Source: Sphingobacterium deserti | GTDB lineage: Bacteria > Bacteroidota > Bacteroidia > Sphingobacteriales > Sphingobacteriaceae | Assembly (NCBI RefSeq): GCF_000757725.1 | Contig: NZ_JJMU01000026.1 | Location: forward strand, 1 to 64,000 | DNA length: 64,000 bases | Direction: 5' to 3' | Shown here: one piece after another, positions 1 through 64,000 of the stretch | Numbering within the stretch: position 1 is the first letter of the stretch | Layout: each line of letters opens with the position of its first letter | Notes under the pieces: generated by a model | What the model was told of the DNA's origin: nothing | Seen by the model: the letters and a program-made list of their open reading frames with translations, nothing else | The model's database searches: none | Translations under genes and position numbers: made by a program

Positions 1-276
1 CAAAAATTTCTCACTACGCACTACTCATTACGCACTACCAATCAATCGAACGAACAGCCGCATGTCCTTAAAATACCGAATAACGGCATTTTGTGTTTCA
101 TCAAGTGATGGAAAGAGCAGAGGACTGCCGTCGCCTAGTGGGTATGGACAGGCATGAGATTATCTCCCGAAATCCAATCTAAAAGGATTTTGGGATGTCA
201 TCTAGCCAGACAGGCAGCCTGCTGCTGTGTGTTGGGTGTTGGGAGAGATCGCCTCGATGGAACAAAGATTTTTTGT

Positions 277-300
277 ATACTTTTTCATCTGAAAAAGTAT
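277..300. repeat. Perfect inverted repeat, 11-bp arms
   Basis: ATACTTTTTCA at 277-287 pairs exactly with TGAAAAAGTAT at 290-300, leaving a 2-base loop. It resembles the second hairpin at 418-440, whose arms also begin ATACTTTT. It may be the core of a repeated palindromic element. Confidence 0.6.
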
Positions 301-417
301 GGCCCAGTCCCGGCAAGGGACAAGCGATCTGCCGCATGCCGCAGCAAGTTCAAGTTTCTGTTTATAAAACGGATTGTCCGACGCACACCCCTTCCGCCGC
401 ATGCCGCGGCAAGGCAA

Positions 418-440
418 ATACTTTTGTAGGGCAAAAGTAT
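418..440. repeat. Inverted repeat, 9-bp arms
   Basis: ATACTTTTG at 418-426 pairs with CAAAAGTAT at 432-440 around a 5-base loop. It lies directly after the GC-rich 18-mer at 396-413. The first copy of that 18-mer (331-348) lies after the other hairpin, so the two hairpin/18-mer units are similar in content but not in order. Confidence 0.55.
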
Positions 441-699
441 TCAAAACCCCGTCGCTTGAAACCTTTGCAGGGGAGGTTTGTGCAATGGCAAATGTCTACA
501 TATTGCAAAGCTTTCGAGGCGACATTTCGGTTAAAATTGGTAGGAAGCAATAAAGCAAAGAAAGGTTTAACATCTCACTACGCTATACGCATTACGCAAT
601 TCTAAATACTAAGTACTACATACTATCATCTAAAAAAGAGGCGACATTTCGCTTAATAACTACGCATGTCTTTACTGTCACCCCGTTAAGTTTACTGAC

Positions 700-1086
700 T
701 TAATCTTCTTCGTCATAAAATTCCTCAAGTGACGCCATATAGGTATTATCCCAGCCATCGACGATATCGGCGTAGGCCTCGTCTGGAATGTTGACATGCT
801 GAACCTCAAATGAAGTTCCTTTTTTATGTTCGTGAAGCTTAATGGTAACAATTGAGGGCTCATTTTGATCCCCAAAATACCATTGCTGTACGATCCTTTT
901 GAAGGGCTCTAAGGTTATAAACTTACCCGTTATAGCACCGTCCCACATAGAAAACTCGCCGCCTTCCTGCGGATCTATCTCGACAAGATCGCCGGTCCAC
1001 AAGCGGATCGTAATCTCTGTAGTCAACGCCTTGTAGATATCCTCTGGGGTGGCTCTTATAATATAGTATTTTTTAAAATCCTTCAT
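700..1086 (-). CDS. AHSA1/START-like (SRPBCC fold) protein
   Basis: A 128-residue protein of the SRPBCC superfamily, closest to the Activator of Hsp90 ATPase homologue 1-like group. The signature is an early IxATPEDIYKALT segment, LWTGDLVEIDPQEGGEF near residues 30-45, and a C-terminal helix DGWDNTYMASLEEFY. These small helix-grip proteins bind hydrophobic ligands or partner proteins; the ligand here cannot be told from sequence. It is cytoplasmic, with no signal peptide. It ends in a very acidic tail (DEED). It is transcribed divergently from the RsmF-type methyltransferase, with 65 bp between the start codons. Confidence 0.8.
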   Translation of the reverse strand: MKDFKKYYIIRATPEDIYKALTTEITIRLWTGDLVEIDPQEGGEFSMWDGAITGKFITLEPFKRIVQQWYFGDQNEPSIVTIKLHEHKKGTSFEVQHVNIPDEAYADIVDGWDNTYMASLEEFYDEED

Positions 1087-1151
1087 TTTCGGGTGTTTTT
1101 GTAATTCCTTTCCTAATGTGGTAAATTTACAGAGAATTAAATGATATATCG

Positions 1152-2516
1152 ATGAGCAACTTCCTTCCGAATGAACTTATTAAAAGATTAAGTGAAGATG
1201 AACATTTCAATCAGGAGTCTTTTTTGGAAACCCACGAGTCAGGCGAAAAGGTTACCTCTATTCGTTTAAATCCGCTGAAGAAGCCCAGGGAAGCTTATGA
1301 TGAACTTGCTGCAGTACCCTGGTGTAATGATGCCTATTATTTAAAGGAGCGTCCGATATTTACGTTGGATCCTCTCTATCACGCCGGCTGTTACTATGTG
1401 CAGGAGGCCTCATCGATGTTCTTGGGATATATTCTTGAGCGCATTGGTTTGCGAGATAGTGCGATCAGGGCGCTTGATCTATGCGCGGCGCCAGGTGGAA
1501 AATCAACACTATTGAATAGTTACTTGGGAGAAAAAAGCTTGTTGGTGTCGAATGAGGTGATCAAAAGCAGAGCCGGAATATTGGTAGATAACGTGACGCG
1601 TTGGGGAATGCACAATGTCGTGGTAACAAACAATGATCCATCAGCATTTGGTCGACTTCCAGGCTATTTTGACCTGATGGTTGTCGATGCCCCTTGTTCG
1701 GGCTCGGGCATGTTTAGAAAAGATCCGGCAGCTATTGATGAATGGTCGTTGGCAAATGTAAAGTTGTGTAGCGATCGTCAAAAGCGAATCCTAGCGGAAT
1801 CCATTTCAGCGCTCGCGACCGGCGGCTATCTCGTTTATTCTACATGCTCGTATTCAAGGGAGGAGAACGAAGATATTGTGGATTGGATTATGGAAGGCAA
1901 TGGTTTTGAAAGCGTGAAAATAGACTTTAATTCAGCATGGGGAATAGAGGAAACCACCTCTACATCTAAAGGTGCCTTTGGTTATCGGTTCTATCCACAC
2001 AAGGTGAAGGGAGAAGGCTTTTTTGTCGCGGTATTACGCAAAACAGGAGAGCAGGGCTCTTTTGAGATGAGAAGGTCAAAACCAGAAAAGTCGCCAGTAT
2101 CCAAAGTTGTATTGGAGCATTGGTTGGACAATATAGCGAGCATACAGCACTTTCTGCATGGCGATAATGTGCATATTTTCCCCGCGATATACAAAGATGA
2201 CTTACGGCTATTACAGGATATGCTGTATATCCGAAACGCAGGGACCAATATTGGAAAGTGGCTGGGCAAGGAACTCATCCCTTCGCATGATTTGGCAATG
2301 AGTGTACATGTTAAGGCTGATTTACCTGGGCAGGAAGTTTCATTAGCTACGGCACAGCAATACCTTCGTAAAGAGAATCTAGATAGAAGCAACTTCGAGG
2401 TTTCATCAGGCTGGTGCCTAGTGCAATATTCAGGGGTGAATCTGGGTTGGGTGAAAGTCTTACCAAATAGGATAAACAATTACTATCCGAAAGAATCTAG
2501 GATTGTTCACTTATAA
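1152..2516 (+). CDS. 16S rRNA (cytosine-C5) methyltransferase, RsmF/NOL1-NOP2-Sun family
   Basis: A 454-residue SAM-dependent enzyme that methylates C5 of a cytosine in 16S rRNA. The SAM-binding motif CAAPGGKST is at residues 111-119, DAPCSGSGMF at 179-188, and TCSYSREENE at 231-240. Cys232 of the TC motif is the expected nucleophile and Cys182 of the PC motif the helper for product release, as known for RsmB/RsmF. The last 150 or so residues match the RsmF-type RNA-binding (PUA-like) extension. The 3' end overlaps convergent coaBC by 20 bp, so both coding ends are double-stranded information. RsmF is preferred over RsmB because the NusB-like N-terminal domain of RsmB is absent. Confidence 0.88.
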   Translation: MSNFLPNELIKRLSEDEHFNQESFLETHESGEKVTSIRLNPLKKPREAYDELAAVPWCNDAYYLKERPIFTLDPLYHAGCYYVQEASSMFLGYILERIGLRDSAIRALDLCAAPGGKSTLLNSYLGEKSLLVSNEVIKSRAGILVDNVTRWGMHNVVVTNNDPSAFGRLPGYFDLMVVDAPCSGSGMFRKDPAAIDEWSLANVKLCSDRQKRILAESISALATGGYLVYSTCSYSREENEDIVDWIMEGNGFESVKIDFNSAWGIEETTSTSKGAFGYRFYPHKVKGEGFFVAVLRKTGEQGSFEMRRSKPEKSPVSKVVLEHWLDNIASIQHFLHGDNVHIFPAIYKDDLRLLQDMLYIRNAGTNIGKWLGKELIPSHDLAMSVHVKADLPGQEVSLATAQQYLRKENLDRSNFEVSSGWCLVQYSGVNLGWVKVLPNRINNYYPKESRIVHL

Positions 2517-3714
2517 TGAGCTGATGATCTACGATGATTTCGCAAATATCTCGAGCAATTTCCATCTTGCTTTTAAGGGGCAGGTGGATTTTGTTTAAAT
2601 CTTTACCGATGATGGTAACTTTATTTGTATCAACGGCAAATCCTGCGCCTTGGTCTTGCATAGAGTTCAAGACGATATAATCTAGGTTTTTACGCGCTAA
2701 CTTTCCTTTCGCGTTTTCCAACTCATTGTCTGTTTCAAGCGCAAAGCCTACGAGTGTTTGTTTTGAGGATTTTCTTGCACCTACAGTTGCCAGAATATCT
2801 GTCGTCTTCCGTAATGAAATAGTGAAAACGTCCTCTTTTTTCTTAATTTTTGTAGTTGCCACCTCAATGGGCGTATAATCTGCTACGGCGGCGCTCATGA
2901 CGATGATGTCGGCATCGTCAAAGTGATGTTCCACTTGCGAGAGCATTTCCGCTGCGGATATTACATGAAGCTGTTGCACATTGTCAGGTGTTTTAAGGGC
3001 CGTAGGACCGCTCACTAAAACCACTTGCGCTCCAAGCCTTTGAAGAGCTTCTGCAATAGCGAAGCCCATTTTACCGCTCGAGTGATTACCGATAAATCGA
3101 ACAGGGTCAATGGTCTCATGCGTTGGGCCTGCAGTCACTAAAGCCTTTTTTCCCTGCAGGGGCAAAGCGTCGCTAAAAAAATTATAGATGGTCTGAAAAA
3201 TATCCTCAGGTTCGGCAAGTCTACCTTCACCTGATAACCCGCTAGCTAATTCACCAGAAGTAGGAGCGATGATGATATTCCCAAATGATTTTAATCGCGA
3301 AACATTATCCTGCGTGCTGGGATGAGCCCACATATCAAGATCCATCGCAGGAGCACACATAACGGGGCACTTTGCTGATAGGTAAGTTGCTAATAGCAAA
3401 TTATCGCAGCCACCATGAGCCATTTTACTAAGGGTGTTGGCTGTTGCCGGAGCAATTAGCAAAAGATCCGCATGAAGACCTAAATCTACATGGTTGTGCC
3501 ATACGCCTGTATGTGGATCAAAATAATCGGAATAAACGGGATTTTTAGAGAGGGTGGCAAACGTGAGCGGTGTGACGAAAGCCTTAGCCTCTGCTGTCAG
3601 GATTACCTGCACATTCGCGCCTGCTTTAACTAGCGATCGGACAAGGTATGTAATTTTATATGCGGCTATTCCGCCGCATATACCAATTACAATATTTTTG
3701 TCTTTTACAGACAT
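2497..3714 (-). CDS. coaBC: Bifunctional phosphopantothenoylcysteine decarboxylase / phosphopantothenate-cysteine ligase
   Basis: A 405-residue fusion for two steps of coenzyme A synthesis. The N-terminal CoaC flavoprotein domain (about 1-185) has GICGGIAAYK at 12-21, the PATANT loop and the APAMDLDMW segment. The C-terminal CoaB domain (about 188-400) has AGPTHETIDPVRFIGN, SSGKMG, SAAVADY and a KIKKKED lysine cluster, used to make the cysteine adduct through a cytidylate intermediate. It is the last gene of a bamD-rpoZ-coaBC cluster, 6 bp after rpoZ, and probably cotranscribed. The stop overlaps the convergent methyltransferase gene. Confidence 0.95.
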   Translation of the reverse strand: MSVKDKNIVIGICGGIAAYKITYLVRSLVKAGANVQVILTAEAKAFVTPLTFATLSKNPVYSDYFDPHTGVWHNHVDLGLHADLLLIAPATANTLSKMAHGGCDNLLLATYLSAKCPVMCAPAMDLDMWAHPSTQDNVSRLKSFGNIIIAPTSGELASGLSGEGRLAEPEDIFQTIYNFFSDALPLQGKKALVTAGPTHETIDPVRFIGNHSSGKMGFAIAEALQRLGAQVVLVSGPTALKTPDNVQQLHVISAAEMLSQVEHHFDDADIIVMSAAVADYTPIEVATTKIKKKEDVFTISLRKTTDILATVGARKSSKQTLVGFALETDNELENAKGKLARKNLDYIVLNSMQDQGAGFAVDTNKVTIIGKDLNKIHLPLKSKMEIARDICEIIVDHQLIISEQS

Positions 3715-3720
3715 CAGAAA

Positions 3721-4050
3721 TTAATCTTGTTCTTTAGAAGGGTTTCTAAAGTAAACTTTATCGTTCAAAAATTCGTCAACAGCTACTAGAGATGCTTTTG
3801 GCATGCGTTCGTAATGCTTCGAGATTTCGATTTGTTCACGATTTTCAAAAACTTCTTCCAGATTATCGTTGTTGCTAGCAAATTCCGACAGTTTACCGTT
3901 CAATTCTTCTTTTACGTCTACGGCGATTTGATTGGCACGTTTAGAGATAACAACAATTGATTCATAGATGTTATCCGTCCCTTTATCCAATTGTCTTAAA
4001 TCACGGGTAACTGTTGAACTTGGGACAGAAGTGTTTTTATTTTGACTCAT
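3721..4050 (-). CDS. rpoZ: RNA polymerase omega subunit (Bacteroidota type)
   Basis: A 109-residue Rpb6/omega-type protein. The region STVTRDLRQLDKGTDNIYES followed by ISKRANQIAVDVKEEL (about 15-50) is the conserved omega core that clamps the beta-prime C terminus. An acidic segment and the tail PKASLVAVDEFLNDKVYFR follow, as is usual in this phylum. It sits between bamD (27 bp upstream) and coaBC (6 bp downstream) on the same strand, an arrangement widely kept in Sphingobacteriia, which supports the call. Confidence 0.88.
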   Translation of the reverse strand: MSQNKNTSVPSSTVTRDLRQLDKGTDNIYESIVVISKRANQIAVDVKEELNGKLSEFASNNDNLEEVFENREQIEISKHYERMPKASLVAVDEFLNDKVYFRNPSKEQD

Positions 4051-4077
4051 TTTGTAGTGTATTACGAATTTTCTAAT

Positions 4078-5010
4078 TTATTTCGAAGACGAATTAACTT
4101 CGTTAACTTCTTTAGCTTCAGCTTCTTCTTTACTTATTCCGAGTTCTCTTTGCTGTTCTTCACGCATTTTGTTTATTGCGTCCATTCTTTTAACAACAAA
4201 TGCTATCTCTTTTTCTGCGCTGGACCTTAGATGGTCGGCATCGCTTTTAAACTTGCTTTGTGGGTAATGGTCAACAAAGGATTGATAATAATCAATAGCT
4301 TCATTGTATCGGGCTTCCTGGCGGTAAGGCATGCTATTCTGTGCGAATAGATATTGCGCTTTCACTATCAAGAACTCAATTTCCTCGGCGTATCTAGTAT
4401 CCGGATATTCTCGGAGCATGCTCTCGAAAGCAATGACAGCGGCACGATAATCATCGGGTTGGCCCATATCGAAATATAGTCGAGCATTAGCGTAGGCTTT
4501 TTGCTCCAGCTTATCCCGTAATTTTTGTATCAAATCGCCAGCTTCCTTCGCTTTTTCCCCATCAGGATATAAGTTGATAAAGAGCTGCAATTCATCGATT
4601 GCTTTCCGCGTGTTTTCCTGGTCTAAAGAAAACCTTGGTGAGTCCTGATAAAAGCAATAAGCAGACATAAATCTACACTCTTCGGCACGCGGACTATTGG
4701 GGTAAGTTGTTGCGAAATTTTTAAAGTTAAATCGCGCAGATGTATAATCGCTCAAGCGATAACTTGTGTAAGCTGTGTAATAGTAAAGATCTTCAGCCTC
4801 CGATTGCCCCCTGTACTTACTCATTAGCTCGTCAAAAAGAACCAATGCTTTAGCGTACTTCTTTTTCTCGTAATACTTCACAGCCTCTTGGTACTTCATA
4901 GCAATATTGTTGCTGGCGCGAAGTTTTTCGAACCTGCTTTTACAACTTGTCGCGAACATTACCATTACTACGCAAGCAATTATGGATACTATACGTCTAT
5001 CTAAAAACAT
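4078..5010 (-). CDS. bamD: Outer-membrane assembly lipoprotein BamD
   Basis: A 310-residue lipoprotein with tetratricopeptide repeats that serves beta-barrel insertion as part of the BAM complex. The hydrophobic leader ends in ATSC with the lipidated Cys at residue 23. TPR-like helix pairs follow, for example KYYEKKKYAKALVLFDELM and AIDELQLFINLYPDGEKAKE, then a charged helix EEAEAKEVNEVNSSSK. The frame is open to 5028 (TTG) and has an ATG at 5025, but the ATG at 5010 gives the most typical lipoprotein signal. First gene of the bamD-rpoZ-coaBC cluster, divergent from the NifU-like gene. Confidence 0.88.
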   Translation of the reverse strand: MFLDRRIVSIIACVVMVMFATSCKSRFEKLRASNNIAMKYQEAVKYYEKKKYAKALVLFDELMSKYRGQSEAEDLYYYTAYTSYRLSDYTSARFNFKNFATTYPNSPRAEECRFMSAYCFYQDSPRFSLDQENTRKAIDELQLFINLYPDGEKAKEAGDLIQKLRDKLEQKAYANARLYFDMGQPDDYRAAVIAFESMLREYPDTRYAEEIEFLIVKAQYLFAQNSMPYRQEARYNEAIDYYQSFVDHYPQSKFKSDADHLRSSAEKEIAFVVKRMDAINKMREEQQRELGISKEEAEAKEVNEVNSSSK

Positions 5011-5234
5011 TTTACAAAGATACATCAAATTCAGATAAGATTCAATTAAATTTTAGTGCTGCAAGTTACCGCTTAATTTATCGTAACCCCGCTTATTTAA
5101 AGCTGTTTAACATTCTTTAACTTGAGCTTCGTTAGAGATGTCAACGAAATGTTGAATTAACGAGCTATGATTTGGTTAACCCAAATAATTTTAATAATTT
5201 GATTATCTTTACATCATAAAAATTTACTAGAGAA

Positions 5235-5510
5235 ATGACATTAAAAGAGCGAGTAGAACAGGCATTAGATACCATTCGTCCTTACTTGGAGACGGATGGG
5301 GGGAACGTTAGCGTGGAAGAGATTACTCCTGATAATGTAGTTAAATTGAAACTTTTGGGGACTTGCGCGAGTTGTTCGATGAGCATCATGACTTTCAAGG
5401 CGGGCTTAGAACAAGCGATCAAGAAATCTGTTCCAGAAATTACAGCAGTAGAAGCTATCAATTTAACAGACATCAATGATCCCAACGCAATAACGCCCGA
5501 ACAATTTTAG
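5235..5510 (+). CDS. NifU C-terminal-domain protein (iron-sulfur scaffold)
   Basis: A 91-residue protein that is a single NifU C-terminal domain. It has RPYLETDGGNVSVEEI near residues 15-30 and the CASC (CxxC) cluster ligands near 48-51, which bridge a labile iron-sulfur cluster between two monomers for transfer to client proteins (the Nfu function). Size and motif agree with standalone Nfu proteins. Upstream at 5204-5211 a TATCTTTA box resembles the Bacteroidota -7 element with one mismatch, though no convincing -33 element is seen. Confidence 0.85.
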   Translation: MTLKERVEQALDTIRPYLETDGGNVSVEEITPDNVVKLKLLGTCASCSMSIMTFKAGLEQAIKKSVPEITAVEAINLTDINDPNAITPEQF

Positions 5511-5561
5511 GGTTAACACAATTTAACAGGCTTTTGCGTTAAGTTTGTATAATTTTGGAGT

Positions 5562-6206
5562 ATGGTAGGACGGTTTCTTTTTGCGGTTGTTGTGATTCTG
5601 ATTTTCCTTTTCCCGGCTAAGGGTCAAGAAAAGAAAATTATACAATTCAGCGGTCTCATTAGTTCGGTGGGAGGAGAGCTGCCCGTACCCTTCGTTACCG
5701 TGACAAACAAAAGCCACAACAACCAGGCGCATGCTGCAGATAATGAAGGTTTTTTTTCGTTTGTAGCCCACGTAGGTGATACGATTGCTTTCACCTCTGT
5801 AGGATTCGATCCGCTGACGTATGTTATTCCGCACACACCCACAGATAAATTTACCGCACGAATCAATATGAAGAGCTTAGTAATTGAGCTTCCCGCCGTT
5901 ATGCCCTTCCCATGGGCCAGCATCGAGGAGTTTAATTTAGCGTTCTTAGCCTTGGATGTAAGTAACGATGACGCTTCTCGAATCAAACGAAGCCTGTCGC
6001 CCGAAGCATTAGCTGCGCTCTCGCAAGTTACTCCGCGTAGCGCAGAGGAAATTCAGACCTTTAATTCCATGCGTCAGCATATTAATATGACGAATAAGAA
6101 TATGAATCAGCGCTTTTCCAATCCTTTATTTAGTCCACTCGCTTGGGGATCGTTCATTAATTCAATTGTAAAAGGGGACTATAGTAGAAAGCGTCTGCAG
6201 TACTAA
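5562..6206 (+). CDS. Secreted protein with carboxypeptidase-regulatory-like domain
   Basis: A 214-residue protein of unknown function. Residues 1-21 form a signal peptide ending in PAKGQ. Residues about 27-105 match the CarboxypepD_reg-like beta-sandwich (FSGLISSVGGELPVPFVTV, then DNEGFFSFVAHVGDTIAFTSVGF, the usual 'add sequence, then sharpen' pattern seen on many Bacteroidota outer-membrane proteins). The rest is helical and has no barrel or TonB box. It probably faces the periplasm. The last four bases overlap the end of the convergent permease gene. A TAATTTTG box at 5550-5557 lies very close to the start codon, suggesting a short or absent leader. Confidence 0.65.
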   Translation: MVGRFLFAVVVILIFLFPAKGQEKKIIQFSGLISSVGGELPVPFVTVTNKSHNNQAHAADNEGFFSFVAHVGDTIAFTSVGFDPLTYVIPHTPTDKFTARINMKSLVIELPAVMPFPWASIEEFNLAFLALDVSNDDASRIKRSLSPEALAALSQVTPRSAEEIQTFNSMRQHINMTNKNMNQRFSNPLFSPLAWGSFINSIVKGDYSRKRLQY

Positions 6207-7441
6207 TCTGCAGCGCGTATGGCATCATTTCGAATTTCTCGGACACTTAGCGAGGAAGCGAGGTAAGAAATGAGGATAGCAACCAGCATCACAGTTACAA
6301 ATACAAGTAAGAAATCTAAAGGACGTATATCTACAGGATAGACATCCATGATCGCATTTTCGCCATCACCTGTTCGAATAATACCGTACCTGTCCTGCAA
6401 CAGGCAGAAGCCCAAACCCATTGCGATTCCTATTATTCCCCCAATAAAGGCAATCATAACACCTTCGTAAAAAAATATGCGTTGAATAAGCCAATTGTTT
6501 GCTCCTAAGCTTTTCAATACTGTCATGTCCTGTTTCTTATCGATTACGAGCATCGTCAAAGATCCGATAATATTGAATATGGCTATAACCCCTATCACGG
6601 TAAGAATAAAGAACACGATCCACTTCTCCGAACGTACCGTTTTGTATAGTAAAGGGTTTTGCTGTTCCCTACTTTTGACGATGAAGTCATCGCCTAGAGC
6701 TTGTTGCGTCTGCTTCTGAAGTTCTTCAGACTGATTTGGGTCTTTGGTATAAAGCTCTATGGCCGACACTTGATCGTGTTCGTTAAGTAAATCGCGAGCG
6801 AAGTCAATCGGCGTGATTACCAAATTATCAAAGCCTTGTTGATATTGAAGCAGGCCGCAGGGTGAAATGTTCCGAATATTAATTTCATCCATAGGGTTTA
6901 CGCTGTTACCGGAGCTTCCTTTTCGAGGTGAAAATAGTTGGATAGTATTATCAAGGCCTTGCAAAGGAATACGAAGGTTCGCTTGGACTTGTGCACCGAT
7001 TAAAGCAAAATTTGTGCTATCTGCATAGATATTCAGGTTGCCGGCATATAGCATATCCTGATGGTCAGCTTCGGTTAGGCTTTTCGGTTCTACGCCTTTT
7101 ATTTGCGCTATAAATTGTTGATGCTCGTATTGTATAAGCACCTTTTCTTCCAATATTTCAGAATAGCTCTTGATTGCTTTGTTCTGTCTTAGCTTTGCAA
7201 AAACCTCTTGTCGAGCGTCAAATACCTTTCCCTTTGCAGGCTCTATTCGCAGCTCTGGCGCAAAGGTGCTATATAAGGAGAGAATAAGATTTTCCATCCC
7301 ATTGTAGAACGAAAGCACAATAACTAATGCTGCGCTACTAACTAATACACCAACAACGCTGATTGTGGAGATGATGTTGATCGCATTTAAAGATTTCTTG
7401 GAAAAGAGATATCTCTTTGCAAAAAAGATAGGCAGTTTCAT
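6203..7441 (-). CDS. FtsX-type ABC permease, LolC/LolE family
   Basis: A 412-residue inner-membrane permease of the LolC/E type. The first segment (FAKRYLFSKKSLNAINIISTISVVGVLVSS) carries the typical N-terminal positive patch and transmembrane helix 1 (about 20-45). A large periplasmic domain follows (about 50-265), then three more membrane helices (about 270-300, 320-345, 365-395), giving the MacB/FtsX topology. Family members extract lipoproteins from the inner membrane for transport to the outer membrane. No ATPase gene is adjacent. It begins 2 bp after the metallo-hydrolase gene and is probably cotranscribed with it. A role outside Lol cannot be excluded. Confidence 0.82.
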   Translation of the reverse strand: MKLPIFFAKRYLFSKKSLNAINIISTISVVGVLVSSAALVIVLSFYNGMENLILSLYSTFAPELRIEPAKGKVFDARQEVFAKLRQNKAIKSYSEILEEKVLIQYEHQQFIAQIKGVEPKSLTEADHQDMLYAGNLNIYADSTNFALIGAQVQANLRIPLQGLDNTIQLFSPRKGSSGNSVNPMDEINIRNISPCGLLQYQQGFDNLVITPIDFARDLLNEHDQVSAIELYTKDPNQSEELQKQTQQALGDDFIVKSREQQNPLLYKTVRSEKWIVFFILTVIGVIAIFNIIGSLTMLVIDKKQDMTVLKSLGANNWLIQRIFFYEGVMIAFIGGIIGIAMGLGFCLLQDRYGIIRTGDGENAIMDVYPVDIRPLDFLLVFVTVMLVAILISYLASSLSVREIRNDAIRAAD

Positions 7442-7443
7442 TC

Positions 7444-8085
7444 TTAACCTTTTATAAATGGATTGGTCGACTTTTCGAAGCCGACTGTTGTCTGCGGCCC
7501 ATGCCCCGGATATACTACCGTTTCATCAGGTAATGTATATATTTTGGTTTTGATATTATCCAACAGTTGCTGATGATTCCCGCCAGGCAGATCCGTTCTT
7601 CCGATGCTGTTGCGGAACAGCACATCGCCACCAATTAAGAACTTTTGGTCAGGCTGGTAGAAGCAAAGATGAGCAGGCGAATGACCGGGGACTAATAATA
7701 AATGAAGCTGGTGCTGCCCAATATGGATAATCTCTCCTTCCTGTAAAAACGTTTCTGGGATTGGGGATATTTCGTAGCGTATGCCGAACATAGGCGCTCG
7801 ATGTTCTACATCGACCAATACTGGTATTTCACCTTCATGCATCTGGGGAATTAGATTATATTGTTCGTAAATAAACCTGTTGCCAAGTACATGATCGATA
7901 TGGCAGTGGGTATTGTACAGTGCAATAGGACGAAGGTTCTGCTCCCCTATGAACGACAAAAACTGTTTCTCCTCGGCAGCATTGGACATACCAGGATCAA
8001 AGATTGCACAATTGCCTAGTTCATCATAAACGATATATGTATTCTCCTGAAAGGGATTAAAAGCGAAAGTCTGAATTGTCAACAT
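7444..8085 (-). CDS. Metallo-beta-lactamase-fold hydrolase (glyoxalase II-like)
   Basis: A 213-residue MBL-fold enzyme. The metal motif HCHIDH is at residues 60-65, followed by VPGHSPAH, GGDVLFRNSIGRTDLPGG and a late PGHGPQT, which supply the second-site ligands. The pattern matches the GloB/YcbL group that hydrolyses thioesters such as hydroxyacylglutathione; the actual substrate is not visible. It is cytoplasmic, with no signal peptide, and lies immediately upstream of the LolC/E-like permease in the same transcription direction. Confidence 0.85.
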   Translation of the reverse strand: MLTIQTFAFNPFQENTYIVYDELGNCAIFDPGMSNAAEEKQFLSFIGEQNLRPIALYNTHCHIDHVLGNRFIYEQYNLIPQMHEGEIPVLVDVEHRAPMFGIRYEISPIPETFLQEGEIIHIGQHQLHLLLVPGHSPAHLCFYQPDQKFLIGGDVLFRNSIGRTDLPGGNHQQLLDNIKTKIYTLPDETVVYPGHGPQTTVGFEKSTNPFIKG

Positions 8086-8493
8086 AGTTCAAAAATAGGA
8101 ATTATTTCCAAGTAAAGGAGCGGATCATTAAGCGCATTGTCCTTTCCCAGAACATTTAGCAGCAGCGCCAAGAGGTAGGGTTACAAATATTTATTTAGGG
8201 ATTCGCTACGCTTGGATATTATTTACATGATCATAAACAAAACACTTGCGCAGATTAATAATATACATGTTTGTCTATCTACTTTATCAAGCGTACAAGA
8301 GTAGATGAAAGTGACTCTCAACGTCCAACACATAGGCAGCATCAACTTATGTAATAGGCGCGTGGTCATTGGCTCTCCAAAGCATAGTGAAGATTCGCTT
8401 AGTGCTCTACCAGCAGCCATAGCAAAGTGCTACAAAGCGCACTTCATACCACATGCTCATAACCCTATCGCCGAAAAGGATCAAAATTGCCTT
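8086..8493. other. Intergenic stretch, no gene seen
   Basis: About 400 bases between aroE and the metallo-hydrolase, both on the minus strand. Short open frames occur on both strands, but none carries a recognisable motif and the longest runs into aroE in the antisense direction. No tRNA fold or terminator with a clear T-tract was found. Confidence 0.5.
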
Positions 8494-9243
8494 CTAAAAG
8501 GCCTCGTTCCAAATTGCCCAATTCCTTTCAGCTTGCAAAATCAACATCTCATGTCCGTTTTTTATTGCAGCGCCTCGCTCACGGCCTTTTTTCAAAAATA
8601 ACGTTTCCTCGGGATTGTATATTAGATCATACAGTAGATGTGCGTCGCCAATGCCATCGTAAGGAATCTGCGGACATTGATCGGTATCCGGGAAAGTCCC
8701 TACTGGCGAACAGTTGATCAGCAGCTTGTTGTCTGCGATGATTTTTTCGGTCAGCTCGTCGTATGTTAAATCGCCTGTATCTTTATGGCGACTAACGATT
8801 TGATAGCTGATGTTTAATTTTTTTAAGCTGTAATAGACTGCCTGCGCAGCGCCGCCGTTTCCAAAAACGAGCGCTGTTCGATGTTTTTCCGTTAATAGGG
8901 GATGAAGCGAGTGTTCAAATCCATATGCATCGGTATTAAATCCCTTCAAGCGTGTTTTGCCATTGTCCCGCTGTATAGTTACACAATTGACAGCGTTAAT
9001 TTCTGTAGCTTCGTCCGATAGTTCGTCCAATAGCGTCATGACATTTCGCTTGTGGGGAATGGTCACGTTAAACCCAACGAATTGCTGATCACGTTCGTAG
9101 ATATTACGGAAATCGTTTAAGTCTTCAACAGGATACAATTCATAATCAATATCCGTTATACCTTCCTTTTCAAATTTATTGAGGTAGTATTTTTTTGAGA
9201 ATGAATGACCTAAAGGGAAACCTATAAGACCTAATTTTTTCAT
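8494..9243 (-). CDS. aroE: Shikimate dehydrogenase
   Basis: A 249-residue enzyme that reduces 3-dehydroshikimate with NADPH in aromatic amino-acid synthesis. Substrate-binding segments are GFPLGHSFSKKYYLNKF (8-24), NVTIPHK with the catalytic Lys (about 59-65), NAVN and FNTDAYGF. The nucleotide-binding loop is GNGGAAQAV and INCSPVG follows in the second domain. Length is normal for the short AroE of this phylum. The ATG overlaps the TGA of the upstream TPR gene in an ATGA arrangement (9240-9243), so the two are probably translationally coupled. Confidence 0.93.
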   Translation of the reverse strand: MKKLGLIGFPLGHSFSKKYYLNKFEKEGITDIDYELYPVEDLNDFRNIYERDQQFVGFNVTIPHKRNVMTLLDELSDEATEINAVNCVTIQRDNGKTRLKGFNTDAYGFEHSLHPLLTEKHRTALVFGNGGAAQAVYYSLKKLNISYQIVSRHKDTGDLTYDELTEKIIADNKLLINCSPVGTFPDTDQCPQIPYDGIGDAHLLYDLIYNPEETLFLKKGRERGAAIKNGHEMLILQAERNWAIWNEAF

Positions 9244-10649
9244 GGGTTATTTGTGTATTTCCTAATAATATCAACAATGATCTTGTTCCCTTGCAATTGC
9301 GGTAGATAATCAAACAAAATATAGAATTTGTCCGGATTAGTGGCTAGGCCCAATTCTAGGAAATTCAATGCCTCATTATACTGTCCGTTTGCAAAAAGAT
9401 AAGCGACAACTCGGTAATACAGTTCAGAAGCCTCCGGATTTTGCCTGATCGCATCTGCCATTACATCGATAGCTTGCACGTACTTTCTTTGTTCAAAATA
9501 AATGGATGAAAAGTCTAACCACGCTTCAATATCCGTGGGATTTAGTTCCACAACCTTGTTGTAGGCAAATTCAGATTCTTCAAACTGATTCAGCTTATAC
9601 CGGGCGTCAGCTATTGCAAACCAATAGTCTGGATTTGCATCATCGAGCTCGAGAGCCTTTTTATAAAAGTGCAAAGACTCAAAATGACGATCGTCAAAAT
9701 CCAACGTAACCCCTATACCAAACCATCCATCGGCAAGGTGCGGATCCAATTTGACCGCTTTTTTATAGTTTTCGCGGGCCTCTTCCATATGCTCCAGTTT
9801 CTCATAACATTCACCTATCGCACAGTATACGTCTGCTGTTGGTGTCTCATATTCAAAACTCTGTTTATACACATCGATGGCTTCGGTGTACTTTTGGGAA
9901 CTAACAAGTACATTCCCTTTATTGAAGTAGGCAGGAACAAATGCTTCATTGATGAGTATGGCATAATCATAGGCATCAATGGCTTCTTCAAATCGATCCA
10001 GCTTTTCATATACCATACCAAGATTAAACCAGGCGGCGTAGGAATAAGGATCCTTATCAATATACTGTTTATAAAACTCTATGCTTTCCTCCGGCTTTTC
10101 CAATACCTCATAACAAAAGGCAAGCGCATGTAAAGCGTCATCGTTTTCCATATTAATTTCTAACGACTTTTTGAGATACGCTATGGCTTGTTCATAATCT
10201 CCTTTTAGCTGAAAAAGTTCTGCCGTTTGCAGGTAGGCCTCAGCGGTATCTTCACCAAGCTCAATAGCGTGTAAGAACAAACTTTCGGCCTGTTCGATGT
10301 CGCCCTGTAAAAGATGTATATTGCCTTTTAAAAGATATACTTCGCCACTATTCGGCTCCAGTGCGGTAGCTTTGTCTAGCTGCACAAGTGCGTTATCGAA
10401 TTGATTGATACGACCGAATATTTGTGCTTTTTTTAGTAGAAATAAGGTTTCATAGGGGTGTTGACTAGTCGCATATTCAGCAACCTGAAGAGCTTTCATC
10501 GGGTCATTTTTTTCGATATAGTATTCAATTATACTTTCGAAAGCCTTTGCATCAAAGAAATATTGATCTTGGTTTCGAAGCATTTCTTCGTACCGATCAA
10601 CAGACAGTTTTTGTTCTTCGGGCGAGCCAAATTCGAAATCTTCTTCCAT
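9240..10649 (-). CDS. Tetratricopeptide-repeat protein
   Basis: A 469-residue protein made almost wholly of TPR helices, with roughly a dozen 34-residue units from about residue 35 to the end (for example AEAYLQTAELFQLKGDYEQAIAYLKKSLEI). There is no signal peptide or membrane segment, so it is probably a cytoplasmic scaffold. The N-terminal 30 residues are very acidic. The function is not known. Coupling to aroE is by a 4-base overlap. The upstream region contains a perfect 14-bp palindrome at 10743-10756. Confidence 0.8.
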   Translation of the reverse strand: MEEDFEFGSPEEQKLSVDRYEEMLRNQDQYFFDAKAFESIIEYYIEKNDPMKALQVAEYATSQHPYETLFLLKKAQIFGRINQFDNALVQLDKATALEPNSGEVYLLKGNIHLLQGDIEQAESLFLHAIELGEDTAEAYLQTAELFQLKGDYEQAIAYLKKSLEINMENDDALHALAFCYEVLEKPEESIEFYKQYIDKDPYSYAAWFNLGMVYEKLDRFEEAIDAYDYAILINEAFVPAYFNKGNVLVSSQKYTEAIDVYKQSFEYETPTADVYCAIGECYEKLEHMEEARENYKKAVKLDPHLADGWFGIGVTLDFDDRHFESLHFYKKALELDDANPDYWFAIADARYKLNQFEESEFAYNKVVELNPTDIEAWLDFSSIYFEQRKYVQAIDVMADAIRQNPEASELYYRVVAYLFANGQYNEALNFLELGLATNPDKFYILFDYLPQLQGNKIIVDIIRKYTNNP

Positions 10650-10742
10650 ATCACTCCTTTCATTTTAATTTACAAATCGCTTGAATCCTCACTGCAGAAG
10701 AAATTTATAAAGAAAATACGACTTTTATTTGTTTTCTTTTCC

Positions 10743-10756
10743 ACATGTTAACATGT
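10743..10756. promoter_or_regulatory. Perfect 14-bp palindrome upstream of the TPR gene
   Basis: ACATGTTAACATGT reads the same on both strands and lies about 95 bp upstream of the TPR gene start, between it and the ompA terminator. It could be the operator of a dimeric regulator, but nothing identifies the protein. Confidence 0.3.
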
Positions 10757-10794
10757 CGCCGTGCAAATATACAGTAAAAGATTGATTATAAACA

Positions 10795-10822
10795 GAAAAG
10801 CCGATCCATCACTGGATCGGCT
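10795..10822 (-). terminator. Rho-independent terminator of ompA
   Basis: A 10-bp perfect stem (AGCCGATCCA with TGGATCGGCT) and a 4-base loop at 10799-10822. On the minus strand it is followed by TTTTCTGTTT. It lies 28 bp beyond the ompA stop codon. Confidence 0.85.
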
Positions 10823-10849
10823 TTCTTATCATTTAACTCTTTTTAAGAA

Positions 10850-12250
10850 TTATTTTTTGATTTCAACGCGACGGTTTTGTACGCGGCCTTCCTCAGTAGA
10901 GTTAGAAGCAATTGGATTAGCTTCACCGTAACCGTTAGCAGAGATGCTTGATGCAGAAACACCAGCGTTTACTAAGTATTGTTTTACTGCGTTAGCGCGG
11001 TCTGTTGACAAGTTCATGTTGTAAGACTCAGAACCTTCTGCAGAAGCATAACCATCTAAAGTGATAGATGCATTAGCATCACGTAATTCTTTAGCTAATT
11101 TGTCTAATGTAGAGTATGATTCAGTTTTCAATACAGAGCTATCAAATTCGAATTGAATAGGAGCATAGTAAGCACCTGAAGTTGCACCTGGAGCTACTAC
11201 TTGCTCAGGGAATTTGATAGGACATCCTGAACCATCTACTGCAGTACCTGCAGGAGTACCAGGACATTTGTCAAATTTATCAGATACACCGTCACCATCA
11301 GAGTCTTTGCTTAATTGATCAACAGTACCTTCTAAAGTAGATACGCGTTGTTTCAATGCTTCAACTTCGTTACGCAATGATGGATCTTTCAACTCATCAT
11401 ACAATGTAGCAACTGGGTTTGTGAATGTTAAACTTTCTTTATCACGTGAACCTAAAGTGAATTCTAGACCACCGTAAACGTTAGAGAATTTACCTTTAAC
11501 ATCTGAACGACCTGGGCCGAACAATAGGTTGTCATCAGTGAAGTTCATTGTGTAACCTAAGTTCAAGGCAACAACTTCAGATAATTTGAATTTCACACCA
11601 ACACCTACTGGTACGTAAGCTGCCATTTTGAAATCACGGTCACCAGTGCGCTCACGATCTCCGAAGATTTCTTCACCCCAGTTTCCTTCGTTGTTATATA
11701 CTACAGCACCTGTGAAGTCGTTGTTTGCATATTGAACAGGGTTGTTCGCCAATACACCCAAACCTACTTTAGCGTAGAAGTTAACTGCATTTTCTCTTCT
11801 CATGAAGTCGATAGTACCTAATTGGAATACACCATTTAAGCTAGCAGCCCAGTTTACTTCTGTTTCTGCAGATCTTGCAGTACCAGCGCCATTCAATCCA
11901 GAACCTGCCTCGAAAGCTGGACCAGATACATCGTGGTTGAAAGTTTTGATGCGACCACGGTTACCTTCCAACTCTAAACCGAATAGGTGAGAGAATTGCT
12001 TGCGTACAGTTAAACCATAGTATTCACCTACTTTGTTTTGGAACATACCAACTTTTTGACCGAAGTTGTTAGATCCACCAGTAAGTACATTCGGCGCAGT
12101 GATACCACCTTGAACACCGATCGACCAAGTTCTGTATTGTGATCTTCCACCAAATACAGTTGGAGTTTGTGCTTGAGCGTTCTCAGCAAAACCTAAAGCG
12201 GCGACTAAAGAAGCTGCAACAGCTGTTTTTTTAATTGTAGAATAGTTCAT
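10850..12250 (-). CDS. OmpA-family outer-membrane protein
   Basis: A 466-residue porin-like protein anchoring the outer membrane to peptidoglycan. From the ATG at 12250: signal peptide to AENAQAQ (about 1-27); an 8-strand-like beta-barrel region (about 30-265); a short coiled coil (LRNEVEALKQRVSTLEG); a thrombospondin type-3 calcium-binding stretch (DSDGDGVSDKFDKCPGTPAG); and a C-terminal OmpA domain with FDSSVLK and ANGYGEANPIASN plus the NRRVEI end. The frame is open further upstream to 12331, but the ATG at 12250 gives a proper signal peptide. A strong promoter match is at 12401-12431 and a terminator follows the gene. Codon use is clean and biased, suggesting high expression. Confidence 0.9.
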   Translation of the reverse strand: MNYSTIKKTAVAASLVAALGFAENAQAQTPTVFGGRSQYRTWSIGVQGGITAPNVLTGGSNNFGQKVGMFQNKVGEYYGLTVRKQFSHLFGLELEGNRGRIKTFNHDVSGPAFEAGSGLNGAGTARSAETEVNWAASLNGVFQLGTIDFMRRENAVNFYAKVGLGVLANNPVQYANNDFTGAVVYNNEGNWGEEIFGDRERTGDRDFKMAAYVPVGVGVKFKLSEVVALNLGYTMNFTDDNLLFGPGRSDVKGKFSNVYGGLEFTLGSRDKESLTFTNPVATLYDELKDPSLRNEVEALKQRVSTLEGTVDQLSKDSDGDGVSDKFDKCPGTPAGTAVDGSGCPIKFPEQVVAPGATSGAYYAPIQFEFDSSVLKTESYSTLDKLAKELRDANASITLDGYASAEGSESYNMNLSTDRANAVKQYLVNAGVSASSISANGYGEANPIASNSTEEGRVQNRRVEIKK

Positions 12251-12400
12251 ACTCTTGTTTTTAAGGTTATTAAAATTTTTAATTGTTTTCACTTTTCCAA
12301 TTTTAACATAACTTAACAATAACGATGCCAAAAAATAAAAGCATCTTAAAAAGTTTTGTTATGACTTGATTTTACTGACATTCAGCAAAAAATCATCGCG

Positions 12401-12431
12401 TAAAAGTATGTATATATTTTAAAAACACAAA
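12401..12431 (-). promoter_or_regulatory. Bacteroidota-type promoter of ompA
   Basis: On the minus strand TTTG (12431-12428), a 19-base spacer and TACTTTTA (12408-12401) match the TTTG / TAnnTTTG consensus of the Bacteroidota primary sigma factor with one mismatch. It predicts transcription from near 12395 and a leader of about 145 bases before the ompA ATG. Found by eye, not tested. Confidence 0.5.
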
Positions 12432-12494
12432 ATTTTTTGAGTTTTTTTACTCGAGAGTCAATAAAAAGATCTCGCTATACGTTTAAATATCCTG

Positions 12495-13505
12495 TTATAG
12501 AATAAAATGTATAACCGCAAGCGACAATCCGCCTAATATCGCACTTACCGGTATCGTCAATATCCAAGCCCATAATAAGCTTATCGTGACGCCCCACCGC
12601 ACTGCGGAAACACGCTTCACGACACCAACCCCGATAATAGAACCTGTTATCGTATGCGTAGTGGATGCTGGAATACCGAAGTGCTCGGTTACGCCAAGTG
12701 TTACCGCACCCGCAGTTTCTGCAGCTACGCCTTCCAAAGGTGTTACCTTCGTAATCTTAGTACCCATCGTTTTAACGATTTTCCATCCGCCGCTCATTGT
12801 TCCAGCAGCGATAGCGATATAACAGGATAGTGGAACCCAAGCTGGCATGGCCTCGAAGTCGGGAATGACTTGCTCTGCTATCAAAGCTGTTGCAATAATA
12901 CCCATTACTTTCTGTGCATCATTTCCACCGTGGGCAAAGCTTAATGCTGCGGATGATATCAACTGACAGATTTTAAACCACTTTTCTGCCACAGCAGGTC
13001 TGGCTCTGCGTGCCAGGTTCATAATAATCAACGTTATGATTACCGATATAAACATACCGAGAATAGGCGCTAAAACAATGAAGGAAACGGTTTTAAGAAT
13101 AGCACTTTGGTTGACAGCAATAAGCGGATTGGCACCCATTATCCATGCGTAGGCCATTCCTGAACCAGCAAAGCCGCCAATCAATGTGTGGGAAGAACTG
13201 GAAGGAATACCATAATACCAAGTGAAAAGGTTCCAAGATATCGCGGCGACAAGCCCTGCAAAAATTACCTCGAGCGTGATATATTCCTCAAGTACGGTTT
13301 TTGCAATAGTATTGGCCACCTTATGATCAGTAAAATAAAAATATGCCGCGAAATTGAATATAGCAGCCCACAAAACCGCCATAAAAGGAGTCAATACTTT
13401 CGTCGATACCACCGTTGCAATAGAGTTCGCTGCATCATGGAAACCGTTGATGTAGTCAAATGCAATCGCTAGAATAACGACGACAATCAATAATGTTGAA
13501 GTCAT
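12495..13505 (-). CDS. Low-affinity inorganic phosphate transporter, PiT family
   Basis: A 336-residue membrane protein with about ten hydrophobic segments. The duplicated PiT signatures are FDYINGFHDAANSIATVV (16-33) and SFAHGGNDAQKVMGIIATAL in the second half. Family members import phosphate or metal-phosphate with protons or sodium. The gene is 27 bp downstream of a DUF47 gene, the usual partner, and follows a PhoR-like kinase gene. The three are probably expressed together under phosphate control (see the repeat at 14214-14230). Confidence 0.92.
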   Translation of the reverse strand: MTSTLLIVVVILAIAFDYINGFHDAANSIATVVSTKVLTPFMAVLWAAIFNFAAYFYFTDHKVANTIAKTVLEEYITLEVIFAGLVAAISWNLFTWYYGIPSSSSHTLIGGFAGSGMAYAWIMGANPLIAVNQSAILKTVSFIVLAPILGMFISVIITLIIMNLARRARPAVAEKWFKICQLISSAALSFAHGGNDAQKVMGIIATALIAEQVIPDFEAMPAWVPLSCYIAIAAGTMSGGWKIVKTMGTKITKVTPLEGVAAETAGAVTLGVTEHFGIPASTTHTITGSIIGVGVVKRVSAVRWGVTISLLWAWILTIPVSAILGGLSLAVIHFIL

Positions 13506-13532
13506 AATAAATTTGTTTTCTTGATGCCTTTA

Positions 13533-14180
13533 TTAAGCATTCTTTACTAGAATGCTTTCCAATACGTTCGCTACATCCTCACATTTATCCGTAGCGTCTT
13601 CCATAGCTGAAAGCACTTCTTTATTCTTAATCAACGTGATGGCATCTTTTTCATATTCGAAAAGCTCACCCACCGCTTTATCGAAAATATAATCCGCTTT
13701 GTTCTCAACACTATTGATACGGACGCACGAGTCCGTGATATTCCGAATGTTTTTAAGATCTTTTAATTCATTTACTGCTGTAGCAACATGCTCTGTTGCT
13801 TCGACAATTAAATCTGTAATTTCTTTCATCGCTTGGCTAGGCGTAACGACTTTGTATAATTCCATGCGGTTTGACGCACCATGTATGAAATCTGCTACAT
13901 CATCTAAAGAGCTTGCCAAAGCATGAATATCTTCGCGATCAAAAGGAGTGATAAAGTTTTTACCTAATTCAAGGTGTATTTGGTGAGTTATGTTGTCGCC
14001 CCGGTGTTCAAGGTCTTCTAGTTTTTTATTCAGATCAGCGCGTTTAGCCAAATCTGTAGAGTAAACCGTTTCTTGTAGCAGTTTTGCCATCTCGATAAGG
14101 TTTGCGCCTGCTTGTTCAAACAAAGGGAAAAACTTTTTATCCTTTGGAACGAAATACTGAAAAATGCTATTTAAAGACAT
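13533..14180 (-). CDS. DUF47 (PhoU-like) Pit accessory protein
   Basis: A 215-residue all-helical cytoplasmic protein of the DUF47/TIGR00153 family, related to PhoU. Recognisable are FFPLFEQAGANLIEMAKLL near the start, LEDLEHRGDNITHQI and FDREDIHALASSLDDVADFI (the ExxxD-type metal-binding helices), and the late CEDVANVLESILVKNA. These proteins modulate the neighbouring Pit transporter. It stands directly upstream of the Pit gene on the minus strand. Two TTAACA motifs precede its start by about 35-50 bp. Confidence 0.88.
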   Translation of the reverse strand: MSLNSIFQYFVPKDKKFFPLFEQAGANLIEMAKLLQETVYSTDLAKRADLNKKLEDLEHRGDNITHQIHLELGKNFITPFDREDIHALASSLDDVADFIHGASNRMELYKVVTPSQAMKEITDLIVEATEHVATAVNELKDLKNIRNITDSCVRINSVENKADYIFDKAVGELFEYEKDAITLIKNKEVLSAMEDATDKCEDVANVLESILVKNA

Positions 14181-14213
14181 ATCGATTGAATTTCTGCAAA
14201 ATTATGAATGAAA

Positions 14214-14230
14214 TGTTAAGTTAATGTTAA
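14214..14230 (-). promoter_or_regulatory. Direct repeat resembling a PhoP/PhoB box
   Basis: On the minus strand TTAACA, five bases (TTAAC), then TTAACA, an 11-base period. The Bacillus PhoP box consists of TTAACA-like repeats spaced by about five bases. Its position, 34-50 bp before the DUF47-Pit genes and just after a PhoR-like kinase gene, makes phosphate control plausible. This is inference from sequence only. Confidence 0.45.
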
Positions 14231-14264
14231 GTTTTCTCTGTCAATCGTAAGATGAATCTCCTAT

Positions 14265-15299
14265 TTACACGTTTTTCGCGGGTACCAGCGTAAAGCCAAA
14301 CGTTGTTCCGATACCTTCTGTACTTCTTACGTTTACATTTTGTTCATGTGCTTCTATAATATGTTTCACAATCGCTAAACCTAAACCTGATCCTCCAATT
14401 TCGCGCGACCGGCTCTTGTCGGTGCGATAGAAGCGTTCGAAGACGCGGGGGAGGTTTTTCTCCTCGATGCCAAGGCCATCATCCGTTACCTCTATTAATA
14501 TTTGTTCAAAAAGCGGGTATATAGAAATGCTGGTGTGGCCATTCCTTCTTCCGTACTTTATAGAGTTATCGATAAGATTGATTAATACTTGTTGAATGCG
14601 TTTTCGGTCGGCCTTTACAAAAATCGGATGATTGGCTTTGCCTTTATATTTTATTTGGATGTTGCTTCCGCTGGCTTTGCCTTCAAGATCTTCCATACAT
14701 TCTTTTATAAGTTTTACCACATCAAATTTCTCGATCGTGAGCGCTATTATTCCGCTTTCTAGCTTAGAGATCTCGTCTAGGTCTTGAATGAGGTAGCTCA
14801 GTCGGTCGAGATTGCGGGAGGCCTTCTCCAAAAAATTCTTAGCAATATCTGGATCTTCATCGATAAGGCCATCCTGCAAGGTTTCAATGTATCCTTGTGT
14901 CGCAAAGAGCGGAGTTTTAAATTCGTGCGAAATATTGGAAAGAAACTCTTTTCTAAATTGGGCCTGTTCTTTTAACGTATTGATTTCTGACGCCTTTTGT
15001 TTAGCCCAGTCACGAACCTCTTTTTCAGCATTGGCAATCGGATCATCGGCAATCTGCTCCCCGAGAGCATCTTTTAGATCTTTGCCTAGCTTTAAGTTGT
15101 GAATTAGCTTATAAACATTCCGGATACGTTTATACACGAATCGTTCAAACAAGTTAAGCAGTATCACAAAACTCAATACACTGATGGCAATGAATATGAG
15201 TGCGGCTACCGAAAAATTTGCGCGGTGCATGTAATCTGTAGCGGCAACCAGTAAGCCGAAGCTGCTGGAGATAAGAAGGACAAAAATTCGAAAGTTCAT
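14265..15299 (-). CDS. Membrane sensor histidine kinase, PhoR-like
   Basis: A 344-residue two-component sensor. Two membrane helices (about 4-21 and 31-52) flank a very short loop. Then come a helical linker (about 55-115), the HisKA domain with the phosphorylated His125 in ISHEFKTP, and a HATPase domain with NLIDNSIKYG, DDGLGIEEKN, and GGSGLGLAIV. The absence of a large extracytoplasmic sensor domain is typical of PhoR-type kinases. No response regulator gene is adjacent. Its neighbours are the phosphate transport genes, which suggests a phosphate role. A terminator hairpin ends 1-2 bp before its start codon. Confidence 0.82.
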   Translation of the reverse strand: MNFRIFVLLISSSFGLLVAATDYMHRANFSVAALIFIAISVLSFVILLNLFERFVYKRIRNVYKLIHNLKLGKDLKDALGEQIADDPIANAEKEVRDWAKQKASEINTLKEQAQFRKEFLSNISHEFKTPLFATQGYIETLQDGLIDEDPDIAKNFLEKASRNLDRLSYLIQDLDEISKLESGIIALTIEKFDVVKLIKECMEDLEGKASGSNIQIKYKGKANHPIFVKADRKRIQQVLINLIDNSIKYGRRNGHTSISIYPLFEQILIEVTDDGLGIEEKNLPRVFERFYRTDKSRSREIGGSGLGLAIVKHIIEAHEQNVNVRSTEGIGTTFGFTLVPAKNV

Positions 15300-15300
15300 A

Positions 15301-15323
15301 AAAAAAGCTTCGTATAACGAAGC
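15301..15323 (-). terminator. Terminator-like hairpin after psd, touching the kinase start
   Basis: Stem GCTTCGT (15307-15313) with ACGAAGC (15317-15323), loop ATA, then six T on the minus strand (15306-15301). It should end transcripts of the phosphatidylserine decarboxylase gene. The kinase ATG begins at 15299, so the kinase must start its transcript inside or after the hairpin, or depend on read-through. Confidence 0.65.
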
Positions 15324-15353
15324 CTAAATTACGAATACCGTATTAAAATAATG

Positions 15354-16007
15354 TTAAAATGTCGCGAGAACTGTTTTACCGCCTACGACCTTATCACCAA
15401 TATTGACATCGACTTTGGTGCCTAAAGGAAGGAAGACATCCACCCGCGATCCAAATTTTATAAAACCGAATTCTTCACCTTGTGTTACAGCATCCTTTTC
15501 ATTTACATACCAAACAATACGGCGTGCCATCGCTCCCGCAATTTGCCTAAATAATACCTCTACATTGGATGTGTTTTTCACAACAACGGTGGTACGCTCG
15601 TTTTCGGTTGATGATTTAGGATGCCAAGCGACTAAGAACTTGCCGGGATGATATTTAAAATATGATACAATACCGCTAATTGGATTGCGGTTCACATGAA
15701 CGTTGATAGGAGACATGAAAATGGAAATTTGTATCCTTCGGTCGTTAAAATATTCTGTTTCCTCTGTTTCTTCGATCACCACGACTTTCCCATCTGCAGG
15801 GCACAAAACGATGCTTTCATTCGCTGTCACTCGTTTGATCGGACTACGAAAGAACTGTACAATGGTGATAAACAAAAAAGCCGACAAGAGGTATAAGAAC
15901 CATTTCAAATACAAAGAAGCATCGTAATAATCTGCTATTGCATTAATAACGAAAATGAATAAGATCACGATCGCTAAACTGGTATATCCTTCTTTGTGGA
16001 ATTTCAT
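15354..16007 (-). CDS. psd: Phosphatidylserine decarboxylase proenzyme
   Basis: A 217-residue pyruvoyl-dependent enzyme that makes phosphatidylethanolamine from phosphatidylserine. Two N-terminal hydrophobic helices (about 8-25 and 33-52) anchor it in the membrane. CPADGKVV follows at about 69-76, then MSPINVHVNR, and the self-cleavage motif FGSRVD with Gly186-Ser187, where Ser187 becomes the pyruvoyl group. This is the short, PSD-A-like form. The frame is open to a TTG at 16025, but the ATG at 16007 is preferred. It lies downstream of a MORN-like gene and polA on the same strand. Confidence 0.9.
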   Translation of the reverse strand: MKFHKEGYTSLAIVILFIFVINAIADYYDASLYLKWFLYLLSAFLFITIVQFFRSPIKRVTANESIVLCPADGKVVVIEETEETEYFNDRRIQISIFMSPINVHVNRNPISGIVSYFKYHPGKFLVAWHPKSSTENERTTVVVKNTSNVEVLFRQIAGAMARRIVWYVNEKDAVTQGEEFGFIKFGSRVDVFLPLGTKVDVNIGDKVVGGKTVLATF

Positions 16008-16049
16008 GCCTAATTTTTTTTGCAAATATAAAACATTCGTTGAATTTGC

Positions 16050-17168
16050 CTAGGGTTGTTTTTCTCTTTCAATACGCAGGCTGTGGAAATTAAATACGCC
16101 AGCCTCGCTAATCGTGAGTTTTCCCGATACTGTTAGTGCATCTTCAATTGGCTCTCCTGCTTCATCCAGCGAAGGAAAGTAAAATGGAATGTCTTTAACC
16201 ACCATTTCTAGGTATTTATTAAGAGCCTGCGTCTTCAATGGCTGATTTAATGTAATCAATTCAGGCTCGCCCTGCTTGTCTAAGGTCACGCGGTAACTAA
16301 ATTCATCTTCTGTATTCTGAAAGCTTGGATTTGCAGCAAAGGCAGCATTTAGCCTATCCGATAAATACGCGTTAAATCCGCTATAGTCGTCAAAAGTACA
16401 GGGTTTTGATATCAGGCGCTCACCATTTACGAAAGACTGTGTAGGGATAATGGTAAGCGGAATGCGGTATTCACGATCTTGGAAAAGGTTATAACCTTCT
16501 GTCAACATCCCATTTTTATCGTATACTTCTTCTGTAAACAATACCTTCTTGTTTTTTTCGTCAACCATGTTTGTTGTCCAGTATCCAGAAGGGAGACCAT
16601 TTCTGATTCTACCTTTACGCTCAAAGAATGGAAAACCGTATTCGTTGTAAAACTCAAAAGGCATTTTAAATTCATAGCTGCCGTCCCCTTCAATAACCCG
16701 TTGCCGACCCAGCCTATCCCAAAAGGAAGTAATTAATCCGGTTCCGTTGTCAAAATTTACCGTTAACATGGGCTTGCCGTCTGGATAATAGTATTTCCAG
16801 TCGCCAACAGGCTTATTGTCTTTAAATGTTACTTGCCATTGCAGTACTCCATTAGGATGGTAAGCACTAAAAAGACCTTCCTTTGCGCCCTGGTTGTGGT
16901 AGCCGGTAAGCACCACGGTACCCCGACTGTTAAAATCTTTAAATTCGCCATGGAAGGCATTCTTTGCGACCACAAATTGAGAAACTCGCTCAATGGATTT
17001 AAAATCGCAATCCTTATCTACTAAATAGTAATGATTATCGTAATAGAAGCGAACGAGACCTTCTGCTGCCTTTTCGAATAAGGTGTCTCTAGAAACTGAG
17101 TCTGTCTGCCCCCAGCTACATAAGTGTGCTAAGCATGCAACAATAAATAAGCTAACTTTCTTCATCAT
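16050..17168 (-). CDS. Secreted MORN/YwqK-repeat protein
   Basis: A 372-residue protein with a signal peptide (MKKVSLFIVACLAHLCSWGQ). Residues about 75-185 contain repeated 'G-x-F-x-x-Y-x-x-G/NG-x-L' units (LFSAYHPNGVLQWQVTF, DWKYYYPDGKPMLTVNF) like the MORN-variant repeats of the YwqK family. The C-terminal third has a TonB-C-like pattern (SYRVTLDKQGEPELITLNQ) but no membrane helix. The function is unknown; many such proteins in this phylum are periplasmic or surface-exposed. It follows polA by 4 bp and is probably cotranscribed with it, though no functional link is apparent. Confidence 0.68.
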   Translation of the reverse strand: MMKKVSLFIVACLAHLCSWGQTDSVSRDTLFEKAAEGLVRFYYDNHYYLVDKDCDFKSIERVSQFVVAKNAFHGEFKDFNSRGTVVLTGYHNQGAKEGLFSAYHPNGVLQWQVTFKDNKPVGDWKYYYPDGKPMLTVNFDNGTGLITSFWDRLGRQRVIEGDGSYEFKMPFEFYNEYGFPFFERKGRIRNGLPSGYWTTNMVDEKNKKVLFTEEVYDKNGMLTEGYNLFQDREYRIPLTIIPTQSFVNGERLISKPCTFDDYSGFNAYLSDRLNAAFAANPSFQNTEDEFSYRVTLDKQGEPELITLNQPLKTQALNKYLEMVVKDIPFYFPSLDEAGEPIEDALTVSGKLTISEAGVFNFHSLRIEREKQP

Positions 17169-17172
17169 ATAA

Positions 17173-19965
17173 TTAATGTGCTTCTAACCAATTATCGCCT
17201 TTTCCCACTTCAACCTCTATCGGTACTTTCAACGCTATAGCATGCTGCATTCTGTCGCGGATAATTTTAGAAAATTGTTCAACTTCATGCTGTGGGACAT
17301 CGAAAACCAACTCATCATGCACCTGCATAATCATTTTACCTTGCAGGCCGGCAGATGTTATGTCCTGTTGGATGTTAATCATGGCCACCTTTATTAAGTC
17401 CGCAGCAGAACCTTGTATAGGCGCGTTAATCGCGTTTCTTTCTGCGAAGCCCCTTACCGTCATGTTGGCGGAATTGATGTCTCTTAGGTAACGTCTTCTT
17501 TTCAAGATAGTTTCTACATATCCGTTTTCTTTGGCAAATTCCACGGCTTTTGACATGTACTGCCTAATGCCTGAATATTGTTCAAAATACTGCTCAATCA
17601 TGCTGGCAGCCTCTTTCCGGGGGATACCAAGGCTTTGCGACAAGCCAAACGCAGACTGGCCGTATATGATACCGAAGTTGACTGCTTTGGCATTGCGTCG
17701 CTGATCGGAACTTACCTCATCCAATTCCACCCCATATACCCGAGCGGCAGTCGCCCGGTGTATATCATGCCCAGCGGTAAAAGCATCAAGCATATTTTGA
17801 TCCTGGCTAAGTTCGGCAATGAGGCGGAGCTCAATTTGCGAATAATCTGCAGATAATAACACCTGCGATGCATCTCGCGCTATAAAAGCCTTTCTCACCT
17901 CTCGTCCTCGTTCCGTTCGGATAGGAATATTCTGTAGATTCGGGTTTGTAGAGCTTAACCGGCCGGTGGCAGCTACCGCCTGATTATACGAAGTATGTAT
18001 AAGTCCAGTTTGCGGATTGATAAGTCCCGGTAATGCATCAACATATGTAGATTTCAGCTTTTGCATTTGTCTGAAATCTAAAATGTCCTGAACAATGTCT
18101 GATTTATGCGCAAGGGTCAGCAATACGTCTTCACCTGTTTTATACTGTCCGGTTTTGGTTTTTTTTGCCTTCGGATCTAATTGTAGTTTGTCGAACAATA
18201 TTTCTCCCAATTGTTTGGGCGAAGCGATGTTAAATTGTGTGCCTGCTTTCTCGTAGATAGACTCTTCCAGTCGTTTCACGTCATCTTCCAATAGCTTAGA
18301 AAAGGTACGTAAGGTGTCTACATTTATTTTAACGCCATTTTTCTCTACTTCGGCTAATACATAGATCAATGGAAATTCGACATTTTGTGCTAATTCCAAA
18401 GTCTTGGTATCGACGAGAAGCGGCTTCAATACCTCGTGCAGTTGCCAGGTGATGTCCGCGTCTTCAGCAGCATATTCCGTTATCTTCGTTAGCTCCACGT
18501 CGCGCATACTTAACTGATTTTTCCCTTTCGGGCCGATGAGTTCTGTAATGGAGACCGGTGTATATCCAAGATAGTTCTCTGCTAAGACATCCATATTGTG
18601 ACGCGTATCAGGATCGATAAGATAATGGGCAACCATCGTGTCAAAGAGCGGCCCATTTACCTTTATGTCGTAAGAGGACAAAAGCAAGATATCATATTTC
18701 AGATTTTGGCCTACCTTTTCTATGCGGGGGTCTTCCAATACGGTTTTAAAAATATCTGCCGTAGCCTTTGCTTGCTGGAAATCTGCGGCGGTAGGTACAT
18801 AATAGGCTTTTCCTTTTTCGAATGCAAAGGAAAGCCCGACGATCTCTGCCGATAGCGCGTCAAGGGATGTTGTTTCTGTATCAAAAGCAAAGCTTTTTTG
18901 AAGCGATAAGGTTTTTGCTAACTCTTGTTGCGCCTCGATAGTTTCCACCAAGATATATTCGTGCGGGGTATTGTGGATGTTAAAAGTGGGAGCAATGGGT
19001 TCAGGAATAAGATCGGCAGCGGAATTTTCTATGGCAGCAGGGGCGAATAAATCCATTTGCGCACTTCCTTTATTCCCTGATTCAGCAATGCTAAAATCAT
19101 CTCCAAATACCCGCTTGCCCAAGGTTCTGAATTCCAGCTCTGCGAATAAAGGTTCTAGTGTTTCCCGATTTGGATCTTCAAGCTCAAGAGCTTTCTCATC
19201 AAGTTCGATCGGCACATCAAGTTGAATGGTGGCTAGCTTTTTAGAAATAAGTCCTTGCGCTGCGAAATTCTCTACATTTTCCTTCATTTTTCCTTTCAAC
19301 TGCGCACTGTTGGCAATGATTCCCTCAACAGATCCGTACTCCTGAATGAGTTTCTTTGCAGTTTTCTCACCGATGCCCGGGATGCCTGGAATATTATCTA
19401 CTGCATCTCCCCACAGCCCTAAAATATCGATCACTTGAGAGACGTCAGCAATCTCCCACTTTGCGAGGATCTCAGGAACGCCTAATGTTTCAGCGCCATT
19501 GCCCATGCGTGCAGGTTTGTAGATAAAAATATTATCGGATACCAACTGTCCAAAGTCTTTGTCTGGCGTCATGCAATATACTGTAAAGCCACTTTGCTCG
19601 GCTTTTTTTGCTAAGGTTCCTATGATATCATCAGCTTCGAAACCATCTTTCGTGATGATCGGAATGTTGAAGCCTTCTATTAAACGAAAAATATAAGGTA
19701 TTGACGTTGCTAAATCTTCAGGCATTTTTTCGCGGTGCGCCTTATAGGCTTCAAACTCAATATGCCGATTTGTGGGGGCATCGGTGTCGAAAACAACAGC
19801 AATGTGACTGGGCTGCTGATTTTTCAAAATCTCTAAGAGCGTATTTGTAAAGCCCATTATTGCTCCGGTATTTAAGCCATAGGATGTCAAACGTGGAACC
19901 TTATTCAATGCGAAGTAAGCCCTATATATAAGAGCCATGCCGTCGAGAAGAAATAGTTTTTTCAC
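17173..19965 (-). CDS. polA: DNA polymerase I
   Basis: A 930-residue DNA repair and Okazaki-fragment-processing polymerase. The 5'-3' exonuclease domain is about 1-290 (FDTDAPTNRH, GFEADDIIGTLA, GIPGIGEKTAKKL). The 3'-5' proofreading domain is intact, with FDTET (exo I), GQNLKYD (exo II) and the YAAEDAD exo III region. The polymerase domain carries SADYSQIELRLIA (motif A), RRNAKAVNFGIIYG (motif B) and QVHDELVFD (motif C). The start codon is not ATG: TTG at 19968 or, more likely, GTG at 19965, since the next ATG would remove the first catalytic segment (LFLLDGMALIYRA). Confidence 0.96.
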   Translation of the reverse strand: MKKLFLLDGMALIYRAYFALNKVPRLTSYGLNTGAIMGFTNTLLEILKNQQPSHIAVVFDTDAPTNRHIEFEAYKAHREKMPEDLATSIPYIFRLIEGFNIPIITKDGFEADDIIGTLAKKAEQSGFTVYCMTPDKDFGQLVSDNIFIYKPARMGNGAETLGVPEILAKWEIADVSQVIDILGLWGDAVDNIPGIPGIGEKTAKKLIQEYGSVEGIIANSAQLKGKMKENVENFAAQGLISKKLATIQLDVPIELDEKALELEDPNRETLEPLFAELEFRTLGKRVFGDDFSIAESGNKGSAQMDLFAPAAIENSAADLIPEPIAPTFNIHNTPHEYILVETIEAQQELAKTLSLQKSFAFDTETTSLDALSAEIVGLSFAFEKGKAYYVPTAADFQQAKATADIFKTVLEDPRIEKVGQNLKYDILLLSSYDIKVNGPLFDTMVAHYLIDPDTRHNMDVLAENYLGYTPVSITELIGPKGKNQLSMRDVELTKITEYAAEDADITWQLHEVLKPLLVDTKTLELAQNVEFPLIYVLAEVEKNGVKINVDTLRTFSKLLEDDVKRLEESIYEKAGTQFNIASPKQLGEILFDKLQLDPKAKKTKTGQYKTGEDVLLTLAHKSDIVQDILDFRQMQKLKSTYVDALPGLINPQTGLIHTSYNQAVAATGRLSSTNPNLQNIPIRTERGREVRKAFIARDASQVLLSADYSQIELRLIAELSQDQNMLDAFTAGHDIHRATAARVYGVELDEVSSDQRRNAKAVNFGIIYGQSAFGLSQSLGIPRKEAASMIEQYFEQYSGIRQYMSKAVEFAKENGYVETILKRRRYLRDINSANMTVRGFAERNAINAPIQGSAADLIKVAMINIQQDITSAGLQGKMIMQVHDELVFDVPQHEVEQFSKIIRDRMQHAIALKVPIEVEVGKGDNWLEAH

Positions 19966-20153
19966 CAAAATATAATTTAATCGTCTTTCACAAATGTAGG
20001 AAAATAAAGAAAGCGAGCCTGCCGATACAACGGAAAAAATCGGTCTATGTTTTTAAATCCGTTTAAAAATAATTGAATTGAACAGCTTTTCTAACGTTAA
20101 ATTTCCGATTTTTGTAAGATGATGGACACGATGGTTGAAATAGGGTTAGCGGT

Positions 20154-21074
20154 ATGCGCGGGCTAGTTACTAAATCTACAGGCAGTTGGTATCTTGTGCT
20201 CGGTGAGCAGGGTCAACGTGTGGAATGTCGTATCAAAGGTAAATTTCGGACCAAGGGTATAAAAACTACAAACCCCATAGCGGTAGGTGATTGGGTGAAT
20301 TATGAATTGGAACCGGATCAAGATAGCGCGATAATCACCGACCTAGAACCTAGGAAAAATTACATCATTCGCCGGTCTGTAAACCTCTCAAAGCAAACGC
20401 AAATTATCGGCGCCAATCTGGACCAAGCGATACTCGTCGTGACATTGGCATCGCCTCCTACATCATTAGGTTTTATCGACCGGTTTCTCGTAACAGCTGA
20501 AGCCTATGACATCCCGGCGATCCTGGTATTTAACAAACTCGATCTTTTTTCAGAAGAGGGTTTGGAAATTTTAGCAGAATACATGGCCATATATGAACAA
20601 ATAGGCTATCCATGCTATGCCGTGTCTGCGCATACGGGAGAAAATATTGAGCTAATCCGGTCGTTACTTAAAGATAAGGTAACGCTGGTGTCCGGACACT
20701 CAGGGGTTGGAAAATCCACATTGATCAACGCGCTCGAGCCTGCCGTCAAACTGCGAACAGGAGAGATTTCCGATTGGTCGGACAAAGGAAAGCATACCAC
20801 AACTTTTGCCGAAATGATTGAGCTTTCTTTCGGGGGAAAGCTTATTGATACACCAGGTATCCGCGAGCTGGGTATTGTTGATATAGAGAAAGGAGAACTC
20901 TCGCATTTTTTTCCGGAGATGCGCGCGCGATTAAACGCCTGTCGTTTCCATAATTGCCGGCATATAAATGAGCCTGGTTGTGTTATTATCGATGCGGTAG
21001 AAGAGGGGGATATCGAGCACTCCCGCTACGATAGTTACCTAAGTATTTACAATAATCAGGATACCCGTAACTAA
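20154..21074 (+). CDS. rsgA: Ribosome small-subunit-dependent GTPase A
   Basis: A 306-residue circularly permuted GTPase that helps late 30S maturation. An OB-fold comes first (about 1-75). The GTPase motifs occur in permuted order: FNKLDL (G4), GHSGVGKSTLIN (G1), DTPGIRELG (G3). The C-terminal zinc site is a C-x4-C-x-H-x5-C pattern in ACRFHNCRHINEPGC, as in YjeQ. Length is standard. It is divergent from polA across 185 bp. Confidence 0.94.
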   Translation: MRGLVTKSTGSWYLVLGEQGQRVECRIKGKFRTKGIKTTNPIAVGDWVNYELEPDQDSAIITDLEPRKNYIIRRSVNLSKQTQIIGANLDQAILVVTLASPPTSLGFIDRFLVTAEAYDIPAILVFNKLDLFSEEGLEILAEYMAIYEQIGYPCYAVSAHTGENIELIRSLLKDKVTLVSGHSGVGKSTLINALEPAVKLRTGEISDWSDKGKHTTTFAEMIELSFGGKLIDTPGIRELGIVDIEKGELSHFFPEMRARLNACRFHNCRHINEPGCVIIDAVEEGDIEHSRYDSYLSIYNNQDTRN

Positions 21075-21077
21075 CAA

Positions 21078-21107
21078 ATTGTCAAAACTTTTACGGCATT
21101 ATCTTTG
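21078..21107 (+). promoter_or_regulatory. Bacteroidota-type promoter before the AsmA-like gene
   Basis: ATTG (21078-21081), 18 bases, and a perfect TAnnTTTG box, TATCTTTG, at 21100-21107. It predicts a start near 21114 and a leader of about 135 bases. The same bases form 9-bp inverted arms (21080-21088 with 21107-21115), so this could instead, or also, serve as the rsgA 3' hairpin. Confidence 0.42.
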
Positions 21108-21250
21108 TTTTGACACACAAGGAGATATCGTATAGTACTTCAATAAACCAAAGTTCTTAACCTATCTTTCCGTTTGCTTTGGGTGATTTTAAAGAGAAGT
21201 AAAATTCATCTGGGCTGAAAGTTGTTACCACGTATAAACAGACTATTTGT

Positions 21251-23044
21251 ATGAAGCCAATTTGGAAATGGATCATCGGCATTGTTGCTGTAATTATTGT
21301 CGGTCTTTCAGTAACTGCGTGGTATCTGTCACGCAATTGGAAACCGATCCTGGAGGAAAAACTGAAGGAGGTTATCAAAAATTCTACCGATAGTTTGTAT
21401 ACCTTACGTTACGACAAGCTCGATTTGAATATTGCGCTGGGCAATGTGACGTTGGAAAATGCGGTATTATCGCCGGATTCTAACGTATACGCCGAATTAG
21501 AAAAAGTGAAGGAAGCGCCAGATAATGTATACGATATTCGGTTAAAATCTTTAAAAATCAAGCGATTTGGAATCATCAACATTTTGACCAACAGAAAGCT
21601 GAATGTCAAATCCATTTTTCTAGATGCACCAAATGTACACCTAACAAATAAATACCACGCTTACAACGATACGCTATCTGCTAAGCCAAAGAAAACGCTT
21701 TATGAAAGCGTAAAGGACGTGCTTAAATCTGTGAATGTGCAGGAAATCCAAATGGATGACGTTGCATTTAAATATTCCAAACTACAAGATGGCAAGAGTT
21801 CAGACTTTGCCGTAAAGGATATTGATATTAAGGTTCATGATGTATTGATCGATGAAACTTCGTTATCAGATACAACTCGTTTTTACTACACCAAGATGGT
21901 GGAGGTGATTGTTCCAGGATTCACTTACAATTTAGCGGGTGGACTTTACAGTGTGAAATTTGATGAGCTAAAAATCAATACGCAGGATGAAAACGTCTTG
22001 TTGACCAATGTTGATTACCGTCCTGTAATGAATAAAGCGGCATACTTTAAAAAGTTGGGGAAAAACAAAACCATGGCAGATCTGCATTTCGACACGCTAC
22101 GCATGGAGAAGTTGGACTTTCGCGCGCTGCTAGATAACCAACAGACTGTAGCAAAAAAGGTACAGATCAAAAACGGTTATGTGAAATTATACAATGATAA
22201 GCGATACCCCAAGTCGCCCAAAAGTCACATTGGAAATGGCCCGCATCAGCAGCTGCTCAAAGTTCAGAAGCTGATCAATATAGACAGTGTTTTTGTCGAA
22301 AATATCGATGTGCTTTATGGAGAAATGAGTGGGAAATACTACCGGGAAGGTGTTATTACGTTTGATAAGGCCACTGGCTTCTTAACGAATGTCACAAACG
22401 ACTCGGCTAGATTGGCAAAAAACAAGTATCTGAAGGCAGATCTTCGCGCGAAGATTATGAATAGCGGAAATCTACACGCTAAATTTTCGTTTGATATGCT
22501 GAGTAAAAATGGCTTCTATACCTATTCAGGAGATTTAAAACCTATGCAAGCAACATCTTTTAATAAGATATTGACACCACTTTTAAATGTGGGCATCGGC
22601 TCCGGAAATATCCGCAGTGTTCGGTTTAACATGGAAGGCAACGACTATCGGAGCTGGGGCGATTTTCGTTTTGAATACGATAACCTAAAGATAAACCTAC
22701 TTAATAACGATGGCGAACGGGAAAAGAAAAAAATCCTGTCATTTTTAGTAAATCAATTGGTTATTAACGACAGCAATCCGGATGCGAATGAGAAATACCA
22801 CATAGGAAAGGTAAACCATAAACGTGTTCCTGAACATACCTTCTTTAAGAATCTTTGGCAAAGCTTGCTGGACGGTATTAAGCAAACGGCAGGGATTAGT
22901 CCAGAGCGAGAGGCACGCCTCATGAATTCCGCGCAATCAGCCAAAAAGGCCGTCGAAGAGACCAAAGGATCGGTTAAGAAGACCAAGGGCTTCTTTAATA
23001 AATTATTCAAAAAAGGGGAAGATAAAGAGACGCAGGATAAATAG
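21251..23044 (+). CDS. AsmA/DUF748-like membrane-anchored protein
   Basis: A 597-residue protein with one N-terminal membrane helix (about 5-27) and a long, beta-rich periplasmic body. The pattern 'DSLYTLRYDKLDLNIALGNVTLENAVLSPD' and later repeats of short beta stretches resemble the AsmA/DUF748 repeat proteins, which may carry lipids between membranes. The last 60 residues (ARLMNSAQSAKKAVEETKG to GEDKETQDK) are helical and very lysine-rich, unlike the rest. The exact family is uncertain. It is followed 54 bp later by the potassium-transport genes on the same strand. Confidence 0.6.
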   Translation: MKPIWKWIIGIVAVIIVGLSVTAWYLSRNWKPILEEKLKEVIKNSTDSLYTLRYDKLDLNIALGNVTLENAVLSPDSNVYAELEKVKEAPDNVYDIRLKSLKIKRFGIINILTNRKLNVKSIFLDAPNVHLTNKYHAYNDTLSAKPKKTLYESVKDVLKSVNVQEIQMDDVAFKYSKLQDGKSSDFAVKDIDIKVHDVLIDETSLSDTTRFYYTKMVEVIVPGFTYNLAGGLYSVKFDELKINTQDENVLLTNVDYRPVMNKAAYFKKLGKNKTMADLHFDTLRMEKLDFRALLDNQQTVAKKVQIKNGYVKLYNDKRYPKSPKSHIGNGPHQQLLKVQKLINIDSVFVENIDVLYGEMSGKYYREGVITFDKATGFLTNVTNDSARLAKNKYLKADLRAKIMNSGNLHAKFSFDMLSKNGFYTYSGDLKPMQATSFNKILTPLLNVGIGSGNIRSVRFNMEGNDYRSWGDFRFEYDNLKINLLNNDGEREKKKILSFLVNQLVINDSNPDANEKYHIGKVNHKRVPEHTFFKNLWQSLLDGIKQTAGISPEREARLMNSAQSAKKAVEETKGSVKKTKGFFNKLFKKGEDKETQDK

Positions 23045-23098
23045 CCGCCGCTGGACGCGCCGAACATTCTCCGCAAATTATCGCTATGTTTGTAGCGC

Positions 23099-24877
23099 AT
23101 GGATAACATTATCGGTTTCTTTAAGTACTTGATTAAGTACAGGACTAGACGGGTGGATCAAGTCATGTTTTACGTTAGCATGGCATGTGCGCTAATTACA
23201 ATAACCCACATCGGCTATATAACCGATCGCGAGATTGCCAGCTTTTCTGAAAAGACGATCGTTGGCTCGTTCTACGTTCTATTTATATTGGGTACTATCC
23301 GCACCGCTGCTGCAATACTTGTTCAGCGTAAACTTAATGTTTCCAATTTTACAGGTGTTGTAATCGCTGTGTATTTCTTGTTTATTGCGCTATCCCGCTT
23401 GAATAACGTTGTTTTTTTTGCCAAAATGGAATGGATATATTTCGGCATCGCTGTGACATTTCTTTCCGAACTATCTCGAAACAGCTTATTTTTTGACAAT
23501 TTTTATTTCAATCCCACGATTCTATTTGTCATTAGTTTTATCGCGTTGATACTATTAGGCACTGTGTTGCTCATGCTGCCTCGCACAACGCTAGTTGCTC
23601 CATTGAGTTTTGTTGATGCATTATTTATGGCGACGAGCGCTGTTTGTATAACGGGCCTCACCGTAACCGATATTTCAACCAACTTCTCCATCTTCGGCCA
23701 AACCGTGATTATGCTGTTGGTGCAAGTAGGCGGGCTTGGTATTATGACATTTACGGGGTTTTTTGGCTATTTCTTTTCTGGGGGCTTCTCCTACAAAAAT
23801 CAGTTGATGTTTGGCGAGATTTTGGGAGAAAATAAACTAAATTCCGTCATCTCCACACTTCTTACCATTATTTTTATTACGCTATTCTTTGAATTGATTG
23901 GCGGTCTTTTCATTTACTTGTCGCTCGATCCTATTGAATTTGATGGCGTTGGCGAACGGGTTTTCTTTGCTGCATTTCATGCGATATCTTCCTTTTGTAA
24001 TTCAGGATTCTCTATTCTCCAAAATGGAATACATCACGATGCCTACCGTTTCAACTACACATTTCAGTTGTCCTTGGCAGGGATTTTCATTCTGGGAGGT
24101 TTGGGTTTCGGTACCGTGTTAAATTTCTACACGTATATCAAACAAAAATCTCGACAGTTTATTCAAGAATTTATTTTTGGACGACCTTTTGTGCACAAGC
24201 CACAGTCCTTCTCATTTAATACGCGGTTCATTTTACTTTGCAATGCTGTGGTTGTCGTATTAGCAACGGTCTCCTATTTCTTTCTTGAACAACGCCACAC
24301 ATTGACAGATGACTCCTCCACTTTGGGGAGGCTAATCACCTCATTTTTCATGGCAAATTCTTCACGATCAGCGGGGTTCAATAGCGTTCACATGAGTTTC
24401 TTGGCCAACCCAACGGTGATTATGGTGACGATGCTCATGTGGGTTGGTGCTTCGCCGGGTTCCACGGGGGGCGGGGTGAAGGTAACTACGGTCGCTTTGG
24501 CCTTGCTTAATATTATCACGTTAGCACGCGGGAAGGAATCTATAGAGATTTACAAACGCAAAATAGCCTCAGAATCGGTCAATAAAGCTTTTGCAATCAT
24601 CTTGCTATCTATCGTCACCATAGCATTTAGCTTTATACTGCTTAACTTCTCGGATCCGGATAAGTCCTTAAAGTCACTGCTTTTCGAGACGGTTTCTGCC
24701 TATACCACTTGTGGATTAAGTTTAGGGATTACGCCATCGCTTTCTTCGGCGAGCAAGATGATTATCGTTTTCACGATGTTTGTTGGGCGTGTGGGCATGC
24801 TGACGCTGCTTGTTGCCTTTATTAAGAACACAAGAAATAAAAGTTATATTTATCCAACGGAAAAGATTTTATTTTAG
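23099..24877 (+). CDS. TrkH/KtrB-type potassium channel subunit
   Basis: A 592-residue membrane protein for potassium uptake. The four pore-loop motifs with selectivity-filter glycines are seen: TSAVCITGLTV, ISSFCNSGFSI, NSSRSAGFNS, and TTCGLSLG. The core spans about 140-590. The N-terminal 130 residues add about four hydrophobic helices not present in classical KtrB, so the protein is longer than the usual 450-480. Its regulatory partner begins 2 bp after its stop codon, so the pair is clearly one operon. Confidence 0.9.
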   Translation: MDNIIGFFKYLIKYRTRRVDQVMFYVSMACALITITHIGYITDREIASFSEKTIVGSFYVLFILGTIRTAAAILVQRKLNVSNFTGVVIAVYFLFIALSRLNNVVFFAKMEWIYFGIAVTFLSELSRNSLFFDNFYFNPTILFVISFIALILLGTVLLMLPRTTLVAPLSFVDALFMATSAVCITGLTVTDISTNFSIFGQTVIMLLVQVGGLGIMTFTGFFGYFFSGGFSYKNQLMFGEILGENKLNSVISTLLTIIFITLFFELIGGLFIYLSLDPIEFDGVGERVFFAAFHAISSFCNSGFSILQNGIHHDAYRFNYTFQLSLAGIFILGGLGFGTVLNFYTYIKQKSRQFIQEFIFGRPFVHKPQSFSFNTRFILLCNAVVVVLATVSYFFLEQRHTLTDDSSTLGRLITSFFMANSSRSAGFNSVHMSFLANPTVIMVTMLMWVGASPGSTGGGVKVTTVALALLNIITLARGKESIEIYKRKIASESVNKAFAIILLSIVTIAFSFILLNFSDPDKSLKSLLFETVSAYTTCGLSLGITPSLSSASKMIIVFTMFVGRVGMLTLLVAFIKNTRNKSYIYPTEKILF

Positions 24878-24879
24878 TC

Positions 24880-25566
24880 ATGAAGTATATTGTATTAGGA
24901 CTGGGACATTTTGGAAGATCGCTGGCAGTGCACCTCACTGAGCAAGGCCACGAGGTGATTGCAGTGGATAAGAGCCTCATACTTGTCGAACAGCTTAAGG
25001 ATAAAATAACACATACCGTCTGTATGGACACGACGGATAGGGAAGCCATGACCTCTTTACCTTTGAAAGATAGTAACGCCGTCATTGTTGCTATCGGTGA
25101 AGATGAGGGAGCTTCTTTATTAACAACCGCTTTGTTAAAGCAGCTACAAGTACAGCGAATAATCGGACGCGTTGTGTCAGAACTTCAAAAAACAGTGTTA
25201 CAGGCCATGCAAATCGATGAATATATTATGCCGGAGGAAGAAGCTGCAGAACGACTTGCCATGCGTCTGGACAACGCAGACATTATCGATTCTTTTAAGG
25301 TGTCTGATCGCTACAGTATTGTCGAAACCCGCGTGCCTGATAAATATGTCGGCATGAGCTTAAAAGAGGCTAACCTGACCAATGTTTACAAAGTAATCGT
25401 ACTGACGACGGTGAAATCATATGAGAAAGCGGTGAAAGGTAAAATGGTACAGTATAAAGAGGCTTCCGGTATCGCTAGTTCCGATACGATATTGGGAGAT
25501 GATGATCTTTTGGTCCTTTTTGGCGAGTTATCCGATATCAAGCGGCTTATCCAAAAGGCGGGCTAA
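24880..25566 (+). CDS. TrkA/KtrA-type regulatory subunit of potassium uptake
   Basis: A 228-residue cytoplasmic RCK protein. The N-terminal Rossmann domain (about 1-130) has GLGHFGRSLAVHL (the GxGxxG nucleotide site) and AVDKSLILVEQL with the acidic residue binding the ribose; the C-terminal TrkA_C domain is about 140-228 (YSIVETRVPDKYVGMSL). It gates the adjacent TrkH/KtrB channel in response to ATP/ADP or NAD(H). The 2-bp gap to the channel gene implies translational coupling. Confidence 0.92.
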   Translation: MKYIVLGLGHFGRSLAVHLTEQGHEVIAVDKSLILVEQLKDKITHTVCMDTTDREAMTSLPLKDSNAVIVAIGEDEGASLLTTALLKQLQVQRIIGRVVSELQKTVLQAMQIDEYIMPEEEAAERLAMRLDNADIIDSFKVSDRYSIVETRVPDKYVGMSLKEANLTNVYKVIVLTTVKSYEKAVKGKMVQYKEASGIASSDTILGDDDLLVLFGELSDIKRLIQKAG

Positions 25567-25752
25567 ACAGCACATTTTCATCACCCTTCAATTACTAGAT
25601 TTATACTGGTAATTCCAATTCATTTCTATATTTTTGGCAGGTAATAAACTAATCATTAAGATTAAATCTGTGCGTTGATTGGCTAAGACATTAAAATGAT
25701 CTGCAGGGGTCATGCACAGAACCAAAGAAGTAGCAAACGATATAATAAGTAT

Positions 25753-28233
25753 ATGAAACAGTGGTTTAAGGAAAACTCAACCCATCTCGCAATAAGCGCC
25801 CTTTTTATTGTTCTGGTGTTATTTTATTTCTCCCCTATATTTGACGGTAAGACACTTGTCCAAAGTGATGTTATGCAGGCTGAAGGTAGTCAGAAAGAAC
25901 TTTTCGATTATCGGGCAAAAGATGGCCACGCTCCGTTATGGACAAACTCCATGTTTGGAGGAATGCCAACCTATCAAATATGGTATGAACACGCGAGTAA
26001 CGTCGCCAGTTACATCAATAAGGGGATTCGTGCACTTGTTCCCGTTCCTGCGGATATTGTTTTGCTGTATCTTTTTGGTGGATACTTTTTGTTTTCTGTA
26101 TTAAGGTTAAAACCTTGGCTTGCTGCGGTAGGTGCTATAGCCTTAGCATTTACGTCCTATAATTTCATTTATATAGAAGCTGGCCATGTGAATAAAGCTT
26201 ATGCTATTGCCTATCTCGCGCCCATTATTGGGTCAGTATTGCTGAGTTTTAGGGGAAGCCGATTGTGGGGGCCTGTGCTTTTATGTCTGTTTTTGACATT
26301 AGAAATTCGTACGAACCACGTACAGATTACCTATTATTTGTTTATCGCGCTTTTGGTGTATGTATTGATTGAGCTTTACTATGCCATTCGCGATAAAAAA
26401 CTAAAGGGATTTATGCGTGCTGGCGCGGTTCAAATCGTCGCTGCAGTGGTCGCCGTATTGGTGAACGCTTCGGTGCTATTTCCTACCTATGAATATTCGA
26501 AGCTTACCATCCGTGGAAAAGCAAATATTCAAAAGGTTGATTCAGGCTCCCAGAGTAGCGGTTTAGATAAAGAATATGCGTACCAATGGAGCCAAGGTGT
26601 CGGTGAAAATATTACTTTTTTAATTCCTAACGCTTATGGTGGACGCACAGGAGGCGTGCTGGATAAGAATTCCGAGGTGGTGAAATTCTTCACGAAACTA
26701 GGAGCGCCCGAAGCTCAGGCGGTACAGTTTGCAGATAGAATCCCGACATATTGGGGCGAAAAGATGTTTACCTCTGGGCCATGGTATTTCGGCGCAGCGA
26801 CCTTCTTTCTATTTGTGCTTGGACTTATTATTGTGAAAGGCCGCGTTAAATGGTGGATTTTAATCGCTTCCGCCTTGTGTATGTTACTGGCTTTCGGTCG
26901 GCACTTCCCATTGGTTTCTGACTTGTTTTTTGACTATTTCCCTATGTACAACAAGTTTAGAGCGGTAGAGTCGATTCTTGTCATACCAGCCATATTAATA
27001 CCCATGTTGGCCATGCTAGCGGTGAATGAGCTTTTTGTGCGCGCGTCGGAAATTCCAAAGCTTGACAAAAAAGTGCTTTACACCTATGTAGGGATAGGCG
27101 GATTTTGCCTCTTGGTCGCTTTAATGCCGAGCCTCTTCCTGGACTTTAAAACTTCAGGACACCAAGATTTTATTTCTTCCATTAGTCAACAATTAGGCGG
27201 GCAAGCCGCTGGCAACGAGTTCGCTAATGCATTGATCAAAGACCGATCATCATTGGCAAGTGGCGATGCCTATCGCTCTTTCTTTATCGTTACCATTGCC
27301 TTCGGACTTGTTTGGCTGTTTTTGAAAAAGAAAATAACGGTACCTGTTTTCATCGGTGTGCTCGGCATAGTCATACTTGTTGATCTTTGGGCCATAGATA
27401 AACGGTACCTAAATAATGCCTCGTTTATTGAAGAGCGGGCAAAGACACATATCGTAGAGCGAGAGGTTGATCAACTGATTCGCTTAGATAAGGACCCAAG
27501 TTACCGGGTGATGGACTTGACAACAAATCCTTTCTCTGACGCGCGGGCTTCGTATTTCCATAAGAACATCGGTGGATACCACGCTGCGAAACTGATGCGT
27601 TTCCAAGAAGTGTTAGAGCATCAGTTTAACGGCGCTATTAATGAAGACGTTTTGGATATGTTCAATGTCCGCTATCTAATCACACAAAATCGCCAAAATG
27701 GTGCAGAACAGATCCAGCGGCGCAGTACGGCTTCTGGCAATGCGTGGTTCGTGCAAAAAGTGACTTTCGTGAAAGATAACGCGCAAGAAATGCAAGCGAT
27801 CAGTAGCTTCGATCCGAAAAGAGAAGCATTTGTGCATGAGTCATTCAAAAATCAATTAAATACAGCGAAGCTAGGTCAACCTTCTAACGCTGAAATCAAA
27901 TTGGTTTCTTATCATCCCGATACCTTAAAATATGAGTCTACATCACCTAATGATGCTTTTGCCGTCTTTTCTGAGGTATATTACGATAAAGGTTGGAAAG
28001 CTTATATTGACGGCACCGAAGTTCCCATTATCCGTGCAGACTATTTATTGAGAGCATTGCAGGTTCCTGGTGGAAATCATAAGATAGAGTTTATATTCGC
28101 TCCTGCTTCAATACGTATCAGCAACTTGATATCATTGATAGCTTCTATCGTTTTGGTGCTTGGACTTGCTGCTGCTGTATTCGTTTCTTGGCGAACAAAG
28201 GGTCAGAAAACGGCTCAGGATAGCGTTAAATAA
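25753..28233 (+). CDS. YfhO-family membrane protein (GT-C-like)
   Basis: An 826-residue integral membrane protein with about 13 hydrophobic segments. The N-terminal region contains the loop KTLVQSDVMQAEGSQKEL, and NSMFGGMPTYQ follows, both typical of YfhO proteins in this phylum. A long extracytoplasmic domain (about 560-770) precedes the last helix near 790-810. YfhO proteins are GT-C-fold and are thought to add sugars to surface polymers or lipids; the substrate is unknown. The frame is open to an ATG at 25696, but the ATG at 25753 (MKQWFKENS) removes an atypical basic leader and is preferred. Confidence 0.82.
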   Translation: MKQWFKENSTHLAISALFIVLVLFYFSPIFDGKTLVQSDVMQAEGSQKELFDYRAKDGHAPLWTNSMFGGMPTYQIWYEHASNVASYINKGIRALVPVPADIVLLYLFGGYFLFSVLRLKPWLAAVGAIALAFTSYNFIYIEAGHVNKAYAIAYLAPIIGSVLLSFRGSRLWGPVLLCLFLTLEIRTNHVQITYYLFIALLVYVLIELYYAIRDKKLKGFMRAGAVQIVAAVVAVLVNASVLFPTYEYSKLTIRGKANIQKVDSGSQSSGLDKEYAYQWSQGVGENITFLIPNAYGGRTGGVLDKNSEVVKFFTKLGAPEAQAVQFADRIPTYWGEKMFTSGPWYFGAATFFLFVLGLIIVKGRVKWWILIASALCMLLAFGRHFPLVSDLFFDYFPMYNKFRAVESILVIPAILIPMLAMLAVNELFVRASEIPKLDKKVLYTYVGIGGFCLLVALMPSLFLDFKTSGHQDFISSISQQLGGQAAGNEFANALIKDRSSLASGDAYRSFFIVTIAFGLVWLFLKKKITVPVFIGVLGIVILVDLWAIDKRYLNNASFIEERAKTHIVEREVDQLIRLDKDPSYRVMDLTTNPFSDARASYFHKNIGGYHAAKLMRFQEVLEHQFNGAINEDVLDMFNVRYLITQNRQNGAEQIQRRSTASGNAWFVQKVTFVKDNAQEMQAISSFDPKREAFVHESFKNQLNTAKLGQPSNAEIKLVSYHPDTLKYESTSPNDAFAVFSEVYYDKGWKAYIDGTEVPIIRADYLLRALQVPGGNHKIEFIFAPASIRISNLISLIASIVLVLGLAAAVFVSWRTKGQKTAQDSVK

Positions 28234-28283
28234 GAAAACGAGTAACGCTCAATCTGCTACAATTGCAATACTTTAAGTATATC

Positions 28284-28317
28284 GCCACTGATCGGAAAAG
28301 GTCAGTGGCTTTTTTTT
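28284..28317 (+). terminator. Rho-independent terminator after yfhO-like gene
   Basis: Stem GCCACTGATC with GGTCAGTGGC (28284-28293, 28300-28309, one G-T pair), a 6-base loop, then eight T at 28310-28317. It overlaps the stop of the convergent rnhB gene by about two bases. Confidence 0.85.
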
Positions 28318-28912
28318 AAAACAATTTTAGCTGTGGGTCTGAAATACGAAATGTTTTGCGGTGATGTGGCGTTATGCCGAACTCCAAGACCGCTTTTCTA
28401 TGGCTAACCGTGGGATAGCCCTTATTGGATAGCCAGTCATAGCTGGGAAAATCCAAAGCTAAGTTGTCCATATATTCATCCCGATAGGTTTTTGCAAGTA
28501 TAGACGCCGCCGCAATAGACAGGTATTTTCCATCACCCTTTATAATGCATTGGTGAGGAATATCCTGATAAGCTTTAAACCTGTTTCCGTCCACGATAAT
28601 ATATGCCGCTTTTGTTTTTAGCATGTCTAAGGCTCTATGCATGGCTAAATAAGACGCATTTAGTATGTTGATACTGTCAATTTCTTCTGCTGAAACACTG
28701 GCTACCGCAAAGTCGAGCGCTTCACTTTCAATAATAGGCCGCAATGCCATTCGCTTTTTTTCCGACAGTTGTTTCGAATCATTTAACAAAGCGTTGCAAT
28801 AATCAGGAGGAAACACCACTGCCGCGGCAAAAACTGGGCCCGCCAAACAACCGCGACCAGCCTCGTCACAACCTGCTTCGACAAATTCTTGTTGGAATGT
28901 AGAAATTAACAT
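28316..28912 (-). CDS. rnhB: Ribonuclease HII
   Basis: A 198-residue enzyme that cuts RNA in RNA-DNA hybrids and removes misincorporated ribonucleotides. The N-terminal CDEAGRGCLAGPV contains the catalytic Asp-Glu; further acidic sites are ILNASYLAMHRAL (helix) and YIIVDGNRF, and the segment SIAAASILAKTYRDEYM is a hallmark. The frame extends to a TTG at 28927; the ATG at 28912 (MLISTFQQEF) is the better start. It is convergent with the YfhO gene. Confidence 0.93.
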   Translation of the reverse strand: MLISTFQQEFVEAGCDEAGRGCLAGPVFAAAVVFPPDYCNALLNDSKQLSEKKRMALRPIIESEALDFAVASVSAEEIDSINILNASYLAMHRALDMLKTKAAYIIVDGNRFKAYQDIPHQCIIKGDGKYLSIAAASILAKTYRDEYMDNLALDFPSYDWLSNKGYPTVSHRKAVLEFGITPHHRKTFRISDPQLKLF

Positions 28913-29114
28913 ATTACGAAAGTACAAAAAAAAATATGGAGGCGAATTCCCTTCTCTCTCCGGGTCTTTATAAGCGCATGTTGCTGTGCTTAAACAATGC
29001 GGGTGAACATGTAACTTCTCTGTGATTCGTAAGCATTTACACTATTTTACACTTCTTATATTTTTATTTGTAGGGTATAAAAAATCATTGTGAAAAGGCA
29101 TAACCCATAAAACT

Positions 29115-29400
29115 TTGAAAAGCATGACGAAAATTTTCGCAAGTTCAATGCTAGTCCTCATGGTCAATTTTGCTTTCGCGCAGAAAAAGCAACGGATCAA
29201 TATTGATGTGGTGCAAGATATAGTCGTTGATGCGAACCTAGACGAGTGGTCTGGATGGGTAGATGTGGCTGACGAAGGCCTTTGGGCTTACCAACTACTG
29301 TAGCGCTATCAAACAAAGATATGTACGGGCGATTCATACGCCAAAAAAGTAGGCAGACATTGGTGGTATTGCTAGAGACATCGATAAAATAGAAGAAGAG
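29115..29400 (+). pseudogene. Broken secreted-protein gene (CBM9/DOMON-like start)
   Basis: From 29115 a frame encodes 62 residues: a signal peptide (MTKIFASSMLVLMVNFAFAQ) followed by INIDVVQDIVVDANLDEWSG, a motif seen at the start of carbohydrate-binding family 9-like domains (V-x-D-G/A-x-x-D-E-W). It then stops at 29303. In another frame the bases from about 29281 read on without stop as PTTVALSNKDMYGRFIRQKS to about 29399, consistent with a frameshift plus loss of most of the gene. The next gene begins just after. The CBM9 identity is an inference from the short motif; it could also be a genuine small secreted peptide. Confidence 0.5.
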
Positions 29401-29412
29401 ATAATGAGAGAT

Positions 29413-32205
29413 ATGAAACAAATTTTTGCATTAGTTTGCAGTTTAATACTACTGATTGTTGCGCATAACGCATTTGGACAATCTGGAAAAACGGTACAAG
29501 GCATGCTACGTGATACCGAGTCTCGCGTGGTCGCGGGCGCTTCGGTACAATTGGTTGCAGGGAACGATACACTGGGGACGAGTTCGTCACCCGCGGGCAT
29601 ATTTACATTTGCAAATGTGAAAGCCGAGACATTTAAAATTAGGGTATCCAGCTTAGGCTTTGAGCCATTTGAAAGGCAATTTACATTACAGGCTGACGGT
29701 GATAAAATGGTTATCCCATCGTTTGAGTTGCAGGGAATCGCAAATATGTTGGAGGAAGTAGTTGTGGACGGCGTGCTTACCGTTCAGGTGAAGGGCGACA
29801 CGCTTGAATATACCACGAAAGATCTCAAACTGCGCGATAACGCACTCGTAGAGGATGCTTTAAAGCGCTTGCAAGGGGTAGAAGTGGATAAGGATGGAGC
29901 TGTTACGGCACAGGGTGAACAAGTGGTGCGCGTCCGTATAAACGGGAAAGATTTCTTTGGAGGCGATGTGAAGACGGCCACGCAAAACCTGCCGGCTGAT
30001 ATTATTAACAAGATTCAGGTGATTGATGATTATGGTGATATGGCAAACCTCACAGGAAACAAAACGGGTGATGCCCAAAAAATTCTGAATATCGAGATCG
30101 ATCCGGAGAAGAACAAGGGCTTTACCACCACGCTTCGTGCAGGTTATGGAACGGACGACCGTTACCAGGCGACGGGAAGTGCTATTATTATGCGCGATAA
30201 GATGCAGTTCTCTATTTTAGGAAACTTAAACAACATAAATGCACCGTTATTCGACTTTAATACGCAAGGTGGCGGGGCACGTCGACGGATTGGGGGTGGA
30301 GGTGGTCCCGGCGGGGGAGGTATGTTTGGCGGATCTAATGGTATCACCAATACAGGGTCTTTAGGTCTGAATTATCGGCAAGACTTCAGTGACAAAATCA
30401 CAGTTTATGGTAGTTATAGCTTCGGCCATGATGATAACGTGGCACTCTCTTCTAGTTTGAACAGATTTCTATATCCTGATTCAACACTGGATCGAAATAC
30501 GGAATCAAACACCAATACTATCGGAAATTCGCACCGCTTTGAAGCAAATCTGGAATGGAAGCCCTCTGAGAAGGATTTCATTAAGATTACACCACAGCTA
30601 AGCTATCGCAATACAAAAACCAATAGTTTCAGTTTTAATGAAAATCTGTTGAACGGAACGCTTTACAATACAGAGGATAATAATTTAAGCGGTGTTGCTA
30701 AGTCGCCCAATGTTGGCGTAAGTGCATTGTACAATAGACGATTAAATGATAAAGGTCGGAATTTATTTATCAATATGAATATTTCATCGTCCGGAACAAG
30801 AGACGATCAGGACCGTATTATTGAAACCTTGGTGAGCGATCCGAATAATAGTGATATGACTATGGATAGTCTCTACCGACGAACTTTGTCGGAACTGGAT
30901 AACAGCAGCTGGAATGGTGGTGCGACAGTATCCTACCTGGAACCTGTTAGCAAATATGGTAAAATTGAGCTTTCGTATGATTACAATATCAATAGCTATG
31001 ATAACAACCGTCAGCAGAATGCTTTTCAGGCAGATGGAAGTGAGTTGATGGATCCGCGGTATGTATTTAATAGAATGTACGATTACTCGTTTTCTACACA
31101 TCAATTTGGCGCAAATTATAATTTCAACAACGATAAGATCAAATATTCGTTGGGCCTAGCGGTACAGCCTACGCTATTGGATGGAGATGCATCTATAGAC
31201 GGCGAGGAAATACACATTAATAGAAATGGATTCAACGTTGTTCCTATTGCGCGCTTTGAATACAAGTTTAACAGGCAGAAAAATTTGCAGTTGAATTACT
31301 CAGGACGAGCTAATGAGCCTTCCATAACCCAAATTCAACCATTTACCGATAATTCAAATCCTACGAATATCATAACGGGAAATCCGAATTTGGATGCGGA
31401 GTTCCAACACAATGTGCGCCTACGTTTTAATAGCAACGATTTCCAAAAGGGTAAAACATTCTTCATGGTGTTGAATGGAACATTGACTAGCAATAAAATT
31501 GTTTCTAACAACCTACGCCAAACGGATCCGGCACTGGGGGTTATTCAAGAAACCAGTTATCTAAATGAAGATGGTGCGTACAGCATGCGCGGCTTCTATC
31601 ATTACGGGCGATCTTTTAAAAATAAGGTATACAGCCTCAATTTTATGGGAAGCTTGAATTTTAACAATAATCCATCCTATACAGAAGGAAACCTCAACAA
31701 AGCACAAAACTGGGTATTGATGCAAGGAATGATGTTCCGTTATCTGCCTTCAGAAAATCTTGAAATCAACCCTGGCATTCGTTACACGTGGGACCATACC
31801 TACAACACGCTAAACGCACGCTCCATTACGATGCAATCGTGGGCGCCAACGCTGATCGGATCTGTCAATATCACACCTACCATCGTCTTTGGCGCTGATC
31901 TTTCCAAGACTTTTTTCCAAGGCAACGCCTTCAGCGAGAATCCTTTTATCATCAATACGTATCTGGAGAAGAGAATGCTGAAAGGGAACAGAGGAGCTTT
32001 GCGGTTGCAAGCCTTTGATTTATTGAATGAGCAGACGAACATTTCCAGAACGGCCAGTGATATCATGATCTCCGACACGAGAGTAAATAGATTGGGACGT
32101 TATTTTATGCTGCAATTCACGTTTAAATTACAAAAGTTCGCGAGCGGCGTCAATCCTTTTCAAGATAATGGAGGGCCTGGCGGAATGCGACGTCCGCGTA
32201 TGTAA
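29413..32205 (+). CDS. TonB-receptor-like outer-membrane beta-barrel protein
   Basis: A 930-residue protein (from MKQIFALVCSL; an ATG also lies at 29404). Signal peptide to about residue 20; a CarboxypepD_reg domain (about 24-105: GKTVQGMLRDTESRVVAGASVQLVAG); a plug-like region with RVRINGKDFFGGDVKTATQN and KIQVIDDYGDMANLTG (about 170-215); and a long beta-barrel with the OMP_b-brl_3 type pattern to the end. There is no SusD partner and no clear TonB box. A glycine/arginine-rich insertion (GGGARRRIGGGGG onwards, about 285-310) and a GGPGGMRRPRM tail are unusual. It follows a broken secreted-protein gene and ends in a strong terminator. Confidence 0.82.
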   Translation: MKQIFALVCSLILLIVAHNAFGQSGKTVQGMLRDTESRVVAGASVQLVAGNDTLGTSSSPAGIFTFANVKAETFKIRVSSLGFEPFERQFTLQADGDKMVIPSFELQGIANMLEEVVVDGVLTVQVKGDTLEYTTKDLKLRDNALVEDALKRLQGVEVDKDGAVTAQGEQVVRVRINGKDFFGGDVKTATQNLPADIINKIQVIDDYGDMANLTGNKTGDAQKILNIEIDPEKNKGFTTTLRAGYGTDDRYQATGSAIIMRDKMQFSILGNLNNINAPLFDFNTQGGGARRRIGGGGGPGGGGMFGGSNGITNTGSLGLNYRQDFSDKITVYGSYSFGHDDNVALSSSLNRFLYPDSTLDRNTESNTNTIGNSHRFEANLEWKPSEKDFIKITPQLSYRNTKTNSFSFNENLLNGTLYNTEDNNLSGVAKSPNVGVSALYNRRLNDKGRNLFINMNISSSGTRDDQDRIIETLVSDPNNSDMTMDSLYRRTLSELDNSSWNGGATVSYLEPVSKYGKIELSYDYNINSYDNNRQQNAFQADGSELMDPRYVFNRMYDYSFSTHQFGANYNFNNDKIKYSLGLAVQPTLLDGDASIDGEEIHINRNGFNVVPIARFEYKFNRQKNLQLNYSGRANEPSITQIQPFTDNSNPTNIITGNPNLDAEFQHNVRLRFNSNDFQKGKTFFMVLNGTLTSNKIVSNNLRQTDPALGVIQETSYLNEDGAYSMRGFYHYGRSFKNKVYSLNFMGSLNFNNNPSYTEGNLNKAQNWVLMQGMMFRYLPSENLEINPGIRYTWDHTYNTLNARSITMQSWAPTLIGSVNITPTIVFGADLSKTFFQGNAFSENPFIINTYLEKRMLKGNRGALRLQAFDLLNEQTNISRTASDIMISDTRVNRLGRYFMLQFTFKLQKFASGVNPFQDNGGPGGMRRPRM

Positions 32206-32232
32206 AGGCATTAAGATTAATGGTCTATATAG

Positions 32233-32265
32233 CGGCTGTAGTTTCCGGAAACTACAGCCGTTTTG
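32233..32265 (+). terminator. Terminator after the barrel protein
   Basis: A perfect 28-base palindrome (arms CGGCTGTAGTTTCC and its complement, 32233-32260) followed by TTTTGTTTG. It is about 28 bp past the barrel gene stop, so it terminates that transcript. Confidence 0.85.
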
Positions 32266-32423
32266 TTTGGAATTTGTGTAACTTTGCTGCCTGGTTTTTG
32301 ATTGTAAAGGTGTAATTATCATCTATTTTTCTTTAAGCCATTGACTTTTGCTGGTTCATTTTTGGCTAGTGAAATTTTAAATTATCCACAAAGAGCTAAC
32401 AAGCTCGGTTTTGACTTTTTGAT

Positions 32424-33662
32424 TTGAAGAACATAGAATATGAAATCATCCGCTTGAATAATGGTATTCGTGCGGTATTTCACCGCCAAGCATCACCTAT
32501 TACGCATACCTGTTTAGTGGTGAACGCAGGATCCCGTGATGAGCAGGAGGGGAAGTTTGGGATCGCGCATTTTATTGAGCATTTACTTTTTAAAGAAACA
32601 CAGCGGCGATCCATGCAGCAAATCCTAAATCATCTAGAAGCAGTAGGCGGTGATTTAAATGCTTATACCACGAAAGAATATACCTGTATTCATGCATCCA
32701 TCCTGAAGCCGCATTTAAGTAAAGCGTTGGATTTGTTTGAAGATATTATATTCCACTCCACATTTCCCGAACACGAGATGGAAAAGGAGAAAGGTGTGAT
32801 CGCAGATGAAATGGCATCTTACCTCGATAGTCCAGAAGAGTCTATCATCGATGATTATGAGGATATGGTCTACAAAAATTCGGGACTCGGACACAATATT
32901 TTAGGGATTGAGAAAGATCTCCTTGCGTTTCAACAACAAGATGTGCATCAATTTCTACGCGACAATTACGACACGCACGATATCGTGATCGGCATTACGG
33001 GCGACTATGAACTTAAAGTCGTAGAAAAAATGTTGAAGCGCTATTTTGAAGGAGTGCCAGATAATCAGCCAAAGAGAACGCGCGATCTTGCCTTGTCAAA
33101 TGTAGCCGAACATATCGAGGTGCCTAAGCCGATCAATCAAGTACATTATATGCTGGGTGCGCCAGCCTATGGCATGTTTGATGAGCGGAAAACCGGATTA
33201 TTGCTTCTTAACAATATGCTGGGAGGCTTTGGAATGAGCTCTATTTTAAACCTCTCCATTCGTGAAAAATATGGTATCGCCTATACCATCGAATCCAACT
33301 ATACTGTATTTTCCGACACGGGACTGTTCACTATCTATTTTGGTACCGATGAGGAGAAAGTAAAGCGGGCAAAAAAGCTTGTCTTTAGGGAGCTGGATAA
33401 GTTAAAAGGTAAAGGTGTCTCTGAAGGACAGCTGCAAAAGGCGAAAAACAAATTTAAGGGCCAGATAGCTTTAGCGGAAGAAAACCGTATGAGCATGATT
33501 ATCGCTGTGTCCAAAAACGTGATGGACTACGACCGCGTGATTTTATTGCCGGAAGTTTTCGATAAAATCGATCAAGTGCGTACAGGAGAATTGCTAACGA
33601 TCGCTCAAGATGTTTTCGACGACAGCAAATTGAGTTCTTTGGCTTTTGTTCCCGAGGATTAG
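32424..33662 (+). CDS. M16-family zinc protease
   Basis: A 412-residue peptidase of the insulinase/pitrilysin type. The inverted zinc motif HFIEH is at 49-53, followed by the acidic EKEKGVIADEM helix around 120-132 that supplies the third ligand. The second, inactive M16 domain (about 190-400) has YMLGAPAYGMFDERKTGLLLLNNMLGGFGMSS and SIREKYGIAYTIES. The start codon appears to be TTG at 32424; there is no in-frame ATG before the domain. There is no signal peptide, so it is probably cytoplasmic. Confidence 0.85.
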   Translation: MKNIEYEIIRLNNGIRAVFHRQASPITHTCLVVNAGSRDEQEGKFGIAHFIEHLLFKETQRRSMQQILNHLEAVGGDLNAYTTKEYTCIHASILKPHLSKALDLFEDIIFHSTFPEHEMEKEKGVIADEMASYLDSPEESIIDDYEDMVYKNSGLGHNILGIEKDLLAFQQQDVHQFLRDNYDTHDIVIGITGDYELKVVEKMLKRYFEGVPDNQPKRTRDLALSNVAEHIEVPKPINQVHYMLGAPAYGMFDERKTGLLLLNNMLGGFGMSSILNLSIREKYGIAYTIESNYTVFSDTGLFTIYFGTDEEKVKRAKKLVFRELDKLKGKGVSEGQLQKAKNKFKGQIALAEENRMSMIIAVSKNVMDYDRVILLPEVFDKIDQVRTGELLTIAQDVFDDSKLSSLAFVPED

Positions 33663-33694
33663 CTGCCTAGCGCCCTTTTTCGACTTTATTTGTT

Positions 33695-33702
33695 TAATTT
33701 TG
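33695..33702 (+). promoter_or_regulatory. Possible -7 box of fabD
   Basis: TAATTTTG fits TAnnTTTG exactly, 50 bp before the fabD ATG; no matching -33 element at the usual spacing, so support is weak. Confidence 0.3.
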
Positions 33703-33751
33703 ATCTTTTAAAACGGGCGCGTGCGCTCATCGTTTACCAAAATAATTTTTG

Positions 33752-34639
33752 ATGAAAACAGCTTATATTTTTCCAGGTCAAGGTGCTCAGTTCGTAGGAA
33801 TGGGGCAAGATCTGTATAATTTGAATGATGAAACGAAAGCATTGTTTGAGAAAGCAAATGACATTTTAGGATTTCGCATTACAGATATCATGTTTTCTGG
33901 CACTGATGAAGATTTGAAACAGACGAAGGTTACCCAACCGGCTATCTTTTTACATTCTGTCATTCTCTCAAGAGCTTTAGGAGACAGCTTTCAACCAAGT
34001 ATGGTTGCAGGGCATTCTTTGGGCGAATTTTCAGCATTGGTTTCTGCCGGAGCATTGTCTTTTGAAGACGGACTAAAATTAGTATCTCAGCGCGCGAATG
34101 CGATGCAAAAGGCCTGCGAAGCTCAACCATCTACAATGGCTGCTATTTTGGGTCTTGATGATGAAACTGTAGAGAAAATTTGTGCGCAAGTTGAAGATGT
34201 TGTTGTTGCTGCGAACTACAATTGCCCCGGTCAATTGGTTATCTCTGGTTCTGTAGAGGGCGTTGATAAAGCTTGCACCCTGCTTACCGAAGCAGGCGCC
34301 AAACGGGCGCTTAAATTGAATGTGGGGGGCGCATTTCACTCGCCACTGATGGAACCCGCGAAGGTGGAGTTGCAAGCAGCAATAGAAGCTACAGAAATTA
34401 ACGCTCCTATTTGCCCGATCTATCAAAATGTGGACGCAAAACCGTATACCGATCCTGTTGCGATCAAACAAAATCTTATCGCACAATTAACGGGAGCTGT
34501 TCGTTGGACACAAACCGTTCAACATATGCTTGCAGATGGTGCTGAGGCCTTCGTGGAAGTAGGACCTGGCAATGTATTGCAGGGTTTGGTGAAGAAAGTC
34601 GACCGCGCGGCACAAACATCGGCTGCGGTTGTCGCTTAG
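33752..34639 (+). CDS. fabD: Malonyl-CoA:ACP transacylase
   Basis: A 295-residue enzyme that loads malonate onto acyl carrier protein for fatty-acid synthesis. FPGQGAQ (7-13) and AGHSLGEFSAL, with the catalytic Ser in GHSLG near residue 90, and the catalytic His in GGAFHSPLM are all present. A TTG precedes the ATG at 33752; the ATG is chosen. It is not next to other fab genes. A terminator follows immediately. Confidence 0.95.
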   Translation: MKTAYIFPGQGAQFVGMGQDLYNLNDETKALFEKANDILGFRITDIMFSGTDEDLKQTKVTQPAIFLHSVILSRALGDSFQPSMVAGHSLGEFSALVSAGALSFEDGLKLVSQRANAMQKACEAQPSTMAAILGLDDETVEKICAQVEDVVVAANYNCPGQLVISGSVEGVDKACTLLTEAGAKRALKLNVGGAFHSPLMEPAKVELQAAIEATEINAPICPIYQNVDAKPYTDPVAIKQNLIAQLTGAVRWTQTVQHMLADGAEAFVEVGPGNVLQGLVKKVDRAAQTSAAVVA

Positions 34640-34656
34640 TATTACATATGCACATG

Positions 34657-34683
34657 AGCCTCGAGTCTATCGAGGCTTTTTTA
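34657..34683 (+). terminator. Rho-independent terminator of fabD
   Basis: Stem AGCCTCGA with TCGAGGCT (34657-34664, 34670-34677), loop GTCTA, then TTTTTTA. It ends only 15 bp before the ATG of the next gene (34698). Confidence 0.8.
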
Positions 34684-34697
34684 TACTATCATATTTC

Positions 34698-36122
34698 ATG
34701 AAAATCTCGCTACTTCTTTTATTTGCAGTATCCACCCTGCACAGTTTTGCCCAAGACCAATTTGGGAAAGCTTATACCCGCATTGTTTCCGACGTGAGGG
34801 AACATTCCAAAGCCTATACGAATTTAAAGCAGGCTACGGAAAGTCTGGGACATCGTTTAACAGGATCCGACCAGGGTGCGAAAGCTGAAAAGCTAGCTTT
34901 CGATTTGTTAAGGTCTTACGGCTATGACGTGCGTTATCAACCATTTGACATGGTTTCTTGGCAACGAAAATCTTTAAGTGTAACAATCAGCGGAAAATCT
35001 GTAAAATCTGTGGCGCTCGCACATTCTCCAGTCGAGGCGCGAACGGAGTCGTCCCTTATAGATTTAGGCAATGGGCTGGAGCGAGATTATGCAGGCAAAG
35101 ACGTTAAAGGTAAAACGGTGTTGGTTTATCTCCAGCTGCTGCCAGGATCTGCCACGGGAACAAAAAATCTCCATCGTTCGGAAAAAACTGCGATTGCGGC
35201 TCTGCACGGTGCCGAAGGCATCATCTTTGTTAACGCGGTGCCGGGTGGCGTTCTGTTGACAGGAACGGCGTCCATCACGGGAGATCTGATTGCTATCCCG
35301 GCCGTGTGTATCGGCTATGAAGATGGTATGGCTTTAAAAGCACGGCTACAGAAAGGCGATAAGCTATCTGCCGCAATAAACATGCAAAATGAGTCTGCGC
35401 GTGTTAAAGCGCGAAACGTTATTGCTACGTTAAAAGGTAAAAGCAAACAGAAAATTGTGGTAGGAGGCCATTTGGATTCGTGGGATCTAGCAACCGGCGC
35501 CATAGACAATGGAATAGGCTCTTTCGCCGTTATTGACATGGCCCGAACATTAAAACAGCTAAAGGTAAAACCCAAACGTACCATGGAGTTTGTACTGTTT
35601 ATGGGCGAGGAACAGGGGCTCTTAGGATCAAAAGCCTATGTAGCATCGGCGGAAGCAAAAAATCAATTAGATGATATCGCTTTTATGTTGAACTTTGATA
35701 TGACCAATGCGCCTACAGCATTTCATAGCTCTCGGGAGGAAATGCAAAACCTATATCGGGAATGGATGATACAGCTTAAATCCGCAGACAGCACCTTCAA
35801 TGGAAATGTATCTTTTGCTGCGGGTTTACACAGCGATCATCAGCCTTTTATGCTGGCAGGCTTACCCTATGGCGGCGGTGCGGGAGGGAAACTTCCAAAC
35901 AACGCAGGAGCCTACTACCACTCTGATAAAGACGTTTTCAGCTTGGTTGATAAAAAAGGATTGGAACAAACGGTGATGTTGGGTGCAGCGTTAGCTTATA
36001 GTTTAGCACAAACGCCACAAATCCCTGCCCAGCGGCTAACCGATGATGCTATAAAGGCTTACCTTGAACGCTACGGACTCAAAACGCCCTTACAGGTATC
36101 CGGCGAGTGGCGATGGCAATAA
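34698..36122 (+). CDS. Secreted M28-family aminopeptidase/carboxypeptidase
   Basis: A 474-residue zinc peptidase. Signal peptide MKISLLLLFAVSTLHSFAQ; a protease-associated (PA) domain about 130-240; the M28 catalytic core about 250-455 with VGGHLDSWDLATGAIDNGIGS (His and Asp ligands, general D), FVLFMGEEQGLLGSKAY (EE: ligand and base) and the final His in GAYYHSDKD. Upstream ATG/other starts exist to 34629, but they overlap the fabD end and give no signal peptide; the ATG at 34698 is preferred. Its leader would lie directly behind the fabD terminator. Confidence 0.87.
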   Translation: MKISLLLLFAVSTLHSFAQDQFGKAYTRIVSDVREHSKAYTNLKQATESLGHRLTGSDQGAKAEKLAFDLLRSYGYDVRYQPFDMVSWQRKSLSVTISGKSVKSVALAHSPVEARTESSLIDLGNGLERDYAGKDVKGKTVLVYLQLLPGSATGTKNLHRSEKTAIAALHGAEGIIFVNAVPGGVLLTGTASITGDLIAIPAVCIGYEDGMALKARLQKGDKLSAAINMQNESARVKARNVIATLKGKSKQKIVVGGHLDSWDLATGAIDNGIGSFAVIDMARTLKQLKVKPKRTMEFVLFMGEEQGLLGSKAYVASAEAKNQLDDIAFMLNFDMTNAPTAFHSSREEMQNLYREWMIQLKSADSTFNGNVSFAAGLHSDHQPFMLAGLPYGGGAGGKLPNNAGAYYHSDKDVFSLVDKKGLEQTVMLGAALAYSLAQTPQIPAQRLTDDAIKAYLERYGLKTPLQVSGEWRWQ

Positions 36123-36125
36123 AAA

Positions 36126-36160
36126 GAAAACGGTAGGATTTACAGCCTACCGTTTCTTTT
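36126..36160. terminator. Bidirectional terminator between M28 gene and trhO
   Basis: Stem AAACGGTAGG with CCTACCGTTT (36128-36137, 36146-36155) with an 8-base loop. T-rich on the plus strand (TTTCTTTTTAT) and on the minus strand (TTTTCTTTTT). It serves the two convergent genes. Confidence 0.8.
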
Positions 36161-37146
36161 TATACCGTTTCCTTTGGCGGGAAGTTTTTATGCTTTCTTT
36201 TGCTGATTTTCTCTAGATTGACAGGTTGCGGCACTTTGATATAATAGCCTGTACCATCGTACTCCCTTTTCCGCGGGTGTTCCATGCAAGTTGTTGAGCA
36301 ACAGCCTTCCAGTTTCTCGCCACAAGCATCACACTGCGTGAAATGCTCATTGCAATCGGGGTTCGCACAATTAATCATCTTCGGCGTTACGGTACCGCAG
36401 TTTCTACAGGTAGACACTACCGTCGGGTTTACGGCGTTTACATCTACTGTAACGCGGTTGTCGAACACGTAACATTTGCCATCAAAATCTTTTCCACCTG
36501 CTTCTTTACCATATTTGATAATCCCGCCGTGCAGTTGGTAAACGTCCTCAAAACCTTCTTGCAAAAGCAATGCAGAAGCTTTTTCGCATTTTATTCCGCC
36601 TGTACAATAGGTCAATATTTTTTTTCCTTTATACTGCTCCAGCTCTTTAACCTTCTCCGGAAATTCGCGAAAGTTGTCTATATCCAGCGTGACAGCATTC
36701 TTGAAGCGTCCCACGCTATGTTCGTAGTTTGATCGCACATCCAATACAACCACATCATCCTGATCTTTCATCGCCAGGAATTCTGTCGGTTCAAGGTGTT
36801 TTCCCGTTTGTTTGTTGGGGTCGATGATCTCTGGATTCCGTAAACCTGAGTGTACGATCTCTGGCTTATACCGGCAGTGCATTTTGATGAAAGAGGGTTC
36901 TGCAACCTCATCAATTTTAAACTCCGTTTTTGCAAAACGGGCGTCGGCATGTATGGCTTCCATATAGCGCTTACAAGCGTCTACAGTGCCTGAGACAGTG
37001 CCGTTAAGCCCTTCTTCCGCCACGATAATGCGACCAACAAGTCCAAGGGATTGACAAAATTCTAAGTGCTTTGCCGCAAAATCTTCGGCATTTTCGATAG
37101 GGCTGTAGCAATAGTACAGCAAGGTGTGGTATGTATTCATATGCAT
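36160..37146 (-). CDS. trhO: tRNA uridine(34) hydroxylase, rhodanese family
   Basis: A 328-residue rhodanese-fold protein (YceA/TrhO group) that hydroxylates U34 in tRNA. N-terminal acylphosphatase-like domain (about 1-95: EEGLNGTVSG), a rhodanese domain (about 115-215) with VVLDVRSNYEHSVGRFKNA, the active-site loop CTGGIKCEKAS, and a C-terminal cysteine-rich part (about 245-300: CRNCGTVTPKMINCANPDC, then CDACGEKLEGCC) that could bind zinc. An in-frame ATG at 37140 is an alternative start. Length and order match the family. Confidence 0.9.
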   Translation of the reverse strand: MHMNTYHTLLYYCYSPIENAEDFAAKHLEFCQSLGLVGRIIVAEEGLNGTVSGTVDACKRYMEAIHADARFAKTEFKIDEVAEPSFIKMHCRYKPEIVHSGLRNPEIIDPNKQTGKHLEPTEFLAMKDQDDVVVLDVRSNYEHSVGRFKNAVTLDIDNFREFPEKVKELEQYKGKKILTYCTGGIKCEKASALLLQEGFEDVYQLHGGIIKYGKEAGGKDFDGKCYVFDNRVTVDVNAVNPTVVSTCRNCGTVTPKMINCANPDCNEHFTQCDACGEKLEGCCSTTCMEHPRKREYDGTGYYIKVPQPVNLEKISKRKHKNFPPKETV

Positions 37147-37229
37147 TGATACCGCTGCAAACGGCGTTTAATGTTTAAAATTTTATGCGGCAAAGGTACG
37201 AAAAAAGAGCTGTTTAAAATTGATGGCTA

Positions 37230-37466
37230 TCATTTTTTGATCAATGGCCTCAAAAGATAGTCCAATCCGTTCATTTTGATTTCATGAAGCGCAGCGAGTT
37301 GCGTTCCTAATTTCCCTTTTGGAAATCCTTTCTGTCTGAACCACACAAGATAGGGCTCTGGTAAGTTACATAGCAACCAGCCTTCGTATTTACCAAAGGG
37401 CATCTTACTATTTGCTAGCTCGATAAGTAGCGCCGGGTCAAATAAATTAGTCTCTGGTTTTTCCAT
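37230..37466 (-). CDS. DUF3820 family small protein
   Basis: A 78-residue protein whose middle (MPFGKYEGWLLCNLPEPYLVWF) matches the DUF3820 family, sometimes annotated as a putative quorum-sensing-regulated virulence factor. No catalytic site is known. It is cytoplasmic. Its start overlaps the end of the upstream glycosyltransferase gene by 20 bp on the same strand, so it is probably made from the same transcript. Confidence 0.75.
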   Translation of the reverse strand: MEKPETNLFDPALLIELANSKMPFGKYEGWLLCNLPEPYLVWFRQKGFPKGKLGTQLAALHEIKMNGLDYLLRPLIKK

Positions 37467-38205
37467 GCTTTATGCGGTGTGAAATTAAACGGAGTGCAAT
37501 GATTCCGTGGTTTATCAAATTGGGAATCGCTCCGTAGTATTTTTTAAAGATTTGATAACGCTCTCGAAGACTTTGCTTATGGCGCTTTTGCGACATGCCG
37601 CCGACGAGATATTTCGCTACATAAGCATGCACATTCACAATCTTTTGCGCTTTTTTCGAAGCCCGAATGATCCAGTCGATATCTGCACTTAATTGGTAAG
37701 TACGATCGTAAGGCGCGGTTAAACTTCGTTTTATGTAGATCGCTTGATGGCAAACATTCATGCCATATTTAAACGATCGCCAGTTGAAATTGCGCGGTGC
37801 TTTATGGCGTCTATCACCAATTTCATAGCGCTCTTCATCGACAAGTCTTGTTTCGCCATAATAGATATCAGCATCTATTTCTGCGGAGAAAACGCGTTCC
37901 AAAGTATCTGCTGCATAGAGTTCGTCGCCTGAATTGAGAAACAAAACATAGTCGCCCGTAGCAACGGCTAGCCCTTTGTTCATTGCATCATAGATGCCTT
38001 CATCTTTCTCAGAAATTAGCGTATCAATGTGCGCTGTATATCGATCTATAATAGCCAGCGTTCCATCAGTAGATGCCCCATCAACAATGATATACTCTAC
38101 GTTGCTGTAGCTTTGACTGATGACCGACTTAATCGTGAACTCAATATCCCGCGCATTGTTGAATACGATAGTGATGATAGAAACCTTGGGTGTAAACTTT
38201 GTCAT
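37447..38205 (-). CDS. Family 2 glycosyltransferase
   Basis: A 252-residue GT-A-fold enzyme. The N terminus KVSIITIVFNNARDIEFTIKSV and EYIIVDGASTDGT are standard GT2 signatures; LFLNSGDELY (D-x-D-like site for the metal and nucleotide sugar) is at about 90. The C-terminal 60 residues are basic and may touch the membrane. It lies on the left edge of the polysaccharide locus. The sugar donor cannot be told. Confidence 0.87.
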   Translation of the reverse strand: MTKFTPKVSIITIVFNNARDIEFTIKSVISQSYSNVEYIIVDGASTDGTLAIIDRYTAHIDTLISEKDEGIYDAMNKGLAVATGDYVLFLNSGDELYAADTLERVFSAEIDADIYYGETRLVDEERYEIGDRRHKAPRNFNWRSFKYGMNVCHQAIYIKRSLTAPYDRTYQLSADIDWIIRASKKAQKIVNVHAYVAKYLVGGMSQKRHKQSLRERYQIFKKYYGAIPNLINHGIIALRLISHRIKHGKTRD

Positions 38206-38350
38206 GCAAAAAGCCTTATTTGCAAAAATACGAATATCTATGTTAGTATGGTCGATATGGATTCGCCTATGGCGAAAAATAAAATGTTAAAATTGAATTA
38301 TTCGCACAACCATTTGGAAAATAATATTAATTTATTTTCGTTTTAACTTA

Positions 38351-39049
38351 ATGAATCGCACCGTGTTATTACTAAAGCAGGCGATATTGAAACATATCCC
38401 AGTGCATAAGTTTTTCCATTACTGTTCATACGCGCAAGATGGAGAGGATATGATCATCCGGAGCCTCTACGAACATCTGAAAGGATACAAAGGTTACTAC
38501 GTGGATGTAGGGGCGCATCATCCTTACCGCTTCTCAAATACCAAATATTTCTATAGTAAAGGTTGGCGTGGAATAAACATTGAGCCATCTCCAAAAGCCC
38601 TGCGACTATTTCGCATCTTTCGGAGCAGAGACATCAGTCTCAATATCGGCGTTAGTGATAGCCCACAAGAATTGACATACTATTGTTTTAATGAGCCGGC
38701 GCTAAACGGCTTTTCAAAAGAACTATCCGAATACCGAAATAGTGCACACGCTCGTTATCATCTTATTAAAACGATCGTGGTAAAAACACTTCCTTTGGCG
38801 CAGATCTTAGATCAATATCTACCGAAAGGCCAAAAAATTGATTTTCTTACGATTGATGCAGAGGGCTTTGATCTGATTGTACTGCAGTCCAATGATTGGA
38901 CACTTTATCGTCCAGCCTTCGTTTTGGTAGAGGATGCCGTTGATTTCTTGCAATTGCGGGATTCTGCTATCTATCAGTTGATGGCTAAGGTGGGGTATAG
39001 TCTAGTTGCAAAAACGGTTCGTACGCTGGTATTTCAAGATAAGGCCTAA
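38351..39049 (+). CDS. FkbM-family methyltransferase
   Basis: A 232-residue SAM-dependent methyltransferase. YYVDVGAHHPYRFSNTKYFY (about 48-67) is the SAM loop of the FkbM family, followed by GINIEPSPKALRLF and FLTIDAEGFDLIVLQS (about 175-190). FkbM enzymes in such loci O-methylate sugars of surface polysaccharides. It is read rightwards, divergent from the GT2 gene (145 bp). Its stop is one base before the end of the convergent glycosyltransferase gene. Confidence 0.87.
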   Translation: MNRTVLLLKQAILKHIPVHKFFHYCSYAQDGEDMIIRSLYEHLKGYKGYYVDVGAHHPYRFSNTKYFYSKGWRGINIEPSPKALRLFRIFRSRDISLNIGVSDSPQELTYYCFNEPALNGFSKELSEYRNSAHARYHLIKTIVVKTLPLAQILDQYLPKGQKIDFLTIDAEGFDLIVLQSNDWTLYRPAFVLVEDAVDFLQLRDSAIYQLMAKVGYSLVAKTVRTLVFQDKA

Positions 39050-39050
39050 A

Positions 39051-39959
39051 CTAGTTTTTTTGTAGTTTTTTATGGAGGTAGCGAACTAATCGCTCCATGA
39101 TGGAACCTTTTCTTGTGGCATAAAATTGTTTGATAGCCTCGTATGCCTTTTTGTTTTCCTCTACTTCGTTTGGGAAATATTTCATTTTGCTCTGTGCAAG
39201 TTCCACGCGATATACATTGTCGCGATCGGAATGCGTGCCAGAACCGTCGGTGCCAATGTTTTGCACCATAGAATTTCGCGGATAAAGCACGAGTCCCTGC
39301 GCATTAAAGACTGACAAATACCAGCGGATAGCCCAAGAGTTGATCTTTCCGGCTTTGTAGGCTTTCACCTGTTTCCAAAAGTTTTCAGACCGTTCGATGC
39401 TAAATTGCTTAATATCGGCCCGATCAAAATTTTCCGTCAACGCCTCGATATCCGGATTAAATTTATCCCAAGCCCTTTTCCAGGTTGCCCAACCCCAGCT
39501 ATTGGCGACACGGAAAAAGAAAGACTTTGGCAGTCTTTTAGGGTGCTGCACAGGATACATATAGCCGCTTATTTCCATAACGCGTTCTTCCGCCTGATAG
39601 CGTAGGAGGGCGTCGTTAAAATATGTGAGGGCATAAGGCGATGTCTCCAAATCATCTTCCAAGACGATCACCTGACCATACTCATTAATAATTTTAGTGA
39701 CGCCATCAATTACATTTTCCGCGAGGCCCCAGTTGCGGTTGCGCTCCATAATCGTAATGTGCTTAAAATTCCAAGGTTCACGAATAATGGATCGTACTTG
39801 GTTTACGGCTTCCACAGCATCTGCATTTTTTGCTGCATCGGAAATAATAAATAGGAGGGAGCTGGACGCCAAAAGATTTTTTTCCAATGCCGCCAGTGTC
39901 TTTCTGGTATGCTTCGGTCGGTTGTAAACGAATAATACGATGGGCGCTAATGATGACAT
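39051..39959 (-). CDS. Glycosyltransferase, GNT-I/GT2-like
   Basis: A 302-residue GT-A-type enzyme. PIVLFVYNRPKHTRKTLAAL at the start and QVIVLEDDLETSPYALTYFNDAL (the EDD metal site) at about 95-115 are typical of nucleotide-diphospho-sugar transferases of the GNT-I-like group. The segment RVANSWGWATWKRAWDKF is also characteristic. It is likely to act in surface-glycan synthesis, with unknown donor. It is oppositely oriented to most of the locus. Confidence 0.82.
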   Translation of the reverse strand: MSSLAPIVLFVYNRPKHTRKTLAALEKNLLASSSLLFIISDAAKNADAVEAVNQVRSIIREPWNFKHITIMERNRNWGLAENVIDGVTKIINEYGQVIVLEDDLETSPYALTYFNDALLRYQAEERVMEISGYMYPVQHPKRLPKSFFFRVANSWGWATWKRAWDKFNPDIEALTENFDRADIKQFSIERSENFWKQVKAYKAGKINSWAIRWYLSVFNAQGLVLYPRNSMVQNIGTDGSGTHSDRDNVYRVELAQSKMKYFPNEVEENKKAYEAIKQFYATRKGSIMERLVRYLHKKLQKN

Positions 39960-40075
39960 AAAAAAATGATCCTGAATTCAAATATAAAAAAGTTATTCTC
40001 GCTTTGGATTCATTTCCACTCTTTTTCTACCTTTTCAATTAATATCTTTGTTAACTTATTGGATTAAGATCTTTC

Positions 40076-41527
40076 ATGAGCGAAAATACCAAGCAAAATA
40101 CACTGAAGGGGTTGTTTTGGAATGCTATTGACCGTTTTGGTAACCAATTCGTCATTACGGTGGTCGGTATCATCACTGCGCGCATACTTACACCAAACGA
40201 CTTTGGTGTACTAGCCGTTCTGATGATTTTTTCGACTATCGCCACAACCTTCGTTGATAGTGGATTAGCTACTTCCCTTGTGCGCTCGCCAAAGGTTGAA
40301 GAGGAGGAATACGCCACCATGTTTGTGTTTAATCTTGCTGTCAGCGTCCTGCTATACGGTATCCTGTTTTTTGCAGCTCCTTATCTCGAACGCTTCAATG
40401 ACATCGAAGGTCTTGCGCTGTATGCACGGGTACTTTTCTTACAGCTCATTGTACATTCTTTTGGGATCGTACAGTACGTGAAACTGCTCAAGAACTTTTC
40501 ATTTAAGCAAACTGCCCGGATTAACGTATTCGCTATTGTTTTTTCAGGTACGACGGTGGTGTCACTAGCATTGTTAGGATTTGGCGTATGGGCGATATTG
40601 CTCCAGCCGGTTCTCTATTCGAGCTTCAGAACAGCTATGCTGTGGCTTTGGGGTGATTGGAAGATCAATCTATCCTTTTCATTTGATGTGCTCAAGAAGC
40701 ATCTTCGATTTTCGGTATCTTTTATGGTCGGGAGTATGCTAGGGAAAGTGTTTTCACAAGGGTACTACGCATTTATTGGTAAGCATTTTTCGCTCGCAGA
40801 AACAGGTTTTTATCTCCAAGCGAACAAGTGGGGCGAGACGCCAAACATGCTAATCTCTTCTGTTATTCAAGGAACGACACTTTCTACCCTCACGCCTATT
40901 CAAGACGATTACCCCAGGTTTTTAAATGCCTGTCGGAAATCGATGAAGACCTTAGGCTTCCTGTTGTTTCCAGTGAGTCTTTGCGCGATAGCGATTGCTG
41001 AGCCGGCATTCACTTATTTTCTGTCTGATAAATGGGCTGCTTCCATCTGTTATTTTCAACTATTGTGTTTCGCAGGCATGTTTATCTCCTTGACAGATTT
41101 GAATGTTAATTTTTTAAATATCAAGGGAAAATCTGACTATACACTTTGGTTGGAAGTCATAAAAATAGCAACCGCAGTTGCGGTGTTATTAGCGACATTC
41201 AGGTTTGGGATTTTGTCGATTATATTCGGGCAAATTGGTATACGTATAGCATTCTATTGTGTTAGTACGTTTTTCAGCGGCAAGATCTATGGCTATCATT
41301 TTTTTAGACAGCTGCGAGATTTATCATTTAGCTTTTTCATCAGTGTGGTCGCGTTTTGTTTAGCCATGCTTTTTAGTCATTTCTTTCCAAATATCCACGA
41401 CCTAATCTTGCTGTCGTTACAAAGCATTATATTCGTAATGGTATACATCGTTGGGAATCATTTAGGAAGGAATGAAATTTGGATGGAGTTGGTAAACATG
41501 GGTAAACGAAAATTAGCAAGGAAATAA
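40076..41527 (+). CDS. Wzx-type polysaccharide flippase
   Basis: A 483-residue membrane protein with about 14 hydrophobic segments, matching the MOP/Polysacc_synt flippase family. The first helix region (TLKGLFWNAIDRFGNQFVITVVGIITARIL) and ARILTPNDFGVLAVL are the conserved N-terminal motif. It would move a lipid-linked glycan unit across the inner membrane. The next gene begins 2 bp after its stop codon. No Wzy polymerase was recognised in this window. Confidence 0.88.
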   Translation: MSENTKQNTLKGLFWNAIDRFGNQFVITVVGIITARILTPNDFGVLAVLMIFSTIATTFVDSGLATSLVRSPKVEEEEYATMFVFNLAVSVLLYGILFFAAPYLERFNDIEGLALYARVLFLQLIVHSFGIVQYVKLLKNFSFKQTARINVFAIVFSGTTVVSLALLGFGVWAILLQPVLYSSFRTAMLWLWGDWKINLSFSFDVLKKHLRFSVSFMVGSMLGKVFSQGYYAFIGKHFSLAETGFYLQANKWGETPNMLISSVIQGTTLSTLTPIQDDYPRFLNACRKSMKTLGFLLFPVSLCAIAIAEPAFTYFLSDKWAASICYFQLLCFAGMFISLTDLNVNFLNIKGKSDYTLWLEVIKIATAVAVLLATFRFGILSIIFGQIGIRIAFYCVSTFFSGKIYGYHFFRQLRDLSFSFFISVVAFCLAMLFSHFFPNIHDLILLSLQSIIFVMVYIVGNHLGRNEIWMELVNMGKRKLARK

Positions 41528-41529
41528 GA

Positions 41530-42891
41530 ATGGAAGTTGCAAAGGGCAATTGGGTAGGATACGGAACAATTTTTTACAATGAGCGTACGGCGAAGTACAG
41601 CACATCAATTGACGAGGTAATAGACTATAACCGCCTAGAAATTGATATGCAAGGCTTGTCAGCTTATTTGGATTATGGTTATTGTGTTTTTGGACACAGT
41701 CCGGTAAAGCATGTCAAATACCTTCTTCCAAATGAAACGTTACATCTGGAAGATGGAAAGTTGCTGGTTAAGCGCGAGGACGATAACATTATCCAAAGAA
41801 TTGGCGTACGAAGTCACGAAGATGGTGTCTTGTCGATGCTTTCCGATTCATTGAATACGTGGAGCACAAGTTTTTCGGATGATATTCTAATCCCGACAAG
41901 TGGAGGCTTCGATTCCCGACTGCTGAATGTCTTGCTGAAGGATAAAAGTAGAATTCGTTCCTACACGTATGGAACATCGTTCAACCAAAACCTATCGCGC
42001 GAAGCGGTATATGCAGCAGCTTTATCAAAAAAAATCGGGACACACTGGATGCGCGTGGATTTGGGAAAATTTAACAACTACGTTCAAGACTGGTATGAAA
42101 TTTTCGGACCATCAGTAGGCGCTTCGGGTACGTACCATATGGAATTTTACGGCGCGATTGCCGACATGGAAAATCAAAGAAAGCTGCATTTGTTGAGCGG
42201 TATCATTGGCGATGCATGGGCAGGCGCAGTAGACGTTCCGCCAATTGCAGACCCGCAATCGTATTTAAAGTTGGGGTACACGCACGGCATGAGTGCCGAA
42301 TCGTCTCTCGCCACGGGAATAGATTATACATCCTTGGTGGAGCCGATATTCGACCAACAAAAAGCGCATCTTGAATCTCCCGAATATAGAATCATCACAG
42401 CGATGCGTACAAAAATGATGCTTTTACAATACCTCATAAAAGTGCCATCCGTTTACGGATTTCCGGGATATTCGCCGTTTTTAGAGGAAAATATTGCTTT
42501 GGCTATGCTAAATCTTCCAGCAGAACGTAGAGCTAACAGGCAATGGCAGCGCGATTTTTTCAAATCAAACGGCGTATTATTTGAAGAACAGCAGCATAGC
42601 TATACCTATCAAAACTCCCTGAACTACTACGCCTTGATGCATACTCCGTTGGAGCCGCTCAACGTAGCGGTTTTGAAAGAGGTCATTAAGCCTGCGTATC
42701 TAAAATGGATCAATGATCGGATCGCGACAATAGGAAAAAAAGAAAAGCTTTTCCAGCAATTAATGCATACGCCTAAAGTAAAAGAACTGTTGAAGATGCT
42801 TGGATTTAAAAACGGTTTACTGAAAGCGTATTTTGCATACATTACGATTAAGCCTATTGAAATCATGTTAGTAAAAAGAAATGCAACATAA
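41530..42891 (+). CDS. Asparagine-synthetase-like amidotransferase
   Basis: A 453-residue protein. The ATP-binding PP-loop is DDILIPTSGGFDSRLLN (about 117-133, SGGxDS). The first 90 residues (with YCVFGHSPVKHVKYLLPNETL) are a remnant-like beta domain that lacks the N-terminal Cys2 nucleophile of class II glutaminases, so it cannot use glutamine the usual way. Enzymes of this kind in sugar loci may amidate uronic acids or act as adenylating ligases. Its end overlaps capA-like by 11 bp and its start follows the flippase by 2 bp, so it belongs to the same operon. True function unknown. Confidence 0.78.
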   Translation: MEVAKGNWVGYGTIFYNERTAKYSTSIDEVIDYNRLEIDMQGLSAYLDYGYCVFGHSPVKHVKYLLPNETLHLEDGKLLVKREDDNIIQRIGVRSHEDGVLSMLSDSLNTWSTSFSDDILIPTSGGFDSRLLNVLLKDKSRIRSYTYGTSFNQNLSREAVYAAALSKKIGTHWMRVDLGKFNNYVQDWYEIFGPSVGASGTYHMEFYGAIADMENQRKLHLLSGIIGDAWAGAVDVPPIADPQSYLKLGYTHGMSAESSLATGIDYTSLVEPIFDQQKAHLESPEYRIITAMRTKMMLLQYLIKVPSVYGFPGYSPFLEENIALAMLNLPAERRANRQWQRDFFKSNGVLFEEQQHSYTYQNSLNYYALMHTPLEPLNVAVLKEVIKPAYLKWINDRIATIGKKEKLFQQLMHTPKVKELLKMLGFKNGLLKAYFAYITIKPIEIMLVKRNAT

Positions 42892-43981
42892 ATTACTTTT
42901 TGTAGGTGATGTTGTCCTGCAATCGGAACCATCTTTTTCATCGGAGCTACGGGCATTAATTGCCGAGCAGCATATTTGCTGTTGCAACGTAGAAGCACCA
43001 TTGGCCGGGGTTGGCGCTGCGGATGCCAAAACAGGGCCTACCATACAACAAAGGAAGGAAGCTCCTATTTGGTTGCGTAACTTGGGGTTCAACCTATTTG
43101 CGATGGCAAATAACCATATTCTAGATTATGGTAAAGAAGCCATGTTGCAAACTATGCAAGCATTTGGGGAGGACGCAATTGGAGTAGGGGATGAAGATCA
43201 AGCATACGATATGCTTGTTAAAAACATCGATAATATCCGCTACGGTTTTTTGGCGTATGCCGAAAATGGATATGGTGCGCTGAACGGTGATAGGTCTCAC
43301 GGCTACGCTTGGGTGAATCACCCGCGGGTCAATAAAGATCTGGCGCGCTATAAACAGCAGGTAGATGTTCTTATTGTACAGGTGCATGCCGGCGTAGAAA
43401 TGGTGGATTTCCCGATCCCAGAATGGAGAAATAGGTATCGCGAGTTGGTTGACCACGGAGCAGATATCGTCATTGCGCACCATCCGCATGTTGTGCAGGG
43501 ACAAGAAATTTATAAGGGGAAGCATATTATCTATAGCTTAGGCAATTTCTATTTCGATGGCATTACAGATACGCTTGCTTGGAGAACGGGTGCGGCGCTG
43601 CAGCTAACGGTAGAAAGGGGTGTTATCCAGCAAGCAGAACTCCGTCTGACACGCAAAGATGATACTTCTGTATCGCTTCGGTCCAAGGAGGAAACAGCTT
43701 TGCAGTTGAGCGCTCTAAATGAAAAGCTATTGGATGATAGCCATTATACAAAGCTTGTGGATGATATAGCTGTTGACCAATGGCAGCGCCATCATAAAAA
43801 TTATTACGCAAAACCGTTCAATGGCCTATCAAGCTATTCTTTCAAAGCATTGGCAAAACACATCAAGCGGATGGTTTTTAACAGAGAAGTCGACTATAGC
43901 TTGCTGTGGCACAATATGGAAATTGAAAGTAATTTCTGGATTGCACGTCGAGCAATCCGGAAACTGCAATCAAAAAAATAG
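42881..43981 (+). CDS. CapA-like metallophosphoesterase (PGA_cap)
   Basis: A 366-residue protein of the CapA family, named from poly-gamma-glutamate capsule genes. Metal motifs are LLFVGDVVLQSE, NVEAPL, ANNHILDYG, VQVHAGVEM, HHPHVVQG, and SLGNFYFD, all in order. No signal peptide or membrane anchor is present, unlike CapA, which suggests a cytoplasmic or peripheral role. It overlaps the upstream asparagine-synthetase-like gene by 11 bp and its stop abuts the stop of the convergent DeoR gene. Confidence 0.84.
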   Translation: MQHKLLFVGDVVLQSEPSFSSELRALIAEQHICCCNVEAPLAGVGAADAKTGPTIQQRKEAPIWLRNLGFNLFAMANNHILDYGKEAMLQTMQAFGEDAIGVGDEDQAYDMLVKNIDNIRYGFLAYAENGYGALNGDRSHGYAWVNHPRVNKDLARYKQQVDVLIVQVHAGVEMVDFPIPEWRNRYRELVDHGADIVIAHHPHVVQGQEIYKGKHIIYSLGNFYFDGITDTLAWRTGAALQLTVERGVIQQAELRLTRKDDTSVSLRSKEETALQLSALNEKLLDDSHYTKLVDDIAVDQWQRHHKNYYAKPFNGLSSYSFKALAKHIKRMVFNREVDYSLLWHNMEIESNFWIARRAIRKLQSKK

Positions 43982-44725
43982 CTATATCACTTGGATTTGT
44001 TTCGCAAATTCCGTCAATTTTGGATGTTTTGGATCTAGGTCTGTGACAAGATAGGTGACATCCCTTAATGGCGCTACGCGCATCTTTTGGTTGGAGTTTA
44101 GCTTTTCTGTGATGCTTAAGATTGCAAGATTTTTCGAACACTTTATCATCGCTCGTTTAATTTGAACGACTTCCCAGTCCGAATCGGTGATACCCTCATC
44201 GAGTGATAAACTGTTTGTGCCCAATAGGCACAGATCTACGCGTAAATCGGAAAGCTCGTTTATAACCTGCGCTCCAGTAACAATATTTGTATTTCTGGAC
44301 AGTTTTCCGCCAAGCAAGATCACGTCAATGTTCTCTTTTTCCGCAAGTTCAAGCGCAACCAGCGGGCTGATGGTGAAAAATGTGCATTGAATTTCATTAG
44401 GGACAAGTCGCGCAAGTTCAATCATTGTTGTACCACCGCCAACGAGTACCGTCATGCCATTTTGTATAAGAGAAATGGCTTTCTTCGCAATGTCTTTCTT
44501 GGATTCCTTGGCGTAGACATTTCCTTCTTGAAAAGGGAACTGAAAAGACTTTGATAATGCCCCGCCATACACCTTCAAAACTTGTCCATTTTCGGCTAGC
44601 TCATTTAAATCTCGCCGTATGGTGTCTTCTGATACATTGAGCTGTACACTCAAATCTGACGATAAAACTTTGTTATGTAAGTTTATTTGGTGAATGATAT
44701 AGGCTTGTCTTTCTTCCTTCAACAT
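43982..44725 (-). CDS. DeoR/GlpR-family transcription regulator
   Basis: A 247-residue repressor-type protein. The N-terminal winged helix (about 1-55) has LKEERQAYIIHQINLHNKV and VSEDTIRRDLNELAENG, then VYGGAL; the C-terminal sensor domain (about 75-240) has MTVLVGGGTTMIELARLV, GGKLSRNT and LGTNSLSLDEGITDSDWE, as in regulators that bind phosphorylated sugars. Its targets are not evident; it stands convergent to the glycan operon with abutting stops, and upstream it is 37 bp after the repeat-protein gene. Confidence 0.88.
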   Translation of the reverse strand: MLKEERQAYIIHQINLHNKVLSSDLSVQLNVSEDTIRRDLNELAENGQVLKVYGGALSKSFQFPFQEGNVYAKESKKDIAKKAISLIQNGMTVLVGGGTTMIELARLVPNEIQCTFFTISPLVALELAEKENIDVILLGGKLSRNTNIVTGAQVINELSDLRVDLCLLGTNSLSLDEGITDSDWEVVQIKRAMIKCSKNLAILSITEKLNSNQKMRVAPLRDVTYLVTDLDPKHPKLTEFAKQIQVI

Positions 44726-44761
44726 AATTCAAATTTTAATTTTTGATAGCTAATTTTTAAT

Positions 44762-45931
44762 TTACTCAGACGGATTTTCGTCCGTAGGCTTATTCTTTGT
44801 TACGCCCGCTTTAAAGCGCGGTTTGAATCCGGTAGGCTTGCTGGTCGGCGCTTCTGCTGGTTTATCTTCTTGCGCGGGATCTTCTGCTTTCGGGGTCTCC
44901 GGTTGTTCATCAGCAGGCTTTGTTACGCCCGCTTTAAAGCGCGGTTTGAACCCTGCGGGTTTACTGACCGGCGTTTCTGTTTGCTTATCTTCTTGCGCGG
45001 GATCTTCGGCTTTCGGGGTTTCCGGTTGCTCATCAGCAGGCTTTGTTACGCCCGCTTTGAAGCGCGGTTTGAACCCTGCGGGTTTACTGACCGGCGTTTC
45101 TGTTTGCTTATCCTCTTGCTTCGGTTCTTCCGGCGATGATGTTTCCGGTTGCTCATCAGCAGGCTTTGTTACGCCCGCTTTAAAGCGCGGTTTGAACCCG
45201 GTAGGCTTGCTGGCCGGTGCTTCTGTTGGTTTATCTTCTTGCGCGGGATCTTCGGCTTTCGGGGTTTCCGGTTGCTCATCAGCAGGCTTTGTTACGCCCG
45301 CTTTGAAGCGCGGTTTGAACCCTGCGGGTTTACTGACCGGCGTTTCTGTTGGTTTATCTTCTTGCGCGGGATCTTCGGCTTTCGGGGTTTCGAGCTGCTC
45401 ATCAGCAGGCTTCGTTATGCCTGCTTTAAAGCGCGGTTTGAATCCTGCCGGCTTACTAGCCTGTTCAGCTATAGGATCTTCTTGATTCGTCGATCCGGTT
45501 GTCGTAGGCTTCTTGTTTTCGGTTTCCAACGTTACACCTGCTTTAAAACGAGATTTAAAAGCCGGCTTTTGAATTGCAGCAGAATGAACTTCTTTGTCTG
45601 CGTCGACTGTATTTTCTTTATTTTCCTCTGTTGTTGATTTTTTGAAACGTGATTTAAAGCCCGTCGGATTGTAGATTGGTTGTGCAGCGTTAGCTTCCGA
45701 CTTCTCTACAAGTGGTGCGGCCTGTTCGGACGGCGTAGTTTGATTTTCCTTATCCAGCAAAAGGTATTTTTTTCGCAAGTTATTGAACCAAAACTTTTTT
45801 GTATGGTCGAAGCTTTTTTCACCCATTTGAGCATAGTGAAGCCTAAACTCTTCATACAAAGAGCGCTCGTTTGCCTGCAGAAGCGAAATATCTATTCTTT
45901 TTTTCGCAAAAAAATCTTCAAATGTCATCAT
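44762..45931 (-). CDS. Low-complexity tandem-repeat protein with conserved N terminus
   Basis: A 389-residue protein. Residues 1-65 (MMTFEDFFAKKRIDISLL, then GEKSFDHTKKFWFNNLRKKY) form a compact, non-repetitive domain. The rest is mostly disordered and made of a 41-residue unit, K-P-A/T-G-F-K-P-R-F-K-A-G-V-T plus an acidic Pro/Glu-rich spacer: five full copies and a partial sixth in near-identical form, preceded by two diverged copies (GFKSRFKKS, AFKSRFKAG). The function is unknown; I recall similar F-K-P-R-F repeats in sphingobacterial proteins, but this is memory only. The frame extends to a TTG at 45937, yet the ATG at 45931 is preferred. No signal peptide or membrane segment, so it is probably cytoplasmic. 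Confidence 0.75.
   Translation of the reverse strand: MMTFEDFFAKKRIDISLLQANERSLYEEFRLHYAQMGEKSFDHTKKFWFNNLRKKYLLLDKENQTTPSEQAAPLVEKSEANAAQPIYNPTGFKSRFKKSTTEENKENTVDADKEVHSAAIQKPAFKSRFKAGVTLETENKKPTTTGSTNQEDPIAEQASKPAGFKPRFKAGITKPADEQLETPKAEDPAQEDKPTETPVSKPAGFKPRFKAGVTKPADEQPETPKAEDPAQEDKPTEAPASKPTGFKPRFKAGVTKPADEQPETSSPEEPKQEDKQTETPVSKPAGFKPRFKAGVTKPADEQPETPKAEDPAQEDKQTETPVSKPAGFKPRFKAGVTKPADEQPETPKAEDPAQEDKPAEAPTSKPTGFKPRFKAGVTKNKPTDENPSE
44797..45454 (-). repeat. 123-bp tandem repeat, five full copies plus partial
   Basis: The core GCGGTTTGAA recurs at 44818, 44941, 45064, 45187, 45310 and 45433, exactly every 123 bp. Five full units span 44840-45454 and a partial unit lies at 44797-44839. 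The unit is 41 codons, so copy-number change keeps the frame. Copies are almost identical in DNA, apart from the one holding ETSSPEEPKQ, pointing to recent expansion or conversion. Confidence 0.92.
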
Positions 45932-46262
45932 GTCCAAGTGCTAAATTTAATAAATAATACCAAGCATGTTTAAAATTATCCAATAATTTTTCTGAGCAAC
46001 CGTATTGACCATTCATTCGTTAATTTTTCGACGTAGCTACGTATCATATCACGATCCAGAGATGACCTTAAACCCGTAATAATTTTGAGTAACTATTCGC
46101 AAAAACACGTCTTCGATCGGAGGTGTAGGATAATGGATTGGTAAGATCCGTGAGACGCTACTCGCGTAGCACAGCAAAGGGTATATCGAAAATACGATAG
46201 GCGCAATTTCTTAAAAATTAGGAAGGAAGCTTTGTTTTGCTTCCTTCCTATCAATGACTACT
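45932..46262. other. Intergenic stretch between repeat-protein gene and yebC
   Basis: About 330 bases with no supported gene. It holds the yebC terminator at 46219-46250 and a short hairpin GCTAC-TCGC-GTAGC at 46157-46170. Nothing else was recognised. Confidence 0.5.
46219..46250 (-). terminator. Rho-independent terminator of yebC
   Basis: A perfect 12-bp stem (TAGGAAGGAAGC with GCTTCCTTCCTA) around an 8-base loop, followed on the minus strand by ATTTTTAAG. It lies 12 bp past the yebC stop codon. Confidence 0.85.
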
Positions 46263-46988
46263 TTAGTCCATATTATGATAAACGGCCTGTACATCATCAT
46301 CTTCCTCAATCTTATCAATCATCTTGAGTACTTCAGCGGCTTGTTCTTCGTTTGTCGAGGTGTGGGAGAGGGCTATACGTTCAAGTTTTGCTGATTTCAC
46401 CTCAATTCCTTTTTCTTCCAGCAAGCTTTGCATATTTCCGAAATCTTCAAATGATGTTTGTACTACAACTACATCATTACCCTCTTCGTCTGCTTCCACA
46501 TAGAGTTCCTCAAGACCGCCATCGATCAATTCCAGTTCCAGCTCTTCTACATCCAGTTCTTCGGAGGCATCAAAGCGAAATATTGATTTACGTTGGAAAA
46601 TAAAATCCAGCGAGCCTGTTTTGCCCAATGATCCGCCTGCTTTTGTGAAGTAGCTTCTGATGTTTGCTACCGTACGGTTTGTATTATCTGTCGCCGTTTC
46701 AATTAGAACAGGCACACCGTGCGGGCCATATCCTTCATACACATATTCTTCATAACCCTTCGCATCTTTTTCTGAGGCTCGCTTTATTGCGGCTTCGACA
46801 CGGTCTTTAGGCATGTTCACCGCTTTCGCATTTTGTACAGCTGTGCGTAGGCGCGAATTGTTTTCCGGGTGAGGGCCGCCTTCTTTAACCGCCATTGCGA
46901 TTTCTTTCCCTAAACGTGTGAACTGAACGGCCATTTTGGCCCAGCGTTTAAATTTTCTTTCTTTTCTGAATTCAAATGCTCTACCCAT
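46263..46988 (-). CDS. YebC/PmpR family protein
   Basis: A 241-residue protein of the TACO1/YebC family. The N-terminal MGRAFEFRKERKFKRWAKMA differs from the usual 'AGHSKW' type; PKDRVEAAIKRA, YEGYGPHGVPVLIE and NRTVANIRSYFTKAGGSLG are conserved. YebC proteins bind DNA as regulators and newer work links them to translation of proline-rich sequences. It begins 2 bp after the threonine dehydrogenase gene. It is interesting that the neighbouring gene makes a very proline-rich protein, but no link is shown. Confidence 0.9.
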   Translation of the reverse strand: MGRAFEFRKERKFKRWAKMAVQFTRLGKEIAMAVKEGGPHPENNSRLRTAVQNAKAVNMPKDRVEAAIKRASEKDAKGYEEYVYEGYGPHGVPVLIETATDNTNRTVANIRSYFTKAGGSLGKTGSLDFIFQRKSIFRFDASEELDVEELELELIDGGLEELYVEADEEGNDVVVVQTSFEDFGNMQSLLEEKGIEVKSAKLERIALSHTSTNEEQAAEVLKMIDKIEEDDDVQAVYHNMD

Positions 46989-46990
46989 TT

Positions 46991-47938
46991 TTATACGTGT
47001 GTTTTGAGGTTTTCAATCATGTTTTTTGTCATGCCTTCCAAATCATAGGTTGGTTGCCAACCCCAATCGTTTCGTGCGTAAGAATCATCTATACTTGCTG
47101 GCCACGAGTTGGCAATAGCTTGGCGGGGATCGTCGTCGACATAAGACATCTCAAAATTAGGAAGAATTTTTTTAATTTCCTCTGCGATTTGCGCCGGCGT
47201 GAATGATATGCCCGCAATGTTGTAGCTCGAGCGGATAGTGATTTTTTCTGCTGGAGCATCCATAAGCTCTATTGTTCCGCGTACTGCATCTTCCATATAA
47301 AGCATAGGAAGTTCCGTTTCAGCGGATAGAAAGGATGCATATTTCCCATGTTTCAGTGCTTCGAAAAAGATGTGTACAGCATAGTCTGTCGTTCCCCCAC
47401 CAGGTGAAGTTTTCCAAGAGATGATTCCCGGATATCGGATACTGCGGATATCAAGTCCATATTTATTGTGGTAGTACTCGCAAAGGCGCTCGCCGGCTAG
47501 TTTACTGATCCCATAAATGCTGGACGGATCCATGATGCAATACTGCCCAGTATTTACCTTTGGCGAGTGCGGGCCAAAAACGGCAATAGAACTTGGCCAA
47601 AATATTTTTTTGATGCCTAAGTCTAGCGCTAAATCAAGCACATTCAAGAGGCCATTCATATTCAGATCCCATGCTTTTTGCGGGTATTGTTCGCCTGTGG
47701 CTGATAGCATCGCCGCGAGCAGATAGATCTGTGTTGGTTCATATTTTATCAATAAGGATCGCAGCGCGTCCTTATCCAATACATTAATCGACTCGAAAAT
47801 CAGCCCTTCTTTCAGGTCGTCCGGCTTTCGGATGTCTGAAGTGATAACGTTTTCATCACCAAATTTTTGGCGGAGGGCCATTGCCAGTTCTGATCCTATC
47901 TGGCCATTTGCTCCAATAATTATTATACGCTCTTTCAT
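46991..47938 (-). CDS. L-threonine 3-dehydrogenase, NAD-epimerase (SDR) type
   Basis: A 315-residue extended SDR enzyme. GANGQIGSEL (9-18) binds NAD; the SSIAVFG and YGISKLAGE segments hold the catalytic Ser and the Y-x3-K pair; RYPGIISWKTSPGGGTTDYAV and the late SYNIAGISFTPAQIAEEI are typical of the UDP-galactose-epimerase-like threonine dehydrogenases known from Flavobacterium and Cupriavidus, which oxidise threonine to 2-amino-3-ketobutyrate. No kbl partner gene is beside it. Its stop is 2 bp before yebC, so the two probably share a transcript. Confidence 0.86.
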   Translation of the reverse strand: MKERIIIIGANGQIGSELAMALRQKFGDENVITSDIRKPDDLKEGLIFESINVLDKDALRSLLIKYEPTQIYLLAAMLSATGEQYPQKAWDLNMNGLLNVLDLALDLGIKKIFWPSSIAVFGPHSPKVNTGQYCIMDPSSIYGISKLAGERLCEYYHNKYGLDIRSIRYPGIISWKTSPGGGTTDYAVHIFFEALKHGKYASFLSAETELPMLYMEDAVRGTIELMDAPAEKITIRSSYNIAGISFTPAQIAEEIKKILPNFEMSYVDDDPRQAIANSWPASIDDSYARNDWGWQPTYDLEGMTKNMIENLKTHV

Positions 47939-48680
47939 TGCTGCAAAGATAGCTCATTTTTCGCGCATCTCTTTACACTATTTCCCACTTCACCTAAGTA
48001 AAAAGCCGCCTTTAAATCATTGATAATGAACTTTTGAACAATTAATATCTAACTTCTACAGGCAAACTCATTGTTTGCAGAAAGCGCTATTTCTACAATT
48101 CTAATGCCGTGATCTTCAGCCTTAGAAACGGCCGTTTTATAGCGAATCAATCGATTGACTTGATTTCAAATATGGCCATATGCTAGGTACGATTATCCTT
48201 GCAAATTCGTTTCAAAAGTCTGCTTCATGTCCAACTAGAAAGGCCTCGCTAAACCTACGTACCAAAAAAGTTTAATAAATGAAGTTTTTCATCCGGTGGA
48301 TATATGTGACAATAAGTTTATGAAAGCGTATGGGGGGGCTTTACTAAAGCTATGTATTGAACCATTACGTCTCTATTTAGTAAAACTATTTATGGTACCG
48401 TAGCGTGCAGATCTGCCACGCGGAAATTTAGATAGGTAACGGCCGGAGTATATTGTGGAGGTATCCAATAAGTTTTTAAAATTGAAAAAATCAACCAAAA
48501 TTATTGTGTTATTTTTATGAAAATAAGCTTGGCTTTGATAACTTTTCAAAAATATATCCTGCGCACCGATAAATTTTGCAGAATTAATTATAAAAGGAGC
48601 TGCATATTTCGTATGTTTGATACCTTGAAATAAATCTATAGAATTCAATAATTAATAATACAAACAAAATAAGTTTAACT
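47939..48680. other. 740-bp AT-rich intergenic stretch
   Basis: No supported gene. A minus-strand frame at 48373-48648 (91 residues, starting MNSIDLFQGIKHTKYAA) has no recognised domain and could be random or the remnant of a gene. The first 300 bases hold nothing clear. No tRNA-like fold or riboswitch pattern was seen. Confidence 0.45.
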
Positions 48681-49670
48681 ATGAAAGTTGCAGTAGTAGG
48701 CGCAACGGGCCTTGTTGGGTCAGAGATCTTGACCGTTTTAGCAGAACGTAATTTCCCGGTAACAGAATTGATTCCTGTCGCTTCAGAAAAGAGTAAGGGT
48801 AAGGAAATCGATTTCAAGGGGAAGAAGTATAAGGTCGTGACACCAGCTGAAGCTATTGCATTGAAGCCACAGGTGGCGCTTTTTTCTGCGGGTGGTACTA
48901 CCTCGACAGAATTTGCACCGCTGTATGCCGAAGCAGGAATCACGGTCGTTGATAATTCATCTGCTTGGCGCATGGACCCGACGAAGAAGCTTGTCGTTCC
49001 AGAAGTAAATGGAGATGTTTTATCTGCTGATGATAAAATTATAGCCAATCCAAATTGTTCGACTATTCAAATGGTTGTGGTTTTAAAGCCGCTACATGAA
49101 AAATATAAGATCAAACGTGTAGTCGTTTCTACCTATCAATCTGTAACTGGAACAGGTGTGAAAGCTGTTACGCAATTGATGGACGAGCGTGCTGGTAAAG
49201 AAGGTGAGAAGGCGTATCCTTATCAAATTGATTTAAATGTGATTCCTCATATTGACGTATTCCAAGAAAATGGCTACACAAAAGAGGAGATGAAGATGAT
49301 CAAGGAGACGAATAAGATTATGGGAGACGATTCCATCCGCGTTACCGCAACTACCGTGCGTATCCCAGTTATGGGCGGCCATTCTGAATCGGTAAACATC
49401 GAATTCGAAAGTGATTTTGATCTTGATGAAGTTCGCCAGCTGTTGGCGGCGCAAGAGGGTGTTATCGTCGTTGATGATCCTTCGAACCTGAAATACCCGA
49501 TGCCGAAAGATGCTCATGGAAAAGATGAAGTTTTGGTTGGTCGTATTCGTCGCGATGAGTCTCAGGACAATACCTTAAACCTTTGGGTTGTTGCTGACAA
49601 TCTGCGGAAAGGCGCTGCTACAAACGCCGTGCAAATTGCAGAACTATTAAACAAAAAGGGATTGATTTAG
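48681..49670 (+). CDS. asd: Aspartate-semialdehyde dehydrogenase
   Basis: A 329-residue enzyme of lysine, threonine, methionine and diaminopimelate synthesis. GATGLVGSEIL (7-17) binds NADP; SAGGTTSTEFA and NNSSAWRMDP-like VDNSSAWRM follow; NPNCSTIQM holds the catalytic Cys (near 129); and MGGHSESVNIEF has the catalytic His. Length is normal. A terminator follows 24 bp after the stop. Confidence 0.95.
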   Translation: MKVAVVGATGLVGSEILTVLAERNFPVTELIPVASEKSKGKEIDFKGKKYKVVTPAEAIALKPQVALFSAGGTTSTEFAPLYAEAGITVVDNSSAWRMDPTKKLVVPEVNGDVLSADDKIIANPNCSTIQMVVVLKPLHEKYKIKRVVVSTYQSVTGTGVKAVTQLMDERAGKEGEKAYPYQIDLNVIPHIDVFQENGYTKEEMKMIKETNKIMGDDSIRVTATTVRIPVMGGHSESVNIEFESDFDLDEVRQLLAAQEGVIVVDDPSNLKYPMPKDAHGKDEVLVGRIRRDESQDNTLNLWVVADNLRKGAATNAVQIAELLNKKGLI

Positions 49671-49693
49671 TAGTCCCGATTATACAACACGTG

Positions 49694-49722
49694 AAGGCTA
49701 TTCGAACGAATAGCCTTTTTTA
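49694..49722 (+). terminator. Rho-independent terminator of asd
   Basis: An 11-bp stem (AAGGCTATTCG with CGAATAGCCTT) with a minimal loop, followed by TTTTTTAA, beginning 24 bp past the asd stop. Confidence 0.88.
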
Positions 49723-49740
49723 ATTCCTTCCCAACTTATA

Positions 49741-49880
49741 GGCATGCCCTGCGGCGCTATGTGTGCAAACGGCTCGCGTAGCTGCAGTTTTCGCTTATCG
49801 CGTCATAATGAATCATGCGCGATGTGCGCGAAACGCTTCACACGCGTCGTTACGTTCGGCTACAGGCTTATTGCAGCGGG
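49741..49880. repeat. GC-rich patch with an imperfect duplication
   Basis: Two related stretches, near 49751-49795 and 49817-49863, share a pattern of TGCGC-like and ATGTG bases followed by (A)AACG. CTCGCGTAGC at 49773-49782 also occurs at 46161-46170. The patch is more GC-rich than its surroundings and sits between two terminators, so it is not coding. It may be a degenerate repetitive palindromic element. Confidence 0.3.
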
Positions 49881-49901
49881 GATACCGCATATTTTGGATA
49901 C

Positions 49902-49928
49902 AAAAAAAGGTGGCCTAGACCACCTTTT
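49902..49928 (-). terminator. Terminator of the kelch gene
   Basis: Stem AAAAGGTGG with CCACCTTTT (49905-49913, 49920-49928) and a 6-base loop; on the minus strand it ends in a run of seven T. It lies about 25 bp past the kelch gene stop. Confidence 0.82.
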
Positions 49929-49952
49929 CGACTGTATATTAAACGTCTTTGA

Positions 49953-50954
49953 CTAGCGTACTTGCGTAAACTGCCAAGTGTTATCGAAGTTAAATGCACC
50001 ATTTATACCGGTGCTGATATAGCCTTTTCCATCCAACGCAAAACCAACGGCTTTCTCGCGGGCATCAGCTGGAAGCGATTGGTGTTTGTCTGTCCAAGAA
50101 TCGGAGCCAGGCTCATATTTCCAAACGGTGCTTGTTATACCTGATCCACTACCTCTTCCACTTACTACGTATCCTGCGTTGCCGATAACAAATGCGCTGG
50201 CATTATATTTCCGAACGTCGTAAGTATATGTGTCGTCGCTGCGGTTCAAATCAGCAAGTGGCGCCCAGTTTGTTCCGTCGAACGAATAAAAATCTTCTGG
50301 TAATGTCGGGCTATTTGCGTAACCACCACCTACGTAAGCTTTGTCGCCAATAACAAAAGAAAATGCAAACGCTTTTTTATACCGGAAAGGCACCGGGATC
50401 TCCGTCCAAGTATTCGCTGCTGGATCATAACGGTAAAAATCACTAAATTTAGCTTCTGTTTTTGTTGAACCTAAGCCCACATAAGCGTAATTTCCTAGAG
50501 TAAATGCTACGGCACCATAGCGTGCTCTGCCCGGGAAAGGAGCGATTTCTGTCCAGGTGTTCGTTTGCGGATCATAGCTGTAAAAATCTGCTAAATCATC
50601 CGTACCAGTAGATCCAGTACCGATATACCCTTTGCCATTGATCGAAAAACCGACAGCCATCTGCCGTGCCTGGCCAGGAAAATCAGAGATGTCTGTCCAA
50701 GTTGAGCCGTTAAAGCTAGAGCCATCATTTACAACGCCTTCATTTCTTACAAATCCTCCTACCACGTAGGCTTGGTTATTAAGTGTGAAAGAAGCGGCGC
50801 CATTTCTCGGATCATTTTTAAATACGATCGATCTTACCCATTCGGTTGGTCCGGTATCTGTTGTATCTTCTTCGTCATCTTTGCTACAGGAATTGAACGA
50901 TGTAAAAGCAATAGCACAGGCTAAGATTAATAATAGCCAATTTTTCTTATTCAT
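49953..50954 (-). CDS. Kelch-repeat lipoprotein
   Basis: A 333-residue surface or periplasmic lipoprotein. The leader ends in FNSC with the lipidated Cys at residue 23 and an acidic KDDEEDTTDTG stretch after it. Residues about 40-330 form kelch beta-propeller blades (GYIGTGSTGTDDLADFYSYDP, TNTWTEIAPFPGRARYGAVAF and the like; about five or six). Kelch propellers bind glycans or proteins, or in some cases are enzymes; no galactose-oxidase active site is clear. It follows the DUF4270 gene by 3 bp, so the two form one operon. Confidence 0.87.
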   Translation of the reverse strand: MNKKNWLLLILACAIAFTSFNSCSKDDEEDTTDTGPTEWVRSIVFKNDPRNGAASFTLNNQAYVVGGFVRNEGVVNDGSSFNGSTWTDISDFPGQARQMAVGFSINGKGYIGTGSTGTDDLADFYSYDPQTNTWTEIAPFPGRARYGAVAFTLGNYAYVGLGSTKTEAKFSDFYRYDPAANTWTEIPVPFRYKKAFAFSFVIGDKAYVGGGYANSPTLPEDFYSFDGTNWAPLADLNRSDDTYTYDVRKYNASAFVIGNAGYVVSGRGSGSGITSTVWKYEPGSDSWTDKHQSLPADAREKAVGFALDGKGYISTGINGAFNFDNTWQFTQVR

Positions 50955-50957
50955 AAA

Positions 50958-52355
50958 TTACCTAAATTTAGTGTATAATATATTCAATTTTATTTTTGGT
51001 TTTGCATTCTCTGTTGCGATAAATGCAGTATTAACTGTGCTGAAAGTACTCATCAATTCTTGAATCGGGATTACCGAACTCAGATACAGTGATGTATTGT
51101 CATACATAGTCGTGGACTTCAAATTTTTCAAATATACGATCAAGTCAAATGTATACGTCCCATTTCGTCCTGTTTGATTACCTGCGACGTAACTTGCCGT
51201 TTGAATAGCACCGGCCTGCTGCGCGTAAGGAACTGTAAGAGCAGATACTGGTATCCCATTGTAATCCGCAACATACAGCATTAAGTTACCAGGTGCCGGA
51301 TACATGGTATTCAGCGGTGTGCTCGATTCGATGACAAGTTCTGCCTTGTTAATCGAAAGGTTGTCATCCTGTAAAAACTCTTTTAACGATGGCATTTCAA
51401 TTTTCGCTACAACGCCAGTTCCAGATTGAACATAGGTAAGACCACCTGTTGCGCTGGTTCGGAGTTCCCGATTTGTTGCGGATAATCCTTCAAAAGCAGT
51501 TCCTGTGCGGTCGTATGCTATATTGTTAAATTGAAGGCCTCCATCCACAAGCGTCATTATTTTGGAAGCTGACCTTCTAAAACCATCATTGCCTGTAAAA
51601 CTATAATTAACTTTCACCTGTACTGTATCTGTACGGAAACCTACAACAGCGGTATTATTTTCGTCAGGGACAAGAACAAGTCCTCTAAAGTAGTTTGTAA
51701 AATTTTCATTGGATGATACACGCACGTCATTCGATCGAATAAGATCAAAAAAATCTTGGCCGACAGGTTGGCTTAAACGGATGCTTAAAGTGTCTAGCGA
51801 ACGCATATGCGGGCTAAACGTCGTTGAACCGATTGCCGTAGGATTGTAGTCAAAAGTTTGGTCGCTAAAGATAGATGCGCCTGCAACATAAACGGGTATA
51901 GCCGTATTCTGGATACCTCCCGTAATCGTTTTGGTTTCCAGCGTTTGATTAAGCTGGTGAACGTTTATCTTTTGAATTTTGGTAGTATCTCCAAATGCAT
52001 ACCTTGCACTATTGGGTCTCAAAACAAGTGTTAACGAATCAAATGCCGCATTTTCCGGAATATCATTTGTGAAGCTTGAAAATCCAATACGGAAATAAGA
52101 GGTCGATTTAACTTCTCCATAAGTAGCATCGGCTGCCTTTCCTACTAAAATAGTCCCTCTACCAGCAGAAGGCAAATTGTTTAGCTGCACAGTGGAAGTA
52201 TTAATTGTAAAAGAGTCGATAAGAGATACACCAACATTGCTTGTTGCCGAATTATCCAACATCACACTCATATCCTTATCGCAGGCCCCGGTAATGATCA
52301 GCAAAAAAATAGATAATGCAAAAAAGGAAATACTTCTCTTAATAAGATGATTCAT
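50958..52355 (-). CDS. DUF4270 lipoprotein
   Basis: A 465-residue secreted lipoprotein matching the DUF4270 family, which is confined mostly to Bacteroidota. The leader ends ITGAC with Cys at residue 25. The N-terminal part (VSLIDSFTINTSTVQLNNLPSAGRGTILVG, then DATYGEVKSTSYFRI) is the conserved motif, followed by beta-sheet-rich sequence. The function is unknown. The frame goes on to 52385, but the ATG at 52355 gives a clean lipoprotein signal. It is first of the DUF4270-kelch operon, divergent from a two-component system gene pair, with paired 19-bp sites between. Confidence 0.85.
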   Translation of the reverse strand: MNHLIKRSISFFALSIFLLIITGACDKDMSVMLDNSATSNVGVSLIDSFTINTSTVQLNNLPSAGRGTILVGKAADATYGEVKSTSYFRIGFSSFTNDIPENAAFDSLTLVLRPNSARYAFGDTTKIQKINVHQLNQTLETKTITGGIQNTAIPVYVAGASIFSDQTFDYNPTAIGSTTFSPHMRSLDTLSIRLSQPVGQDFFDLIRSNDVRVSSNENFTNYFRGLVLVPDENNTAVVGFRTDTVQVKVNYSFTGNDGFRRSASKIMTLVDGGLQFNNIAYDRTGTAFEGLSATNRELRTSATGGLTYVQSGTGVVAKIEMPSLKEFLQDDNLSINKAELVIESSTPLNTMYPAPGNLMLYVADYNGIPVSALTVPYAQQAGAIQTASYVAGNQTGRNGTYTFDLIVYLKNLKSTTMYDNTSLYLSSVIPIQELMSTFSTVNTAFIATENAKPKIKLNILYTKFR

Positions 52356-52372
52356 ATGTATTGTTTGACGAG

Positions 52373-52380
52373 CAAAAGTA
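52373..52380 (-). promoter_or_regulatory. Possible -7 box for the DUF4270-kelch operon
   Basis: On the minus strand TACTTTTG, an exact TAnnTTTG match 18 bp before the DUF4270 ATG. The 19-bp site at 52402-52420 covers the place where the -33 element would be. Confidence 0.35.
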
Positions 52381-52401
52381 ATCAAATAGAACAGCTAACA
52401 T

Positions 52402-52420
52402 GTGTTATATTTTGTTAAAA
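52402..52420. promoter_or_regulatory. 19-bp site, copy 1
   Basis: GTGTTATATTTTGTTAAAA, identical to the second copy at 52507-52525 in the same orientation, 105 bp apart. It lies upstream of the DUF4270 gene and overlaps its expected -33 region. Confidence 0.5.
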
Positions 52421-52506
52421 TCTCCTCCCTTCCGATGCGCTGTACACCTATTTAAAAGCTGTAGACAGGCTTTCTTGCCACATTGGGTGCAGAGAACTGT
52501 TAATCA

Positions 52507-52525
52507 GTGTTATATTTTGTTAAAA
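52507..52525. promoter_or_regulatory. 19-bp site, copy 2
   Basis: Perfect second copy of the 19-bp sequence, about 53 bp before the histidine kinase ATG. Together the copies look like paired operators for a regulator, perhaps the neighbouring response regulator. Confidence 0.5.
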
Positions 52526-52561
52526 CTAGCCGATTACCCGTGCGATGCAAATCTACTAATT

Positions 52562-52569
52562 TAAATTTG
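52562..52569 (+). promoter_or_regulatory. Possible -7 box for the kinase-regulator pair
   Basis: TAAATTTG matches TAnnTTTG and ends 8 bp before the kinase ATG, so a leaderless or very short leader would be expected. Confidence 0.33.
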
Positions 52570-52577
52570 TATTAATA

Positions 52578-54002
52578 ATGTTAAAAAAGTATAAAATCCT
52601 CCTCGTTTTGATCGTGCTTACGGCTACTGGAATTGGCCTTGTTTTGTCTTTTTGGCTGTATGGCAGCTATAAAAGCGAGCGCGAGCTTTTTCTTGGTAGA
52701 GCAGAAAGGGCTTTATTTAACGTCCTGCAAAATTACTATCAAAACGACTTTACGGCCTCTGCAAAGAAGGCAGAATTAGATGCGCATGATGCGGAAAGAC
52801 GGCATAAGGGCTTTCTATCGATCTTAAGAAAAGTGTATCCCAATTTGGATGTAGCGCCTATGCAAACCTTTCTAGACACAGCGGATTTTCGACGGGGACG
52901 AAATAGAAGAGTGCGCGGTGATGATGCGGGAAAAGATGCGCCCAACGAATTGCTACCGTTGTATTTGCTTGAGAAAATGGATTTCAATAGCGCATTGCTC
53001 GATACCCTCGAGCTTCGTTTGGAGAAAGCGTTGGCAAAAAATAGGATGCGAACAAAATTTCAGCTCTCAACGGAGATCATTCATCGCGATGAGTTCGATG
53101 CTTATATACAGTACAGACGAAAGCAAGGGGAAGTCTTTACACGCCCGATCTTGATTAATCCAGAAAGTGAACAATTCTTACTAGCTAAGTTTGACAATCC
53201 ATGGTCTTATTTGGTTTTCAAGCTCGGTGGCCAACTTTTTCTTTCTTTGTTACTGCTTACAGCGCTATTAGGCACTTTTCTGTATTTATTAAAGACCATA
53301 AGGAGACAGAATCAAGAGGCTGTATTGCGGAAAGCGTTTGTGAACAATATGACACACGAGTTGAAAACCCCGTTGGCAACCGTGATGGCCGCTGTAGAGG
53401 CTATTCAACGTTTTGTAGCTAAAGATGATAAAGCAAAGATGAATAAGTATCTCGACCTTTCAAAGGCCGAGTTGGAACATCTTAATAACATGATTGAGCG
53501 TGTGCTGCAGCTTGATGTAGACGAGACCCACCGTATTCGCATTTTTAAGCAGCAGGTGAATATTATTCCATTAATCAATAACTGTTTGGAATTAGCCACA
53601 ATTAGCGCGGCTAAAGAAATAACGACTACGTTTGATCACGAGGACGAACAGCTGTTAATCATGGCTGACGAAGCCCATTTAAAAAATGTGGTCAGCAACC
53701 TATTTGACAACGCTATTAAATATTCTGCCGACCCGGTCCAAATACATATCATTTTGAAGGTTTTTAAAGAAAATATCCTCTTGTCGATATCAGATAAGGG
53801 TAAAGGCATCGCCCCAGAACATTCGCCACGCATCTTTGATATGTTTTACCGCGTGCCGGAAGGGACACTCCACGAAGTGAAAGGCTTCGGTTTAGGTTTG
53901 GCCTACGTGAAACATGTTGTTGAGCAACATGGAGGAAGCATAGCCGTTCGCAGCGAACTTGGAAAAGGGAGTACATTTACAATTGAAATCCCTAAATATT
54001 GA
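52578..54002 (+). CDS. Two-component sensor histidine kinase (RprX-like)
   Basis: A 474-residue inner-membrane kinase. Membrane helices at about 7-27 and 212-237 enclose a periplasmic sensor region of about 185 residues with no obvious family. The HisKA box MTHELKTPLATVMAAVE has the phosphorylated His. The HATPase motifs are VSNLFDNAIKYSA (N box), DKGKGIAPEHSP (G1) and GFGLGLAYVKHV (G2). The response-regulator gene follows after 4 bp. The pair resembles the RprX/RprY systems of this phylum in organisation; this is by recollection of sequence pattern, not a search. Confidence 0.86.
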   Translation: MLKKYKILLVLIVLTATGIGLVLSFWLYGSYKSERELFLGRAERALFNVLQNYYQNDFTASAKKAELDAHDAERRHKGFLSILRKVYPNLDVAPMQTFLDTADFRRGRNRRVRGDDAGKDAPNELLPLYLLEKMDFNSALLDTLELRLEKALAKNRMRTKFQLSTEIIHRDEFDAYIQYRRKQGEVFTRPILINPESEQFLLAKFDNPWSYLVFKLGGQLFLSLLLLTALLGTFLYLLKTIRRQNQEAVLRKAFVNNMTHELKTPLATVMAAVEAIQRFVAKDDKAKMNKYLDLSKAELEHLNNMIERVLQLDVDETHRIRIFKQQVNIIPLINNCLELATISAAKEITTTFDHEDEQLLIMADEAHLKNVVSNLFDNAIKYSADPVQIHIILKVFKENILLSISDKGKGIAPEHSPRIFDMFYRVPEGTLHEVKGFGLGLAYVKHVVEQHGGSIAVRSELGKGSTFTIEIPKY

Positions 54003-54006
54003 AAAA

Positions 54007-54681
54007 ATGGTAGATGTATTGTACGTTGAGGACGAGTTGAGCTTAGCGCTTATCGTTGCTGATAGCTTAGAAGCGCATGGATTTCAAGTGACACATCGGG
54101 AAAACGGAAGGGATGCCGTTATCGCTTTTAAACACAAAAAGCCCGATATCGTTGTGCTAGACGTTATGATGCCATTGATGGATGGTTTTTCTGTCGCAAC
54201 GGAGATTCGGAAGGTAGACTTAAGTACACCAATTATTTTTCTGACTGCCATGACCCATACAGAGGATGTTGTCAAAGGGTTTCACTTGGGCGCTAACGAC
54301 TATGTGCGAAAACCGTTTAAAATAGAAGAGCTTATTGTCCGGATCGAATCATTAACAAAAAGAGTGGCTGTAGCGCAAGCGATGAAGCAGTATATTATCG
54401 GCGATTTTGTACTCGACACCATAAAATCTACACTGACATACGGCACGGAGCAGGAAAAGCTTTCTTTCCGTGAGGTGGAGCTCTTGCGGCGTTTATTTGA
54501 ACACAAGGATGAGGTGGTACCCAGAGAGGAGATTATTCGCGCTTATTGGAATGACGATACTTACTTTACGGGCAGAAGCTTAGACGTGTTTATCAGCCGA
54601 ATCAGAAAATATTTGTCTAAAGACGAACGCATAAAAATTACCAATATCCGTAGTGTCGGTTATATGTTAACGATTGACTAA
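54007..54681 (+). CDS. OmpR/PhoB-type response regulator (RprY-like)
   Basis: A 224-residue regulator. Receiver domain about 1-118: VLYVEDELSLAL (acidic site), VVLDVMMPLMDGF with the phosphorylated Asp, FLTAMTH, and DYVRKPFKIEEL (Lys). Winged-helix DNA-binding domain about 130-222 with SFREVELLRRLFEHKDEVVPREEII and TNIRSVGYML. The start chosen is ATG 54007 (MVDVLYVEDE), just past the kinase stop; an upstream in-frame ATG at 53959 lies inside the kinase gene and adds no domain. It is the likely binder of the two 19-bp sites, but this is untested. Confidence 0.9.
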   Translation: MVDVLYVEDELSLALIVADSLEAHGFQVTHRENGRDAVIAFKHKKPDIVVLDVMMPLMDGFSVATEIRKVDLSTPIIFLTAMTHTEDVVKGFHLGANDYVRKPFKIEELIVRIESLTKRVAVAQAMKQYIIGDFVLDTIKSTLTYGTEQEKLSFREVELLRRLFEHKDEVVPREEIIRAYWNDDTYFTGRSLDVFISRIRKYLSKDERIKITNIRSVGYMLTID

Positions 54682-54869
54682 TCAAGCTCAGCAAAAACTG
54701 TTTGATAATTACCTCTAAAGAACTCTTTCAGGACATTAGCAGGCAACGTGGACAACAAAAAATGCGTGTCTTTGGCCCTGTCTTTTTCATTCCAACATCA
54801 AAAATGATTGCACAGCTCGCGTACCGTTGCAGGCCGCATTGATCAGGATGCTGCTTTTGATGAAAATCG

Positions 54870-54877
54870 TATCTTTG
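54870..54877 (+). promoter_or_regulatory. Possible -7 box of the TetR gene
   Basis: TATCTTTG, an exact TAnnTTTG box, 13 bp before the TetR ATG. No good -33 partner. Confidence 0.35.
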
Positions 54878-54890
54878 AAAAAAAATAGGA

Positions 54891-55433
54891 ATGAAAGACA
54901 CGACGCTAAGCCGTAAGGAAAAAATAATGAAAGTAGCGCTTTCGCTTTTTGCTACGAAGGGCTACGTGGATACATCAACGAAGGAGATTTCCATCGAAGC
55001 GGGCGTTTCAGAAGCATTAATATTTAAACATTTTGGCAATAAAGATACGCTCTTAGCCCATATCGTGAAATCCGGGTACCGACGCGTTTTATCTCATCAC
55101 CGTGGAATGATGACCTATCGAAATCCGAAAGAATTTTTGCAGAACATGATTTTCTTACCGAGTAAGTTGGTAGCGGAAGAACCGCTGTTTTGGAAGCTCC
55201 AAGAGCGCCTTTCTCATAATGCATTTTCTAAACAGCAGCACGAACAATTTATGAAGCCTGTACAGCCCATTCTCGTAAAGGCTTTTACAGAATTGGGTTA
55301 CCAAGATCCAGAGCTCGAAACGCAATTTCTACTTTTAACGATCGATATGCTTTGGAAAAGGGCTGCGAGTGAAGATATCAGTAACGGTAATGCGCTATCG
55401 CAATTATTAGAAAAGAAATACAAGCTTTCCTAA
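54891..55433 (+). CDS. TetR/AcrR-family transcription regulator
   Basis: A 180-residue repressor-type protein. The N-terminal helix-turn-helix is about 8-55: KIMKVALSLFATKGYVDTSTKEISIEAGVSEALIFKHFGNKDTLLAHIV, with the usual TetR spacing. The C-terminal all-helical ligand domain is divergent and the ligand is unknown. It stands alone between the two-component genes and the GH3 gene, so it may regulate itself or a distant gene. Confidence 0.88.
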   Translation: MKDTTLSRKEKIMKVALSLFATKGYVDTSTKEISIEAGVSEALIFKHFGNKDTLLAHIVKSGYRRVLSHHRGMMTYRNPKEFLQNMIFLPSKLVAEEPLFWKLQERLSHNAFSKQQHEQFMKPVQPILVKAFTELGYQDPELETQFLLLTIDMLWKRAASEDISNGNALSQLLEKKYKLS

Positions 55434-55468
55434 TGCGCTTTTATGCTGTTTTCACAATTATTCATGCA

Positions 55469-55476
55469 TAAATTTG
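55469..55476 (+). promoter_or_regulatory. Possible -7 box of the GH3 gene
   Basis: TAAATTTG, an exact TAnnTTTG match about 45 bp before the GH3 ATG; the -33 element is unclear. Confidence 0.3.
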
Positions 55477-55521
55477 ATGCGCCTGTTTTTTGATGTATAT
55501 TAGGGCGGTAAAAAACTAAAT

Positions 55522-57225
55522 ATGATTAAGAAAATTCTTCCTTTTTTATTTCTGGTATGCGTTGGTCTGTCAGTTCATGCGCAGAAAAGGCCTGACTTCG
55601 TGAAGTTTATTAATAGCAAGAATGCTTGGGTAGACTCTGTTTTTAATAAGCTTACACCGAAGGAACGTATTGCACAATTATTTTTGGTAAGAGCACATAC
55701 AAACTTAGGGAAGAAATATATCGACTCCGTTGGGCAGGTTATCCAGCGCGAGCAATTAGGCGGGCTCGTGGTATTTCAGGGGGGTCCAGTTAGGCACGCT
55801 CAAATGTTTAACCAATACCAAAAATTGGCCAAGGTACCGTTACTGATAACCTATGATGGAGAGTGGGGCTTAGGGATGCGTATGCCAGACTCGACGGTTT
55901 CATATCCTTATCAGATGACGCTTGGTGCCGTGCAAAATGAACATCTGATCTACGAGATGGGCAAGCAGGTAGCGCGTGATTTTTTACGCATCGGCATGCA
56001 CTTCAATTTTGCGCCGGTAGTAGATATTAATAATAACCCTAAAAATCCAGTCATCAATTTCCGCTCGTTTGGTGATAATAAGTATAATGTGACAAGGAAA
56101 GCAAAAGCCTATATGGATGGTATGGTGGATGGTGGTATCATCGCCTCTCTCAAGCATTTTCCGGGGCATGGCGATACGGAAGTTGATTCGCACCATGATT
56201 TGCCGCAGCTTAATTTTACCAAGAAGCGACTGGATACGTTGGAAATTTTTCCTTTTCGTGCATTAATTAAGGCGGGTGCCCCGGCGATTATGGTGGCGCA
56301 TATGAACATCCCCGCGTTAGACGCAACGCCTAATATTCCCTCATCAATATCCAGAAAGGTGGTAACCGATCTTTTGCGAAAGGAGCTAGGATTTAAGGGA
56401 CTTACGGTGACTGATGCAATGGACATGAACGGGGTCAAAAAGTTTTTTCCGAACGGCGAAGCCGATGTGATGGCTATTGAGGCCGGGCACGACCTTCTAG
56501 AGGTGTCAGAGAACAGCGCACGTGCGATTGACTTGGTCGACAAGGCGATAAAAAGCGGACGGATAAAGCAGAGCGAACTGGATCAGCGCGTGAAACGTGT
56601 GCTGGCAGCAAAGTATTGGGTTGGGCTAAATCAGTGTAGACCCGTTCCTATGCAGAATCTAATGGCCGATTTAAATAATAATGCATCGAAACAGCTTGTC
56701 CAACGTTTGGCAGATGCCGCAATAACTGTGCTGAAAGCGGATCGCCGAATCAAGACATTTGATCGCCGTGAGGAAACGGCCATTGTATCTGTAGGGATTT
56801 CAAAGGCTCAAGATTTCGAAAAAGAGCTTGCAGGGCAGCTTACTACAAAGACACAGTTCTTCATCAGTGGGAAAGAAACGGAGGAACAACTGAAAGAGCT
56901 TTTGAAGCAAATACGCGACTTTCGACAAATTGTACTTGCTATTCACGATAACCGCCCGCGGCCACGGAGCGAGTCCGATTTATCTGAACCGGCTCGTGCA
57001 TTTGTAGATAAAGTGGCAGGCCGCCGAACGATAACAGCGATGTTTACGAACCCCTATATGCTCGATAACCTATCGATCGATCGAAGCAGTGGCATTATTA
57101 TGGCTTACCAGAACGACGGCTTTATGCAAAAGGCTGCCGCCAAAGTGCTATTAGGAAAAATTAAAGCACAGGGAAAACTGCCCGTAGCGATTAATAAGCG
57201 CTTCCAATATGGCGATGGTCTTTAA
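55522..57225 (+). CDS. Secreted glycoside hydrolase family 3 (NagZ-like)
   Basis: A 567-residue enzyme, probably beta-N-acetylhexosaminidase. A signal peptide ends at VHAQ (about 20). The GH3 N-terminal barrel has KHFPGHGDTEVDSHHDLP (the NagZ-type HGD-x-DSH acid/base loop) and VTDAMDMNGV with the likely nucleophile Asp298. The last 180 residues form an extra alpha/beta domain as in secreted family members, lacking in short cytosolic NagZ. It may trim peptidoglycan or chitin-like sugars in the periplasm. A terminator follows. Confidence 0.88.
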   Translation: MIKKILPFLFLVCVGLSVHAQKRPDFVKFINSKNAWVDSVFNKLTPKERIAQLFLVRAHTNLGKKYIDSVGQVIQREQLGGLVVFQGGPVRHAQMFNQYQKLAKVPLLITYDGEWGLGMRMPDSTVSYPYQMTLGAVQNEHLIYEMGKQVARDFLRIGMHFNFAPVVDINNNPKNPVINFRSFGDNKYNVTRKAKAYMDGMVDGGIIASLKHFPGHGDTEVDSHHDLPQLNFTKKRLDTLEIFPFRALIKAGAPAIMVAHMNIPALDATPNIPSSISRKVVTDLLRKELGFKGLTVTDAMDMNGVKKFFPNGEADVMAIEAGHDLLEVSENSARAIDLVDKAIKSGRIKQSELDQRVKRVLAAKYWVGLNQCRPVPMQNLMADLNNNASKQLVQRLADAAITVLKADRRIKTFDRREETAIVSVGISKAQDFEKELAGQLTTKTQFFISGKETEEQLKELLKQIRDFRQIVLAIHDNRPRPRSESDLSEPARAFVDKVAGRRTITAMFTNPYMLDNLSIDRSSGIIMAYQNDGFMQKAAAKVLLGKIKAQGKLPVAINKRFQYGDGL

Positions 57226-57277
57226 TAGTTAAAGAGGCGCTTACCAAGGTCGTCGCAGCGAAAAAATTTATCTATGG

Positions 57278-57330
57278 CATCCCATGCTGTCCGCATATTT
57301 TTAAATGCAGATAACATGGGATGTTTTTTT
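57278..57330 (+). terminator. Rho-independent terminator after the GH3 gene
   Basis: Outer stem CATCCCATG with CATGGGATG (57278-57286, 57315-57323), a 28-base loop holding a smaller GCAT/ATGC hairpin, then TTTTTTTG. It lies about 50 bp past the stop. Confidence 0.75.
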
Positions 57331-57461
57331 GTTTTAGGTGTCAACTGCTCGACAGCGCTTAATATTATATTGCTAACTAAACTCACTTATAATTAGTATT
57401 TTGCTAATTCTTCGTGCTAAAAATTAGTATTAAAAATGGAGGATATTGCCGTATAAACAAT

Positions 57462-57469
57462 ATTTTTGT
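57462..57469 (+). promoter_or_regulatory. Possible -7 box of sdaA
   Basis: TATTTTTG, an exact TAnnTTTG match, 19 bp before the sdaA ATG; leader about a dozen bases. The upstream -33 part is weak. Confidence 0.38.
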
Positions 57470-57488
57470 GTGGGCTTAAATTCTGGAA

Positions 57489-58916
57489 ATGGCAAACGAG
57501 CGAATCTCTATTTTTGATATGTTTAAAATTGGTATCGGACCATCTAGTTCGCATACTTTGGGCCCTTGGCGAGCAGCACAACGCTTCGTAGAAATTCTTA
57601 GAAATAAAGCACTGCTAAACGAGGTGGTCGGCATAAACATATTGCTATATGGATCGCTGGCAAAGACCGGCGTTGGCCACGGTACAGATATCGCCGTCCT
57701 ACTCGGACTTAGTGGCGATGATCCTGTAACCTTCGATGTGTCGCAAGTGACACCCAAAGTGCAGGAGATAAAAACTTCTGGGAAGATAAATTTGGGTGCT
57801 GAACAGGAAGTTACATTTTCCTACACCTCCGATCTTATGTTCTTGTATACGGAGAGTTTGCCTTACCACCCGAATGCCGTAACTTTTCAGGCTTTCCTTC
57901 ACGATGGAAAAGCGGTTTCTGAAACCTATTATTCTATTGGCGGAGGATTTGTCGTACAGGAAGGCGATGCCGAAAGCGTATTAAGCGAAGTGGAGTTGCC
58001 GTTCCCGGTGGATACGGCACAGGAACTCATGGTTTGGTGTATGCGTACTGGTTTAAAGATTTCAGAGCTGGTGATGGAGAATGAACTATCTTGGCGAAGC
58101 GAGGAGCAAACGAAGGAAGGTATCTTACATATTTTTCGCACGCTAAGAGATTGCATCTATAAAGGTTGTCACACGGCGGGCGTGCTTCCGGGAGGATTGC
58201 ACGTGGAACGTCGAGCAGCCAAGATGAATAAACGTCTTTTAAGTGGACGCGCTTACGAAGATTATGACAGCTGGTTAAGCGCTATTCGTGGAGGGGGCAA
58301 AGATTTCGGTTATATCCTTGATTGGGTAAGTTGTTTTGCCCTAGCAGTGAACGAAGAGAATGCCTCATTCGGTCGTGTGGTTACAGCGCCTACGAATGGT
58401 GCATCAGGCGTTATTCCTGCGGTGCTGCAATACTATATTACCTTTCATGATGGTTATTGGGAAGAAAAGATCATGCAGTTTATTGCTACAGCTTCCGAAA
58501 TAGGCTCCATATTTAAAAAGGGAGCAACGATCTCTGCGGCGATGGGCGGATGCCAAGCGGAAATAGGTGTCTCATCGGCTATGGCTGCTGCTGCGCTGAC
58601 GGAATGCTTAGGTGGATCGCAAAGACAGGTGCTGATGGCTGCCGAAATAGCGATGGAGCATCACCTGGGTCTGACCTGCGATCCTATCGGCGGGCTAGTA
58701 CAAATCCCCTGTATCGAGCGAAATACCATGGGCGCTGTAAAAGCGATAACAGCAGCACAGTTAGCGTTAAACTCAAATCCTGATAAAGCGAAGGTGAGTC
58801 TTGATGCGGTGGTAAGTACCATGTGGGATACCGCGCAAGATATGAACGCAAAATATAAGGAGACGGCCGATGGTGGCTTGGCAATTAAAGTACCGTTAAG
58901 CTTGCCGGAATGTTGA
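57489..58916 (+). CDS. sdaA: L-serine ammonia-lyase, single-chain 4Fe-4S type
   Basis: A 475-residue enzyme that turns serine into pyruvate and ammonia. The beta-type domain is first (about 1-150: [15 protein letters not shown]), then the alpha domain (about 185-475). The three cluster-ligand cysteines are visible in [17 protein letters not shown], and IPCIERN, and the catalytic region includes [18 protein letters not shown]. The fused chain is the usual length. It is a single gene with its own probable promoter. Confidence 0.94.
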
Positions 58917-59058
58917 TGTCAGTTGCAGGTCATGCATTGCTGTATGATTTGGAAGACAATAATAAAAGATATAAATTGGCCGCTGCTGCTCGCGCAACAG
59001 ATATAGGAGATGGATGGGAACACGAAATGTGGATGTTTCTTAAAATACAAACACGCGG

Positions 59059-59907
59059 ATGAAATATAGTGCTTTAGCTTCAGGAAGTAATGGGAATTGC
59101 TATTATCTAGCAAGTGGTGACGGGGATGCGATTCTTATCGATGCAGGGATCAATACGAAGCATATCGAGCTGCGTATGGCTAAACTAGGGATAGATCCAA
59201 GCAGTATTTCAGCCATATTTATAACGCATGAGCATAGTGATCATATCCGTGGTCTCTCCGTATTCTGCAAACGGTACCAGGTGCCGGTATATATTACAGC
59301 GGGCTCTTATAAAGGTTCTCGATTAAATCTTCCTCCCGAACTTGTTCATATTATTTTGCCAAATGAGAAAGTAGAGATTGGGACGTTATCCATATATGGG
59401 ATTCCGAAGTACCACGATGCAAAAGAGCCTTGCAGCTTTCTGGTTAGTGACGGGAAAATCAATGTAGGTGTGCTCACAGACCTTGGAAGGGCGTGCGAAA
59501 ATGTGAAGCACGTTATTAAACATGTCGATGTTTTGCTATTGGAAGCCAACTACGATGAGGAGATGCTTGAAAAAGGCCGATACTCTTTTTATTTGAAGAA
59601 TAGGATAAGAAGCGGTTGGGGGCATATTTCAAACAAATTATCCCTGGAAGTATTTTTGGAGAATCGTACGCCACGACTGAGACATTTAATCTTGTCTCAT
59701 CTTTCCGGCCAGAACAACACCGTGGAAATCGTAGAACAAACATTTGCCCCACACTGCACGGGGATAAAACTTTCCGTAGCCACCCGTTATGAAGAGACGG
59801 AGCTGTTCGATGTGTATAAACTCGAAAATACCAATGTGGTCACGATTTCGAGCCAACAGCCTATCTATATACAGCAAACCTTATTTCAGACGGCGAACGA
59901 AGCCTAA
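59059..59907 (+). CDS. YycJ/WalJ-like MBL-fold hydrolase
   Basis: A 282-residue metallo-beta-lactamase-fold protein. ALASGSNGNCYYLASGDGDAILIDAG opens the domain; the metal motif THEHSDHIRGL is near residue 55-65; and later segments LLEANYDEEML and LSHLSGQNN supply ligands. This pattern is the YycJ/WalJ group, linked in Gram-positives to cell wall control and possibly DNA processing. No signal peptide. The role here is unknown. Confidence 0.84.
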   Translation: MKYSALASGSNGNCYYLASGDGDAILIDAGINTKHIELRMAKLGIDPSSISAIFITHEHSDHIRGLSVFCKRYQVPVYITAGSYKGSRLNLPPELVHIILPNEKVEIGTLSIYGIPKYHDAKEPCSFLVSDGKINVGVLTDLGRACENVKHVIKHVDVLLLEANYDEEMLEKGRYSFYLKNRIRSGWGHISNKLSLEVFLENRTPRLRHLILSHLSGQNNTVEIVEQTFAPHCTGIKLSVATRYEETELFDVYKLENTNVVTISSQQPIYIQQTLFQTANEA

Positions 59908-60005
59908 TTGTCGCACCACACGTTTACAGACATTCCCTTTGTAAAACATAAAATAGCCTTAGGAAATCAGCGACGAGGCATCAAGGGTGGTTAGGTATCA
60001 CCTAT

Positions 60006-60704
60006 CTAGACAATCTCCATGGCAAAAAGCGTTGCGATATGCTTTTTCAAAATTTCCTTTACCTCAACTAAATCCAGTTCACGCCCCAGCTCACGCTGTA
60101 AGGATGTTACATCTTTATCATCTATTCCACAAGGGATGATATTCTTAAAGTAGTCGAGGTCAGCGTTCACGTTGAAAGCAAATCCGTGCATGGTCACCCA
60201 GCGCGACGCTCTAACGCCCATAGCGCATATTTTCCGGGCCTTCGCATTGTCAGCATCTATCCACACGCCAGTGAATCCTTCATATCTTCCCGCCATTATT
60301 CCATAATCTGCACAGGTAAGGATAACCGCTTCCTCCAGCGTGCGGAGGTATAAATGGATATCAGTAAAAAAATTGTCGAGATCCAAAATAGGGTAGCCTA
60401 CAATCTGTCCGGGACCGTGATAGGTTATATCGCCACCCCGGTTTATCTTGTAGAAGGTCGCATTTTTTGCTTTTAACCCATCTTCGTCCAAAAGAAGGTA
60501 CTCAGGATGGCCACTTTTCCCCAACGTGTATACATGAGAATGCTCTGTAAAAATCAGATGATTCGGCGTGGGAAGCTGCAGATTTTCATTACGGTTTGCG
60601 TTCTTTATAGCCAGTGTATTTGCAAAAACCTCTTCCTGCCGATTCCACGCATCCTGATAGTCTGTTAAACCCCAATCAACGAAATGTACTTTTTTGTTTT
60701 GCAT
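60006..60704 (-). CDS. lipB: Lipoyl(octanoyl) transferase
   Basis: A 232-residue enzyme that moves octanoyl from ACP to the lipoyl domains of 2-oxoacid dehydrogenases. RGGDITYHGPGQIVGYPIL (about 87-105), GVWIDADNAKARKICAMGVR and FNVNADLDYFKNIIPCGI (with the catalytic Cys) are the LipB motifs, and the catalytic Lys is in the KARK segment. Length is normal. It is divergent from hflX. Confidence 0.94.
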   Translation of the reverse strand: MQNKKVHFVDWGLTDYQDAWNRQEEVFANTLAIKNANRNENLQLPTPNHLIFTEHSHVYTLGKSGHPEYLLLDEDGLKAKNATFYKINRGGDITYHGPGQIVGYPILDLDNFFTDIHLYLRTLEEAVILTCADYGIMAGRYEGFTGVWIDADNAKARKICAMGVRASRWVTMHGFAFNVNADLDYFKNIIPCGIDDKDVTSLQRELGRELDLVEVKEILKKHIATLFAMEIV

Positions 60705-60827
60705 GTGAACTATCTATAAACTCTATTATTCATTAAGAGAATGAATGCCGAGCACAAATTTACGGATTTACAACCGAAAATTGTTTTGTGGATTATAGGC
60801 GCGATGTCAAGAATGGATAAAAACAGC

Positions 60828-60835
60828 TATCTTTG
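60828..60835 (+). promoter_or_regulatory. Possible -7 box of hflX
   Basis: TATCTTTG, an exact TAnnTTTG match, about 92 bp before the hflX ATG. No strong -33 element. Confidence 0.35.
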
Positions 60836-60926
60836 TATCCCTATTATAAATCGAATATGAAATTAGGGGCACGAATTTTGAAAATTCAAAAGTTTTTAAT
60901 TTTATAGCTATTAGCTCATATCATAC

Positions 60927-62117
60927 ATGGCAAGAACAAAAATTTACGATACAGCGATAAAGCCAGAAACGGCGGTTTTGGTTTCGGTAATTACACCGGA
61001 TACTACCGAAGCGAAGGCGCACGAATATTTGGAGGAGCTCGCATTTTTGGTGGAAACTGCAGGCGGTGTCAACAAAGGCATCTTTACGCAAAAATTGGCC
61101 TATCCAGATCGTGCAACCTTCGTGGGCAGTGGGAAATTGGAAGAGATAAAAGCGGATATCATTGCGGAAGAGGTGGACATGGTTGTTTTTGATGACGAGT
61201 TATCGCCTTCGCAGTTACGAAACATAGAAAAGGAATTCCAGATCAAAGTATTGGATCGCTCCAATTTAATTTTGGACATTTTTGCTCGCCACGCTCAGAC
61301 GGCGCAAGCGAAAACACAGGTAGAATTGGCGCAGCTACAATATGTGCTTCCGCGATTGACGCGTATGTGGACTCACTTGGAAAGGCAACGTGGGGGGATC
61401 GGGATGCGTGGTCCCGGTGAGAGTCAGATCGAATCCGATAGACGGATGATCTTAAACAAGATCTCGCTGTTAAAAGAGCGTCTAAAGCAGATTGACAAAC
61501 AAAATGAAACGCAACGGAAAAATCGGGGCGAATTGATTCGGGCAGCGCTGGTGGGATACACAAATGTTGGTAAATCGACCATTATGAATATGGTTTCAAA
61601 ATCTGATGTATTGATCGAAAATAAGCTTTTCGCAACGCTGGATACCACGGTACGTAAAGTCGTCATTGATAACTTGCCCTTTTTGTTATCCGATACCGTT
61701 GGTTTTATCCGCAAGCTGCCCCATCATTTGGTAGAATGTTTCAAATCGACCTTGGACGAAGTTCGCGAAGCGGATATCCTCATTCACGTCGTGGATATCT
61801 CCCACCCAAACTTTGAAGATCACATTCAGGCGGTAAATGAAACGCTGAAAGAGCTTGGCGCATTAGATAAACCTGTTGTTACGGTGTTCAATAAAATTGA
61901 TGCGTACAAAGCGCCAGTTTCGGAGACCGAAGAGGGCGAGGAAGTAAAAGTTACGCTTGATGATTTTCGAAACTCGTGGATGGCAAGAAATTCTGATCCA
62001 GCTATATTTATATCAGCAACCGATAAAACCAATGTGGAGGAATTTAAAGAGCGCCTTTACAGTATCGTTGTTGACCTGCATAACCAGCGTTATCCCTACA
62101 ACAATTTATTGTATTAA
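60927..62117 (+). CDS. hflX: GTPase HflX
   Basis: A 396-residue ribosome-splitting GTPase. The N-terminal HflX domain (about 20-175) has KLAYPDRATFVGSGKLEEIKAD and the RGGIGMRGPGESQIESDRR linker. The GTPase domain (about 200-395) has GYTNVGKSTIMN (G1), DTVGFIRKLPHHLVECFKSTLDEV (G3, switch), and NKID (G4). Length is usual. It is convergent with recG, with a 9-bp inverted repeat between them (62129-62161), which lacks a T-tract. Confidence 0.94.
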   Translation: MARTKIYDTAIKPETAVLVSVITPDTTEAKAHEYLEELAFLVETAGGVNKGIFTQKLAYPDRATFVGSGKLEEIKADIIAEEVDMVVFDDELSPSQLRNIEKEFQIKVLDRSNLILDIFARHAQTAQAKTQVELAQLQYVLPRLTRMWTHLERQRGGIGMRGPGESQIESDRRMILNKISLLKERLKQIDKQNETQRKNRGELIRAALVGYTNVGKSTIMNMVSKSDVLIENKLFATLDTTVRKVVIDNLPFLLSDTVGFIRKLPHHLVECFKSTLDEVREADILIHVVDISHPNFEDHIQAVNETLKELGALDKPVVTVFNKIDAYKAPVSETEEGEEVKVTLDDFRNSWMARNSDPAIFISATDKTNVEEFKERLYSIVVDLHNQRYPYNNLLY

Positions 62118-62128
62118 TACTATACTTT

Positions 62129-62161
62129 CGCTGCAAAGTCGGTTTGTAGGATTTTGCAGCG
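62129..62161. terminator. Weak hairpin between hflX and recG
   Basis: CGCTGCAAA (62129-62137) pairs with TTTGCAGCG (62153-62161), 15-base loop, with no T-run on either side. It may act in 3'-end protection of hflX or recG transcripts, but it is not a standard terminator. Confidence 0.35.
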
Positions 62162-62175
62162 TCTGCTCCCTTCGA

Positions 62176-64000
62176 TTACGAAATTTTATCCCAAGATATG
62201 TTTGGTCCGCGTTGCGCAAGATAGGAAACGAGTAGGTTGTTTTCCGCCTGGCTGAGGGTTGGATCGGTTTGAAAAATTTCGATCACGCTGGCGCGAGCTT
62301 CCGTGAGTATCGCTTTGTCAGAAGCCAAGTTTGCAATTTTCATTTCTATGATACCCGACTGTTGGGTTCCCGAAATGTCACCCGGACCGCGTAATTGAAG
62401 ATCAACTTCTGCTATTTCAAATCCATCCGATGTACGCACCATCGTTTCCAATCGCTTTCTACCTTCTTTACTCAGTTTATTGCCCGACATTAAAATGCAG
62501 TATGATTGTTCCGCACCGCGGCCCACGCGTCCGCGAAGCTGATGCAGCTGTGACAAGCCAAACCGTTCTGAATTTTCAATAATCATAACCGATGCATTTG
62601 GGACATTCACCCCCACTTCGATCACTGTGGTGGCAACCATAATTTGCGTTTCGCCTTTTACAAAACGCTGCATCTCGAAATCCTTGTCTCTCACGGGCAT
62701 CTTGCCATGAACGATACTGATTTTGTAGGTAGGCAGAGGAAACTCGCGCTGCAGATTTTCTAAACCAGCTTCGAGAAAAATCAAATCCAGTTTTTCACTC
62801 TCTTTAATTAACGGATATACGACATACACCTGTCTTCCTTTTGCTATTTCATCACGCATAAACCCAAATACACGCAACCGTTGGTTTTCAAAAAAATGAA
62901 CGGTTTTTATCGGTTTTCTACCGGCAGGGAGCTCATCAATAACGGAGATATCCAAATCGCCATACATGGTCATCGCTAAGGTTCGTGGTATCGGTGTAGC
63001 GGTCATCACGAGCATATGCGGCGGAATGCTGTTTTTACGCCAAAGCTTTGCCCGTTGCTCTACACCAAAACGATGCTGCTCATCAATCACGACGAAGCCT
63101 ATATTTTTAAATTTAACTTTGTCTTCAATCAAAGCGTGTGTGCCTATCAGGATATCCAAGCTACCGTCTTCCAGGTCTTGATGAATGCGCCTGCGTTCTT
63201 TAGCTGGCGTTGATCCGGTTAGTAGTTTAATACTGCATAGGTCGTCACCTAACAAGCTACTTAGACCCGCGTAATGCTGCTGTGCTAAAATCTCCGTCGG
63301 AGCCATCATGCAGGCTTGGTAGCCGTTGTCGATTGCTAGCAGCATAGCCATCAAAGCAACCACAGTTTTTCCGGAGCCAACATCGCCCTGCACGAGTCGA
63401 TTCATTTGTGCGCCCGTGTTGGTATCTAGACGGATCTCTTTCACCACACGTTTCTGCGCATTGGTGAGCGGAAAGGGCAGGCGTTCATTAAAAAATGTGT
63501 TAAACTTCTCGCCAACTTGATCAAATCGATGTCCACGATATTTCTGCGTATTTAGTTGCTTGTTGCGCAGGAGCCGCAGTTGTATAAAAAATAGCTCTTC
63601 AAACTTGAGGCGACGTATGGCAGCATTAAGGTCATCGACCTGCTGCGGGAAGTGAATGGCCAATAATGCCTGCGGATAGCTCATTAGTCGATGCTTCTCT
63701 AGCAGATAACCCGGCATAGTTTCCTGTAAACCCCGAAACACAATTTCCAGCGCAGCTTGTTGCAGTTTTTGAATGCCTTTGCTATCCAGGTTGAACTTTT
63801 TTAGCTTTTCCGTGGAGGAGTAAACGGGCTGCATAGTTAAGTTCCCAATTTTTTTCTCCTGCGCCGTGTACAGCTCCATTTCGGGATGCGTAATGGATAC
63901 TTGTCCGTTAAATTCCGTTGGCTTACCATAACAAATGTATGCCGCGCCCACCTTCAAACTTTTCTGTAGCCATGTGATACTTTGAAACCAAACGAGCTCT
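62176..64000 (-). CDS. recG: ATP-dependent DNA helicase RecG (5' part outside the window)
   Basis: At least 608 residues; the N-terminal 90-100 are beyond the right edge. The frame stays open from 63957 to 64000 and reads ELVWFQSITWLQKSLKVGA, part of the RecG wedge domain, so the TTG at 63957 is not a true start. Helicase motifs: GDVGSGKTVVALMAML (I), MAPTEILAQQHY (Ia), VIDEQHRFGVEQRAKLW (II, DEQH), TATPIPRTLAMTMYG (III), and RGRVGRGAEQSYCILM (VI). RecG reverses stalled forks and processes recombination branches. It is convergent with hflX. Confidence 0.95.
   Translation of the reverse strand, partial: ELVWFQSITWLQKSLKVGAAYICYGKPTEFNGQVSITHPEMELYTAQEKKIGNLTMQPVYSSTEKLKKFNLDSKGIQKLQQAALEIVFRGLQETMPGYLLEKHRLMSYPQALLAIHFPQQVDDLNAAIRRLKFEELFFIQLRLLRNKQLNTQKYRGHRFDQVGEKFNTFFNERLPFPLTNAQKRVVKEIRLDTNTGAQMNRLVQGDVGSGKTVVALMAMLLAIDNGYQACMMAPTEILAQQHYAGLSSLLGDDLCSIKLLTGSTPAKERRRIHQDLEDGSLDILIGTHALIEDKVKFKNIGFVVIDEQHRFGVEQRAKLWRKNSIPPHMLVMTATPIPRTLAMTMYGDLDISVIDELPAGRKPIKTVHFFENQRLRVFGFMRDEIAKGRQVYVVYPLIKESEKLDLIFLEAGLENLQREFPLPTYKISIVHGKMPVRDKDFEMQRFVKGETQIMVATTVIEVGVNVPNASVMIIENSERFGLSQLHQLRGRVGRGAEQSYCILMSGNKLSKEGRKRLETMVRTSDGFEIAEVDLQLRGPGDISGTQQSGIIEMKIANLASDKAILTEARASVIEIFQTDPTLSQAENNLLVSYLAQRGPNISWDKIS

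Follow-up and report, generated by a model that had tools for sequence, protein, structure and literature searches.

Disordered scaffold and hub proteins are a general class with repeated short linear motifs, and a disordered chain with local peaks of predicted confidence is the usual picture for binding motifs. Basic repeat tails are known in nucleoid and RNA-chaperone proteins; those of the histone H1-like and HupB-type bacterial nucleoid proteins are rich in lysine and proline. Effector domains of the MARCKS type are basic-aromatic clusters that bind acidic lipid. The 389-aa protein of Sphingobacterium deserti described here resembles the multivalent hubs in its small folded head, disordered tail, strongly selected repeated motif and variable spacers, but its head and motif match no described family. 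With the H1-like and HupB-type tails it shares Lys/Pro-rich repeats that vary in number. It differs from them in that its spacers are acidic, its tail is about neutral and the core of its repeat keeps a hydrophobic residue after Pro-x; with a mean tail charge of -0.8 in the family and spacers of ~-5 per 30 aa, the strongly positive tail of such proteins is lacking. The aromatic residues typical of MARCKS are kept in the cores of the Sphingobacteriaceae, but are often I, M, L or V in other lineages. The gene directly upstream is yebC, and YebC/TACO1 is described (PMC12234827, PMC11990639) as a factor that binds RNA and assists ribosomes in passing stretches of proline. It has no detected sequence relation to the 389-aa protein. 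YebC-dependent stalls feature a PP pair; the 389-aa protein contains none, and was therefore rejected as a polyproline substrate of YebC.

The features of the locus are itemized in Table 1, numbered within the window, that is the whole 64-kb stretch of S. deserti DNA that was analysed. The gene starts with the ATG at 45931 and stops at 44762-44764. An alternative TTG start is possible at 45937, 6 bp upstream of the ATG, and in most relatives the second Met is the start. The plus-strand ORF of 220 aa at 44823-45485 is a mere mirror frame of the array.

Table 1. Positions of the features of the S. deserti locus in the window
Feature	Position	Strand	Basis
Whole gene, 389 aa + stop	44762..45931	-	ORF call, translation; orthologues in 178/251 family genomes
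Head domain, ~60 aa, predicted all-helical	45752..45931	-	Alignments A1-A3, AF2
Diverged core 1, FKSRFK	45641..45658	-	Motif positions
Diverged core 2, FKSRFK	45542..45559	-	Motif positions
Five full 41-codon units	44828..45442	-	TRF, unit comparison, genome pattern search
Cores of the five full units	45425-45442, 45302-45319, 45179-45196, 45056-45073, 44933-44950	-	
Terminal core FKPRFKAGVTK and C-terminal NKPTDENPSE	44765..44827 (core at 44810-44827)	-	
yebC (TACO1/YebC family), directly upstream	46263..46988	-	NCBIfam/Pfam
Terminator-like hairpin, 12-bp stem and U run, just past yebC	46212..46250	-	Fold of intergenic strand

Starting from the head, eight cores follow along the chain, beginning at residues 91, 124, 163, 204, 245, 286, 327 and 368 (0-based, of 389) with core-to-core spacings of 33, 39, 41, 41, 41, 41 and 41 residues. 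The core peptide is GFKPRFKAGVTK. Six FKPRFKAG[VI]T cores, those of the five full units and the terminal one, lie in exact 123-bp register, and TRF independently finds a 123-bp array without indels at 44795-45457. The ORF call, TRF and the motif positions thus bear out the coordinates and the 123-bp spacing given in an earlier note on this DNA. Its count of six copies holds for those in register; it left out the diverged pair of FKSRFK copies on the head side and gave no strand. Calling the copies almost identical was an overstatement, since DNA identity between full units is 78-94%, and each pair differs at 4-10 synonymous and 2-10 non-synonymous of its 41 codons. The evenly spaced alternation of basic cores with acidic spacers is as it had described, with net charges of ~+4 per regular core region and ~-5 per regular spacer (per 30 aa). 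The gene is single copy in the genome. A genome-wide search with the FKPRFK pattern returned seven matches, six of them in this gene and the seventh reading FKPSFK; use of the motif by other S. deserti proteins was not seen in this search, and the core is essentially private to the gene within the genome.

The head is modelled by AF2 as five short helices, with pLDDT ~78-86 over residues 1-60 and pTM 0.53, and reaches pLDDT 72-91 in the full-length model, in keeping with the compact domain that had been proposed. The invariant columns of the head alignment form the signature KK[KR]I[DN] ... F(D)xxKKFxxNxxR; residues K11, K45 and R53 are invariant and K46 nearly so. The S. deserti head matches the A1 profile with E 2.8e-36, a value that is partly by construction because the protein is included in the profile. 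Searches of Pfam, NCBIfam, PHROGs, PADLOC and PDB sequences gave no credible match to the head, and in Pfam no HU or H1 model matched it. The earlier note knew of no family for this domain, and held that a match to a known functional family would count against its reading; profile searches found none. The ribosomal protein L28 model TIGR00009 scores 12.9-16.7 bits against a curated cut-off of 48.3, and PF06984 (MRP-L47 / uL29) scores 13.3-15.7 bits, in one of 45 members, against a gathering cut-off of 27. The PADLOC anti-phage defence models did not match the S. deserti head; a stray Cas8a match (E 0.002) occurs in another family member. Foldseek found nothing above threshold among PDB structures (head and full length) or viral structures (head), which is weak evidence because the pTM is just 0.53 and the domain is small. 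A phage or plasmid origin of the gene was considered and set aside, with no tblastn match in either collection.

Using a profile built from 11 heads, the head is detected in 178 of 251 Sphingobacteriaceae genomes, almost always as one copy. In the first sample it is present in 36 of 37 Sphingobacterium genomes (S. deserti included); the single negative assembly may reflect an assembly gap, since yebC was also undetected there. Several genera of the family that lack the head are represented by otherwise complete genomes, so the protein is dispensable at the genus level. More widely the head occurs in 21 of 295 Bacteroidia genomes, and in 12 of 395 genomes of a phylum sample for which few candidates were scored per genome. 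With a broader profile of 45 sequences it is found in 145 of 241 genomes of a second Bacteroidia order, believed to be the Cytophagales (120 of 194 in an overlapping sample). Outside the Sphingobacteriaceae the head protein is often 58-90 aa long. Many relatives consist of the head alone (58-65 aa) with no motif, and the motif is therefore inessential to whatever the head does. One short ORF (L317, G987) has two matches to the head profile, either one head aligned twice or a duplicated head.

Within the Sphingobacteriaceae the tail contains 2-14 cores per protein, spaced by 28-147 residues and mostly by 38-44 (104 proteins). Among 562 core instances P is present in 548, F in 549 and G in 494; the search pattern favours the counts of P and F upward, but not that of G. 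Comparison of 334 equal-length unit pairs, each from the same gene (70 genes), gives dN 0.009 and dS 0.44 for the core (dN/dS ~0.02) against dN 0.134 and dS 0.253 for the spacer (dN/dS ~0.5), where pairs from one gene are not independent and the pattern restricts which cores are counted. In the cores, synonymous changes are frequent and the protein sequence is unaltered; purifying selection on them is strong, and it is much weaker on the spacers, whose sequence is little conserved.

The repeats are also homogenized within lineages, spacers and units resembling each other more closely inside one protein than across species. The likeness of spacers is 0.53 within a protein and 0.31 between species, and units are 86.7% identical within S. 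deserti compared with 70.4% against those of S. paludis, the nearest named relative (70% identity in the best segment, matching residues 1-386). The recent origin earlier ascribed to the copies is thus supported in the form of recent homogenization. Within lineages there is turnover of both the number of copies and the type of unit. The length variation foreseen between strains is observed between species, each represented by one genome. The earlier note would also have given way to a fixed repeat number with divergence at synonymous sites, but the number varies across the family; the S. deserti and S. paludis genes nevertheless both have six regular cores. In the sister Sphingobacterium genomes L024, L029, L040 and L041 units of 38 and 54 residues occur in varying order, indicating shuffling of unit types. 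The net charge of the tail averages about -0.8 in the Sphingobacteriaceae; in other families values run from about -3 to +47, and the motif is kept throughout. In the full-length AF2 model the tail is disordered, with small local peaks of confidence at the cores (pLDDT ~56-62).

A common motif, [KR]-P-x-[FILMV]-[KR], can be recognized across the lineages; in the S. deserti gene it takes the form G-F-K-P-R-F-K. Short tails outside the Sphingobacteriaceae commonly end in one such motif, for example KPVFKRPS, RPVFKRKT, RPIIKRKA or KPIIKPKFKR. These counts are free of inflation by repeats: there are 6 motifs in 9 tails where 0.41 are expected in shuffles, and 8 in 10 against 0.48 in a second set, in which one of the ten is a tandem-head artefact without the motif. 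The definition of the motif was drawn up after some tails had been inspected, and the second set is the sole one fetched after it had been fixed. Long arrays follow the head in several families (RPVFKK, RPVIKPK, RPRPVIKRP, KPIFKRP, KPVIRPVIKK, KPVLKK and KPIMR); in 20 long tails 158 motifs are seen where shuffles give 4.8, although the non-independence of repeats inflates this count. The fit is partial for the LKPKIPG repeats of the L271/L280 lineage (G923), and the KLPLKK/KVPLKK-type repeats of the f2 members L062 and L134 give no strict match. In L271/L280 the head is followed by many LKPKIPGASKPSSEGESKP repeats, a distinct repeat type. The distribution suggests a single ancestral C-terminal motif that was expanded separately in several lineages. 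The S. deserti protein has both the head signature and the [KR]Px[FILMV][KR] motif (at least one is asked of a member), present in its six FKPRFK cores and absent from the FKSRFK copies, which lack the proline. Judged from sequence, head and motif together are an undescribed, widespread protein family of the Bacteroidota. Literature searches for the motif strings and for Sphingobacterium repeat proteins found no publication.

The surroundings of the gene differ between lineages. In the Sphingobacteriaceae yebC, found at 70 loci, is directly upstream on the same strand in every one of them; the gaps run from -1 to 981 bp, and the order epimerase-yebC-head recurs. The gap in S. deserti is 325 bp and single copy, which rules out a repeated mobile element. 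Joint transcription of yebC and the head gene is doubtful there because the terminator-like hairpin separates them; given this and the spread of gaps, a yebC operon was dropped as a general rule. No credible Rfam element is present in the region of the gene, and the Bacteroidota promoter pattern matches at chance level in the window, with no match close to the gene. A DeoR/GlpR-type regulator (43982-44725, minus strand) starts 36 bp past the end of the gene, and the pair recurs in several Sphingobacterium loci. In the second Bacteroidia order the head lies upstream of kbl (glycine C-acetyltransferase) at seven loci, L107, L301, L302, L305, L306, L307 and L310, with gaps of 1-163 bp. These often have a divergent NAD-epimerase related to that at 46991-47938 in the window; that this gene recurs speaks for a shared ancestry of the locus. 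In f2 the head gene comes after obgE. In most other lineages yebC and obgE are not neighbours, their place being taken by kbl, an epimerase or unrelated genes. With neighbours so variable from lineage to lineage, no pathway can be assigned.

On balance we think it rather more likely than not that the gene product is a soluble, cytosolic and mostly disordered docking scaffold, motif-specific and multivalent, the valency of which is changed by repeat turnover. Each core would dock with the same specific partner site. That site might be an acidic groove on a protein or might lie in a folded RNA, rRNA being an example, and docking would agree equally well with either. Additional copies of the core would raise the avidity, or allow several partner molecules to be held at once, with the head providing a second, constant contact. 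The ancestor may have been a head with one C-terminal motif that several lineages enlarged by unequal exchange, and gene conversion would keep the units uniform. Docking specific to the motif is favoured over generic charge binding because the net charge of the tail varies and the motif stays; the earlier suggestion of RNA, DNA or a membrane as an acidic partner gains no support here, and the same values argue against generic binding to any acidic polymer. Direct binding of RNA (on the ribosome) or DNA by the head, which is basic and helical, together with the K/R/F-rich cores, in the way of the basic repeat tails of nucleoid proteins and RNA chaperones, is nonetheless possible, if rather unlikely. 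It would agree with the conserved basic residues of the head, the charge of +4 on each core, tails of +18 to +47 net charge in some relatives, and the L28 and MRP-L47 matches, weak and under curated cut-offs as they are. The upstream genes point the same way, with obgE in f2 and in the Sphingobacteriaceae the fixed yebC, which encodes a ribosome factor that binds RNA (PMC12234827). Yet many members keep the motif on tails of about zero or negative net charge, binding by charge needs less than a near-invariant proline and hydrophobic residue, and most other lineages have neither gene as a neighbour.

The remaining alternatives appear weaker. It is improbable that the cores bind the head of their own protein or of neighbouring copies. 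Head and motif do co-occur across lineages, and within the genome the motif is confined to this gene, but many heads occur without any core, and the low confidence of the cores in the full-length AF2 model, with no ordered head-core contact, is weak evidence against such pairing. Slightly less probable again is an attachment of the cores to acidic lipids of the membrane, by analogy with MARCKS. FKPRFK does form a basic-aromatic cluster, and inspection by eye shows no signal peptide or transmembrane helix, so that the inner face of the membrane might be accessible. Against this, the aromatics are lost in other lineages (RPVIKRP, KPIMR, KPVLKK), and a near-invariant proline is not known to be a feature of lipid-binding clusters. 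That the tail is a functionless product of neutral repeat expansion, or a spacer, we regard as highly improbable. The wide variation in copy number and the existence of tailless heads would allow it, but it is largely refuted by the within-gene dN/dS of the core, and the same class of motif recurs in separate lineages.

The finding is larger than the earlier note described, extending to a widespread family of head plus motif. The head is common, occurring in most sampled Sphingobacteriaceae and in more than half of the second order sampled, yet it is without a Pfam or NCBIfam model or a PDB relative, and the same predicted docking motif is present in arrays in several lineages. The lineages provide a natural series for comparing the effects of valency (0, 1 and 2 to 18 motifs), and the motif, being short and fixed, offers a direct bait in a search for the partner. 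More speculatively, and as an unlikely rather than an expected outcome, the protein may belong to an undescribed class of Bacteroidota hub whose motif binds one conserved machine (the ribosome, RNA polymerase or a degradosome-like complex, for example), and individual lineages would tune clustering or condensates through the number of motifs.
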